From the IMG/VR virus record IMGVR_UViG_3300042566_002064, positions 1-41,061 of that record: 41,061 nucleotides of DNA; one strand, written 5' to 3'. The first letter of the stretch is position 1, and each line of letters opens with the position of its first letter. The notes beneath the pieces are model-generated. The model worked only from the letters and a program-made list of their open reading frames with translations, was not told the origin of the DNA and ran no database searches. This DNA is from a virus. Shown in pieces: positions 1 through 41,061 of this stretch. Made by a program: the position numbers and the translations under genes.

Positions 1-120
1 TCAGCCGTTCAGGCCGGTGCCGCCGGCCATGCCAGAGCGCTGGATCAGTTCAATCTTGTAGCCGTTAAGTCCACATTCGGCCATCTGTCGAATCTGTTGA
101 AAATCAATAACTTGCATCAT
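1..120 (-). CDS. Small hypothetical protein (39 aa)
   Basis: A short leftward reading frame that ends exactly at the window edge (stop TGA, bases 1-3). I chose the tandem ATG pair at 118-120/115-117 because GGGAGAGG and GAGAAG lie just upstream; the frame is open farther upstream into the integrase gene, but that extension reads across the int promoter region and looks like a shadow. The product is mostly polar, with no membrane helix and no motif I recognise. It is transcribed away from the integrase. It may be a small phage gene or a remnant at the prophage edge. Being a gene at all is uncertain. Confidence 0.4.
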   Translation of the reverse strand: MMQVIDFQQIRQMAECGLNGYKIELIQRSGMAGGTGLNG

Positions 121-166
121 CTTCTCGGGTGCCTCTCCCAGCTCAAATAGCCTGAAAACCAGCTCC

Positions 167-187
167 AGCCGCCACAAAATGGCGGCT
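167..187. repeat. Perfect 8-bp inverted repeat upstream of int
   Basis: AGCCGCCA and TGGCGGCT form a perfect 8-bp stem around a CAAAA loop, 52 bases before the integrase start. No T-run follows on either strand, so it is not a convincing terminator. It could be a protein-binding site or an mRNA hairpin in the int leader. The rest of 121-238 shows no clear promoter boxes. Confidence 0.4.
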
Positions 188-238
188 GAAACGCCGCCGA
201 TCGGATAGCATAGCCGTCTGAACGAGACGGGGACCGGC

Positions 239-1450
239 ATGGCAAGAGCAAGACAGAAGCCTTCGGGCAAGTGGGAAATCGGGCTGCGGCATCCATCGCT
301 TCCTGGTGGCCGCAAGTATTTCACATTCGACACTGAGGCCGAGGCCAACGCCTACGCCGACCAGTGGCGACTAATGAAGATGGCCGACATCGCGCCGCCG
401 GCCGAGCTGCTGAAGGCAGCACCCAAGAACACGGTGACGCTCGCCCATGTGGTGCGGGCGTGGATGAATAGCGGGCTGGCTGCGCCGACCCAGCAATCCC
501 CCCTGGGCTCGCTGGTCATGGAGGTCGGGTCTGTGCGCCTGGCCGACGCCAGCTACAAGTGGCTCATGGAGTACGTGCAGCGTCTGAAGGTCAAGAACAA
601 CCTGACGCCGACATCCATTAAGCACCGGGTCCAGGCACTGGGCCGCTCAATCGACGAGTACCTGCGACATCATCCTGACGTGGTGATGCAGAACCCGACG
701 CGCCTTCTGCCCAAGGGGTACGCCAACTATTCCGAGGTCGATGCGAAGCTCGCCGAAGCGGCTGGGGGGGAGGCCAAGGAGAATGTCGCGCGCGATCGCC
801 GGCTGCATCCTGGAGAGCACGAGAAGATCGTCGCAGTCCTGTCTGGCCATCAGCGCGAGGACAAGCAGCGCGGGCTTCAGCTCAAGGGTGGCAATGCCCT
901 GCTGACCATGTACCTGCTGATCGTGAACACGGGCCTGCGGCTGAAGGAGGCGTACACGCTGACGCGCGGCCAGATGGACATGGATGCGAAGGTGATTCGG
1001 GTGCAGAACAGCAAGCAGTGGCGCGGCAAGGTGTCGTTCCGCGATGTGCCCATGCGACCCGAGGCGCATGCAGCTTTGGCCAACTACCTGAGCACGCGGC
1101 CCATGCTACCCAGCGCGCGCCTGTTCCCGTTCATGGATGAAGAGCCGGATCTTCCGATCAAGAAGGTCAGCCAGCGTCTGAGCTTTCGGTACCGCCTGGC
1201 GTTCGAGTACGCCGGGATCGTGGGGTTGCACGAGCACGACTTGCGGCACGAGGCCACATGCCGCTGGCTGGAGCTGAAGGACGCCACGGGCAACTGGATG
1301 TTTCGACTGGAAGAGGTCAACCGCATCATGGGGTGGTCGAGCAATTCGACCATGGCCCAGCGGTATGCGTCCTTCCGAGGGTCGGACCTGGCCGCTAGGC
1401 TGTGGGCAACATCAGCGGCGGCGGCTGCCGGCGCTTCGGCTTCGCAGTGA
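239..1450 (+). CDS. int: Tyrosine site-specific integrase
   Basis: A 403-aa tyrosine recombinase that would integrate and excise the phage at its attachment site. The N-terminal part (about 1-65) resembles the arm-type DNA-binding domain, 65-180 the core-binding (SAM-like) domain, and 215-390 the catalytic domain. Visible catalytic residues are Arg234 (NTGLRLKEA), Lys259, His333 and Arg336 (HEHDLRHEA), Trp366 in place of the second His (IMGWSS), and the nucleophile Tyr376 (AQRYASF). Length is normal for the family. The start follows GAGACGGGG. The Ala-rich end overlaps the convergent xis-like gene by 56 bp. No att core can be placed because neither host junction is visible. Confidence 0.95.
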   Translation: MARARQKPSGKWEIGLRHPSLPGGRKYFTFDTEAEANAYADQWRLMKMADIAPPAELLKAAPKNTVTLAHVVRAWMNSGLAAPTQQSPLGSLVMEVGSVRLADASYKWLMEYVQRLKVKNNLTPTSIKHRVQALGRSIDEYLRHHPDVVMQNPTRLLPKGYANYSEVDAKLAEAAGGEAKENVARDRRLHPGEHEKIVAVLSGHQREDKQRGLQLKGGNALLTMYLLIVNTGLRLKEAYTLTRGQMDMDAKVIRVQNSKQWRGKVSFRDVPMRPEAHAALANYLSTRPMLPSARLFPFMDEEPDLPIKKVSQRLSFRYRLAFEYAGIVGLHEHDLRHEATCRWLELKDATGNWMFRLEEVNRIMGWSSNSTMAQRYASFRGSDLAARLWATSAAAAAGASASQ

Positions 1451-1673
1451 TCGGGGTCACGCCGGGCTGGCGTTTGGCCCGGCGCTCGTCTGCCTCGCGG
1501 CGGGCTTTCTCTGCCAGGTAGGCCAGAAGGTCGGATCGGACAAAAAGCCAGCTCCGACCGATCTTCAGACCAGGGATTTCACCAGCGCGGGCCAGCTCTT
1601 CGACTTGCTCCGAGGTGCAGCGAAGCAGGGCTGCGCACTCGTCGGAGTCAATGGTTTCGATCGTCGTCGTCAT
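1395..1673 (-). CDS. Excisionase-like small HTH protein
   Basis: A 92-aa protein. Residues 8-60 fit the MerR/excisionase-type winged HTH (HTH_17): an early helix with the 'LLRCTSEQVEELARAG' pattern, then IPGLKIGRSWLFVRSDLLAYL, the usual 'P..kiGr.w.f...dl..wl' signature. The C-terminal 30 residues are basic and Pro-rich. It is the last gene of the leftward early operon, its ATG overlapping the upstream stop (ATGA), and it runs 56 bp into the 3' end of int. Position next to int and the fold suggest it directs excision; it could instead be a general DNA-binding protein. The role is inference from fold and location. Confidence 0.75.
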   Translation of the reverse strand: MTTTIETIDSDECAALLRCTSEQVEELARAGEIPGLKIGRSWLFVRSDLLAYLAEKARREADERRAKRQPGVTPITAKPKRRQPPPLMLPTA

Positions 1674-1909
1674 TTCTGCTTCTTTCCAACAACAAAGCGC
1701 TTCGGGTCGCGCTGATGCCTATCGCTTCGGTCGCTCAAGCCTGGGATTGTCGAGAGGTCCTTGCCATTGGCTCGCATCCGGTTGACCGATTCGGTCATGG
1801 TCTTGGAGTTGTTGGCAGATTTTTGAATCGTCTTCCCGATCGTGGAAGAGCCGCCCCACGAGAAGGCGTTTCCGTGGCTCTTGGGTGTACCGTCTGGCCA
1901 GGTGTTCAT
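1670..1909 (-). CDS. Conserved small phage protein, unknown function
   Basis: A 79-aa basic protein with many Ser, Asn and Lys residues and no membrane segment. The start is well supported: its ATG at 1909 overlaps the stop of the upstream gene (ATGA), with an AGGAGGAAG ribosome site directly upstream. Its own stop overlaps the xis-like start. The sequence starts MNTWPDGTPKSHGNAFSW and ends with a Lys-rich tail; I recognise no domain. The tight coupling to the xis-like gene suggests co-expression late in the leftward operon. A nucleic-acid-binding role is possible from charge but not shown. Confidence 0.7.
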   Translation of the reverse strand: MNTWPDGTPKSHGNAFSWGGSSTIGKTIQKSANNSKTMTESVNRMRANGKDLSTIPGLSDRSDRHQRDPKRFVVGKKQK

Positions 1910-2157
1910 GCTTCCTCCTGGACACGTTTCCACCACTGGCGGAACTCGATGGGGTCGTACCAGCTCTGCTTGCCCGCGCCGTTTGAACGGTGAACCGTCT
2001 TCGGCTTTGGGGCGTCTTTGCGCACCAGCTTGCCGCTCATGGTTCGAGGCGCTACGCCCAGCTCTTGGCATAGCTCAGTGAACGAGCGCAGGGGCTTGTG
2101 AATCTCTCCGGCGATCTGTCTGCGGCGCAGGTCGCCAATGGTCTCCGCGAATTTCAT
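1906..2157 (-). CDS. Small DNA-binding-like phage protein
   Basis: An 83-aa protein. Residues 27-50 (SFTELCQELGVAPRTMSGKL) look like a helix-turn-helix in which 'LGVAPRTM' is the turn and recognition helix. After it come basic residues, then a Trp-rich C-terminus (YDPIEFRQWWKRVQ). I start at ATG 2157, whose AT overlaps the upstream stop; a TTG lies one codon earlier. It belongs to the leftward early operon between two other small genes. Function is probably regulatory or DNA-binding; the HTH is by eye only. Confidence 0.65.
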   Translation of the reverse strand: MKFAETIGDLRRRQIAGEIHKPLRSFTELCQELGVAPRTMSGKLVRKDAPKPKTVHRSNGAGKQSWYDPIEFRQWWKRVQEEA

Positions 2158-2387
2158 CAATCAATCCATTTGAGTCTTGTCGCCCCGCCGTGGCCGTGGA
2201 TGTGCTCGGCAGCGTGCACGTTGGGGTAAATGACGTGGCTGGCCATCATTGAGCGCCAGCGCACGGCGACGGTGCCGTCCGTGAACTGGACGCCTTCGGC
2301 GACGATTCCAGTCCCGGACGTTCCAGACACGTCCTCATTTCGCTGGAAGATGAACCGGCGCATGAGGATGTCTTGTTGGACGCTCAC
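2157..2387 (-). CDS. Small conserved phage protein (76 aa)
   Basis: Starts at a GTG that overlaps the upstream stop (GTGA); an internal ATG eight codons later is the alternative start. The product reads as a small beta-rich domain (FIFQRNEDVSGTSGTG, then VQFTDGTVAVRW), then a His-rich C-terminus with HAAEHIHGHGG. The pattern 'VQFTDGTVAVRWRS' recalls small phage proteins with an SH3-like fold, but I cannot name a family. Codon use matches the neighbours. No membrane segment. Confidence 0.65.
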   Translation of the reverse strand: MSVQQDILMRRFIFQRNEDVSGTSGTGIVAEGVQFTDGTVAVRWRSMMASHVIYPNVHAAEHIHGHGGATRLKWID

Positions 2388-3163
2388 GCGGCCTCCTTGT
2401 GTTCTTCGCTGACAGGCACCAGAGGCCCCAGCTCGTCGATCTGCCGGATCAGCGTCTCCATGGAGCGGCGCAGGCCGAGCAGCCCGTGGTAGCGGCTCTC
2501 GACCGTGTGCGCGGCCTCCGTGGCGAAGCGCATCGCGCCGGCGATGGCCTGGCGGTCGTAGGCCCAGGTGAGCAGGTCGATCCCCGTGTCGGCCTTGATC
2601 TGCTCCAGGCGCTCCCGGATCTCCTCGTACTTGCGCGTCCGGTCGTTGATCTGACGCTGCGCCCACTCCTGGCGCTGCTTCTCGCCATCGGCCAGCATCT
2701 GCTGGACCTTGGTGCGCAGCAGCCACTCGTCCGTCTCGCCGACGCGGCGCATCATGGCGGCCACGAAGGTGCGGGTGAGCGGCTTCACATCCTCCCGTGC
2801 CGGGGCCTTCTTAACGTCCTTGAGCGCACCCTTCTTTGGGTCCAGCTCCAGCAGGCCCCAGCCGGTCGGGACTTCTTCCAGCTTCACGCAGCCAGGCATG
2901 GCCACAATCCACCAGCGATCACAGTAGGCGGCGATCGCTTCAGCCTTGGCCGGGTTCTTGAGTTCCCGCAGCCAGTCGCTCCGCGAAGCCTTCAGCTCGA
3001 AGCCGTTGATTTCTAGGCCACGACTAGGCCACATGCTCATGGCGATGCCATCGGCACTGCGATTGGCAGCGTGGCCCGCAGCGTCGCGGACCTCTTCCAT
3101 CAGCACCCACTCTGGCAGGGCGTAGCGCTTGCGGAGCGCTTCTCGCAGATTGGACGTGCTCAT
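2384..3163 (-). CDS. PD-(D/E)XK nuclease-like phage protein
   Basis: A 259-aa protein. The N-terminal half (about 10-110) resembles MmcB/restriction-endonuclease-like folds: an Asp in 'RSADGIAMSMW', then the ExK pair in 'INGFELKASRSDW', then a hydrophobic strand 'CDRWWIVAMPG'. The C-terminal half (120-250) is strongly helical with a likely coiled coil (KQRQEWAQRQINDRTRKYEEI). The D...ExK spacing fits a nuclease core, but activity is inference. It lies in the recombination operon directly behind ssb, three bases from it, which suits a DNA-processing role. Confidence 0.65.
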   Translation of the reverse strand: MSTSNLREALRKRYALPEWVLMEEVRDAAGHAANRSADGIAMSMWPSRGLEINGFELKASRSDWLRELKNPAKAEAIAAYCDRWWIVAMPGCVKLEEVPTGWGLLELDPKKGALKDVKKAPAREDVKPLTRTFVAAMMRRVGETDEWLLRTKVQQMLADGEKQRQEWAQRQINDRTRKYEEIRERLEQIKADTGIDLLTWAYDRQAIAGAMRFATEAAHTVESRYHGLLGLRRSMETLIRQIDELGPLVPVSEEHKEAA

Positions 3164-3166
3164 GGG

Positions 3167-3607
3167 TTAGAACGGGATGTCGTCGTCCATGTCGTCGAAG
3201 CCGGACCCTTGGGCGGCTGGCGCAGGACGTTGCTGGGGCGTGCTGGCGCGCGGAGCGTGCTCGCCGCCATGACTGTTCTCGCGGCTGCTGAGCAACTTCA
3301 GCTCGTTCGCGCGGATGTCGGTCGCGTACTTCTCCGAGCCGTCCTTGTCGGTGTACTTGCGGGTTTTGATCTTCCCGCTCACGTAGACGAGCCCGCCCTT
3401 CTTGACGTACTGGCCGACGATTTCGGCCAGGCGGCCGAAGGTGCTGATGCGGTGCCATTCGGTCTCTTCGCGCAGCTCGCCGGATTGCTTGTCCTTCCAC
3501 TTTTCAGTGGTGGCCACGGAGAAGTTGGCGACGGCTTCGCCGCTGGGGAGGTATCGGACTTCCGGGTCTTTTCCGACGCGGCCGATGATCTGGACTTGGT
3601 TCAACAT
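3167..3607 (-). CDS. ssb: Single-stranded DNA-binding protein
   Basis: A 146-aa SSB. Residues 1-105 form the OB fold, with the usual opening MLNQVQIIGRVGKDPEVRYL, the 'ANFSVATTEKW' strand and 'TEWHRISTFGRLAEIVGQYVKKG'. A flexible Gly/Pro/Gln linker then leads to the acidic tip DDMDDDIPF, which in this family recruits repair and replication proteins. The start is ATG 3607, which overlaps the upstream stop; a TTG one codon upstream is less likely. It would protect ssDNA made by the phage exonuclease and help Bet-mediated annealing from the same operon. Confidence 0.95.
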   Translation of the reverse strand: MLNQVQIIGRVGKDPEVRYLPSGEAVANFSVATTEKWKDKQSGELREETEWHRISTFGRLAEIVGQYVKKGGLVYVSGKIKTRKYTDKDGSEKYATDIRANELKLLSSRENSHGGEHAPRASTPQQRPAPAAQGSGFDDMDDDIPF

Positions 3608-3975
3608 CAAGGATTCTCTTTCTTGGGTTCTGCTTCTTGCTTCAGCTCTACGACTTCAACGCGGAGCCATCCGGCTTTTCTGGCCATGTCTGCACATAGA
3701 GTGGCGCTCTCGTGCAGTTCGTAGGGCTTGGCACGCACCGGTTTTGCGCGGGCGTTCATGAGCCAGTGCTGCCTGTCAAACGCCTTGGGCTCACGCTTGC
3801 CGACCTGCTTGGCAGCATGCTCGGCTTCCGCTTGTTCTTCAGCACCAGGTGGCAGGCCGACAACTTTCCAACCCTTGTGGAAGGATGTCTTCTCGACCTT
3901 GCGAGTCTTCTTTGGCGGGTTGGTGTTGGGCCGTGGTCGCCACTGATCGCCATTCACATTGACGAAGTTCAGCAT
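3607..3975 (-). CDS. Hypothetical basic phage protein (122 aa)
   Basis: Starts MLNFVNVNGDQWRPRP at ATG 3975, overlapping the upstream gene by 7 bp; the frame is open farther upstream but that part is a shadow of the HTH gene. The product is Lys- and Arg-rich (KKTRKVEKTSFHKGW), with a predicted helical middle (AEEQAEAEHAAKQVGKRE) and no membrane segment. No domain recognised. It sits between the HTH gene and ssb, so it is likely co-expressed with the recombination functions. Confidence 0.65.
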   Translation of the reverse strand: MLNFVNVNGDQWRPRPNTNPPKKTRKVEKTSFHKGWKVVGLPPGAEEQAEAEHAAKQVGKREPKAFDRQHWLMNARAKPVRAKPYELHESATLCADMARKAGWLRVEVVELKQEAEPKKENP

Positions 3976-4187
3976 GTCGCTGTCTCTTTCTCTTTCAGGT
4001 GGTACTGCGCGACGTGCTTGCCGTTCGCCAGTTCGAGGGTCTTGGTTTCGATGTCGTAGCCCGCTTGGCGCAGGTCGTTGATACGGGCAGCCAGGCGGAA
4101 GCAGCCGCAACCGTCGAGCGCGTCGATCGCGGTGACGGGGCCTTGCTTGAGCCTGGTCAGAATCCACTCGGTTTGCGTCTGCTTCAT
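3969..4187 (-). CDS. Small winged-helix/HTH phage protein
   Basis: A 72-aa protein of the common phage type 'helix-turn-helix domain': MKQTQTEWILTRLKQGPVTA, then a helix pair (AIDALDGCGCFRLAARINDLRQAGYDI), then a beta wing (ETKTLELANGKHVAQYHL). This matches the winged HTH that binds DNA and is often found in recombination operons. The start follows GGGAAG. It overlaps the next gene by 7 bp. Target unknown. Confidence 0.75.
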   Translation of the reverse strand: MKQTQTEWILTRLKQGPVTAIDALDGCGCFRLAARINDLRQAGYDIETKTLELANGKHVAQYHLKEKETATC

Positions 4188-4198
4188 AGGACTTCCCT

Positions 4199-4990
4199 TC
4201 AGGCAGCGCGTGCCGAAATGCTGCGTTCGGCCACGGCCACTACGCCGGGATAGAGCTGGCCGGCCTTCTTGAACGCGCGGGCCTGCGCGCCGAGGAACTT
4301 GGTATCGGCCTGGATCGCCTCGATCGGGGCGGTGCCAGCCGCCACTGCCTTCACCAACTCCATGAGGTCGGTCACTTCGGCGCTGAAGGTCATGCGGCCG
4401 CTGATGCCCGAGACCTTCGTCGGGGCTTCCACGACGGGCGCGGCGGTGACGACGTTCGCCGTCACGGCGGCCATTGCGGCTTGCTCTTGTGCGGCCTGTG
4501 CCTGGATCATGGCGCGCGTTGCGGCCTCCTGGTCGCCTGCGGCGGCGGCAGCCTGGGCTTCTTCCTGCGCTTTGCGAGCGGCTTCCTGCTGCTCGCGCTC
4601 GATGGCCGCCAGGCGCTCTCGTTCGGCACGGGCTGCGGCTTCTGCTTCAGCGCGTGCGATGGCGGCCAGGCGTTCTTGCTCGGTGGTCCACGTCACCATG
4701 GCGCGCTTGAGGGTGGCTTCGGCCTTGTCCAGGTACTCCTTGGGCGCGCGGAACAAGTCGTTCACGGCTTTGACTGCCTGGTTCAGCGGGCCAGTGATGC
4801 TTGTGCGCTTCTCTTCCACTTCCTTCTGGAGCGCCTTGACTTGCTTGAGGTCGTCGCTGGCCAGCTCGAACATGGTGGGGCTGTCGATTACGAAGTCGCT
4901 GGCGCTGGCGAGCGCCGATTGCGCCTTGCCGGCGAGCACGACGGCGCTGCTGGCGTCATAGCTCAGGGTGTCTTGGGTCTTGGTTTCCAT
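4199..4990 (-). CDS. Coiled-coil phage protein in the recombination operon
   Basis: A 263-aa protein. About 15-110 is helical (ELASDDLKQVKALQKEVEEK), 105-175 is a long Ala/Glu/Arg/Gln coiled coil (EAEAAARAERERLAAIERE), and 185-263 is a more globular C-terminus (VSGISGRMTFSAEVTDLMEL). Many phages carry a protein of this general build beside a RecT/Bet gene and a nuclease, but I know no proven role. It follows the exonuclease gene by 3 bp. No membrane helix or catalytic motif is visible. Confidence 0.75.
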   Translation of the reverse strand: METKTQDTLSYDASSAVVLAGKAQSALASASDFVIDSPTMFELASDDLKQVKALQKEVEEKRTSITGPLNQAVKAVNDLFRAPKEYLDKAEATLKRAMVTWTTEQERLAAIARAEAEAAARAERERLAAIEREQQEAARKAQEEAQAAAAAGDQEAATRAMIQAQAAQEQAAMAAVTANVVTAAPVVEAPTKVSGISGRMTFSAEVTDLMELVKAVAAGTAPIEAIQADTKFLGAQARAFKKAGQLYPGVVAVAERSISARAA

Positions 4991-4993
4991 GGT

Positions 4994-5581
4994 TCAGTCC
5001 TTGAAGTTGGGGGTGATGTCGTGGCGCGCGCACCAGGTGCGCAGCGTGAGAAGCGAGGCGAACACCGGCCAGTCGGTCGGGTCCGTGTAGGTCTTCGCGG
5101 TGTAGGTGCCGTCGCTCTTGAGCTGCACGGCCATGCGTTGCACAGTCGGATGCTCGGCGGCTTGTTGGTAGGCCGCGAGCTGGGGGCCGACGCTCGGGTA
5201 GAGCTGCGCGCTGCTCTTGATGTCGAGCACGGTGGCCAGGCCCTTCACGCGTCCCAGACGGTCCAGCGTGCCGGCGTAGCCCAGGGCCTTGTGGTAGACC
5301 GGCTGCTCGATCAGCGTCCATTCCACTTCATGCTCGCCGCTGAACTTCCGCCAGGCCGCAAGGTAGGGCGCGAGGGCGGGGTCCAGGGACTCCACGTCCA
5401 GCGTGCCCAGGTCGTCCAGCTCGCAGGCCAAGTGCACGGCGGTACCAAAGTCGGCGGCGGCGCGCAGGACGTGCGGCGCCACGCGGCTGAAGTCGGTCAA
5501 GGGCGAGAGGATGGTCGTCACGCCAGGCACAACGATCCCGTTGTACCGGTAGGTGTGCGTCGCTTCGTCGAAGGTCAGCAT
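4994..5581 (-). CDS. PD-(D/E)XK exonuclease of the Bet recombination pair
   Basis: A 195-aa nuclease of the RecB/Cas4-like PD-(D/E)XK group. The early part has a His in 'FGTAVHLACELDD', the metal-binding Asp is in 'GYAGTLDRLG', the ExK-type motif appears as 'VLDIKSSA' (Asp instead of Glu), and the 'QLAAYQQA' helix follows, which is the Q-xxx-Y motif of this family. It would resect one DNA strand to give ssDNA for the Bet-like protein two genes upstream in the operon, the usual exo-bet partnership. It overlaps the preceding small gene by 7 bp. Confidence 0.85.
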   Translation of the reverse strand: MLTFDEATHTYRYNGIVVPGVTTILSPLTDFSRVAPHVLRAAADFGTAVHLACELDDLGTLDVESLDPALAPYLAAWRKFSGEHEVEWTLIEQPVYHKALGYAGTLDRLGRVKGLATVLDIKSSAQLYPSVGPQLAAYQQAAEHPTVQRMAVQLKSDGTYTAKTYTDPTDWPVFASLLTLRTWCARHDITPNFKD

Positions 5582-5805
5582 GTGGCCTCCGTTGCTTTGG
5601 CGATGGCGGTGCTGGCTACCTCGTGTGCATCGGTGATGTAGGAAGTGCCAGCGCAGAATTCCAGCGCTTCCAGTAGGTGGGTGTTCAACTCATGCAATCT
5701 GCGCAGTTCAGCAGCGGCTGCGCTACACGTCAGGTTGTCCAGCGTGTAACGGGTTAGCGGGTCGATAGCCTCCGCCAGCCGCAGGGCTTGGGGTCGTGTG
5801 CTCAT
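5575..5805 (-). CDS. Small helical phage protein between bet and exonuclease
   Basis: A 76-aa protein, mostly helical, with three Cys residues (LTCSAAAAEL, EFCAGTSY and a C-terminal Cys). It overlaps the bet stop (ATGA) and the exonuclease start (7 bp), so the three are translationally coupled. No motif recognised. The position hints at a helper for the recombination pair, but that is inference. Confidence 0.65.
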   Translation of the reverse strand: MSTRPQALRLAEAIDPLTRYTLDNLTCSAAAAELRRLHELNTHLLEALEFCAGTSYITDAHEVASTAIAKATEATC

Positions 5806-6719
5806 GCCAGCGCGTCCTTCAGTGCGATGAAGCCGTCCTTGGTCAGACCTTCCAGGTTCTCGCCTTCAGCGAGGCCGGCCATCTGTCGGGCCTGCGGGAT
5901 CGTCACGCCCTTGGCGTTGATCTTCTTAAGGATGTAGGCGACTTCGCCCACGGTGGCCGGTGCTCCATCGGTAGCCTGGCGCTGCTGCGGCTCGGCCTTG
6001 GGCTGAGCATCGGTCACGGCCTGCTCGGGCGCTGGCGCAGGCTTGCGGGCGGGCATGGTGACGGGTGGCTTGCGGCCGGTGACTTCGCCCGTAGTGGCGT
6101 CGATCACGGTGTCGTCCTCGTGCAGCGACTTGCCGGCCATTTCGTCGGCGGTGGGCTCGCTTCCAATCTCCGGGAAAGCCTTGCGCAGGGCCTGTGCCTC
6201 GGCGCACTTTGCGATCTGGCCATACGGTCGCTTGGTCCACATCGCATTGGGGGCGATGCTCTTGTCCTTGCCGCCCTTGACCGCGTAGTTCTCCTTCCAG
6301 AACTCCTTGGCGGTGAACTCCACGACTTCACCCGTGGGCAGTCGGCGCTTGACGGTGACGCGGCACCAGGCGGGGAAGGTGATTTGCTGGCCGCCAATCG
6401 TCTCGGTCACGTCCGGGCCGAACTCGGGTTCAGAGACGCCAGCGCATTCGCCGGAGCGTGCGGCCTGCGTGCGATATAGGCCGATGCCAGGCATCACGAC
6501 ATCGCGCATCGTGCCGGCCTTGTTGTCCCACATGGGGACGATGTGCACGGGCTTTTGCATCGGGTCCAGGCCGGCGGCCTTGCAGTAGCCGAGGACCATC
6601 TTGATCGACGTGACTTGTGCGCCAGGGTAGAGGCTGGTGGCGAGCACTTCGATCAGCTCGCCTTCGTTCATTTGCAGCGCAGGCAGCGCGGCTGCTTCGT
6701 GTTTGGTGATTGCGTTCAT
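5802..6719 (-). CDS. bet: Phage recombination protein Bet (RecT/Redbeta superfamily)
   Basis: A 305-aa ssDNA-annealing protein. Residues 15-190 form the conserved Bet core: 'CKAAGLDPMQKPVHIVPMW', then 'MRDVVMPGIGLYRTQAARSG', then 'MWTKRPYGQIAKCAEAQALR', all typical of the Bet family. A Pro/Ala/Gln-rich linker (about 215-255) and a small C-terminal domain (260-305) follow; in the family the C-terminus contacts SSB and the exonuclease. Start ATG 6719 follows AAGGAAAA. It works with the exonuclease at 4994-5581 and SSB at 3167-3607. Confidence 0.92.
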   Translation of the reverse strand: MNAITKHEAAALPALQMNEGELIEVLATSLYPGAQVTSIKMVLGYCKAAGLDPMQKPVHIVPMWDNKAGTMRDVVMPGIGLYRTQAARSGECAGVSEPEFGPDVTETIGGQQITFPAWCRVTVKRRLPTGEVVEFTAKEFWKENYAVKGGKDKSIAPNAMWTKRPYGQIAKCAEAQALRKAFPEIGSEPTADEMAGKSLHEDDTVIDATTGEVTGRKPPVTMPARKPAPAPEQAVTDAQPKAEPQQRQATDGAPATVGEVAYILKKINAKGVTIPQARQMAGLAEGENLEGLTKDGFIALKDALA

Positions 6720-6738
6720 GGGTTTTCCTTTTGGTGAT

Positions 6739-6915
6739 TCATCGAGCCATCAGCGCGACCGTCACGGCGCTGATGAACATGACCGCGACCATGAGCAACA
6801 TGGCCCGCGCGAGGTCCTTGAGGTAGTCGCGCCAGCGCTCAGGGCGCGGCGGCTGGGGATGTTTTGGGATGCGACGGCCGACCTTGGCCACGCGAGCGGG
6901 ATCGAAGCCGCTCAT
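6739..6915 (-). CDS. Tiny membrane protein (58 aa), one TM helix
   Basis: Reads MSGFDPARVAKVGRRIP, a basic Pro-rich stretch, then a C-terminal hydrophobic helix (about residues 38-56, AMLLMVAVMFISAVTVAL). Its ATG overlaps the stop of the next upstream gene (ATGA). The positive N-terminal half predicts an N-in, tail-anchored inner-membrane protein. The frame is closed by TGA 19 bases before the bet start. No family recognised. Two membrane miniproteins in a row in an early operon are typical of accessory or host-takeover genes. Confidence 0.65.
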   Translation of the reverse strand: MSGFDPARVAKVGRRIPKHPQPPRPERWRDYLKDLARAMLLMVAVMFISAVTVALMAR

Positions 6916-7049
6916 GCGACCAGCTCCATATCGGGGGCGACTGAGCTGCCCACGACGAAGAGCACGAAGATCAGCGTCAGCACGGTCGGCCAGTACCAGG
7001 TGGGCCTGCCGAGCCGGAGGTAGAGGCGTTCGAGCAGGTAGGGGCTCAT
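6912..7049 (-). CDS. Tiny membrane protein (45 aa), one TM helix
   Basis: Reads MSPYLLERLYLRLGRP followed by WYWPTVLTLIFVLFVVG, a single strong membrane helix (about residues 18-36), and a short acidic tail. ATGA overlaps couple it to both neighbours, which is the main evidence that it is real despite its size. No family recognised. Function unknown; it could modulate the host membrane early in infection. Confidence 0.65.
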   Translation of the reverse strand: MSPYLLERLYLRLGRPTWYWPTVLTLIFVLFVVGSSVAPDMELVA

Positions 7050-7321
7050 GCCTCCACCCCTGCCAGGTTGTAGGCCTCGACTTGCTTGATGTCGAAGCCG
7101 AGGCGTCTGGCGTAGGCCAGGACTACGGTGCTGAGGGTCTTGGTACCCGCGATTGCGGCGAAGAATTCGGCGTTCTCGTTGGCAGGGTAGACCGTGGCGT
7201 TGCCGTACACGTTCTTGACCTTGACCAGCAGGACGCGCTCTTGGCCAGGTGTGTGTTTTGGTGCGTCCGTGCCCTGTGCAGCCGATGCCTGCGTCGGTAC
7301 GGAGCGAAGGTCTAGGTTCAT
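7046..7321 (-). CDS. First gene of the leftward early operon (91 aa), unknown
   Basis: A conserved-looking 91-aa protein with a disordered N-terminus (to about 35) and a compact C-terminal domain: VLLVKVKNVYGNATVYPANEN, then AEFFAAIAGTKTLSTVVLAY and a final helix-strand. I prefer ATG 7321, which has GGAG 5 bases upstream; the GTG two codons earlier is the alternative. It is the promoter-proximal gene after PL, the place of N in lambda, but it is not Arg-rich and does not look like an N antiterminator. Confidence 0.7.
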   Translation of the reverse strand: MNLDLRSVPTQASAAQGTDAPKHTPGQERVLLVKVKNVYGNATVYPANENAEFFAAIAGTKTLSTVVLAYARRLGFDIKQVEAYNLAGVEA

Positions 7322-7449
7322 GTTCACTCCATCGTTTGGTTGTTACCGCTTCAACCGCTTCGGGGCACTGCCCCTAGACCCGCCTTTGCTTCCTGTCAGC
7401 TTCGGCCACGTATCGCTTGGCCTTGGTCGTTTCGCGTTGAACTGCGATG
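7322..7449 (-). promoter_or_regulatory. PL mRNA leader with a strong hairpin
   Basis: The predicted PL transcript starts near 7449, leaving about 128 bases of untranslated leader. It contains GGGGC-AGT-GCCCC (7362-7374, leftward strand), a stable 5-bp GC stem with a 3-base loop, and a direct repeat of ACCGCTTC next to it. No T-run follows, so it is not a terminator. In lambda this stretch carries nutL; a boxA is not evident here. A nut-like or attenuation role is only a possibility. Confidence 0.4.
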
Positions 7450-7455
7450 AACTGA

Positions 7456-7484
7456 ATTAAACCATGGTTACCTCAAGAAGTCAA
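7456..7484 (-). promoter_or_regulatory. Leftward early promoter PL
   Basis: On the leftward strand TTGACT (7479-7484), a 17-base spacer and TTTAAT (7456-7461) form a good sigma70 promoter. One operator overlaps each box. The layout is the same as PR: operator joined to the -35 box, 17-base spacer, operator joined to a TTTAAT -10 box. Confidence 0.8.
7460..7469. promoter_or_regulatory. Operator OL, -10 side
   Basis: Perfect palindrome AACCATGGTT overlapping the PL -10 box. Its centre is 23 bp from the next operator, the same spacing as in PR. Likely bound by the CI-like and Cro-like proteins. Confidence 0.75.
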
Positions 7485-7492
7485 CCATGGTT
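7483..7492. promoter_or_regulatory. Operator OL, -35 side
   Basis: Second perfect AACCATGGTT palindrome, overlapping the first bases of the PL -35 box. Together with 7460-7469 it would block RNA polymerase at both promoter elements. Confidence 0.75.
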
Positions 7493-7504
7493 CAGTTGTG
7501 GGCG

Positions 7505-7525
7505 AAAAAAAACCGCCGAAGCGGG
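7505..7525 (-). terminator. Intrinsic terminator of the cI-lipoprotein-membrane protein operon
   Basis: On the leftward strand CCGC-TTCG-GCGG followed by eight T residues: a short stem closed by a stable UUCG tetraloop, then a perfect U-tract. It lies about 27 bases after the stop of the membrane protein gene and 20 bases before PL, so it would insulate the lysogeny operon from the leftward early operon. Confidence 0.85.
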
Positions 7526-7551
7526 ATGTGCCAACTCGATGGCAGTGACCC

Positions 7552-7905
7552 TTACGTTGTTCCGGTTATGAACAAGGTGTTTAGACATCCCCAGAACGGA
7601 GACAGCTCGCAACTGTTATGGAGCCAAGAAATGACGGTCGCCAGAAGCAACAAAAAACAGTGAGCCTTTGCTAGGAGAGGAAGATCAGTTTCTTTTACCA
7701 TCACATCGCCTAGTGTGATGAGACGCAGAACTCCTATTGTGGCAAGCGCCATCATCCCGTAGTAAGAGAAGGCAGCCAGAACAAGTGGGCGATATGTGGA
7801 GAACCATTCCACAGTATCGCCAACCCCGTTCAGATACAGGACGCTCCCAGCTGGTAAGGCGATAGAAGCGAAAATTGACAGTCTTGTCCAGGCTATAGAA
7901 GTCAT
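7552..7905 (-). CDS. Polytopic membrane protein in the rexB position
   Basis: A 117-aa hydrophobic protein with about three membrane helices (residues about 8-26, 40-63, 78-95) and a C-terminal tail with two Cys residues. Its ATG overlaps the lipoprotein stop (ATGA), so the two are coupled. Base composition is clearly lower in GC than the rest of the window, a sign of separate acquisition. No family recognised. Transcription from the cI promoter would express it in the lysogen; the place and build recall RexB and other prophage exclusion proteins, but there is no visible sequence likeness to RexB. It could also be another lysogenic-conversion protein. Confidence 0.75.
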   Translation of the reverse strand: MTSIAWTRLSIFASIALPAGSVLYLNGVGDTVEWFSTYRPLVLAAFSYYGMMALATIGVLRLITLGDVMVKETDLPLLAKAHCFLLLLATVISWLHNSCELSPFWGCLNTLFITGTT

Positions 7906-8402
7906 CGGCAGTTGGTTGTGATTACGCCTGGCATTGACGTTGTTGCACAGTTGATGACTGGAGAATTGTTACGCTGCATTGATTGCCCAACCCCGCCTAA
8001 CACACGCGCGAAAAATAATGCGCTCTGCTGCTGCGCTTCAATGGCTTTTGCTTCGGAATGACGGTTCCTGTTTGCATCGTCAAACATCGTCCATCGCATG
8101 CTTCTAAATTGTTCATACTGGTCTTTTGTTATTTCGCCGCGATCCATTTTCCCAGCCAGCTCAGACAAGTCTTGCCAAAGACCAATCAGCAAATGATCGT
8201 TTGGAAAATAGTTTTTTGAGACCAGCAGCATCTGTTGATTTGCTTCATAGATAGATAGCTTCCCCTCTTTCCTCAACTGACCAATTGTTTCGGACTGGGT
8301 GTCATACCCTTGTTGTCTCCAGTTTGCATTGTGTTCGTAGCTGCTTGCACATGAAGAAAGCAGGATGGAGACAGACAACAAGGCAAATATCAGTTTTGTC
8401 AT
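7902..8402 (-). CDS. Outer-membrane lipoprotein in the rexA position
   Basis: A 166-aa lipoprotein. Residues 1-17 are a signal peptide (MTKLIFALLSVSILLSS) with lipobox LSSC, Cys18 being lipidated. Position +2 is Ala, not Asp, which by the Lol rule favours the outer membrane. The mature part is helical and polar (about 45-140), ending in a Cys-containing tail (VINCATTSMPGVITTNC). It starts 5 bases after the cI stop; the AAGG ribosome site is made of the last cI codons, so it is co-transcribed and probably coupled with the repressor. AT-rich codons differ from neighbours. Family unknown; a superinfection-exclusion or conversion role is inferred from place and lipidation. Confidence 0.8.
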   Translation of the reverse strand: MTKLIFALLSVSILLSSCASSYEHNANWRQQGYDTQSETIGQLRKEGKLSIYEANQQMLLVSKNYFPNDHLLIGLWQDLSELAGKMDRGEITKDQYEQFRSMRWTMFDDANRNRHSEAKAIEAQQQSALFFARVLGGVGQSMQRNNSPVINCATTSMPGVITTNCR

Positions 8403-8407
8403 AAGAA

Positions 8408-9091
8408 TTAAACCTTCTCGCTTTTCCAGGTCATAAGAATCTTTCCGAGCACATGGAAGTCCATTCCCTCGGTGATTTCGAACGGGTCATAGCTCGGATT
8501 TAGGCTCTTGGCGCGGATGACGACACCGGTTGCAGTCGGGATGCGCTGGAGCTGCTTTATCCATCCGTGGTCGCCGATGCGGAAAAAATAGACGCCATCG
8601 CTCTTGCAGTCGGTCACGCCACGGTCCATCAAGAGCGGATCGCCGGGGTTATACATTGGCTGCATGGATGAGCCAAAGCCGGTGACGATGCAGAGGTTGC
8701 CGATGCCGGTGTTTGACGGCACGTTCATGCGTACCCACTGCTCATCGACGCTCCATGCCTTGATGAGTCCTGGCGGCTGTTCGTCAAGCACCAACCCGCC
8801 GTTCCCCATAGCTCCGGCCACATCGTATTGAGGAATGGTTCGGTAGCCGTCGAGAATTTCCGAGGCTGTGCGTTCAACCTTGACTTCCCCTTCACCCGTG
8901 GCCAACCACTCGGCTGATACGCCCAATAGCTTGGCAGCCTTCATGTTGTTGGATGCAGTGAAAGCCCGCGTCTTACCGTCAAGAGCTTTTTTCGCAGCCT
9001 GGTAAGAGATTCCAAGGCCATCGGCAAGCATCTGAACAGTGCATCCAGATTGCTTGAGCGCGAGTCGCAGTCGTTCTGTGTAATCAACCAT
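8408..9091 (-). CDS. cI: CI-like repressor with S24 self-cleavage domain
   Basis: A 227-aa lysogeny repressor. Residues 1-65 are an HTH_3-type DNA-binding domain (MLADGLGISYQAAKKAL). Residues 88-222 are an S24/LexA-like peptidase: nucleophile Ser142 in GFGSSMQPMYNPGD and general base Lys179 in GWIKQLQR, 37 residues apart as is normal, with a plausible Ala92-Gly93 cleavage site in DVAGAMG. It is therefore expected to be inactivated by RecA during DNA damage. I start at ATG 9091, preceded by AGGATGGA; the longer frame adds 11 residues without support. The operator 9086-9095 covers the start codon, which suggests autoregulation. Confidence 0.93.
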   Translation of the reverse strand: MVDYTERLRLALKQSGCTVQMLADGLGISYQAAKKALDGKTRAFTASNNMKAAKLLGVSAEWLATGEGEVKVERTASEILDGYRTIPQYDVAGAMGNGGLVLDEQPPGLIKAWSVDEQWVRMNVPSNTGIGNLCIVTGFGSSMQPMYNPGDPLLMDRGVTDCKSDGVYFFRIGDHGWIKQLQRIPTATGVVIRAKSLNPSYDPFEITEGMDFHVLGKILMTWKSEKV

Positions 9092-9095
9092 AGTT
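9086..9095. promoter_or_regulatory. Operator over the cI start codon
   Basis: AACCATAGTT differs from the palindrome AACCATGGTT at one base and contains the cI ATG on the leftward strand. Its centre is 34 bp from the next operator. Binding here would act on cI transcription or translation. Confidence 0.6.
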
Positions 9096-9119
9096 GTCCA
9101 TCCTACCCTGCCTGCATTG

Positions 9120-9129
9120 AACAATGGTT
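9120..9129. promoter_or_regulatory. Operator OR, -35 side
   Basis: AACAATGGTT, one change from the OL palindrome, overlapping the start of the PR -35 box. Its centre is 23 bp from 9143-9152. Confidence 0.7.
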
Positions 9130-9156
9130 GCTTTTACTCCTGAACTATGGTTTAAT
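9128..9156 (+). promoter_or_regulatory. Rightward early promoter PR
   Basis: TTGCTT (9128-9133), a 17-base spacer and TTTAAT (9151-9156). It mirrors PL almost base for base around the operators. Seven bases after the -10 box lies the ATG of the cro-like gene, so transcription would begin at or next to the start codon. Confidence 0.7.
9143..9152. promoter_or_regulatory. Operator OR, -10 side
   Basis: AACTATGGTT, one change from the palindrome, abutting the PR -10 box. Same position relative to the promoter as 7460-7469 at PL. Confidence 0.7.
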
Positions 9157-9163
9157 CAAGTGC

Positions 9164-9367
9164 ATGAAGCACACAACCAAGACAGAAGCCATCGCCATGC
9201 TTGGCGGCTCCGTCAAGAGCGCAGCACAGGCGATTGGATGCACGGTCCAAGCCGTTCACAAATGGCCGGAAATTCTTTCACCAAGGATCGCGGATCGAGT
9301 CATTGCCGCCCAGACCCGTCTGAAAGGCCGGAAATCCAAGCCCCGCCGCCAGGCAGAAAGCGCCTGA
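9164..9367 (+). CDS. Cro-like repressor
   Basis: A 67-aa HTH protein (MKHTTKTEAIAMLGG, then SVKSAAQAIGCTVQAVHKW as the HTH, then a basic tail RLKGRKSKPRRQ). Size and fold match the Cro/YdaS type. It is divergent from cI, separated only by the operators. I use ATG 9164; no ribosome site precedes it and the predicted transcript begins there, so the mRNA may be leaderless. It would bind the shared operators to favour lytic growth. Confidence 0.85.
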   Translation: MKHTTKTEAIAMLGGSVKSAAQAIGCTVQAVHKWPEILSPRIADRVIAAQTRLKGRKSKPRRQAESA

Positions 9368-9370
9368 CCT

Positions 9371-10162
9371 ATGGCGGGAGACTGGATCAAGATGCGCGCG
9401 GACCTCTTCACCCATCCGAAGGTTGTCCGCATGGCGTCCGCATTGAAAGCGGACACGCTTCGGACAGTGGGCGGACTGATGTCCGCATGGTGTCTGTTCG
9501 ACGCCCACTCTGACGACGGACGGCTGGAGGGGTATAGCCCTGAAGTCCTGGACGCGCATCTGCGCTGGGACGGGTTTGCCGCCGCCATGATTGCAGTCGG
9601 CTGGCTGGAGCACGATGAGGCTCAAGGCCTTGCACTGCCTCGCTTTGACACGCACAACGGTCAGTCTGCGAAGCGTCGTGCGCAGGATGCAGACCGCAAG
9701 CGCGAAGTCCGAAAAGCGTCCGCATCCGATGCGGACAAATTGCGGACCAGAGAAGAGAAGAGAAGAGATACATCTACTACTGACGTAGTAGATGACAAGC
9801 GCGCTGCGCGCACTCGCCCTGCTGTTCGGCCCGAAGGCGTCTCCGAGTCGGTATGGGCTGACTTCCTGACCGTGCGCAGGGCAAAGAAGGCTCCGCTGAC
9901 CCAGACCGCCCTGGACGGCATCCAGCGCGAAGCCGCGAAGGCCGGCATGGGCTTGCACGATGCGCTGGCGCTGTGCTGCGCCCGTGGTTGGCAGGGCTTC
10001 AAGGCGGACTGGGTTGCCGGGCAGAAGCCGGGCGTGGTCATGCCGCAGTCGAAGGCCGCCCGCCAGGCTGCCGATCAGGCATGGGTCGATGAGCTGATGG
10101 ACCGCAAGCCGGCCAGCGTCATCGACATCACGGACGCGCAGGTCGTGGGGGAGTCGGCATGA
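9371..10162 (+). CDS. O-like replication initiator, origin inside the gene
   Basis: A 263-aa phage replication protein. The N-terminal 105 residues resemble the DNA-binding domain of O/DnaD-type phage initiators (MAGDWIKMRADLFTHPKVVR, then GGLMSAWCLFDAHSDDGRLEGY). A charged linker (105-150) is followed by a helical C-terminal domain (RPEGVSESVWADFLTVRRA, then ALALCCARGWQGFKADWV). The linker and the early codons carry repeated GTCCGCAT iterons and a purine tract, as in the lambda O gene where the origin lies inside the gene. It starts 3 bases after the cro-like stop. It should recruit the P-like loader two genes downstream. Confidence 0.75.
   Translation: MAGDWIKMRADLFTHPKVVRMASALKADTLRTVGGLMSAWCLFDAHSDDGRLEGYSPEVLDAHLRWDGFAAAMIAVGWLEHDEAQGLALPRFDTHNGQSAKRRAQDADRKREVRKASASDADKLRTREEKRRDTSTTDVVDDKRAARTRPAVRPEGVSESVWADFLTVRRAKKAPLTQTALDGIQREAAKAGMGLHDALALCCARGWQGFKADWVAGQKPGVVMPQSKAARQAADQAWVDELMDRKPASVIDITDAQVVGESA
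9425..9488. repeat. Iteron cluster 1 in the initiator gene
   Basis: Copies of GTCCGCAT or its complement ATGCGGAC start at 9425(+), 9436(+), 9447(-, one mismatch), 9458(-, two mismatches), 9469(-, two mismatches) and 9481(+). The step is 11, 11, 11, 11 and 12 bases, one helical turn, and not a multiple of three, so it is not a product of coding repetition. Probable initiator-binding sites. Confidence 0.65.
9707..9747. repeat. Iteron cluster 2 with a perfect palindrome
   Basis: GTCCGAAA at 9707, GTCCGCAT at 9718, ATGCGGAC at 9729 and TTGCGGAC at 9740, again 11 bases apart. The middle pair forms the 19-bp palindrome GTCCGCATCCGATGCGGAC (9718-9736). A purine tract of AGAGA repeats follows directly (9748-9770), a likely melting region. 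Confidence 0.65.
9771..9794. repeat. Perfect 10-bp inverted repeat beside the iterons
   Basis: CATCTACTAC and GTAGTAGATG form a 10-bp stem around TGAC, right after the purine tract. It lies inside the linker-coding part of the initiator gene. Possibly part of the origin (melting or loading site). No U-run follows, so it is not a terminator. Confidence 0.6.
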
Positions 10163-10650
10163 AAGAGGCCTCTTTCCCTCCCGTCCTCGATCCGGCTTCT
10201 GGCAGTCGGATGATGTACTTCGACAAGCAGGACCAGCGCGTCCTGTTCGGCGACATCCGCAGCGAGTCGCACATCCTTTGCGACGGCAGGGCGCTCGAAA
10301 TCCGCCCGGCGATGCTGATGGACTTCACGTCGCTCCCGTTTGCGGATGGCAGCTTCAAGATGGTCGTGTTCGACCCGCCGCATCTGTACCGCGCTGGCCC
10401 GCAGTCCTGGCAAGCCAAGAAGTACGGAAAGCTGCCTGCGCACTGGCAGGACGCATTGCGAAGCGGATTCGCCGAGTGCTTCCGCGTGCTCGACACCTGG
10501 GGCACGCTGGTCTTCAAGTGGGCTGAGACGCAAATCCCGGTCGCCGAGGTCTTGGCGCTCACGGACCGCAAGCCCGTCTGTGGCAATCGCTCGGGCCTTC
10601 GCTCCGGCACGCATTGGCTGGTCTTCATCAAGGAGCCGCCATGCAACTGA
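10159..10650 (+). CDS. SAM-dependent (adenine-type) DNA methyltransferase
   Basis: A 163-aa protein. 'VLDPASGSRMMYFD' (residues 9-22) resembles the SAM-binding region and 'FDPPH' (71-75) the catalytic motif IV of N6-adenine/N4-cytosine methyltransferases (D/N/S-PP-Y/F/H). It is small, like other phage orphan enzymes, with no restriction gene nearby. It overlaps the initiator gene by ATGA and the P-like gene by 10 bases. It may protect phage DNA from host restriction or mark the origin; the target is unknown. Confidence 0.75.
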   Translation: MKEASFPPVLDPASGSRMMYFDKQDQRVLFGDIRSESHILCDGRALEIRPAMLMDFTSLPFADGSFKMVVFDPPHLYRAGPQSWQAKKYGKLPAHWQDALRSGFAECFRVLDTWGTLVFKWAETQIPVAEVLALTDRKPVCGNRSGLRSGTHWLVFIKEPPCN

Positions 10651-11210
10651 CCGCTTGGAAGCCGACCGAGGACGGCGCGAAGGAGCTGCTGAAGTTCCTG
10701 ATGGTCGTGTACGGGCAGAAGTTCACCGACCAATGGCGCGGCGTGACGCTGGGCGAAATGAAGGCCGTCTGGTCGATGGCGCTTGCCGGCTACTCGACCG
10801 AGGAAGTGCAGCGCGGCCTGAAAGCCTGCATGTCGCGCATCTGGCCGCCGACCTTGCCCGAGTTCCTGCTTCTGTGCCGTCCGCCCGTGGACCACGAAGC
10901 CGCGTTCATCGAGGCCGTCAAGCAGATGCGCCAGCGCGACAACGGCACTGACACCTGGAGCGCTCCGGCGATCTACTGGGCCGCCGTGGAGTTCGGGTCG
11001 TGGGAGCTGCGCCAGGCGAGCTGGGACCGCGCGAAGGCGCGTTGGACCCGCATCCTGGACGAGCAACTGGCAAAGGGTGAGCTGCCGCCGGTACCGCCGC
11101 GCATGGACGCACTGCCGGCACCTGGCAAGGCAACGGCGAACCCGGAGAAGGTGCGCGAGCTGATCGACGGTCTGCGCCAGCGCATGGCCATGCCGAAGGG
11201 GGCTGCATGA
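10641..11210 (+). CDS. P-like helicase-loader
   Basis: A 189-aa protein. Residues 1-70 are a helical N-terminal domain (LLKFLMVVYGQKFTDQWRG, then WPPTLPEFLLLC), and 95-150 has the pattern YWAAVEFGSWELRQASW and ARWTRILDEQLA that I associate with lambda P-type replication proteins. In those phages P brings DnaB helicase to O at the origin. Start ATG 10641 follows AAGGAG and overlaps the methyltransferase stop. The order O-like, P-like on the PR operon supports the call, though a methyltransferase has been placed between them. Confidence 0.6.
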   Translation: MQLTAWKPTEDGAKELLKFLMVVYGQKFTDQWRGVTLGEMKAVWSMALAGYSTEEVQRGLKACMSRIWPPTLPEFLLLCRPPVDHEAAFIEAVKQMRQRDNGTDTWSAPAIYWAAVEFGSWELRQASWDRAKARWTRILDEQLAKGELPPVPPRMDALPAPGKATANPEKVRELIDGLRQRMAMPKGAA

Positions 11211-11596
11211 CCGACCCCACGAAGGACCACAAGCGCGTCACACCCGAGGGCCGCGCCATTGGTCGGCAGATGGCAGACCTGGCCGACCGTGCCGTGGCCA
11301 GGCTGGCCGCCGAAGGCGAAAGCGACGAGCGGTGCAAGTCGTGCGCGTTCACGCACGGCACGGTGCCCAACGGCTGCTTCCAGACCCAGATGGACGTCAT
11401 GAAGGCGGTCGTCGAGAACGTCCCGTTCAACTGCCACCAGGCCGACCGCAAGGGCTGGCCATGCCATGGCTGGTACGCAGTTCGGGCGGTGATCAACGTG
11501 ACGGAAAAAGCCAAGGGCGCGCTGCTTGATCAGGTGGGGCCATGCCCATGGGACTTCTCGCCGCCGGATGACGCGGACGCCGGGGAGGCTGCGTGA
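11207..11596 (+). CDS. Cys-rich small phage protein (129 aa)
   Basis: Six Cys residues, arranged as CKSCAF, NGCF, NCHQ, WPCHGW and GPCPW, suggest a zinc-binding fold in the middle of the protein. The N-terminus is helical and charged (GRAIGRQMADLADRAVARLA). It overlaps the P-like stop (ATGA) and the next start (GTGA). Proteins of this pattern are common between replication and packaging genes of related phages, but I cannot give a function. Confidence 0.7.
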   Translation: MTDPTKDHKRVTPEGRAIGRQMADLADRAVARLAAEGESDERCKSCAFTHGTVPNGCFQTQMDVMKAVVENVPFNCHQADRKGWPCHGWYAVRAVINVTEKAKGALLDQVGPCPWDFSPPDDADAGEAA

Positions 11597-11835
11597 CATG
11601 CCCAGCGTGCGAATCATCGAGACAACGGCCGCTGGGTGGGCTTTACCGGATGCAGTGCCTGGAGTGCTGCGCGCGCCTGGTGGCCAGCACGTACCCGAAC
11701 CGGCAAGCGGCCGCCGCGATGGTGACGGTCGTGAAACGGAGCATCGCCCGCTTTGCACCTACGTTTGGCCCGGCCGACGTGACGGAATCCGTGCGCCAGC
11801 TGCTGGAGAAACGCCGCTCAGTTCCGCCGAAGTGA
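11593..11835 (+). CDS. Small zinc-ribbon-like phage protein (80 aa)
   Basis: GTG start overlapping the previous stop. The N-terminus has CPAC and CLEC pairs (TCPACESSRQRPLGGLYRMQ, then CLECC), a probable zinc ribbon, followed by a helical part (AAAAMVTVVKRSIARFA) and a basic C-terminus. Likely a nucleic-acid-binding accessory protein; no precise function. Confidence 0.65.
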   Translation: MTCPACESSRQRPLGGLYRMQCLECCARLVASTYPNRQAAAAMVTVVKRSIARFAPTFGPADVTESVRQLLEKRRSVPPK

Positions 11836-11860
11836 ATCATTGTTTGAAAGAAGGTTTGTT

Positions 11861-12460
11861 GTGAAGGTTCTTATTGCTTGTGAATACTCGGGGCGCGTTC
11901 GCGATGCCTTTATCCGCGCCGGCCACGATGCCATGAGCTGCGACCTGTTGCCGACCGATGCGCCGGGTCCGCATTACGAAGGGAGTCTGTTCGATGTGAT
12001 CGACTACCCGTGGGACCTGATGATTGCCCACCCGCCATGCACTCATCTTGCCGTCAGTGGATCGCGCCATTTCGATGTCAAACGCATGGACGGCCGCCAA
12101 CAATCTGCCGTTGCTTTTTTTATGCAGATTGTGCGCCGCTCCGAACACATCAAGCGCGTGGCCATCGAAAACCCGGTATGCGTGATGTCCAGTCTGTACC
12201 GAAAACCGGATCAGGTCATTCAGCCGTGGATGTTTGGGCATGGCGAAACCAAGGCCACATGCCTTTGGCTTAAGAACCTGCCGAAGTTGCGACCTACGGA
12301 CATCGTGGACGGACGCGAGGCACGAATTCACAAGATGCCTCCAAGCGCTGACCGCTGGAAGCTGAGAAGTGAAACCTATGCAGGTATCGCTCAGGCCATG
12401 GCTGACCAGTGGGGTGGTGAGCTGGTTCGCGACTACGTTCTGTTTGGTGAGGTTGCATGA
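11861..12460 (+). CDS. Compact cytosine-methyltransferase-like protein
   Basis: A 199-aa protein. 'MKVLIACEYSGRVRDAF' is the motif I glycine loop region, 'AHPPCTHLAVSG' (57-67) holds the PPC motif with the catalytic Cys60, and 'IENPV' (102-106) is the ENV/ENP motif of C5-cytosine enzymes. It lacks a visible target-recognition domain and QxRxR block, so it is much shorter than usual (over 300 aa). The start is GTG 11861, with AAAGAAGG upstream; an upstream TTG frame is unlikely. It may be a minimal enzyme or a decayed one. Its codons are a bit AT-richer than the neighbours. Confidence 0.7.
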   Translation: MKVLIACEYSGRVRDAFIRAGHDAMSCDLLPTDAPGPHYEGSLFDVIDYPWDLMIAHPPCTHLAVSGSRHFDVKRMDGRQQSAVAFFMQIVRRSEHIKRVAIENPVCVMSSLYRKPDQVIQPWMFGHGETKATCLWLKNLPKLRPTDIVDGREARIHKMPPSADRWKLRSETYAGIAQAMADQWGGELVRDYVLFGEVA

Positions 12461-12909
12461 AGGCAGTGCTGGTCAAGACCGAGCGCGGCCTGCGAGGCTC
12501 GACGCCTGCCGACCATGAGGCCTACACCAAGCTCAAGCGCCGCCTGGAGCGCATGAAGCCGGGCACCTGGTTCCGCATGGAGTGGGCGGTACCGCGCCAC
12601 GGGCCGCACCACCGCAAGCTCTTTGCCTTGCTGGCGCTGGTGGCCGACAACTCAGAGACCTACGACACAACCGAGAAGGCCCTGGTGGCCATCAAGCTGG
12701 TGACCGGCTACGCCGACCCGGTGATCGATCCACGCACGGGCGAGCTGACCCAGGTGCCGCAGTCGATCGCCTACGACTCAATGGACCAGGACGAGTTCGA
12801 TCGGTTCTACCAGGCGGCGATCGATGGCGTGCTGCGCTTCATCCTGCCGCACCTGGACCGCCAGACCGCAGACCACCTGCTGGAACAGATCGTGATGGGG
12901 TGGGGCTGA
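12457..12909 (+). CDS. DUF1367-like phage protein
   Basis: A 150-aa protein with the features of the phage DUF1367 family: 'MKPGTWFRMEWAVPRHGPHH' followed by 'RKLFALLALVADNSE', a conserved IDPRTGEL element, and a C-terminal helix 'DHLLEQIVMGWG'. Members occur in the nin-like regions of lambdoid phages; their function is unknown. It overlaps the methyltransferase by ATGA and the next gene by one base (TGATG). Confidence 0.65.
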   Translation: MKAVLVKTERGLRGSTPADHEAYTKLKRRLERMKPGTWFRMEWAVPRHGPHHRKLFALLALVADNSETYDTTEKALVAIKLVTGYADPVIDPRTGELTQVPQSIAYDSMDQDEFDRFYQAAIDGVLRFILPHLDRQTADHLLEQIVMGWG

Positions 12910-13178
12910 TGCAGTCGAAGAACAAGAAAGCCCCGACCACCGCTGAGAAGCGCCACATCGAGCGCGTGAAGTCGCTGCCGTGTGCTGTCTGTGACGCGCC
13001 AGGCCCCAGCGACTGCCACGAAATCAAGCAAGGCCAGTGGTTCACGTCCGTGGCCCTGTGCCCGTCCTGCCATACCGGCTCGCTCATGGGGCTGCATGGC
13101 CAGCGCCGCGCCTGGGCGATTCGCAAGCTCGACGAGCTGGACGCCCTGGCGATCACCGTCGAAAGGCTGGTGGCGTGA
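12909..13178 (+). CDS. HNH/Ref-like nuclease-type small protein
   Basis: An 89-aa protein. Two CxxC pairs (C25AVC28, C51PSC54) and histidines in DCHEIK (H37), CHTGSLM (H55) and GLHG (H63) form the treble-clef zinc fold seen in HNH and Ref-type phage nucleases. It sits in the nin-like block before RusA, where recombination nucleases such as NinG occur. Nuclease activity is inferred from fold only. Confidence 0.65.
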   Translation: MQSKNKKAPTTAEKRHIERVKSLPCAVCDAPGPSDCHEIKQGQWFTSVALCPSCHTGSLMGLHGQRRAWAIRKLDELDALAITVERLVA

Positions 13179-13408
13179 AGCGGATGCTGGACATGGAGGA
13201 CTTCCCCGTCGGCACGCGCGTCATGACGCCGACCGGCCGGGTCGGGACCGTCGTCAAGCACCGGGGCGCGGAATCGAAGCTGGATCACTTCCAGCGTCTG
13301 ACCGTCCGGCTGGACGAAGGCGGACGCCATGACCTGGTGACGCTCCAGCCGCATCTACTGACCAAATGTCCGCCGGAGAAGGAGCCGGCGCAAAAAATCG
13401 AAGCATGA
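13175..13408 (+). CDS. Small beta-rich phage protein (77 aa)
   Basis: GTG start overlapping the previous stop (GTGA). Sequence 'FPVGTRVMTPTGRVGTVVKH' reads as an SH3-like barrel, with a second strand set RLTVRLDEGGRHDLVTLQP and a Lys/Glu tail. Such proteins are common beside rusA in phages. It overlaps the RusA start (ATGA). Function unknown. Confidence 0.65.
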   Translation: MKRMLDMEDFPVGTRVMTPTGRVGTVVKHRGAESKLDHFQRLTVRLDEGGRHDLVTLQPHLLTKCPPEKEPAQKIEA

Positions 13409-13770
13409 ATACCGTAGTCCTACCCTGGCCCCCGAAAGAGTTGAGCCCGAACGCGCGCCTGCATCACATGGCGCTGCATCGAGCGAAGAAGGCGTACCGC
13501 ACCGCCTGCTGGTTGCAGGCCCGCAAAGCCGGGATGTCGGCCGCGACCCTGCTGGGGGCCGAAGAAGCCGATGTGCACCTGGTCTTCTACCCGCCGGACA
13601 AGCGCAACCGCGACGCCGACAACATGCTCGCCAGCATGAAGGCCGGGCTCGATGGCCTGGCTGACGCCCTGAAGGTGGATGACAACATTTTCCGGGTGAC
13701 GTTCGACGTGTCGGACGACATCGGCGGCATGGTGAAGGTCTCGGTCCTGCCGAAGAAGGGGGCCGCATGA
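13405..13770 (+). CDS. rusA: RusA-family Holliday-junction resolvase
   Basis: A 121-aa endonuclease. 'PPKELSPNARLHH' matches the RusA N-terminal signature and the acidic active site is visible: Asp70 and Asp72 in NRDADNMLASMKAGLDGLADAL and Asp92/Asp93 in KVDDN, at nearly the same positions as Asp70, Asp72 and Asp91 of E. coli RusA. It resolves four-way junctions from Bet recombination or replication before packaging. The start is ATG 13405, which overlaps the previous stop. Confidence 0.92.
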   Translation: MNTVVLPWPPKELSPNARLHHMALHRAKKAYRTACWLQARKAGMSAATLLGAEEADVHLVFYPPDKRNRDADNMLASMKAGLDGLADALKVDDNIFRVTFDVSDDIGGMVKVSVLPKKGAA

Positions 13771-13970
13771 GCGAGAACACAAAACCAACGACGCCCAGCG
13801 TGGCCGGCCCGAGGACAACCGTGGCGGCAACCGTGCAAAGCGGCAGCCACTACGACGGTCGAGAGCTGCGCCCCTATGCGGGCCGACCTGGTGCAAACGA
13901 CGCGCTCGCTCTGCCCAGCCGGATCGGAAAGCGCCTGCATTACCGGGATGGAAGGGTGGTCCAGCCATGA
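13767..13970 (+). CDS. Small disordered phage protein (67 aa)
   Basis: Coupled to both neighbours by ATGA overlaps. The N-terminal half is Thr/Ser/Pro-rich and likely disordered; the end has ELRPYAGRPGANDALALPSR and IGKRLHYRDG. No domain recognised. Confidence 0.6.
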   Translation: MSENTKPTTPSVAGPRTTVAATVQSGSHYDGRELRPYAGRPGANDALALPSRIGKRLHYRDGRVVQP

Positions 13971-14365
13971 AGAAGAAGCGCAAGCCTGTGGGTGTGCACC
14001 CGTTCGTGAAGCAGGCAGCCCGAGCCAAGTGGAACGCGGAGGCCGTGACCGCCCAGATTCATGCCCTGACCGGTGCCAACCGCGACCGCCTGCTGGCGCA
14101 TGGATCGGTCCTGTTCTCGGTGTCCGCTGCCTGCGCGATGTACCTGGGATGGACTGGTGACGAGCCAGACATGCGGATCGTGCGCGCCAGCGTGAACGCC
14201 CTGGACGATCTGGCCAAGCGCCCGACCATCACCGACATGGACCGGGGTGCACTCATGAGCGGGATGCAGGCAGCGGCGCGAATCATCGAAGTGACGCCGA
14301 TCGAAGCCGTCATCGAGGCCGCCCTGATGTACGACGAGCACAGCCGGGCATGGGGGAAGCCATGA
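13967..14365 (+). CDS. Unknown protein in the position of a late regulator (132 aa)
   Basis: A helical protein that starts with a very basic MKKKRKPVGVHPFVKQAARA, then GANRDRLLAHGSVLFSVSAA, a DMRIVRASVNALDDLAKR helix, and a C-terminal helix. No HTH or zinc motif is convincing. It is the last gene before the terminase, where lambdoid phages keep late regulators such as Q, but I see no sequence likeness. Role is open; a structural-module chaperone is an alternative. Confidence 0.6.
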   Translation: MKKKRKPVGVHPFVKQAARAKWNAEAVTAQIHALTGANRDRLLAHGSVLFSVSAACAMYLGWTGDEPDMRIVRASVNALDDLAKRPTITDMDRGALMSGMQAAARIIEVTPIEAVIEAALMYDEHSRAWGKP

Positions 14366-14949
14366 AGCCATTGACCCCCAAGCAGGAAGCCTTCGCCACG
14401 GGCGTCGCGTCCGGCCTGTCGCAGGCAGAGGCGTACCGCCAGGCATATCCGAAGGCTCAAGCCTGGAAGGATGAGACCGTCTGGTCCAAGGCTTCGACCA
14501 TGGCCAAGGATGAGAAGGTTCAGGCAAGGATTCAGGAGCTTCGAGGTAAAGCGGCCGAAGCCAACGAGGTCACGATCGAGCGGATCGTCGCCGAGGTGGT
14601 GAAGATCGCCTTCGCCAACCAGCGCGACCTGATGACCTGGGGGCCGCAGGGCGTGAAGTTGCGCGCCAGCGACGAGCTGACCGACGAGCAGGCGGCAGCC
14701 GTGCACGAGGTGGCCGAGACGTTCAGCGCGCAGGGCGGAAGCCTGAAGCTCAAGACCCACGACAAGCTGGGTGCGCTGCGCTTCTTGGCCGAGCTGAAGG
14801 GCTTTCTGGTCAAAAAGCAGGAAATTACGGGAGCGAACGGGAAAGACCTTGTGCCCGAGGCTCCGAAGGGCGTGCTGGTCGTGCCTGGCGTGATGTCCGA
14901 GGAAGCCTGGGAAAAGATGATGGCCGAGCGCCAGGAGGGCGGTGCTTGA
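14362..14949 (+). CDS. Terminase small subunit
   Basis: A 195-aa protein of the Terminase_2 type. 'MKPLTPKQEAFATGVASGLS' and 'QAEAYRQAYPKAQAW' form the N-terminal HTH that recognises the packaging site; residues 60-160 hold an oligomerisation core (ITIERIVAEVVKIAFA-like helices, LRFLAELKGFLV), and the C-terminus contacts the large subunit. Start ATG 14362 overlaps the previous stop; another ATG four codons upstream is less likely. Confidence 0.88.
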   Translation: MKPLTPKQEAFATGVASGLSQAEAYRQAYPKAQAWKDETVWSKASTMAKDEKVQARIQELRGKAAEANEVTIERIVAEVVKIAFANQRDLMTWGPQGVKLRASDELTDEQAAAVHEVAETFSAQGGSLKLKTHDKLGALRFLAELKGFLVKKQEITGANGKDLVPEAPKGVLVVPGVMSEEAWEKMMAERQEGGA

Positions 14950-16331
14950 TGGCGCGCTGGGCTCCGCTGCCTGGTGCGCAGTTCCAGTTCCTGACGTGTC
15001 CGACCTTCGAGGCCCTGATGCACGGCACGCGCGGCGGCGGCAAGACCGACACGCTGCTGATGTCCTTTGCCATGCACACGGGCAAGGGCTATGGCCAGCA
15101 CTGGCGGGGCGTCCTGTTTCGCCTGACCTACCCGCAGCTCGCGGACGTGGTGGCCAAGTCCCGCCGATGGTTCACCCAGTTCTTCCCCGAAGCGAAGTTC
15201 AACAAGGCCGAGCACTACTGGGAGTGGCCCACGGGCGAAATGCTGTTCTTCCGCTACGGCGCGAGCGAGGACGATTACTGGAACTACCACGGCCACGAGT
15301 ACCCCTGGCTCGGGTTTGAAGAGCTGACCAACTGGCGCGACCTGAGCTTCTACGAGGCCATGCACTCGACCTGCCGGTCATCCTTTCCCGGCATGCCCCG
15401 CATGGTGCGCGCGACCTGCAACCCATTCGGCAAGGGGCACGGCGCGGTCAAGGAGCGCTTTCGCCTGGGTGAGGGTGGCGTGCCATCCGGCCAGGTCATC
15501 CGCAACGAGGGCGAGAAGCCGCGCGTCGCCATCCGCTCCAGCATCTTCGAGAACAAGGTCCTGCTGGCCAACGACCCGGACTACCTGGCCACGCTCCAGG
15601 CCCTGAAAGACCCGAACCGGCGCAAGGCATGGCTCGATGGCGACTGGGACATCCATGTCGGCAGCTTCCTGGAGGGCGTCTGGGATGTGAAGCGCCACGT
15701 CGTGGAGCCTTTCCCGATCCCGGCGAGCTGGAAGGTCTGGAAGTCCATGGACTGGGGCTATGCCCGCCCGTATGCCTGCTACTGGATGGCTATGGACCCG
15801 GACGGCGTGCACTACATCTGGCGCGAGCTGTACGGCATCGGCGAGAAGCCCAACGAGGGTAGCCGCGAGGATGCCGCGAAGGTGGCCAGGAAGATCAGGG
15901 CCATTGAGGAACACGACGAGCGCCTGGGTTACGAGTACCGCCTGAACCTGGCGGACCCGGCCATCTTCTCCAAGATCGGCGCGGACCGCTCGATCGGCCA
16001 GATTTTCCGCGAGGGCGGGGTGAAGTGGATGGAGGCCTGGAACGCCAAGGGCTCACGGGTCAACGGCGCGCAGGAAATCATCCGCCTGCTGTCAGAGGAC
16101 CGGCTGAAGGTGTTTTCGAGCTGCAAGCACTGGCTGCGCACGGTTCCGGCCCTGCCGCCATCGGACGACAACCCGGAGGACGTGGACACCGATGCCGAGG
16201 ACCACGCCTGGGATGCCACGCGTTACGGCGTCATGCGCCGCCGCCGCTCTCCGGACGAGGAACAAATATCCGCCGACCTGGATGAGCCGACCAAAAAATA
16301 CGACGACGACACGTACCGAATGAGGGTCTGA
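14949..16331 (+). CDS. Terminase large subunit
   Basis: A 460-aa packaging motor. The P-loop is HGTRGGGKTDTLL (residues 25-37), the Walker B-like segment is GFEELTNW (about 123-130), and the C-terminal RNase H-like nuclease begins with SMDWGYARPYACYWMAMD (Asp in SMDWG). It cuts and translocates DNA with the small subunit and portal. ATG 14949 overlaps the previous stop by one base (TGATG); a TTG one codon upstream is less likely. Length and motifs are normal. Confidence 0.95.
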   Translation: MARWAPLPGAQFQFLTCPTFEALMHGTRGGGKTDTLLMSFAMHTGKGYGQHWRGVLFRLTYPQLADVVAKSRRWFTQFFPEAKFNKAEHYWEWPTGEMLFFRYGASEDDYWNYHGHEYPWLGFEELTNWRDLSFYEAMHSTCRSSFPGMPRMVRATCNPFGKGHGAVKERFRLGEGGVPSGQVIRNEGEKPRVAIRSSIFENKVLLANDPDYLATLQALKDPNRRKAWLDGDWDIHVGSFLEGVWDVKRHVVEPFPIPASWKVWKSMDWGYARPYACYWMAMDPDGVHYIWRELYGIGEKPNEGSREDAAKVARKIRAIEEHDERLGYEYRLNLADPAIFSKIGADRSIGQIFREGGVKWMEAWNAKGSRVNGAQEIIRLLSEDRLKVFSSCKHWLRTVPALPPSDDNPEDVDTDAEDHAWDATRYGVMRRRRSPDEEQISADLDEPTKKYDDDTYRMRV

Positions 16332-16333
16332 CG

Positions 16334-18223
16334 ATGCCAATGGAAAACGACAAAACCGCCGCCGACGGCTCGCGCGATACCCCCCAGCCTGACGAGCTGG
16401 CGCGCAAGTGGAACAAGCGAATCTCCAACGCACGCGCGTACTGGGACAAGTTCCACAAGCGGGTGCGCCACAACCGCGCCGAGGTCGCCGGCTTCAACTG
16501 GCAGGCTGACCCCAAGGCCAAGGACTTCTACAAGCACCGGGCCAACCTGATCCACGGCACGATCACCGCGATCCTGCCCAGCATCTACGCCCGCAACCCG
16601 GAAATCAGCGCGACCCCGCTGTACCGCGCGGACAACCTCAAGCTGTTCTGCAAGACCATCGAGACGGTCACGAACCGCTGCCTGGAGCGTGCGCGACTGA
16701 AGGACCGGGCCAAGGCGACCGTGCGCAGCTCGCTCACGTCGTCCTTTGGCATCGTCAAGGTCATGTACCAGCGCGACATCCAGAACGACCCGATCGTCCT
16801 GGCGCGCATCAACGACACGCAGGACAACATCGCCGAGGCCGAGCGCCTGATGGCCGACATCGACGATCCCGACCAGCGCCAGGCGCAGGAAGCGAACATC
16901 GAAGAGCTGCGCCAGCTCATGACGGCGCTCAAGGAGCAGGTCGAAGTCGTCGCGGCCGAGGGTCTGGTCATCGACCGCGTGCTGACCGACAACCTGCTGA
17001 TCGACCCGTCGGTGTGCGAGTTCTTCGACTACCGGGATGCGGACTGGCTGTGCCAGATCATCCCCATGAAGAAGTCCACCGCCGAGGCGACCTATGGCAT
17101 GAAGCTGACCAACGCCAAGGCGTACCAGGACAACCAGCAGATGCCCAAGAAGGATGGGCGGCTGGCCAGTGGCGCGGCGATGCTGGACGAGGACAAGCAG
17201 ATCGCCATCCTCGAAATCTGGGACAAGAACACCCAGCGCGTCTACACGATGGCCGAGGGCTGCGACTTCTGGCTGCGCGAGCCGTATTCCCCGCGCAAGG
17301 CCGGTGAACGCTGGTACCCGTTCTTCCTGCTTCCGTACCAGGTGGTGGATGGCCAGTTCGTGGCCCCGAGCCTGGTGGACCTGACCTACATTCTCCAGGA
17401 CGAGCACAACCAGGCCCGCGACCGCTTCAACGAGCACCGCGACCTGTGCCTGCCCGGCTGGGTGGCGTCCGGCGAGGTGAGCGAGAAGAGCATCAAGCGC
17501 TTCAAGGACAGTGAGCTTGGCGAAATCACGATCGTGGACACCGAGGGCAAGCCGCTGTCGCAGGTCATCATGCCGCGCGAGCACCCGGCCATTGACCCGG
17601 TGGTGTACGACACCAGCGCCGTGCGCTACGACTGGGAGCAGGTCACGGGCTTGCAGGATGCGGCGCGCTCTACGGTGGTCAAGCCCAAGACCGCGACCGA
17701 GGCCTCGATCATGCAGCAGTCGCTGTCGGGTCGGACCAGTGAGTTCCGCGATCAGGTCGAGGACTGGCTTCAGGAGATTGCTCAGTACGCGGCCCAGATT
17801 CTCTTGCAGGAGCTGACCCCCGCGCAGGTCGAGCGGATGATGGGTCCGCCGGAGCCGCAGACGATCAACACGGGCGGTGTGCCCATGGTGGTCGAGGTCA
17901 AGCCCTACGACTGGCCGCAGCTCTCGCGCGATCAGGTCTTCGAGATGGTCGAGATGCGGATTCGCGCCGGTACCACGGGCGCACCCGACAAGCTCGAAGA
18001 GCAGGAAAACTGGGGCAAGGTCCTGCCGGTCATTCAGAACCTGGTCATGGGGATCATGCAGGCCCGCGCCACTGGCCAGGATGCCGAACCCCTTATCAAC
18101 CTGCTGCGCGAAACCATCAAGCGCTTCGACGAGCGCCTGGATGTCGAGCAGTTCATCCCCAAGGCTCCCGCCATGCCAGCCCCGGCCATGCCGCCGGGCC
18201 TGCCTGCCGGTCTGCCCGCATAA
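16334..18223 (+). CDS. Portal protein (podovirus type)
   Basis: A 629-aa portal. The N-terminal part has GFNWQADPKAKDFYKHRA and NLIHGTITAILPSIYARNP, a region that contacts the capsid vertex; a long helical stem around 160-210 has acidic and Gln residues; the middle holds LQDEHNQARDRFNEHRD, and the C-terminus ends in a Pro/Ala-rich tail (PAMPAPAMPPGLP). Position directly after the terminase and size match podovirus portals. It starts two bases after the terminase stop. Confidence 0.88.
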   Translation: MPMENDKTAADGSRDTPQPDELARKWNKRISNARAYWDKFHKRVRHNRAEVAGFNWQADPKAKDFYKHRANLIHGTITAILPSIYARNPEISATPLYRADNLKLFCKTIETVTNRCLERARLKDRAKATVRSSLTSSFGIVKVMYQRDIQNDPIVLARINDTQDNIAEAERLMADIDDPDQRQAQEANIEELRQLMTALKEQVEVVAAEGLVIDRVLTDNLLIDPSVCEFFDYRDADWLCQIIPMKKSTAEATYGMKLTNAKAYQDNQQMPKKDGRLASGAAMLDEDKQIAILEIWDKNTQRVYTMAEGCDFWLREPYSPRKAGERWYPFFLLPYQVVDGQFVAPSLVDLTYILQDEHNQARDRFNEHRDLCLPGWVASGEVSEKSIKRFKDSELGEITIVDTEGKPLSQVIMPREHPAIDPVVYDTSAVRYDWEQVTGLQDAARSTVVKPKTATEASIMQQSLSGRTSEFRDQVEDWLQEIAQYAAQILLQELTPAQVERMMGPPEPQTINTGGVPMVVEVKPYDWPQLSRDQVFEMVEMRIRAGTTGAPDKLEEQENWGKVLPVIQNLVMGIMQARATGQDAEPLINLLRETIKRFDERLDVEQFIPKAPAMPAPAMPPGLPAGLPA

Positions 18224-18253
18224 GTTCCCCAACCACTCCAAAGGAAATCCACC

Positions 18254-19414
18254 ATGCCACTCTGGAAGCAACGCATGTTCGCCCGCCTGATGAAGCCCGC
18301 CGACGACGCGGGCGGCGATCTGGGCGGCGGCGCATCGGGCGAACCGTCCACCGACTCCGGTACCGATGACGCTGGCACGCCGGCCGGCGACGATGACGCC
18401 GGTACCGGTGCCGATCCGCAGGCCAGCGCCAGCGAGGAACCCGCAGGCGACACGAGCACCGAGGACCTGCCGACCGACAAACCGCAGTCCGCGAAGATGC
18501 TGGCGCTGCTCGATGAGCTGTCCGGCGACAAGCCTGCCGATACACCGGCCGACAAGCCCGCCGACGCGCCCAAGGCCGACGACAAGCCCGCAGGCGAGGC
18601 CGCTGGCGACAAGCCGGCCGCCGATGGGACACAACCCAAGACCGCCGAGCAGGAGGAAGCCGAGCTTCTGGAGGGTGTGAAGTCCGAGCGCGGCAAGGAG
18701 CGTATCCGCCAGGTGTTCGCCGAACGCAAGCAGCTCGAAGCCGACATCACCGAGTTCCGTGACCTGGTGAAGTCCACCGGCATGTCCGCGCAGGAATTTG
18801 CGCAGACGCTGGAGTTCGGCCGCCTGGTCAGTTCCAACGACGAGAAGAACATCCGCGTTGCCCTGGAAATGATTGAGGGCCAGCGCGCGGCTCTGTACCA
18901 GAAGCTGGGCATAGAAGCGCCAGGCGTCGATCTACTGGCCGGTCATGACGACCTGAAGGCCGCTGTCGAGAACATGGAAATCACGCGCGACAAGGCCCTG
19001 GAGCTGGCCAAGCTGCGCAAGACCCAGGCCGACCTGACCCAGCGCCAGCAAGCCGAGACGGAGCGTGCACAGAGCCAGGAGCAGTACCGCCAGACCGTGC
19101 AGTCGGCCGCGAGTGCGATGGAAGCCTACCTGACCACCCGTGCCAAGGAAGCCGACCATCCCGCACGCCTGAAGATCATCGGCGAGCACTTCCAGAACCC
19201 GGCCAACCTCCAGCGCTTCGTGCAGACCTTCGAGCCCAAGCAATGGACCGCCGCGCTCCAGATGATGTACGACGGCATCGTGGTCCCCAAGGCCTCGCCG
19301 AGCGCGCAGCCACAGCCGCTGCGCTCGCGCCCCGCGCAACTGGGCACGCCGGCCGCGCAGGGTAATTCGCCGATGGACCGCTTGGCCCAGCACTTGGACA
19401 ACCTGGGCATCTGA
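18254..19414 (+). CDS. Scaffolding protein
   Basis: A 386-aa protein with a long acidic, Asp/Ala/Pro-rich low-complexity N-terminal half (about 15-130), then an all-helical coiled-coil region (RIRQVFAERKQLEADITEFR, KLRKTQADLTQRQQAETERA) and a short C-terminal arm with DRLAQHLDNLGI. This is the usual build of phage scaffolds, which guide capsid assembly and leave. It is placed between portal and capsid. A ribosome site AAAGGAAA precedes the ATG. Confidence 0.8.
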   Translation: MPLWKQRMFARLMKPADDAGGDLGGGASGEPSTDSGTDDAGTPAGDDDAGTGADPQASASEEPAGDTSTEDLPTDKPQSAKMLALLDELSGDKPADTPADKPADAPKADDKPAGEAAGDKPAADGTQPKTAEQEEAELLEGVKSERGKERIRQVFAERKQLEADITEFRDLVKSTGMSAQEFAQTLEFGRLVSSNDEKNIRVALEMIEGQRAALYQKLGIEAPGVDLLAGHDDLKAAVENMEITRDKALELAKLRKTQADLTQRQQAETERAQSQEQYRQTVQSAASAMEAYLTTRAKEADHPARLKIIGEHFQNPANLQRFVQTFEPKQWTAALQMMYDGIVVPKASPSAQPQPLRSRPAQLGTPAAQGNSPMDRLAQHLDNLGI

Positions 19415-19439
19415 CCCGCATCACGAAAGGAGGCCAGGC

Positions 19440-19811
19440 ATGGCCATGAAAGACCTGAAGATCACCAAGAAGGAAGCCAAGGCCAAGAGCGAAAGCATGG
19501 TCATCGGCTCGTCCGACCAGGAGCGCTACCCCTATGGCCTGCGCCTGGACCTGAACAACGACACCCTGGAGAAGCTGGGCATGAAAGCGCTGCCGGCCGT
19601 GGGCACGGTCCTCATGTTCGAGGCCAAGGCCAAGGTAGTCGGCTCGCGCCAGTCCGCGACCGAGGGCTCTGAGAACCGCAGCGTCGAGCTTCAAATCACG
19701 CACATCGACCTGGAAGAGGGCGAGACCGACGAAGAGGTCAATGAAGGCGAGCTGACGCGGGGCCAGGCCGGCGCGATGAGCAAAGTCGCGCAGAAGATGC
19801 GCGGCATGTGA
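19440..19811 (+). CDS. Capsid staple/decoration-like protein
   Basis: A 123-aa protein with very strong ribosome site AAAGGAGG, implying high expression. 'YPYGLRLDLNNDTLEKLGM' and a beta strand series through VGTVLMFEAKAKVVG are characteristic of the small 'capsid staple' proteins that sit beside the major capsid gene in podoviruses. The C-terminus is acidic. Function as a head decoration is inferred from place and pattern. Confidence 0.65.
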   Translation: MAMKDLKITKKEAKAKSESMVIGSSDQERYPYGLRLDLNNDTLEKLGMKALPAVGTVLMFEAKAKVVGSRQSATEGSENRSVELQITHIDLEEGETDEEVNEGELTRGQAGAMSKVAQKMRGM

Positions 19812-20116
19812 ACAAAAATCCGGCGGGGGCTTGACGGGGCCACAAAATCCTCTCTGCCAGTTCCGCATCTTTGTGCTGACCGGTCTGCAATGAGCGTAAG
19901 CGGGGATCGCCTCCCGCAGCGGATCAGCCAGTACCTCGATGCGGTACACGCCGAATTAGTCGCTGCACCGGTGGGGTCGCGTCCACCAGGACCAAGTGCA
20001 CCAGATCAAGCCGTACCCGAGTCGCGCCGGGAATCTGATGCACTGAACGCACGGGAAGGGTCTGCCGTGGACGGTGTGGAAGGTGTTTCTCAAACCTTTC
20101 ATTTCGGAGCAGCGAC
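19812..20116. other. Gene-free stretch upstream of the capsid gene, structured
   Basis: This 305-base stretch has no credible gene: the rightward frame through it (19890-20222) runs 106 bases into the capsid gene out of frame, and no ribosome site fits. It holds several short hairpins: GCGGG/CCCGC (19900-19917), GTACC/GGTAC (19931-19947), and a nested GCAC/GTGC around GGTGG/CCACC (19965-19999), and AAGGT/ACCTT (20080-20098). Such density suggests a structured RNA in the late mRNA. I name no RNA family. Confidence 0.45.
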
Positions 20117-21163
20117 ATGCCCATTTCCAATCAAGACTTGCAGGAGTTGGCCAAGGTTTCCTTGGACGAGTACCTGCGCAACATGCCCGTGGACCAGATC
20201 GCCACGGAGCGACCCCTTCTGAAGAAGCTCATGGAAGGCCGCAAGACCTTCCTGGGTGCCAAGCAGAACGTCGTCGAGAACGTCCGCAAGACCTACGGCA
20301 GCAACTTCGCCTGGGCCTACGGCGAAGAGGCGGTGTCCTTCAACAAGCGCAACACCACTGAGCAGGCCGCCTTCCCCTGGCGTCGTGCCGTCGATGGCCT
20401 GTACATCGACTATGACCGCCTCTTCGGTGCCGGTATCAAGGTGCGCGAAGGCGATCGCGGCGCGTTCAAGCTGGAGCAGAACGAGAAGGTCCAACTGCTG
20501 AACCTGCTGGACGAGCAGATGGAATCCCTGCGCGAAGGCTTCATGCAGAAGCTGGACCTGGAGCTGCACCGCGACGGCACGCAAGACGCCGACGCGATCG
20601 GCGGCCTGGACACGCTGGTCTCCACCGCTCCCGCCACTGGCGTCGTGGGTGGCCTGGACGGCGCGACCGCGACCTACTGGCGCAACCATGCCGCGACCGG
20701 CATCCAGACCGGCACGGTGGGCACGCTGGCGCAGGCCATGGAGACCGGCTGGCGTCGTTGCATCAAGAACGGCGGCAGCCCCAACTTCATTCTGGCCGGT
20801 GGCAAGTTCATCGACGCATACCGCAAGGAAATCGTCGTCACGAACAACGCCAACGCTGGCGAGGTGAAGCGCCTGGACGCTGGCGTCGGCAACGGCGTGA
20901 ACACCGGCCTGTACTTCAAGGGCGTGGAAATCATCTGGGACCCGCAGTTCGAGGAACTCGATGCCCTGACCACGCCGACCGTGCAATGGGAGAAGCGCTG
21001 CTACTTCCTGAACACCAAGCACATGAAGTACCGCGATGACGACATGGACATCGTGACCCCCATCCGCCCGCACGACGTGCTGGCCATGTACGCGATGGTC
21101 AACCTCCGCTGCGCGCTGTCTACCAACCGCCGCAACGCGCAGGCTGTCCTCGCCATCGCCTGA
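20117..21163 (+). CDS. Major capsid protein
   Basis: A 348-aa HK97-fold-like protein with the usual order: an N-terminal arm (MPISNQDLQELAKVS), an extended loop region (AWAYGEEAVSFNKRNTTEQA), a spine helix (EQMESLREGFMQKLDLELHR), a P-domain and A-domain with loop GGSPNFILAGGKFIDA, and a hydrophobic strand-rich C-terminus. CGGAG precedes the ATG. Location after scaffold and decoration genes supports the role. A strong terminator follows. Confidence 0.9.
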   Translation: MPISNQDLQELAKVSLDEYLRNMPVDQIATERPLLKKLMEGRKTFLGAKQNVVENVRKTYGSNFAWAYGEEAVSFNKRNTTEQAAFPWRRAVDGLYIDYDRLFGAGIKVREGDRGAFKLEQNEKVQLLNLLDEQMESLREGFMQKLDLELHRDGTQDADAIGGLDTLVSTAPATGVVGGLDGATATYWRNHAATGIQTGTVGTLAQAMETGWRRCIKNGGSPNFILAGGKFIDAYRKEIVVTNNANAGEVKRLDAGVGNGVNTGLYFKGVEIIWDPQFEELDALTTPTVQWEKRCYFLNTKHMKYRDDDMDIVTPIRPHDVLAMYAMVNLRCALSTNRRNAQAVLAIA

Positions 21164-21177
21164 TCGGCGATGCCAAC

Positions 21178-21210
21178 GCCCCGACCGGCTCACCCCGGTC
21201 GGGGCTTCTT
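21178..21210 (+). terminator. Strong hairpin after the capsid gene
   Basis: GCCCCGACCGG and CCGGTCGGGGC form a perfect 11-bp stem around a 6-base loop, followed by TTCTTC. The U-tract is weak, so it may terminate only part of transcription and leave more mRNA for capsid than for the genes after it, or protect the capsid mRNA 3' end. Confidence 0.75.
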
Positions 21211-21234
21211 CAAACCAGAGAACGCGAGGAAGCC

Positions 21235-21549
21235 ATGAGCAAGACCAATGTCCCCCTGTTGAACGTCACGATCCGCCGAGACGCCAACACCATCACCCCC
21301 GTCACCGTGCCGCCCTACGAGCTGTCGCTTCTGCGCCAGATGTTCGGCAAGGAAAACGTCACCGAAGGCGATCAAGCCGGCGTCATCGAAGTGGACGCAT
21401 CGACCGAGCACGAGCGCCTGAGCGCCAAGTACGGCGCGGCCAAGGTCTCCAAGGTCTACGGCGACGACGAAGGCGAGCGCCTGAAGGAGCTGGTCGAGAA
21501 GGCCGCCGTGAAGGTCAAAGCCGAGAAGACCGAAAAGGTCGAGAAGTAA
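21235..21549 (+). CDS. Small head/tail protein of unknown function (104 aa)
   Basis: A small protein beginning MSKTNVPLLNVTIRRDANTI, with a compact beta/alpha core (VTVPPYELSLLRQMFGKENV) and a C-terminal charged coiled coil (KAAVKVKAEKTEKVEK). It lies between the capsid terminator and the fibre cassette, with GCGAGGAAGCC as ribosome site. It may be a small head or connector protein; no domain name is supported. Confidence 0.65.
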   Translation: MSKTNVPLLNVTIRRDANTITPVTVPPYELSLLRQMFGKENVTEGDQAGVIEVDASTEHERLSAKYGAAKVSKVYGDDEGERLKELVEKAAVKVKAEKTEKVEK

Positions 21550-21570
21550 TCCCCGGCAGGAGAAGCAAAG

Positions 21571-23331
21571 ATGGCGCAGCCGCAAGCCTACAACCGCGAA
21601 ACAGATTTCACTGAGCGCGACGGTGACGACACCAACCATGCAGGTGTCAACACCGAGCTGGACGCGGCTGCGCTGTCTATCAACGAGATTCGGGACAACC
21701 TGGCGCTGATCCAGCGCGACGATGGAGCCCTGAAGAACGGCATCGTCACCGCTGAAAGTCTGAGCGATTCAGCATTCAACGCCGTGCTGGGCGAAGTGGC
21801 CACGGCCACCGCAGCCGCAAGTGCATCGGCTGATCGGTCCACGCTATTTGCCACGCAAGCAGAAGCCGACCGGATCGCAGCACAAGCTGCAGCCGCTGCA
21901 GCACAGTCTTCACAGACAGCCGCAGCCGGTAGCGCAACAGCGGCCGCAAACTCGCAAACCGCAGCGGCAAACAGCGCGACATCGGCTGCCACCAGCGCCA
22001 GCACGGCAACGACCAAGGCCAACGAGGCCAGCACCAGCGCCACCAATGCTGCGACCAGTGCCACGGCCGCCGCAGGATCGGCCACGACCGCCAGCACACA
22101 AGCAACCAATGCGGCCGCCAGTGCAACCAATTCTGCCAATTCGGCCACCACTGCCACCACCCAGGCAGGCATTGCCACTGCCCAAGCCACCAGCGCGGCA
22201 TCGTCGGCAAACGCTGCAGCGGCATCCTTTGACTCTTTTGACGACCGTTACCTTGGGGCTAAGGCAACGCCGCCAACGCTGGACAACGACGGCAACGCGC
22301 TGATCATTGGCGCTTTGTACTTTGACACCTCTGGCAACCAGTTGCGCGTCTACACCAGCACTGGTTGGAGCGTCCCTGCGCCAGCTCAGGCCGTGGTGGA
22401 CCAAGAATTTACAGCGACATCCGGGCAAACCACTTTCACTGTGGCAAACGGATACAACACAAATTCCTTGTACGTGCATTCAAACGGCGTCTTGCTTGAG
22501 AAAGCCGACTACACCGCCACGAATGGGACAACCGTGGTTCTTGCCACCGGAGCTGTTGCTGGAGACATCCTGAGGGTGTTCAGCTTTTTAACTCCAATTG
22601 ATACGGTCGGGATCAAGCTCGCTGCGGAGACTGCAGCAACAAACGCCGCCATCAGTGCGACATCTGCGGCCAATAGTGCAAGCACAGCATCTACTGCTGC
22701 AGCCAGTGCTGCGACAAACGCGGCCAGCGCTGCAACAGACGCTGCCAGTGCTGCGGCAGACGCTGCCAGCGCTGTAACAAACGCGGCCAGCGCGGCCGCC
22801 AGTAAGACGCTTGCACAAGACTGGGCAACCAAGCTGATAGATACGGTCGATGGCAACGAATATTCGGCCAAATACTATGCTGAGACTGGGCAATATTGGG
22901 CAGACCAGTCTGGCGCATACGCACAAAACGCAGAGTACCAAGCAGGCCTGGCAGCAGCAGCAGCAGCTAACGCTGGGGCCGCTTCGATTGTCTGCCACAT
23001 CGACAACGGCGGGGGGGTCATTGGCGTCGGCACAAAGGCGACTATCGAGGTCCCGTTTGATTGCACGATCAACCAATGGACGTTACTTACTGACGTAGGC
23101 GGTAACCTGACTGTGGACGTATGGAAGACAACTTACGCCAGTTACCCAACGGCCTCCAGCATCACAGCCTCGGCCAAGCCAGCCGTGGCGGGGGCATCTA
23201 AAAATCAGAGCAGCACGCTCACCGGTTGGACAACATTGCTCAGTGCGGGAGATTTGCTTTCTTTTGTCGTGACGGGCACTCCGTCAACGATTACCCGCGC
23301 CACGTTGTGCCTGAAAGTCACGCGAGGTTGA
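21571..23331 (+). CDS. Tail fibre 1, alanine-rich, with shared anchor domain
   Basis: A 586-aa fibre. Residues 1-75 are an anchor (AYNRETDFTERDGDDTNHAG, ALIQRDDGALKNGIVTAESL) shared with the fibre at 25455. A long Ala/Ser/Thr/Asn repeat region (about 80-215) forms a shaft. A beta domain (about 240-330, FTATSGQTTFTVANGYNT, VLLEKADYTATNGTTVVL) of a kind found in other tail fibres follows, then a second repeat of heptads such as TNAASAA (355-415, DNA period 21 bp), and a beta-rich receptor-facing C-terminus (480-586). Receptor binding is the likely job. Confidence 0.85.
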   Translation: MAQPQAYNRETDFTERDGDDTNHAGVNTELDAAALSINEIRDNLALIQRDDGALKNGIVTAESLSDSAFNAVLGEVATATAAASASADRSTLFATQAEADRIAAQAAAAAAQSSQTAAAGSATAAANSQTAAANSATSAATSASTATTKANEASTSATNAATSATAAAGSATTASTQATNAAASATNSANSATTATTQAGIATAQATSAASSANAAAASFDSFDDRYLGAKATPPTLDNDGNALIIGALYFDTSGNQLRVYTSTGWSVPAPAQAVVDQEFTATSGQTTFTVANGYNTNSLYVHSNGVLLEKADYTATNGTTVVLATGAVAGDILRVFSFLTPIDTVGIKLAAETAATNAAISATSAANSASTASTAAASAATNAASAATDAASAAADAASAVTNAASAAASKTLAQDWATKLIDTVDGNEYSAKYYAETGQYWADQSGAYAQNAEYQAGLAAAAAANAGAASIVCHIDNGGGVIGVGTKATIEVPFDCTINQWTLLTDVGGNLTVDVWKTTYASYPTASSITASAKPAVAGASKNQSSTLTGWTTLLSAGDLLSFVVTGTPSTITRATLCLKVTRG

Positions 23332-23332
23332 T

Positions 23333-23560
23333 ATGGAAAGTCCTGTCATTTTTTATGTTTGCGCGGTCATTGACAACGTAACTGGCGTACAGGTCAACAC
23401 CATCATTGCAAACACTGGAGAACCAGCGCCGGATGGTTGTCGGCTTGTCGAGCTGCCTGATGGTTATGTGTGGAACGGCACGGAAATGGTCCCGATGCCA
23501 GCGCCAGTGGAAGAAACTCAGGTTGAAGAAAACCCTGTTGAGGTGAGCAGTGGTAACTAA
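23333..23560 (+). CDS. Small fibre-associated protein (75 aa)
   Basis: A small acidic protein: FYVCAVIDNVTGVQVNTIIA and APDGCRLVELPDGYVWNG, followed by a Val/Glu/Pro-rich tail. It starts one base after the fibre stop and overlaps the next gene by 11 bases. It could be a fibre-tip subunit or a small chaperone; I recognise no family. Confidence 0.6.
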   Translation: MESPVIFYVCAVIDNVTGVQVNTIIANTGEPAPDGCRLVELPDGYVWNGTEMVPMPAPVEETQVEENPVEVSSGN

Positions 23561-24515
23561 GACCGTCTTTATCACCAGCGGCACCACCTTCACCGTACCT
23601 GACGACTTCGCCACGTTGGTTTCAGTGGAAGCCATCGGCGGAGGGGCAGGCAGTTTCCGCTCAAGCTTGGCTGGAGGCGGTGGCGGCGGGGCCTATGCCA
23701 AGTCCACTAGCGTCAGTGATATGTCCCCAGGCAAGACGATTTACGTCGCTATAGGTGCGGGTGGCATTGCGGGTACGTCCCCGGGAAGCGGGGGCGACAC
23801 TTGGCTGAACGCGTTTTCCAACGTAGCACCGGGTGACATCGCTTCCGGGGTGCTTGCAAAGGGGGGGGCTGCCGCAGCGTCGGGAAGCGGCGGGGCTGGT
23901 GGTAACGCAACACTAAGTGTTGGTAATGTAAAAAGCAGCGGCGGTACTGGCGGAACATGCGTTTCCGCTGGCACAAAGGGGGCAGGCGGAGGCGCTGGAG
24001 GTCCTGGCGGTGCTGGAGGTAATGGTGGTGCTGGCGGTTCCACAAGAGGCGGCGCTGGTGGAGGCTCAGGTGCAAGTCTTACTACGCCTGGAGCAACTGG
24101 AGGCACAACCGCCACAGCTAACGGCGCAGCAGGTGGAGCAGCAACAGGACAGACGGGCGGCTCTGGAGCAACCTCAACGACAGCGGCCAACAGCGTAACC
24201 GCACCTACCAACGGCGGCGGCGGCGGAGGTGGCCACTACAACGCAACAGGCACCAACGGGAACGGTGGGACTGGCAGCAGCGGGTCGATATGGACAGCCA
24301 CTGCAGGTGGTAGCGCAGGTCCTGGCGGTGGCGGTGGTGGCTCTGCTGCCAACGGACCCACGACAATTTTAGGCGGTGCTGGCGGGACGTATGGCGGTGG
24401 CGCAGGCGGAAGCGGCACGTCATCCACTGGTGCGTCTTCTGGAGGGCAAGGGATTATTGTTTTCACATACAACACCCGCAATCCACGCTCTTACGCCAAC
24501 ATCATTGCCGCTTAA
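23550..24515 (+). CDS. Glycine-rich fibre-tip adhesin
   Basis: A 321-aa protein whose centre (about 35-300) is made of GGxG-type repeats (GAGGGAGGPGGAGGNGGAGG, with many similar blocks). Polyglycine-II helix bundles of this sort form the receptor-binding tips of S16-like gp38 adhesins; loops between the glycine runs carry the variation. The N-terminus (KTVFITSGTTFTVPDDFATL) is a small beta domain found in glycine-rich tail proteins, and the C-terminus ends in a beta strand (GIIVFTYNTRN). GTG start with GAGGTG upstream. Confidence 0.7.
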   Translation: MVTKTVFITSGTTFTVPDDFATLVSVEAIGGGAGSFRSSLAGGGGGGAYAKSTSVSDMSPGKTIYVAIGAGGIAGTSPGSGGDTWLNAFSNVAPGDIASGVLAKGGAAAASGSGGAGGNATLSVGNVKSSGGTGGTCVSAGTKGAGGGAGGPGGAGGNGGAGGSTRGGAGGGSGASLTTPGATGGTTATANGAAGGAATGQTGGSGATSTTAANSVTAPTNGGGGGGGHYNATGTNGNGGTGSSGSIWTATAGGSAGPGGGGGGSAANGPTTILGGAGGTYGGGAGGSGTSSTGASSGGQGIIVFTYNTRNPRSYANIIAA

Positions 24516-24587
24516 CTCAGATTGGCAATACCCAACAACATGGTGACCGACAACAAAGCAATGCCATTTTGAAACTGTAAGCAGATG

Positions 24588-24603
24588 GACCCATCGGGTC
24601 TTT
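24588..24603 (+). terminator. Weak hairpin with short T-run
   Basis: GACCC-ATC-GGGTC followed by TTT lies 72 bases after the adhesin stop and just before the next ribosome site (GAAAGGAG). Too weak to be sure; it may pause or partly stop transcription in the fibre cassette. Confidence 0.35.
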
Positions 24604-24626
24604 CAAAACATCGAAAGGAGCCCAGC

Positions 24627-25211
24627 ATGGGTAGGACAAGAAAACTCGCAGGAACAGTTAGCGCAGGCGGCCCATTGGAGGATGGATTGATCGCCATCAG
24701 CGACGTTACAGGACTGCAGGCTGCACTGGATGCAAAAGGTTCTTTGGTATCAGGCACGCCAGTAACCACCAGCGGCGCATCTTCCTATGAACTTTCCAGC
24801 ATCCCGGCGACAGTCAAGAAGATCAAATTGCTGCTGCGCAGTGTGTCGGTATCCGGTGCGTCAAACGGTTGGTTTCGCTTGCAGCTTGGCACATCGGGCG
24901 GCTATGTGACCAGCGGTTATTCGGCAACAGTCACAGCAATAAGCTCAACTGCCGCTTCGTCGGGCTTTGACAACATCGGCTTCATGCCCGCGTTTGGTGT
25001 TGCTGATGCCGACTTGTATTCCGGCGTTATCGAACTTGCGGAAGTCAGTCCCAACGTCTGGGTAATGTCAGGAAACCTGAAGTCAACAACCAGTCGCATG
25101 TGTTTTAGTGCTGGCGATGTGTCACTCGGGGCGGAGCTAACCAGCGTCAAGCTATCAATTCACAGCGCCGGAATATTCGACGGCGGAACAATTAACGTTC
25201 TGTACGAGTAA
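24627..25211 (+). CDS. Putative tail fibre/baseplate appendage protein (194 aa)
   Basis: Ribosome site GAAAGGAG selects ATG 24627 (an upstream ATG in the same frame is not supported). The product has an N-terminal stretch MGRTRKLAGTVSAGG and ISDVTGLQAALDAKGSL, typical of short linkers after fibre anchors, then a beta-rich domain (SSYELSSIPATVKKIKLLLR, SGVIELAEVSPNVWVMSGNL) like a jelly roll. Probably a second receptor-binding or tip protein. AT-richer than the head genes. Confidence 0.65.
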   Translation: MGRTRKLAGTVSAGGPLEDGLIAISDVTGLQAALDAKGSLVSGTPVTTSGASSYELSSIPATVKKIKLLLRSVSVSGASNGWFRLQLGTSGGYVTSGYSATVTAISSTAASSGFDNIGFMPAFGVADADLYSGVIELAEVSPNVWVMSGNLKSTTSRMCFSAGDVSLGAELTSVKLSIHSAGIFDGGTINVLYE

Positions 25212-25216
25212 ATCAC

Positions 25217-25447
25217 ATGTCTGAAGTCGAAGTATCACACCGCGAAATTTATAACCGCCTCATGACCGTAGAGCAGAAGGTGGACAAGATCGAATCGAAC
25301 ACCAAGGACATGGTGAGCGCATTCCAGGCAGCCCAAGGCGCTTTCACCGTGCTGGAGTGGCTGGCCAAGATCGCCAAGCCGATGCTGGTAGTTGCGGCCT
25401 TTTTGGCTGCGATAGCCACCGCCTGGACCAACATCAAGATCAAGTGA
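25217..25447 (+). CDS. Small coiled-coil/TM protein, holin- or XhlA-like (76 aa)
   Basis: Residues 5-40 are a coiled coil (REIYNRLMTVEQKVDKIES) and 50-72 a membrane helix (AKPMLVVAAFLAAIATAW) with a short positive tail. This fits XhlA-type phage haemolysin/holin-like proteins. Its place inside the fibre cassette and far from the lysozyme is odd, so a role in virion attachment or as a membrane accessory is also possible. Confidence 0.55.
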   Translation: MSEVEVSHREIYNRLMTVEQKVDKIESNTKDMVSAFQAAQGAFTVLEWLAKIAKPMLVVAAFLAAIATAWTNIKIK

Positions 25448-25454
25448 GACAACC

Positions 25455-26060
25455 ATGCCGCAAGCATCTGCCTACAACCGCTCCAAGAATTTCTTGGACA
25501 ACAACCCAGACCGCACAGACCATGCTGCGCTGAACGACGAGCTTGACCGTGCGGCCGAAAGCATCAACGCACTACGCACCAATCAAGCCCTTCTGCAGTC
25601 TGATGACGGCACGTTGAAAAATGCGATTGTCACCATTGCCTCACTGTCCTCTGAAGTGATGAACCTGATGACAGGCATTGATGTGCTGACCATCGAGGGG
25701 CCAGAGGGTCCCGTGGGTGCCTCATTCAATGCAGACTACAAAGGGCTGGAAAGCGAGCGATCCACTTTTGCAGGGCAGCCCAAAGGCTTTTCTTTTCTGG
25801 CCATCGACACCGGCCTGCTTTATTTCAAGCTGTCTGCCACGTCGGGGCACTGGTCTGCCGGTTACCAGTTTGGACGTGGCGAGAAGGGCGCTGACGGTGA
25901 GCCAGGAGCGGATGGCTCCGATGGCACCGACGGAACCAACGGCCTGATCACGTCGGTGGATACCACCTCCAAAACCGTGGGCCTGATTGGTAAAACCGCG
26001 CTGAACATCACGGCGACCGTCGTGTCTGGTCAGCTTATCCTCAACGTGACTACGGTGTAA
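25455..26060 (+). CDS. Tail fibre 2 with shared anchor and collagen-like segment
   Basis: A 201-aa fibre. Its first 75 residues repeat the anchor of the large fibre (AYNRSKNFLDNNPDRTDHAA, ALLQSDDGTLKNAIVTIASL). The middle has short Gly-X-Y runs (EGPEGPVG and GEKGADGEPGADGSDGTDG), collagen-like, and the C-terminus is a small beta domain. Two fibres with the same anchor imply that both dock at the same kind of virion site, or that one is a shorter alternative. Start ATG 25455. Confidence 0.8.
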   Translation: MPQASAYNRSKNFLDNNPDRTDHAALNDELDRAAESINALRTNQALLQSDDGTLKNAIVTIASLSSEVMNLMTGIDVLTIEGPEGPVGASFNADYKGLESERSTFAGQPKGFSFLAIDTGLLYFKLSATSGHWSAGYQFGRGEKGADGEPGADGSDGTDGTNGLITSVDTTSKTVGLIGKTALNITATVVSGQLILNVTTV

Positions 26061-26063
26061 GCC

Positions 26064-26768
26064 ATGAACGGACTGAGTGAACGCCACCGCACCCTGGGCG
26101 ACCTGATGACCGAGCTGCGCGCGCGGCTTGGCTTCGTCACGCAAGGCAGCGCCAGCAAGAACAACGACACCGTGATCAAGAGCTTCCTGCAGGAAGCCCA
26201 CGACTACGTGTTCAGCGAGCTGCAGCCGCCTGCCCAGCGCAAGAAAACCATCATCCAGTTGCAGGCAGGCTCTTACCTGTACGACTGGCACAACGACGCC
26301 GAGGACGAGGACATCGACCCCGGCCTTGTGCAATCGCTGTGGCTCAAGCAATCGGACACGATCCGCACCCCGCTGACGCAAGGCATCACCGAAAACGACC
26401 GCTCGCTGGACACCATCCGCCAGCAGCCCGAGAAATACGACCACCTGAATGGCCAGATCGAACTCTGGCCCATCCCCGACCAGCCTTATGAGCTGATCGT
26501 GGAATACCTGGCCGACAAAAACCGCTTCGACCGTGCGAGCGACCGCCCCAGCGTGCCGGATCGCCTGGTGTTCTTGTACGCCCTGGCCACGGCCAAGGCT
26601 CACTACCGCCACCCCGACGCCCAGCCAGCGGCCGTGACCTTCCAGAACATGCTCACCAAAGAAAAGATGAAGCAGAAGGAAAACCGCCGATTCTTCGCCA
26701 ACACCGACACGCGCGGCGAAAGCCAAGTGGTCCGCACCGCCAATGGTGGCTACACCCTTCGGAGCTGA
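26064..26768 (+). CDS. Head-tail adaptor / tail tube A-like protein
   Basis: A 234-aa protein: MTELRARLGFVTQGSASKNN, then LQEAHDYVFSELQPPAQRKK, WPIPDQPYELIVEYLADK, and a basic tail. The pattern of helices plus 'LQAGSYLYDW' and 'IELWPIPDQPYELI' is typical of podovirus adaptor proteins (tail tubular protein A or gp4-like) that sit under the portal. It begins 3 bases after the fibre 2 stop. Confidence 0.7.
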   Translation: MNGLSERHRTLGDLMTELRARLGFVTQGSASKNNDTVIKSFLQEAHDYVFSELQPPAQRKKTIIQLQAGSYLYDWHNDAEDEDIDPGLVQSLWLKQSDTIRTPLTQGITENDRSLDTIRQQPEKYDHLNGQIELWPIPDQPYELIVEYLADKNRFDRASDRPSVPDRLVFLYALATAKAHYRHPDAQPAAVTFQNMLTKEKMKQKENRRFFANTDTRGESQVVRTANGGYTLRS

Positions 26769-26770
26769 CC

Positions 26771-28168
26771 GTGGCCCAGATTACCTTCGACCGCTTCGAC
26801 TTGGGCATTGACCTGCGCAAGGGCGCATCCGTATCGGATGCCAACCGCTTGCGCGAAATGAAAAACGCCTATGTCACCACGGGCCTGGCCACGCAGAAGC
26901 GGCCAGGTTTGGTGAAGGTGGCCGACCTGGAGGCTGGCACCAAAGGCCTGTTTGCCGCCTTCGGCAAGCTGCACACCTTCTACGGTAGCGGCACCGTCAC
27001 GCACGCAAACACCCTGTTCCAGGCCAACAAGGTGGAGTTTTCAGGCGGGGCCCAGGCCGTCACCGATGTGCCTTATGCCGACGTGTTCAATTCCTTCATT
27101 TACTGCGCCGTGCAATACGCCAGCGGCGCGGTGGAGCATCACTACCTGGACGGATCAGCGGCCACGCACATTGCCGACGCCAACTGTCCCGACACCAAGG
27201 CGGTGATCAAGCTGGCCAGCAAGATTTTTGCGGCTGGCGCTGGCAGCGGTGACGTGGTGCGCTTTTGCAAGACCGGCGACCCGCGCGACTGGACCACGGC
27301 CAACGATGCCGGGTTCCTGCCCACCGGCTTGAACTCGCGCGGTGACCGCTCCACCAACGCCCTGGGCATCTACCAAAGCAAGCTGGTGGCGCTCACGCGC
27401 GACGGCGCGCAGGTGTGGACCGTGGACCCGGACCCCACCAACATGAAGCTGGACACCATCGTGGAGAACGTCGGTACCAGCTTCCCGCGCACCGTGTCCA
27501 ACGTGGCCGGTGACCTGTATTTCCTGAGCGACTACGGGTTTCGCTCCATCACCACGCTGCAACTGACCAACAACCTGGCCGACGTGGACGTGGGCTCGCC
27601 CATCGACGCCCTGGTGCGACCCGAAACCAAAGTGGCCGGGGTCAACCCGCGCAGCTTCTACTTCTACGGCACCGGCCAGTACGTGTGCGCCATTGGCAAC
27701 CGCCTGTTCGTCTACTCGATCAGCCGCACCGCCAAGATCGCGGCATGGAGTCAGTATTTCCTGAGCAAGACCGTGGACGCCTTTGCGGAGCTGGGCCAGG
27801 AGCTTTACATACGGTCCGGTGATTCGGTCTACAAGCTGGATGAAGCCGTCAGCACCGACGACGGCACGCAGTTTGAAGTCCTGATTGACCTGCCTTACAT
27901 GAACTTCAAGTCGCCCGGCATGCTCAAGCGCATCACCGGGGCCGACGTGGTGGTGGACGGCCGCTGCGAGTTTTCCGTGGGCTTCGACGTGCGCGACCCC
28001 GATGCTTTCACCCCACCGGTCAAGGTCAAGGGCAACACCCGACCCAGCGGCATGATTCCCGTGGAGTGCACCGGCACCGAATTCGCGCTGCGCTTTCGCA
28101 ACTTCGACAACAAGCCGTTCCGCGTGGACGCGGTGACGATCTATTACGACGTGCTGGGCCCGGTATGA
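26771..28168 (+). CDS. Tail nozzle/hub beta-propeller protein
   Basis: A 465-aa beta-rich protein with repeated blades (AFGKLHTFYGSGTVTHANTL, AVQYASGAVEHHYLDG, LVALTRDGAQVWTVDPD, GQELYIRSGDSVYKLDEA) and a C-terminal strand region. It resembles the P22 gp10/T7 gp12 type, which forms the lower tail and stabilises packaged DNA. GTG start; the stop overlaps the GNAT gene. Confidence 0.7.
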   Translation: MAQITFDRFDLGIDLRKGASVSDANRLREMKNAYVTTGLATQKRPGLVKVADLEAGTKGLFAAFGKLHTFYGSGTVTHANTLFQANKVEFSGGAQAVTDVPYADVFNSFIYCAVQYASGAVEHHYLDGSAATHIADANCPDTKAVIKLASKIFAAGAGSGDVVRFCKTGDPRDWTTANDAGFLPTGLNSRGDRSTNALGIYQSKLVALTRDGAQVWTVDPDPTNMKLDTIVENVGTSFPRTVSNVAGDLYFLSDYGFRSITTLQLTNNLADVDVGSPIDALVRPETKVAGVNPRSFYFYGTGQYVCAIGNRLFVYSISRTAKIAAWSQYFLSKTVDAFAELGQELYIRSGDSVYKLDEAVSTDDGTQFEVLIDLPYMNFKSPGMLKRITGADVVVDGRCEFSVGFDVRDPDAFTPPVKVKGNTRPSGMIPVECTGTEFALRFRNFDNKPFRVDAVTIYYDVLGPV

Positions 28169-28611
28169 AGTTGCGCATGGCCACCCCCGACGACTTGCCC
28201 GCCATCGTGGTGCTGGGCCGGGTCATGCACCAGGAATCGAGCTTCGCGCCCATGGATTACGACGTGGACCGCGTGAAAGAAACGATCAGCGACCTGATGA
28301 ACAAAAGTCAGTTCGTGGTGGTGGCTGAGGATACAAATGGGGAAGTGATCGGCGGCATGGCTGGCATGGTGACGCAAAGCTGGTTCGGCAATGACATGGT
28401 GGCCAATGACCTGGCCCTGTTCATTCACCCGGACCATCGCGGCGGCCTGATGGTGGTGCGGCTGGTCAAGGCATTCGTGCACTGGGCCAAGTTGGCCGGT
28501 GCAAAACAAATTCGGCCTGGCGTGGTGTCTGGAAGCAGAACCGCCGAGGCCTTGTATGACCGACTTGGCTTCACGCGATGCGGGGCCACGTTTTGTATGG
28601 AAGGAGCTTGA
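28165..28611 (+). CDS. GNAT-family acetyltransferase
   Basis: A 148-aa protein. 'KLRMATPDDLPAIVVLGR' starts the fold, 'FVVVAEDTNGEVIGGMAG' is the central strand pair, 'LFIHPDHRGGLMVVRLVKAF' holds the acetyl-CoA binding loop (motif A), and 'TAEALYDRLGFTRCG' is motif B. It overlaps the tail gene by ATGA and is followed one base later by an internal-protein gene. Acetyltransferases occur at this spot in related podoviruses; the substrate is unknown. Confidence 0.85.
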   Translation: MKLRMATPDDLPAIVVLGRVMHQESSFAPMDYDVDRVKETISDLMNKSQFVVVAEDTNGEVIGGMAGMVTQSWFGNDMVANDLALFIHPDHRGGLMVVRLVKAFVHWAKLAGAKQIRPGVVSGSRTAEALYDRLGFTRCGATFCMEGA

Positions 28612-28612
28612 T

Positions 28613-29287
28613 ATGGGCGGCGGTGGTGGTGGTGATCCAGGGGCAGCAGCCCGAGAGCAAGAGGCAGCACGTCAGGCGCGCATCCAGGCGGCAACGGACG
28701 AAATCAACAACATCTTCGCCAACAAGGTGAAGAAGACCAATCCTGACGGCAGCGGGTTCTGGGTCGATGGCGATCCAGCCAACGCGCGCGACACGCTCTA
28801 TGCGGACCAGCGCAAGACCGTCTACGACCTGAACAAGACCGAAGTGGACCGCCAGGCCAAGGAAGCCGAGCGGACCAACCGCTTCGGCCTGGCCCGCATG
28901 GGCCTTCTGGGCGGATCGGTGGACGTGGACAGCAATGCGGAGCTGAACCGTCGCACGAACGAGGGCCTGCTTCGCGCTGGCGGCATTGCCGACCAGGCAG
29001 CGGCGGACCTGAAGGCATCCGACGAGAAGACCCGCTCGAACCTCATCAGCATGGCGCAGTCGGGCATCGACACCGGTACCGCGTCGCAGATGGCCTTGCA
29101 GGGTCTGAAGGTGAACGCGGACAGCGTGGCGCAGCAACGCTCGGGCTCCAGCATCGGCAGCCTGTTCAACGACTTGAGCCAGGCATACCTGGCCAACCAG
29201 GTCAACGCAGGCCGGGCGGCCGGTGCGGGCTATGGCCAGCAGTGGTACGGCGTTTCCGCGCCGACCCAGCGCTATGCGGGCAACTGA
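28613..29287 (+). CDS. Internal virion protein 1 (224 aa)
   Basis: Starts MGGGGGGDPGAAAREQEAAR, then a helical body rich in Ala, Gln and Asn with ANRTNRFGLARMGLLGGSVD-like and SGIDTGTASQMALQGLKVNA segments, ending YGVSAPTQRYAGN. No membrane helix. The size, helical make-up and place between tail nozzle and giant protein match the ejection proteins of podoviruses (P22 gp7 or gp16 position), carried in the head and injected with DNA. Confidence 0.6.
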   Translation: MGGGGGGDPGAAAREQEAARQARIQAATDEINNIFANKVKKTNPDGSGFWVDGDPANARDTLYADQRKTVYDLNKTEVDRQAKEAERTNRFGLARMGLLGGSVDVDSNAELNRRTNEGLLRAGGIADQAAADLKASDEKTRSNLISMAQSGIDTGTASQMALQGLKVNADSVAQQRSGSSIGSLFNDLSQAYLANQVNAGRAAGAGYGQQWYGVSAPTQRYAGN

Positions 29288-29300
29288 GGGAGGTTAAGAC

Positions 29301-30032
29301 ATGGACCCGATCACCATCGCATCCCTCGTCGCCATGTTCGCCGGATCGGCCATGCAGTACAAGGCCGCGCAGGACGCGCAGGAGCGCCAGAACGCGGCCA
29401 TCCGCGAAGGTCTCCAGCGCCAGCGTGACTTGCAGATTCAGGCCGAGCAGAAGGCCATGGGCACGGCGCGCGAGTTCAACACCGAAGACCGCCGCACCGA
29501 GCAGACCCAGATTGCCGACCAGATCAGCCAGGAGCTTCTGACGCCGGTCAGCGAGAGCCAGGCGATCCGCTCGCAGCAGCAGACCACGCAGGGCAACGTC
29601 TCGGGCGACTACACCACGGCCAAGGCCGCCTCGGATGTGGCCTCGCTCAAGGCGGCCGAGCAACTGGCCCGCCTGTTGGGCAAGTCCACGTCGGCCAATC
29701 GCCTGCGCATGAACGAGGGCATCCGCCTGATGGATGCTGGGCAGGCGATCGACCAGCTCGGGAGCTTTTCGCGCGGCAACCAGGGGGCCGACCAAATCGC
29801 CATCCAGGTCGCCGGCCGACCTGATGCCGGGCTCCAGTTCGGCGGCAGCGTGCTCCAGGGGATCGGCAGCGCTGGCCTCATGGGCGGCGGCTCCGCTGGG
29901 AAAGTCACGGGCGCGGACCTGGCGGCAGCCAATGCCACGGCCGACCCGATCGCAACGCTCAACGCATCCAAGGGCTGGACGGGCTCGGGCAACACGTCCT
30001 GGCTGGACGCACTTCGGAGGATCGGACAGTGA
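29301..30032 (+). CDS. Internal virion protein 2 (243 aa)
   Basis: Starts with a hydrophobic segment (MDPITIASLVAMFAGSAMQY), followed by a long coiled-coil of Gln/Arg/Glu (AAIREGLQRQRDLQIQAEQK), helices QTTQGNVSGDYTTAKAAS, and a Gly-rich tail. The N-terminal helix could insert in a membrane. Likely an ejection protein; family not named. Stop overlaps the next GTG start. Confidence 0.6.
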   Translation: MDPITIASLVAMFAGSAMQYKAAQDAQERQNAAIREGLQRQRDLQIQAEQKAMGTAREFNTEDRRTEQTQIADQISQELLTPVSESQAIRSQQQTTQGNVSGDYTTAKAASDVASLKAAEQLARLLGKSTSANRLRMNEGIRLMDAGQAIDQLGSFSRGNQGADQIAIQVAGRPDAGLQFGGSVLQGIGSAGLMGGGSAGKVTGADLAAANATADPIATLNASKGWTGSGNTSWLDALRRIGQ

Positions 30033-31177
30033 ACTTCACCATTGACGGAGGCGGCGCGCTCGCCGCAGGCCAGGGCATCGGCAACCTCATCAAGGCGGCG
30101 GCCCTGGCTCCCATGTACCGCCAGAACGCAGAGCAGGATGCCATGCTCAAGGGCGCGCAGGTCTACAACCAGACCATGAGTGGCAACAAGGCCGGTACCG
30201 AAGCCGAATTGCTGGCGCTCAAGCTCGGGCTCCAGCGCGATCCGCTCAAGACCGTGATGCTTGAGCAGCAGGTGCCGCTGGATCGGCGCGCGGCCATCGA
30301 GACTTTCATCAACACCGGCAGTTTCGGTCCGTCCTACGACGTGCCGGCCGATGGCGTCGGACCTGTTCAGCCCGCGCCAGTGGACCCCGCCAAGATGAGC
30401 ACCATCGCCCGCTCGATGGCGCTCTACAACAAGACGCTGGGCGTCGGCGGCAAGGTGGACGACATGGCGCAGGCCGCCGACATCGAGCAGAAGATGCGCG
30501 ACCGGGCCGCTGTCATCCAGAACCCGGCGCTGGCGCTGCCTACCGCGCAGGCGTTCTACGCCACGAGCGGCAATGCTCCGTTCGATAACGTGGGCAACAC
30601 CGGCATGACGCTGAACGCGCTGACCGGCAACCAGTTCGAGGGAAGCCCTGCGCTGGCCAAGCTCTTCGCCGATGCGGAATCTGCCCTGGCCAACCAGCGC
30701 AACGCAGCGGCCGGCGCTTCCGGTGCAGCGGCTGGACTCTCCAGCGCTCGCCGCGATCGCGTGACGAGTGGCCTGGACAAGCCTGTGACCGTCGTGGACG
30801 ACGAGACCGGCCAGGCGTCCGTGACTGCCATCCCGACCCGTGGCGACCCGCGCACGATTGGCGTCGCACCGCCCAAGGGCAACGGCGTGGACGCCACCAA
30901 CGCCAAGGCCAAGAACGCCATCATCGCCGCCGTCGAGAAGGAAATGCCTGGCGCTGACGAAGCGACCATTTCCGCCGAGGTCGAAAAGCGTTTGGCTCGC
31001 CGTGGCCTGCCTGGTACCGGGAACAAAAATCCGGCGGCCAGCGCCAGCACGCCAAAAATCCCAAGTCAGTCGGGGCAGTTCAAGAGCCCCGATGAGGTCA
31101 AGGCGGCCTACAAGGCGGGCAAGATTTCCCGCGAAGCCGCCATGGCAACCCTGCAAAGAGACTTTGGGATGAAGTAA
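30029..31177 (+). CDS. Internal virion protein 3 (382 aa)
   Basis: GTG start overlapping the previous stop. Residues 1-140 are helical with GGGALAAGQGIGNLIKAAAL near the start; the middle has Asn/Ala repeats; the C-terminal 60 residues end in KSPDEVKAAYKAGKISREAA, a short helical module found at the end of phage internal proteins. Probably carried inside the head. Its stop shares one base with the giant gene (TAATG). Confidence 0.6.
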   Translation: MNFTIDGGGALAAGQGIGNLIKAAALAPMYRQNAEQDAMLKGAQVYNQTMSGNKAGTEAELLALKLGLQRDPLKTVMLEQQVPLDRRAAIETFINTGSFGPSYDVPADGVGPVQPAPVDPAKMSTIARSMALYNKTLGVGGKVDDMAQAADIEQKMRDRAAVIQNPALALPTAQAFYATSGNAPFDNVGNTGMTLNALTGNQFEGSPALAKLFADAESALANQRNAAAGASGAAAGLSSARRDRVTSGLDKPVTVVDDETGQASVTAIPTRGDPRTIGVAPPKGNGVDATNAKAKNAIIAAVEKEMPGADEATISAEVEKRLARRGLPGTGNKNPAASASTPKIPSQSGQFKSPDEVKAAYKAGKISREAAMATLQRDFGMK

Positions 31178-34100
31178 TGCGAGCTGATGAGTTCCTGGAC
31201 GGCCAGAGTGGCAACAAGGCCGCCGATTTCTTGGATGGTCCGGGGACCAAAGCAGCACCAGACGCGAGCTGGAGCGACAACCTCCGCGACATCGTTGCCA
31301 CGGCCCTGAAGATCGGCCCGACCGCACTCAAGGGAGTAGCCGACCTGGGCCGCCTGGCCACTGGCGACCGCATTGGCGTGGATACCTCCAACGCCATGAA
31401 GCGCGGCATGGAAGCCATCGACCAGGTGATCGGGTCGGACGCGCTCAACGCGCAGAAGGCCAACATCAACCAGGCGCTGCAAGACCCGAATGTCGGCATC
31501 ATGGACCTGCCTGGCGTCGTGATGCGCAACCCGCGCGCGGCGGCCGATACGGCAGTCTCCACCGTGGGCTCGATGTTCTTGCCCGCTGGCGCTGCGGCCG
31601 GCGTGGTCAAGGCCCTGCCTACCGTCGCCAAGATCATCCCGCGCGCTGCCAGTGTCACCCCTGGCGCTGCCGCGACCGGCGCATCCGTCGTGACCGGCGC
31701 GGCGCAGAACGCGGCCGAGACCTTCGTCGATACCGAAGGCCAGGCCATGGGCGACCGGTACACGGGCGCAGGCATCAGCGGCGCGGCATCGCTGGTGCTG
31801 GGCAAGTTGCTGGGCGGTGGTGCCGAAGGTGTCATCGCGCGTCGCCTGGCCGGTGAGACCGTCGGGCGTGGCGTCATCGAGGCGGGCAAGTCCGCCGTCA
31901 TGACCGGGGCCAAGGAGTTCCTGCAAGAGGGCGGCGAAGAGTCGTCCAACTATGTCGGCAAGCAGACCGCCAAGGGTGAGGCGATTGACCTGAACACCAT
32001 GGGCAAGCAAGGCCTGTATGGCGGCATGATCGGCTTGGGCGTGGGTGCAGGCTCTGACGTGGCGACGAACGCGGCCGACATTGGCAAGGGCGGCATCGAG
32101 CGCCAGGTCGCGCGCGCGATCGACGAGGCCGCGCAGGACATCGCGGACCGCCAGACCCCGCAGGTCATTCAGCAGACCGTGGCGCGTATCTTCGACAAGC
32201 TGCCGCAGCGGCCGGACCCCGCGCCAGCGCCCCAACCCGAACCGCAACCGCTGGCGCTTGGATTTGACCCCAGCGTGCGCAACCCGCAACCGACCATGCA
32301 GGTCGATCCGCAGGGCAACGCCAGCCCCATGCCGACCGACCAGCAGGCCGCCATCCAGGCCGAAGTCGAGCGCATGAACAGTCTGGGGCTGACGCCTGAC
32401 GTGCAGCGCGCAGCCGCGCAGCGTGCGCAGTCGCCCGAGCCCGGCCCGGTCTCCACGCCGTCCGACCTGATCCAGCGCCTTCTGGGCTCTGGCTGGACGC
32501 CGCCGCAACAGAGCGACGGCATGGTGCTCCAGAACCGCAACCGCGCGACGCCTTCCTCGGTCGCGCAAATGACCAGCATCGCCGCCAATCCAGACTACGG
32601 CCGGCTGGGCTTCTCGCGTGACTTCGCCAATGGCGCGCCCGTCGTCTCTGGTGGCTCCGTGCCGGCCAAGCAGATCGGCAAGTCGGATGTGGCGGTGGCC
32701 AGCGATGGCCGGCGCATTCCTGTGCAGTACGCCGTGGTCGAAGCCGACCAGGTGCTCGCCTCCAACAAGTCAGACGGCACGGCCAATGTGGACTATGGCA
32801 ACGACCAGGTGCAGGCGATCCGCGCGATTGCTGGCAACGGCCGCATCGCTGGCCTGCAAAGCGCCTATGCAAACGGCAAGGCCAGCGGCTACCTCAAGGA
32901 GCTGAGCGGGGACGCCCTGCATGGCATCGACAAGAAAGTCATCAAGGGGATGAAGCAGCCGGTGCTGGTGCGCATCATGCCCAAGGAGTCCCTGACCGCC
33001 GACATTGGCGACGTGTCCAACACCGTCGGCAACCTAGCTTTGTCGCCCGTGGAGCAGGCCAAGAACGATGCGCAGCGGGTGAGCCTGGATGCGCTCCAGT
33101 TCGCCGAAGACGGCTCCGTCACGCCCGAGACCGTGCGCCAGTTCGTGCGGGCCATGCCGCAGTCCGAGCAGGGTGGTCTACTGGACACCAACGGCCAGCC
33201 AACCAAGCAGGCGGTGGACCGCATCAGCGCCGCCGTCTTCTCGCGCGCTTATGGCAATGACCAGCTCGTGCGCCTGTACGCGCAGGCGCAAGACCCCGAG
33301 GCCCGGCTGATCCTGTCAGCGCTCGCTCAGGTGGCCCCGAAGATGGCCCGCCTGGAAGGCGCTGGCGCGCTGGACATCCGCGACGTGGTGACGCAGGCCG
33401 CCGAGATTGCGGTGAACGCGCGCCGCGATGGCATTGCACTGGCCAAGGCCGCGCAGCAGCTCGACATGACGGCCGATCCCTTGGTCGGCGAAGTGCTGGA
33501 CCTGTTCGTGCGCAACTCGCGCAGCGTCAAGCCCGTGGTGGAAGCGCTCGGAGCGGCTGCCGACATGGCCTACACTGAAGCGAACAAGCCCGCCTCGGAC
33601 ATGTTCGGGGAAGTGCCGCGCGCCAGCCGTGGCGACATCATCAACCAACTGAGGCCCGAGAATAAACGAGGAAGCCAAAAAGGTCTGGAACAGCCCGCAG
33701 GGCGTGAGCCTGTTCAAGAAGATGCTGGCGGGCAAGCAGCCCGACCCGCAGGATCGCAAGACGCTGGACCAGCTCAAGCGAGCCGATCCGCCGAAGACCA
33801 AGCCGACCAGCAAGGGCTGACCAGCTACACCCCGCAGGAAATCGTAGACCGCCTGAGCAAGCTGGAGCAGGCGGAAAAGGAGCGCCAGCAGCAGGAGCGC
33901 GAAGCCGAGCAGCGCGCCAAGGCCGACGCCGAGCGCGACGACTTCACTCTGACCGGAAGCGACCGGACCGCTGACGTGGCCGCCGCGCGTGGCCAGACGG
34001 ATATCTTCAGCGCCCCATCAGAAGAGCAAGTCAGCACCAAAACAAGTGAGAAGACTGGAAACACGACGAAGACATATGGAGGCTATGTCGACGGCGATGG

Positions 34101-37100
34101 TGTTCCTGTTGAGCTGAGCATCGTTCGTCGCGCTGACGGCACTCTGTTTCGAGTGTTTGCCAAGTATGGCGACGGCACCAGGAACGAGTTTGACGCCAGC
34201 TATGGCCCAGGCATCACCGATGAGCAGATCGTCAAGGCGGTGGCCGAGCCAAGTGATTGGGAAAAGGTGGCTGCCAAATCGACGGCAGATCAAGCAAGCG
34301 AAAAATCCAAAGGTGACAGATTCCCAAGCGTGGAATCCATCACTGGACTGCGAGTGGGTCCCGGCGGGACGATCAAGCCGAAAGCGATTGCACCAGGTAA
34401 ACCACTCTATCGAGAGACCGACCTTGAAGGGCTGAACGACATTCTGCGATCTGACAGCCAAGCAGATGTTGTCGGACTGTTTGTCAGCGACAACCCAGAC
34501 TTAGCTATTGGTCAAGGCGATAACACGGGCGTGCAGATTGTCTTCCGCCCAGACTCTCTGAGTGGGAAAGAGCACGTCAAGCCCATGACCGGCGAATTAG
34601 CCGGACGTGAGTACAAGACTGATGTTGTGGCGCCGCGTGCTGTGCAGGAAATCACGATGCGGGCGTCGGACCTGAAGTCTCTGCGTCCAGCAGCGAAGAG
34701 GGCACTTTCTGACTTTGACCGGTCCGATCTGCCAGGCGGCCTTGTTCGGTTTACTCGAAAGGGGCTGTCAAACGCATCACAGCCTCAAGCGCCCATGCCG
34801 ACGCCTGGCATGACGCCAAGCGAGGCCATCGTCAACGCCTTCAAGATAGAAGGCTCGACCGAGGCTGACGCAAAGGAGATGGCCACGCGGATTCAGAAGC
34901 TGGCCGACCGGAATGGCAAAGCCGTCACGCTTTGGTGGAACCCGGAGGATGGTGAGCTGGCCGCCATGGGCACCAACCCATTCGACAACGGCGTCGCCAT
35001 CACGACCGTCGAGCCAACGCCAGACCCGCGAGCAGTGGCAAAGCCGGACGCTCCGGCATCACAACCGAAAACGGAAACCAAGGCGAAAGCCCGTAGCGAC
35101 GCCGCATCCGTATCACCGGCAGGCCGCATCGACGACTTCGGCGAGAAGATCGGCGGTGCTCGCAAGGATGTCTGGACATCGTTCAAGGATGACCTAGGCG
35201 CGGTGGCCGACGACGACATCGCCAGCCAGCCGCTTTCCAAGGTGTGGCCCCAGCCGGACTACCAGGCACTGCTGGATGGCGGTGCTGACCCGTGGGCGGT
35301 GGCCTTCGCGCGAGCCGCGCGCGATGAGATTCCCTCCAAGCCGCGCCAGTCCTGGAAGGTCAAGCGCTGGGCCGAGCAGGTTCGCAGCCTGCGCGATTCG
35401 ACCATGAAGCTCATGGACGGCCGGCTCAGCGTGGAGCGGGTTAAGCAGCTCATGACGCAGTTCACCTCCCAAGGCATGCGCGACCTGGCTGGCCGAGTGG
35501 AGCTGTACACGCTGGTCGGGCATGGCAAGTCACTGGACGGTGTGCGCATCCGCTCGGGTGAATACTCGATGTACAACCGGGTCGAGTACAACCCGCCGCG
35601 CGTCATCTGGACCGTCGAGAAGGAGGCGGCCGCCACTGCCTTCAGCAACTGGCCGCGCGAGCTGGCCACGGGCGCGACCCGAGAAGAAGCGCTCAAGGCG
35701 TTCAAGGAGAAGTACGACTCGCTGGACATCAACCCGGCCGCAAAGAAAGAAGTCACGTTCGACATCTATTCAAAGCGCGGCCAGGACGGCTACTTCATTG
35801 GCAAGAAGGTCGGCCGCAATTACATCGACGTGGCCGGACCTTTTGAGAACGTCAAAGCAGCGCGCGAGCATAAGGCCACGAAGCAGGCCGAGCTGGTCGC
35901 CAAGCTGGAGAAGGCCAAGGAAATCCCGCGCGAGCGCCGCGACACCAACGAGCCGCGCGTCGGCGAGGACATGCGCAACGGCCAGGACGTGACGCCCCAG
36001 ATGTTCGGCGAGACGTTCGGCTTCCGTGGCGTCGAGTTCGGCAACTGGGTCGAACAGGGCCGCCGGCAAAAAGACCTGAACGACGCCTTCGATGCGCTCA
36101 TGGACATGGCCGCCATCATTGGCGTGCCGCCCAAGGCGCTATCGCTCAACGGAGAGCTGGGCCTTGCCTTTGGTGCCCGTGGTGGCGGTGGCGTGAACCC
36201 GGCCGCCGCGCACTACGAGCCCGGTAAGGTGGTCATCAACCTCACGAAGAAGTCCGGCGCGGGCAGTCTCGGACATGAGTGGTGGCATGCGCTGGACAAC
36301 TACTTCTCGCGCATGCGATCGAAGGGCGACGGCATGATGACCGACGCGCTGGACGTGTCCCTGGCGGCGCGTGGCTCGCCGTTCCAGCACCAGGGCGCGG
36401 TGCGCAAGGAAATGGTCGAAGCCTTTGGCGCGGTCATGAAGGCGATCCGGCAAACCGCGATCAAGGCTCGCTCTGCAAAGCTGGACGCCAAGCGCTCGAA
36501 GGAATACTGGACGACCGACCCCGAAATGTCGGCGCGCGCCTTCGAGTCCTACCTGATTTCCAAGCTCCAGGACCAGGACGCATCGAACGACTACCTGGCC
36601 AACATCGTCGCCCCTGAGACCTGGAAGGCTGCCGAGGCCCTGGGCTTCGAGCTGGATGACAGCTACCCGTATCCGACGGCTGGTGAGATTCCCGCGATCC
36701 GCGCGGGCTTCGATCACTTCTTCAAGACCATCGAGACCCGCGAGACCGACAATGGGTTGATGCTCTATGCGCCGAGCCGCGCGGCCTCAGCGCCAGGGAA
36801 GATGTCGCTTGATGCGGTTCGCCAGGCCGTACAGACGGCCATAAAAACTATCCCGAACGCTCCGGGGATCGAAGTCGTCGCTAACCCTGCGGTCGCTGGC
36901 ATTGCGGTCGGTCCGACGATACGTCCAATGGGGGGTACTCTCCCAGATGGACGAATACTTCTTTTCGCCGACAACATCGGCTCGGTCATCGACGTTCATC
37001 AGACGGTCTTTCATGAGCTGTTTCACCGGGGCGCGAAGGTCCGCTTCAACCGGAATGCAGACTATATCGCGGCAATGCTGGACCTGGCAGCCACGGATGC

Positions 37101-40100
37101 GACGGTACGCCGGCTTGCCGTTGATTGGAAAAAGTCCGACGACGGCCAAGACAAGCGCGAGCAGTTCGAGCTGAATGGTCCGCTGACTGGCGATCGGTTG
37201 GCCAACTACGAGGCGCTGGCCGTGGAAGAAGCGCTCGCCGAAATCGCTGAATCGGTCGGCTCTGGTCAGGTCAAGCCTGCCCGCTCGATGATTGAGCGCA
37301 TCACGCAGGCGCTGGCTCGCGTGGCTGAGTCCTTCGGTTTGAAGCGACTGGCGCGCTGGCTGCGCGAGGCCGATCTTTCGGCCGCCGAGAAGTTCATCGT
37401 GGAGACCGTCCGCATGTCTGGCGGTACACCAAATCAGAACACGACGGCGGTGTTGTTCAGTCAGGGCAGCGTCCAGTCTGCCGTCCAGACGTGGGATGTG
37501 ACCGAACCCGGTACTGGCGACGCCTTCATCCGCGCGATCCAGAACAACAAGATCGACGTGAAGCGGGTGCGCGACGCCATTGCCGAGCGCTACGGCAAGG
37601 TGGCCGAGTCCAAGGACGCCTACCTGGGCGAAGAGCTGTACCACGGCCGCGTGGCCGCGCGCGTCTCGCGCATCTATGACGAGCAGGTCGAGCCGCTGCT
37701 CAAGAAGATCGCGGTCGCTGGCCAGAACGTCGGCGTCACCATGGACGACGTGAACCTGTACCTACACGCTCGCCATGCGCCCGAGCGCAACGCGGCGATG
37801 AAGGCGATCAACCCGGACATGGAGAACAACGAGGCTCTGTCCGGCATGAGCAACCAGGAAGCAGCGAAGGCCCTGGCCGACTTCAAGGCCGCCGGCAAGG
37901 ACAAAGCGCTTGCGCTGATTGCTGCCGATGTGGACCAACTGCTGGCCGACACCCGCACCAACCTGGTCGCCGATGGCCTAGAGGACGCTGGCGTCATCGC
38001 GGCCTGGGAGTCCGCATACAAGCACTATGTCCCGCTCCAGCGCGACATCAAGGGCGGCGGCACGCCAAAGGGTATGGGCTTCTCGATCCGAGGCCCGGAG
38101 TCCAAGCGCGCCGTCGGCTCCAACCGCCAGGTGGTGAACATCTTGGCCAACGTGGTCGCGCAGGCCGAGACCGCCGCGATCCGCGCCGAGAAGGCAGTCG
38201 TCGGACGCACGCTGCTGGCCATGGCCAAGCAGTACCCGAACCCGGACTTCTGGAAGGTGGACATCGCGCCGACCAAGCCCCGCATCGACAAGGAAACTGG
38301 GCTCGTGCAGCGCAACGCTGTCGATCCGCTGTTCCAGACGGCGGACAACGTGGTCATGGTCAAGGACTACGGGCAAGAGCACTTCATTGTCTTCAACAAG
38401 AACAACGAGCGCGCGATGGCCATGGCGCACGCGATGAAGAACCTCGACATCGCGCCCATGAACAAGATTCTGGAAGTGGCCAACAAGGGCACGCGCTTCC
38501 TGGCTTCGCTGTTGACCCAGCGCAATCCGCTGTTCTGGCTGACCAACTTCGCGCGGGACATCCAGGGTGCGCTGGTCAACCTGGAGGGCACGGATGCCGA
38601 GGGCTTGCAGCGCGAGGCGATGGCCAACCTGCCAAAGGCGTTCAAGGGCATGCACGCGATCGTCCGAGGTGATGGCTCTGGGCAGTGGGCACGCTACGCC
38701 CGCGAGTTCCAAGAGGCCGGCGGCACGACCGGGTACATGCAGGTGTTCGAGACATCGGACAAGCGCATGGCCGACCTGGAGAGGGAAGTCGCGCGCATGC
38801 AGCAAGGCAAGGCTGACCCGCGCCGCCTGGCTCGCATGGCATTGGAGTTCGTGGACGACTACAACGACATCATCGAGAACGCGGTGCGCCTGTCGGTCTT
38901 CCAGGCCGCGCGCGATGCCAACGTTTCGACGGCTAAGGCCGCGAGCATCGCCAAGAACATCACGGTCAACTTCAACCGCAAGGGCAACCTGACCCCGCCG
39001 ATCAATTCGCTGTACATGTTCTTCAATGCCAGCGTGCAGGGCACGGCCCGTCTGGCGCAGGCCATGGTCACGAGCCGCAAGGCGCAGGCGCTGGTGGGTG
39101 GCATCGCAGCCATGGGCTTCGTGCTCGATGCGCTCAACCGCATGGCGGCCGGTGACGACGACGAGACCAAGCGCAACCGCTACGACCTGATCCCGGAATT
39201 CGAGAAGTCGCGCAACTGGATTTTCATGAACCCGATGCGTCCTGGCGAGTATGTGAAAGTGCCGCTGCCGCTGGGGCCTCACGTCTTCCACAACGCCGGC
39301 CGACTGCTGTCCGACGCGATCTTCCGCAAGAACCCGCGCAACGCTTCCGAGTACGGCTGGAGCATCGCCGGGGTGTTTCTGGACGCCTTCAGTCCGCTCG
39401 GTGCATCGCCGTCGCTTGGCCAGCTCATTTCGCCCAGCGTGCTCGATCCTGCCGTGCAGCTCGCCGAGAACAAGTCCTTCACGGGCGCTCCGGTCTTCAA
39501 GTCGGCCGATCGTGGCTTCGGCAAGACCGATCCGAAGCCGGCCTACACCCGTCACTTCGAGAGCACGCCGGACGTGTGGATCGGCGCGTCCAAGCTGCTG
39601 AGCGACGCCACGGGGGGCGACAAGGTGAAGCCTGGCGCGATCGACATCAATCCGGACGTGATGAAGCACATCTTCTACACGATGACCGGCGGGCCTGGCC
39701 GCACGCTCGACCAGACCATCGACACCGCGCAGGCGGGGTCTCGTGGCAAGGAGTTCAGCGTAAACCGCGTGCCGCTGGCCAGCCGCTTCTACGGGGCCAA
39801 CGACGACGCCCAGCGCGAGCGCGCGTACTACGACGACCGCAAGCGCGTGCTCGATGCCAAGCAGACGTTCGACTACTACATGAAGAACGGCCGCGCGGAC
39901 GAGGCCCGCAAGGTCGCGGCCGAGCTGGGTGACGGCGATCCTGCCAAGGGGCGCAAGAAGATGCTGGAGTTCTCCGCCGCCGAGAAGTCGGTGCGCAAGA
40001 TTAACGGCTCGATCCGCCAGGAGCTGGAGCGCGATGACGACGGAGAGGCCACGGCCGAGCAACTGCGCGCCCTTCGCCAGCGGCGCGTGCGGGTGATGTC

Positions 40101-40122
40101 CAACGCGCTCGACGACGAGTGA
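31177..40122 (+). CDS. Giant polyvalent internal virion protein (2981 aa)
   Basis: A huge virion protein, presumably injected with DNA. Approximate order: membrane-active Ala/Gly segment (100-300); DdrB/ParB-like domain (480-680, VASDGRRIPVQYAVVEADQV); linker 829-881 with a frame anomaly; coiled coil (890-930); AT-rich ADP-ribosyltransferase-like segment (1070-1180, RETDLEGLNDILRS, VGLFVSDNPDLA); LPD1-like metallopeptidase (1590-1800) with HEWWH (H1700-H1704); a second zincin with HELFH (H1946-H1950); and an LPD38-like C-terminal part (2140-2900). These LPD and DdrB-like domains mark 'polyvalent' proteins of phages and conjugative elements, thought to modify the host as DNA enters. Activities are inferred from motifs. 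Confidence 0.88.
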   Translation: MRADEFLDGQSGNKAADFLDGPGTKAAPDASWSDNLRDIVATALKIGPTALKGVADLGRLATGDRIGVDTSNAMKRGMEAIDQVIGSDALNAQKANINQALQDPNVGIMDLPGVVMRNPRAAADTAVSTVGSMFLPAGAAAGVVKALPTVAKIIPRAASVTPGAAATGASVVTGAAQNAAETFVDTEGQAMGDRYTGAGISGAASLVLGKLLGGGAEGVIARRLAGETVGRGVIEAGKSAVMTGAKEFLQEGGEESSNYVGKQTAKGEAIDLNTMGKQGLYGGMIGLGVGAGSDVATNAADIGKGGIERQVARAIDEAAQDIADRQTPQVIQQTVARIFDKLPQRPDPAPAPQPEPQPLALGFDPSVRNPQPTMQVDPQGNASPMPTDQQAAIQAEVERMNSLGLTPDVQRAAAQRAQSPEPGPVSTPSDLIQRLLGSGWTPPQQSDGMVLQNRNRATPSSVAQMTSIAANPDYGRLGFSRDFANGAPVVSGGSVPAKQIGKSDVAVASDGRRIPVQYAVVEADQVLASNKSDGTANVDYGNDQVQAIRAIAGNGRIAGLQSAYANGKASGYLKELSGDALHGIDKKVIKGMKQPVLVRIMPKESLTADIGDVSNTVGNLALSPVEQAKNDAQRVSLDALQFAEDGSVTPETVRQFVRAMPQSEQGGLLDTNGQPTKQAVDRISAAVFSRAYGNDQLVRLYAQAQDPEARLILSALAQVAPKMARLEGAGALDIRDVVTQAAEIAVNARRDGIALAKAAQQLDMTADPLVGEVLDLFVRNSRSVKPVVEALGAAADMAYTEANKPASDMFGEVPRASRGDIINQLRPENKRGSQKGLEQPAGREPVQEDAGGQAARPAGSQDAGPAQASRSAEDQADQQGLTSYTPQEIVDRLSKLEQAEKERQQQEREAEQRAKADAERDDFTLTGSDRTADVAAARGQTDIFSAPSEEQVSTKTSEKTGNTTKTYGGYVDGDGVPVELSIVRRADGTLFRVFAKYGDGTRNEFDASYGPGITDEQIVKAVAEPSDWEKVAAKSTADQASEKSKGDRFPSVESITGLRVGPGGTIKPKAIAPGKPLYRETDLEGLNDILRSDSQADVVGLFVSDNPDLAIGQGDNTGVQIVFRPDSLSGKEHVKPMTGELAGREYKTDVVAPRAVQEITMRASDLKSLRPAAKRALSDFDRSDLPGGLVRFTRKGLSNASQPQAPMPTPGMTPSEAIVNAFKIEGSTEADAKEMATRIQKLADRNGKAVTLWWNPEDGELAAMGTNPFDNGVAITTVEPTPDPRAVAKPDAPASQPKTETKAKARSDAASVSPAGRIDDFGEKIGGARKDVWTSFKDDLGAVADDDIASQPLSKVWPQPDYQALLDGGADPWAVAFARAARDEIPSKPRQSWKVKRWAEQVRSLRDSTMKLMDGRLSVERVKQLMTQFTSQGMRDLAGRVELYTLVGHGKSLDGVRIRSGEYSMYNRVEYNPPRVIWTVEKEAAATAFSNWPRELATGATREEALKAFKEKYDSLDINPAAKKEVTFDIYSKRGQDGYFIGKKVGRNYIDVAGPFENVKAAREHKATKQAELVAKLEKAKEIPRERRDTNEPRVGEDMRNGQDVTPQMFGETFGFRGVEFGNWVEQGRRQKDLNDAFDALMDMAAIIGVPPKALSLNGELGLAFGARGGGGVNPAAAHYEPGKVVINLTKKSGAGSLGHEWWHALDNYFSRMRSKGDGMMTDALDVSLAARGSPFQHQGAVRKEMVEAFGAVMKAIRQTAIKARSAKLDAKRSKEYWTTDPEMSARAFESYLISKLQDQDASNDYLANIVAPETWKAAEALGFELDDSYPYPTAGEIPAIRAGFDHFFKTIETRETDNGLMLYAPSRAASAPGKMSLDAVRQAVQTAIKTIPNAPGIEVVANPAVAGIAVGPTIRPMGGTLPDGRILLFADNIGSVIDVHQTVFHELFHRGAKVRFNRNADYIAAMLDLAATDATVRRLAVDWKKSDDGQDKREQFELNGPLTGDRLANYEALAVEEALAEIAESVGSGQVKPARSMIERITQALARVAESFGLKRLARWLREADLSAAEKFIVETVRMSGGTPNQNTTAVLFSQGSVQSAVQTWDVTEPGTGDAFIRAIQNNKIDVKRVRDAIAERYGKVAESKDAYLGEELYHGRVAARVSRIYDEQVEPLLKKIAVAGQNVGVTMDDVNLYLHARHAPERNAAMKAINPDMENNEALSGMSNQEAAKALADFKAAGKDKALALIAADVDQLLADTRTNLVADGLEDAGVIAAWESAYKHYVPLQRDIKGGGTPKGMGFSIRGPESKRAVGSNRQVVNILANVVAQAETAAIRAEKAVVGRTLLAMAKQYPNPDFWKVDIAPTKPRIDKETGLVQRNAVDPLFQTADNVVMVKDYGQEHFIVFNKNNERAMAMAHAMKNLDIAPMNKILEVANKGTRFLASLLTQRNPLFWLTNFARDIQGALVNLEGTDAEGLQREAMANLPKAFKGMHAIVRGDGSGQWARYAREFQEAGGTTGYMQVFETSDKRMADLEREVARMQQGKADPRRLARMALEFVDDYNDIIENAVRLSVFQAARDANVSTAKAASIAKNITVNFNRKGNLTPPINSLYMFFNASVQGTARLAQAMVTSRKAQALVGGIAAMGFVLDALNRMAAGDDDETKRNRYDLIPEFEKSRNWIFMNPMRPGEYVKVPLPLGPHVFHNAGRLLSDAIFRKNPRNASEYGWSIAGVFLDAFSPLGASPSLGQLISPSVLDPAVQLAENKSFTGAPVFKSADRGFGKTDPKPAYTRHFESTPDVWIGASKLLSDATGGDKVKPGAIDINPDVMKHIFYTMTGGPGRTLDQTIDTAQAGSRGKEFSVNRVPLASRFYGANDDAQRERAYYDDRKRVLDAKQTFDYYMKNGRADEARKVAAELGDGDPAKGRKKMLEFSAAEKSVRKINGSIRQELERDDDGEATAEQLRALRQRRVRVMSNALDDE
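33665..33820 (+). other. Frame-shifted island inside the giant gene
   Basis: From 33665 the +1-shifted frame is open for 51 codons and ends at TGA (33818-33820). By hand count 46 of 51 codons there end in G or C, as in the rest of the gene, while the annotated frame has only 21 of 52. The shifted frame reads EEAKKVWNSPQGVSLFKKML and on to DRKTLDQLKRADPPKTKPTS. After 33820 the annotated frame again has the strong GC3 pattern. The frame change falls between 33653 and about 33670, near an AAA run. Confidence 0.75.
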
Positions 40123-40178
40123 CAAATATCCGGGACTGAAGGACCGCGCTCATAGCATTCCCGCATGGGGGTGCACTG

Positions 40179-40649
40179 ATGAGCGCGATTCTTTCTTTCC
40201 TGGGTGGTGCGGCATTCCGCATGATCTGGGGCCAGCTCTCCGCCTGGCTCAACAAGCGGCAGGACCACAAGCACGAGCTGGAAATGCTCCGGCTCCAGGC
40301 CGATCTGGACGACAAGCGCCACGCGCGCGACTGCGAGCGCTTGCGCCTTCAGTCCGAGCTGGGCGTGAAGGAGGTGATGGTCCAGGCTGATGCCGACATC
40401 GCCCGCATCGAGGCGAGTGCCTTCATGCAGGCCGCCAGTCGCGCGACCGAGCGCTCTGGCATCTTCATCGCCGACCTGTGGAACGGCATCATCCGACCGG
40501 CCGCCGCGTCGATCGCCCTGTACCTGTGGGTCGTGGCCCTGAACGCTCAGGGCTGGAAGATGGGCGACTGGGACCGGGAGCTGGTCGGCGTCATCATCGG
40601 CTTCTACTTTGCTTCGCGGGTGCTCAGCCGTGACCGTCGGATCGGCTGA
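40179..40649 (+). CDS. Holin-like membrane protein (156 aa)
   Basis: A protein with a first hydrophobic segment (LSFLGGAAFRMIWGQL), a long charged coiled coil (HKHELEMLRLQADLDDKRHA), and two C-terminal membrane helices (IIRPAAASIALYLWVVAL and LVGVIIGFYFASRVL). It overlaps the lysozyme start by 20 bases, so it is coupled with it. The build fits phage holins with a coiled-coil domain. Bases 40123-40178 upstream are non-coding. Confidence 0.65.
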   Translation: MSAILSFLGGAAFRMIWGQLSAWLNKRQDHKHELEMLRLQADLDDKRHARDCERLRLQSELGVKEVMVQADADIARIEASAFMQAASRATERSGIFIADLWNGIIRPAAASIALYLWVVALNAQGWKMGDWDRELVGVIIGFYFASRVLSRDRRIG

Positions 40650-41061
40650 CCTGGCGCAGCTCTACGTTCTGATCCGGACCTTCGAGGGGTGCCGGCTCAT
40701 GCCTTACCTGTGCCCGGCCGGTGTGTGGACATGCGGCTGGGGCTCGACCGGCCCGGACGTTGTGCCTGGCCAAGCCTGGACGCAGGAGTATGCCGACCGT
40801 CGCATGCAGCAGGACGCCATGCGTTTCGCGCGTGGCACGCTGGCCCTGTGCCCTGGCATCGCCGGCACGCGCCTGAGCGCCATCGCCGACTTTGCCTACA
40901 ACCTGGGGCTCGGAAACCTTCAGGCGTCCACTCTGCGGCGCAAGGTCAATGCGCGCGAATGGGATGAGGCGAAGACCCAGCTCATGCGATGGGTGCGCGG
41001 TGGTGGCCGCGTGCTGCCCGGCCTCGTGCGCCGGAGGAAGGCCGAGGCCGATCTGATTTAG
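40630..41061 (+). CDS. GH24 lysozyme (endolysin), Cys in the active site
   Basis: A 143-aa muramidase that cuts peptidoglycan at lysis. The catalytic region is FEGCRLMPYLCPAGVWTCGW: Glu19, then Cys28 where T4 lysozyme has Asp20 (Glu+9) and Thr34 (Glu+15). Cys21 and Cys28 match the pair at Glu+2 and Glu+9 of phage P1 Lyz, as I recall (Cys44 and Cys51). No N-terminal signal-arrest helix is present, unlike P1 Lyz. GTG 40630 is used because the annotated frame upstream has no ribosome site. The stop is the last codon of the window, so any Rz/Rz1 genes lie outside. Confidence 0.9.
   Translation: MTVGSADLAQLYVLIRTFEGCRLMPYLCPAGVWTCGWGSTGPDVVPGQAWTQEYADRRMQQDAMRFARGTLALCPGIAGTRLSAIADFAYNLGLGNLQASTLRRKVNAREWDEAKTQLMRWVRGGGRVLPGLVRRRKAEADLI

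What the first reader, a model, noticed from the sequence alone, without database searches (positions are those of the whole stretch)
7552..8402. Lipoprotein plus membrane-protein pair in the rex position: candidate superinfection-exclusion system
Seen: the two genes follow cI, the first so closely that its ribosome site lies in the last cI codons; they overlap each other by ATGA and end in a UUCG terminator before PL. They are clearly AT-richer than the rest. The first has a lipobox with Ala at +2 (outer membrane), the second about three membrane helices. Known: lambda keeps rexAB here, and other prophage lipoproteins (Ltp of TP-J34, Llp of T5) block infection. Inference: they are expressed in the lysogen and may exclude other phages. 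I recognise no homology to RexA or RexB.
Basis: partly seen in the sequence, partly recalled or inferred. Interest (0 to 1): 0.8.

Follow-up and report, generated by a model that had tools for sequence, protein, structure and literature searches.

The report
Exported prophage cargo beside cI repressor
A dormant virus of bacteria carries, in the same operon as the gene that keeps it dormant, two small genes for proteins sent to the bacterial envelope, probably to keep rival viruses out; the position is a known cargo site but the proteins are new and their function is untested.

Summary
cI (8408-9091), a 166-aa lipoprotein (lip, 7902-8402) and a 117-aa membrane protein (mem, 7552-7905) run together on the minus strand and stop just before two repressor-operator-like palindromes (OL). 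Three more lie at OR, against 0.65 expected in the whole window. The pair is in the exact rex slot, is AT-rich (47% vs 63% GC), and both genes are under purifying selection. No known family matches.

New here: every lip relative found (three lineages, down to 26-29% identity) sits directly behind a cI, one behind a very different cI. Export is conserved; the lipid anchor and the membrane partner are not, since one relative has a signal peptide without the Cys and no mem. DNA homology to it breaks at the cI end and resumes at the terminator, so the slot is a swappable cassette. In other relatives, unrelated exported proteins fill the slot (6 of 20 families vs 3 of 166 nearby).

Best reading: lysogen-expressed envelope cargo, most likely superinfection exclusion. 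Exclusion is untested, and lysogenic conversion is a live rival. Known kind of site, unclassified proteins.

The parts
8408..9091 (-). cI-type repressor (HTH plus S24 peptidase domain), 227 aa from the ATG; the ORF list starts at an upstream TTG (9124)
   Evidence: Peptidase_S24 E 1.7e-12; phrog_4 E 3.9e-43; relative L001 has the same 227-aa start
7902..8402 (-). lip: 166-aa exported lipoprotein
   Evidence: ORF and lipobox; purifying selection; relatives behind cI
8349..8402 (-). lip signal peptide and lipobox LSSC, acylated Cys18, Ala at +2
   Evidence: read from the sequence; lipobox rule
8064..8333 (-). lip helical core, residues 24-113, with the conserved YFPND
   Evidence: AlphaFold2 pLDDT about 87-98 over most of it; alignment A1
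7905..7952 (-). lip C-terminal two-cysteine motif NC...TNCR, shared with L085
   Evidence: alignment A1; disulfide is inference
7552..7905 (-). mem: 117-aa membrane protein, 2-3 predicted membrane segments
   Evidence: ORF, hydropathy, purifying selection; model pLDDT 45
7505..7524 (-). terminator-like CCGC-UUCG-GCGG plus T8
   Evidence: read from the sequence; weak: not called, not in the MFE fold; stronger stem at the same place in L085
7460..7492 (.). OL-like pair of palindromes AACCATGGTT (7460-7469, 7483-7492) over a PL-like promoter TTGACT-N17-TTTAAT on the minus strand
   Evidence: promoter read directly sequence, not from the scanner
9086..9152 (.). OR-like palindromes AACCATAGTT (9086), AACAATGGTT (9120), AACTATGGTT (9143)
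   Evidence: conserved in L001 and L085

Best explanation
lip and mem are a cargo (moron) cassette in the cI operon. While the prophage is dormant, transcription from the repressor promoter runs cI-lip-mem and stops before OL; on induction it is switched off together with cI, so the phage's own progeny are spared. lip is exported and, by its +2 Ala, predicted to be anchored in the outer membrane facing the periplasm; mem sits in the inner membrane. The most likely job is superinfection exclusion at the envelope: the helical periplasmic domain of lip binds a receptor or an incoming tail or ejection protein and blocks genome entry, with mem as an optional inner-membrane partner. Shown: anatomy, operator-like sites, coding constraint, conserved linkage to cI, cassette borders. 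Inferred: transcription in the lysogen, localisation, exclusion and its target.
For: Position exactly between cI and OL. All lip relatives found sit directly behind cI, two by ATGA overlap, one behind a very different cI. Export conserved across 29% identity. Sharp cassette borders against L085. Unrelated exported proteins fill the same slot in relatives: 6 of 20 families against 3 of 166 nearby, P=5e-5. The region behind cI is a known accessory site expressed from the cI promoter, with rexAB and bstA as examples (PMC7067206). Prophage lipoproteins that exclude phages are established: Ltp, encoded in the lysogeny module (PMC3952083), and mEpimmI lipoproteins (PMC11893012).
Against: No experiment, no RNA data, no target. 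No sequence or fold link to any known exclusion protein. The mEpimmI lipoprotein genes lie in the structural cluster, not behind cI. The slot enrichment uses a home-made signal rule on a small, related sample. mem is missing in one relative.
Confidence: 0.5

Rival explanations
1. Lysogenic conversion: lip (with mem) alters the envelope for the host's benefit (stress, predation, surface properties), like lambda Bor, with no effect on phages.
For: Same anatomy and lysogen expression would be expected; lambda Bor is an outer-membrane lipoprotein expressed in the lysogen (cited in PMC7067206). The unrelated exported proteins in the slot need not share an anti-phage role.
Against: Slots behind cI with tested function (rexAB, bstA) act against phages. 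No similarity to Bor or another conversion family was found.
Confidence: 0.27
2. RexAB-like abortive infection: mem is an ion-channel or membrane-damaging effector and lip its sensor or restraint.
For: Same slot as rexAB, second gene a small membrane protein translationally coupled to the first.
Against: RexA is a cytosolic DNA-binding sensor (PMC12894663), whereas lip carries a signal peptide and lipobox; no RexA or RexB match; L085 has the exported protein without any membrane gene.
Confidence: 0.1
3. Passive or recently acquired host cargo without a function in the lysogen.
For: AT-rich against the rest of the phage and no phage-family match.
Against: Purifying selection in both genes; family conserved behind cI down to 29% identity; no host homologue found in pattern scans of about 85,000 species genomes, which however see only fairly close relatives.
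Confidence: 0.08

Closest known systems
lambda rexAB and RexAB-type systems (P. putida PP_5643-5644, PMC12894663)
   Same: Two genes directly or nearly behind cI, second product a membrane protein, expected in the lysogen
   Different: First product is an exported lipoprotein, not a cytosolic DNA-binding RexA; no sequence match; one relative has no membrane gene
Ltp of Streptococcus phage TP-J34 (PMC3952083)
   Same: Lipoprotein encoded in the lysogeny module, small helical-repeat protein outside the cytoplasm, proposed to stop DNA entry
   Different: Gram-positive, cytoplasmic-membrane anchored; no sequence or fold match found here
mEpimmI exclusion lipoproteins Lpp021/Lpp010 (PMC11893012); Llp of T5 and Cor of phi80/N15 (from memory and PMC11436027)
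   Same: Prophage or phage exported proteins that exclude other phages of Gram-negative hosts
   Different: mEpimmI genes lie in the structural cluster; Llp and Cor are much smaller; no homology found
BstA of Salmonella prophage BTP1 (PMC8585504, PMC7067206)
   Same: Accessory gene after the repressor, transcribed from the cI promoter, phage defence
   Different: Intracellular abortive-infection protein, unrelated
Bor of phage lambda
   Same: Outer-membrane lipoprotein expressed by the lysogen
   Different: Not in the cI operon; serum resistance, not exclusion; no homology found

Membership tests
RexAB-type system | genes lie just behind cI, before OL/PL | tested here: met
RexAB-type system | first protein is a cytosolic DNA-binding RexA | tested here: not met
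   lip has a signal peptide and lipobox; no RexA match in Pfam, PHROGs or PADLOC
RexAB-type system | second protein is a RexB-like multi-pass membrane effector | tested here: inconclusive
   mem has 2-3 membrane segments but no family match and a poor model
Ltp family (host cell surface-exposed lipoprotein) | sequence match to the family profile | tested here: not met
   not among Pfam hits at E up to 1
Ltp family (host cell surface-exposed lipoprotein) | fold with tandem helix-turn-helix repeats | tested here: inconclusive
   helical hairpins predicted, fold searches unspecific
Superinfection-exclusion lipoprotein (functional class) | exported lipoprotein of a prophage | tested here: met
   lipobox, integrase and cI on the same record; L085 relative lacks the lipobox
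Superinfection-exclusion lipoprotein (functional class) | blocks infection by another phage | not testable with these tools
   needs plating assays
cI-operon moron | lies behind cI and is replaced as a unit between related phages | tested here: met
   cassette borders at 8425 and 7514 against L085; different tenants in relatives
cI-operon moron | transcribed in the lysogen | not testable with these tools
   no RNA data; inferred from spacing and operators

The most novel reading that the evidence does not exclude
In this group of temperate phages the site directly behind cI is a dedicated, fast-swapping slot for exported proteins: a reservoir of unrelated, uncharacterised envelope-acting exclusion proteins (lipoproteins and periplasmic proteins) expressed with the repressor, of which lip-mem is one.
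Probability: 0.35. Interest if true: 0.7.

Novelty: new variant of a known kind. Interest (0 to 1): 0.45.

Why it matters
Defence genes in prophages are mostly found by homology; the cI slot gives a rule that needs none. If the slot in these phages mainly carries exported exclusion proteins, the roughly nine unrelated families seen here are a short list to clone and test, and would show how prophages guard the envelope in hosts where little is known.

Tried and rejected
Phage and plasmid collections by translated search with lip, its two relatives and mem: nothing useful; the Acinetobacter DUF4942 rows are chance-level (E 0.3). Pattern scans of about 85,000 species genomes: no relative. Taxon-wide genome search could not be started from a virus record. 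SHOCT (E 0.04), GvpG, exosortase and spanin hits are below cut-offs and were set aside. Foldseek and VIA gave only helical bundles, no relation claimed; Ltp was not listed, which says nothing. The mem model is too poor to search. Rfam and tRNA scans were empty. epsilon15 and the E. coli relative have no annotated gene between cI and the left operon that resembles the pair. phiPSA1 gp30, 0.5 kb behind CI, shows no signal peptide. A 4-row 'non-exported' slot family (L088/L099) is a wrong-frame pick by my script over a contig-truncated lip relative.

Full report
Setting. The window is a 41-kb virus record of a temperate phage: integrase (239-1450), RecT on the left arm, an S24-type cI repressor, a DnaT-like replication protein close to that of Salmonella phage epsilon15, a P-like loader, NinB, terminase, portal, head and tail-fibre genes. 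No close relative is in the phage collection; nearly only the replication gene matches at DNA level. One near-identical contig exists in IMG/VR (3300025106_000004, L001). The host is unknown.

Observation. On the minus strand cI ends at 8408, lip starts at 8402 with its ribosome site inside the last cI codons, lip and mem share ATGA, and the pair ends at 7552. GC is 46.9% over the 851 bp against 62.9% for the window. A short UUCG hairpin with eight T follows at about 7505-7524. It is weak: four pairs, not called by the scan and not in the minimum-energy fold; relative L085 has a five-pair stem with T8 in the same place.

The rex slot is real. AACCATGGTT with at most one mismatch occurs six times in the window (0.65 expected): twice just beyond the terminator (7460, 7483), three times between cI and the cro-like gene (9086, 9120, 9143), once elsewhere. 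Both clusters overlap promoter-like sequence of the same geometry (TTGACT-N17-TTTAAT at OL, TTGCTT-N17-TTTAAT at OR, read directly; the scanner's rule for the second hexamer excludes TTTAAT). The operator-like sites recur in L001 and L085. So lip and mem lie between cI and OL, as rexAB does in lambda.

The genes are functional. Between the window and L001 lip shows 2 nonsynonymous of 14 changed codons and mem 4 of 13, where about 79% and 75% would be expected without selection (P=5e-7 and 0.001).

Relatives of lip. Only three lineages were found: window/L001; L006 (53% identical, contig 3300008066_000007, its last part cut or garbled at the contig end); and L085/L088 (26-29%, contigs 3300021579_000152 and 3300021952_000101). 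All lie directly behind cI. In L006 and L085 the start codon overlaps the cI stop by ATGA. L006 has a very different cI (phmmer E 1.5e-4 to the window's), so lip follows the position, not one repressor. L006 keeps a lipobox with Ala at +2; L085 has an A-L-A type signal peptide and no Cys, so export is conserved and lipid anchoring is not. L085 has no membrane gene: a terminator and two operator-like sites follow at once; L006 ends before that point. Window and L085 DNA align through cI to 8425 and again from 7514, with only a 40-bp patch between: a clean cassette.

Shape of lip. The AlphaFold2 model (4 sequences) is confident over about residues 24-113: helical hairpins with the conserved YFPND between helices 2 and 3, then a long helix and a disordered tail that ends in a two-cysteine motif (NC...TNCR) shared with L085. 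Foldseek and VIA find only helical bundles at scores that carry no meaning.

The slot in other phages. From three replication-protein searches cI-like genes were found with a profile and the genes chained behind each were inspected. In relatives outside the enteric epsilon15-like set the slot often holds small exported proteins of unrelated families: lipoproteins in L005, L022, L139/L223; signal-peptide proteins in L008 and L188, and as second gene in L025/L186 and L059/L176. Six of 20 first-slot families score as exported against 3 of 166 families in the right operon of the same loci (Fisher P=5e-5), and two of those three look like false positives. Limits: a home-made signal rule, crude gene chaining, shared ancestry, partly redundant loci, and a sample drawn by one gene. 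None of these proteins has a family of known function.

Mechanism. Shown: anatomy, operator-like sites, constraint, linkage to cI, cassette structure. Inferred from established biology: genes behind cI are transcribed in the lysogen (PMC7067206), and the cI operon falls on induction, shown for Tha in staphylococcal prophages (PMC11087260). Inferred more weakly: outer-membrane anchoring of lip by the +2 rule, and exclusion of incoming phages at the envelope, as for Ltp (PMC3952083) and the mEpimmI lipoproteins (PMC11893012). I put exclusion at about 0.5, host-benefit conversion at 0.27, Rex-like abortive infection at 0.1. That the pair is lysogen-expressed envelope cargo of one kind or another I hold at about 0.85.

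Novelty. The slot is a known moron site (Degnan et al. 2007, as cited in PMC7067206). The protein families are unclassified in every library searched, and an exported tenant differs from RexAB and BstA. I file it as a new variant of a known kind and not as a RexAB member: the cytosolic RexA feature was tested and not met.

Noticed in passing
31177-40122 (+): One open frame of 2981 aa, over a fifth of the phage, matching very large phage proteins of unknown function (phrog_616, phrog_14770).
   Followed up: no
9086-9095: An operator-like palindrome overlaps the ATG start of cI (9091), so cI may be leaderless or autoregulated from a site on its own start codon.
   Followed up: no
L005:1052-1486, L008:2819-3436, L022:3794-4183, L025:3533-4024, L059:865-1248, L139:2610-3101, L188:2889-3188: Unrelated small lipoproteins or signal-peptide proteins directly behind cI-like genes in related phages, none with a family of known function.
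   Followed up: partly
L050:3164-3883: A 239-aa protein with an N-terminal zinc-ribbon-like motif and one membrane helix sits behind cI in another relative.
   Followed up: no
6739-6915 and 6912-7049 (-): Two tiny overlapping frames (58 and 45 aa), each with one hydrophobic stretch, lie in the left operon beyond OL; the first weakly resembles a small membrane protein.
   Followed up: no
10159-10650 and 11840-12460 (+): Two DNA methyltransferase-like genes on the right arm (phrog_954, phrog_757).
   Followed up: no
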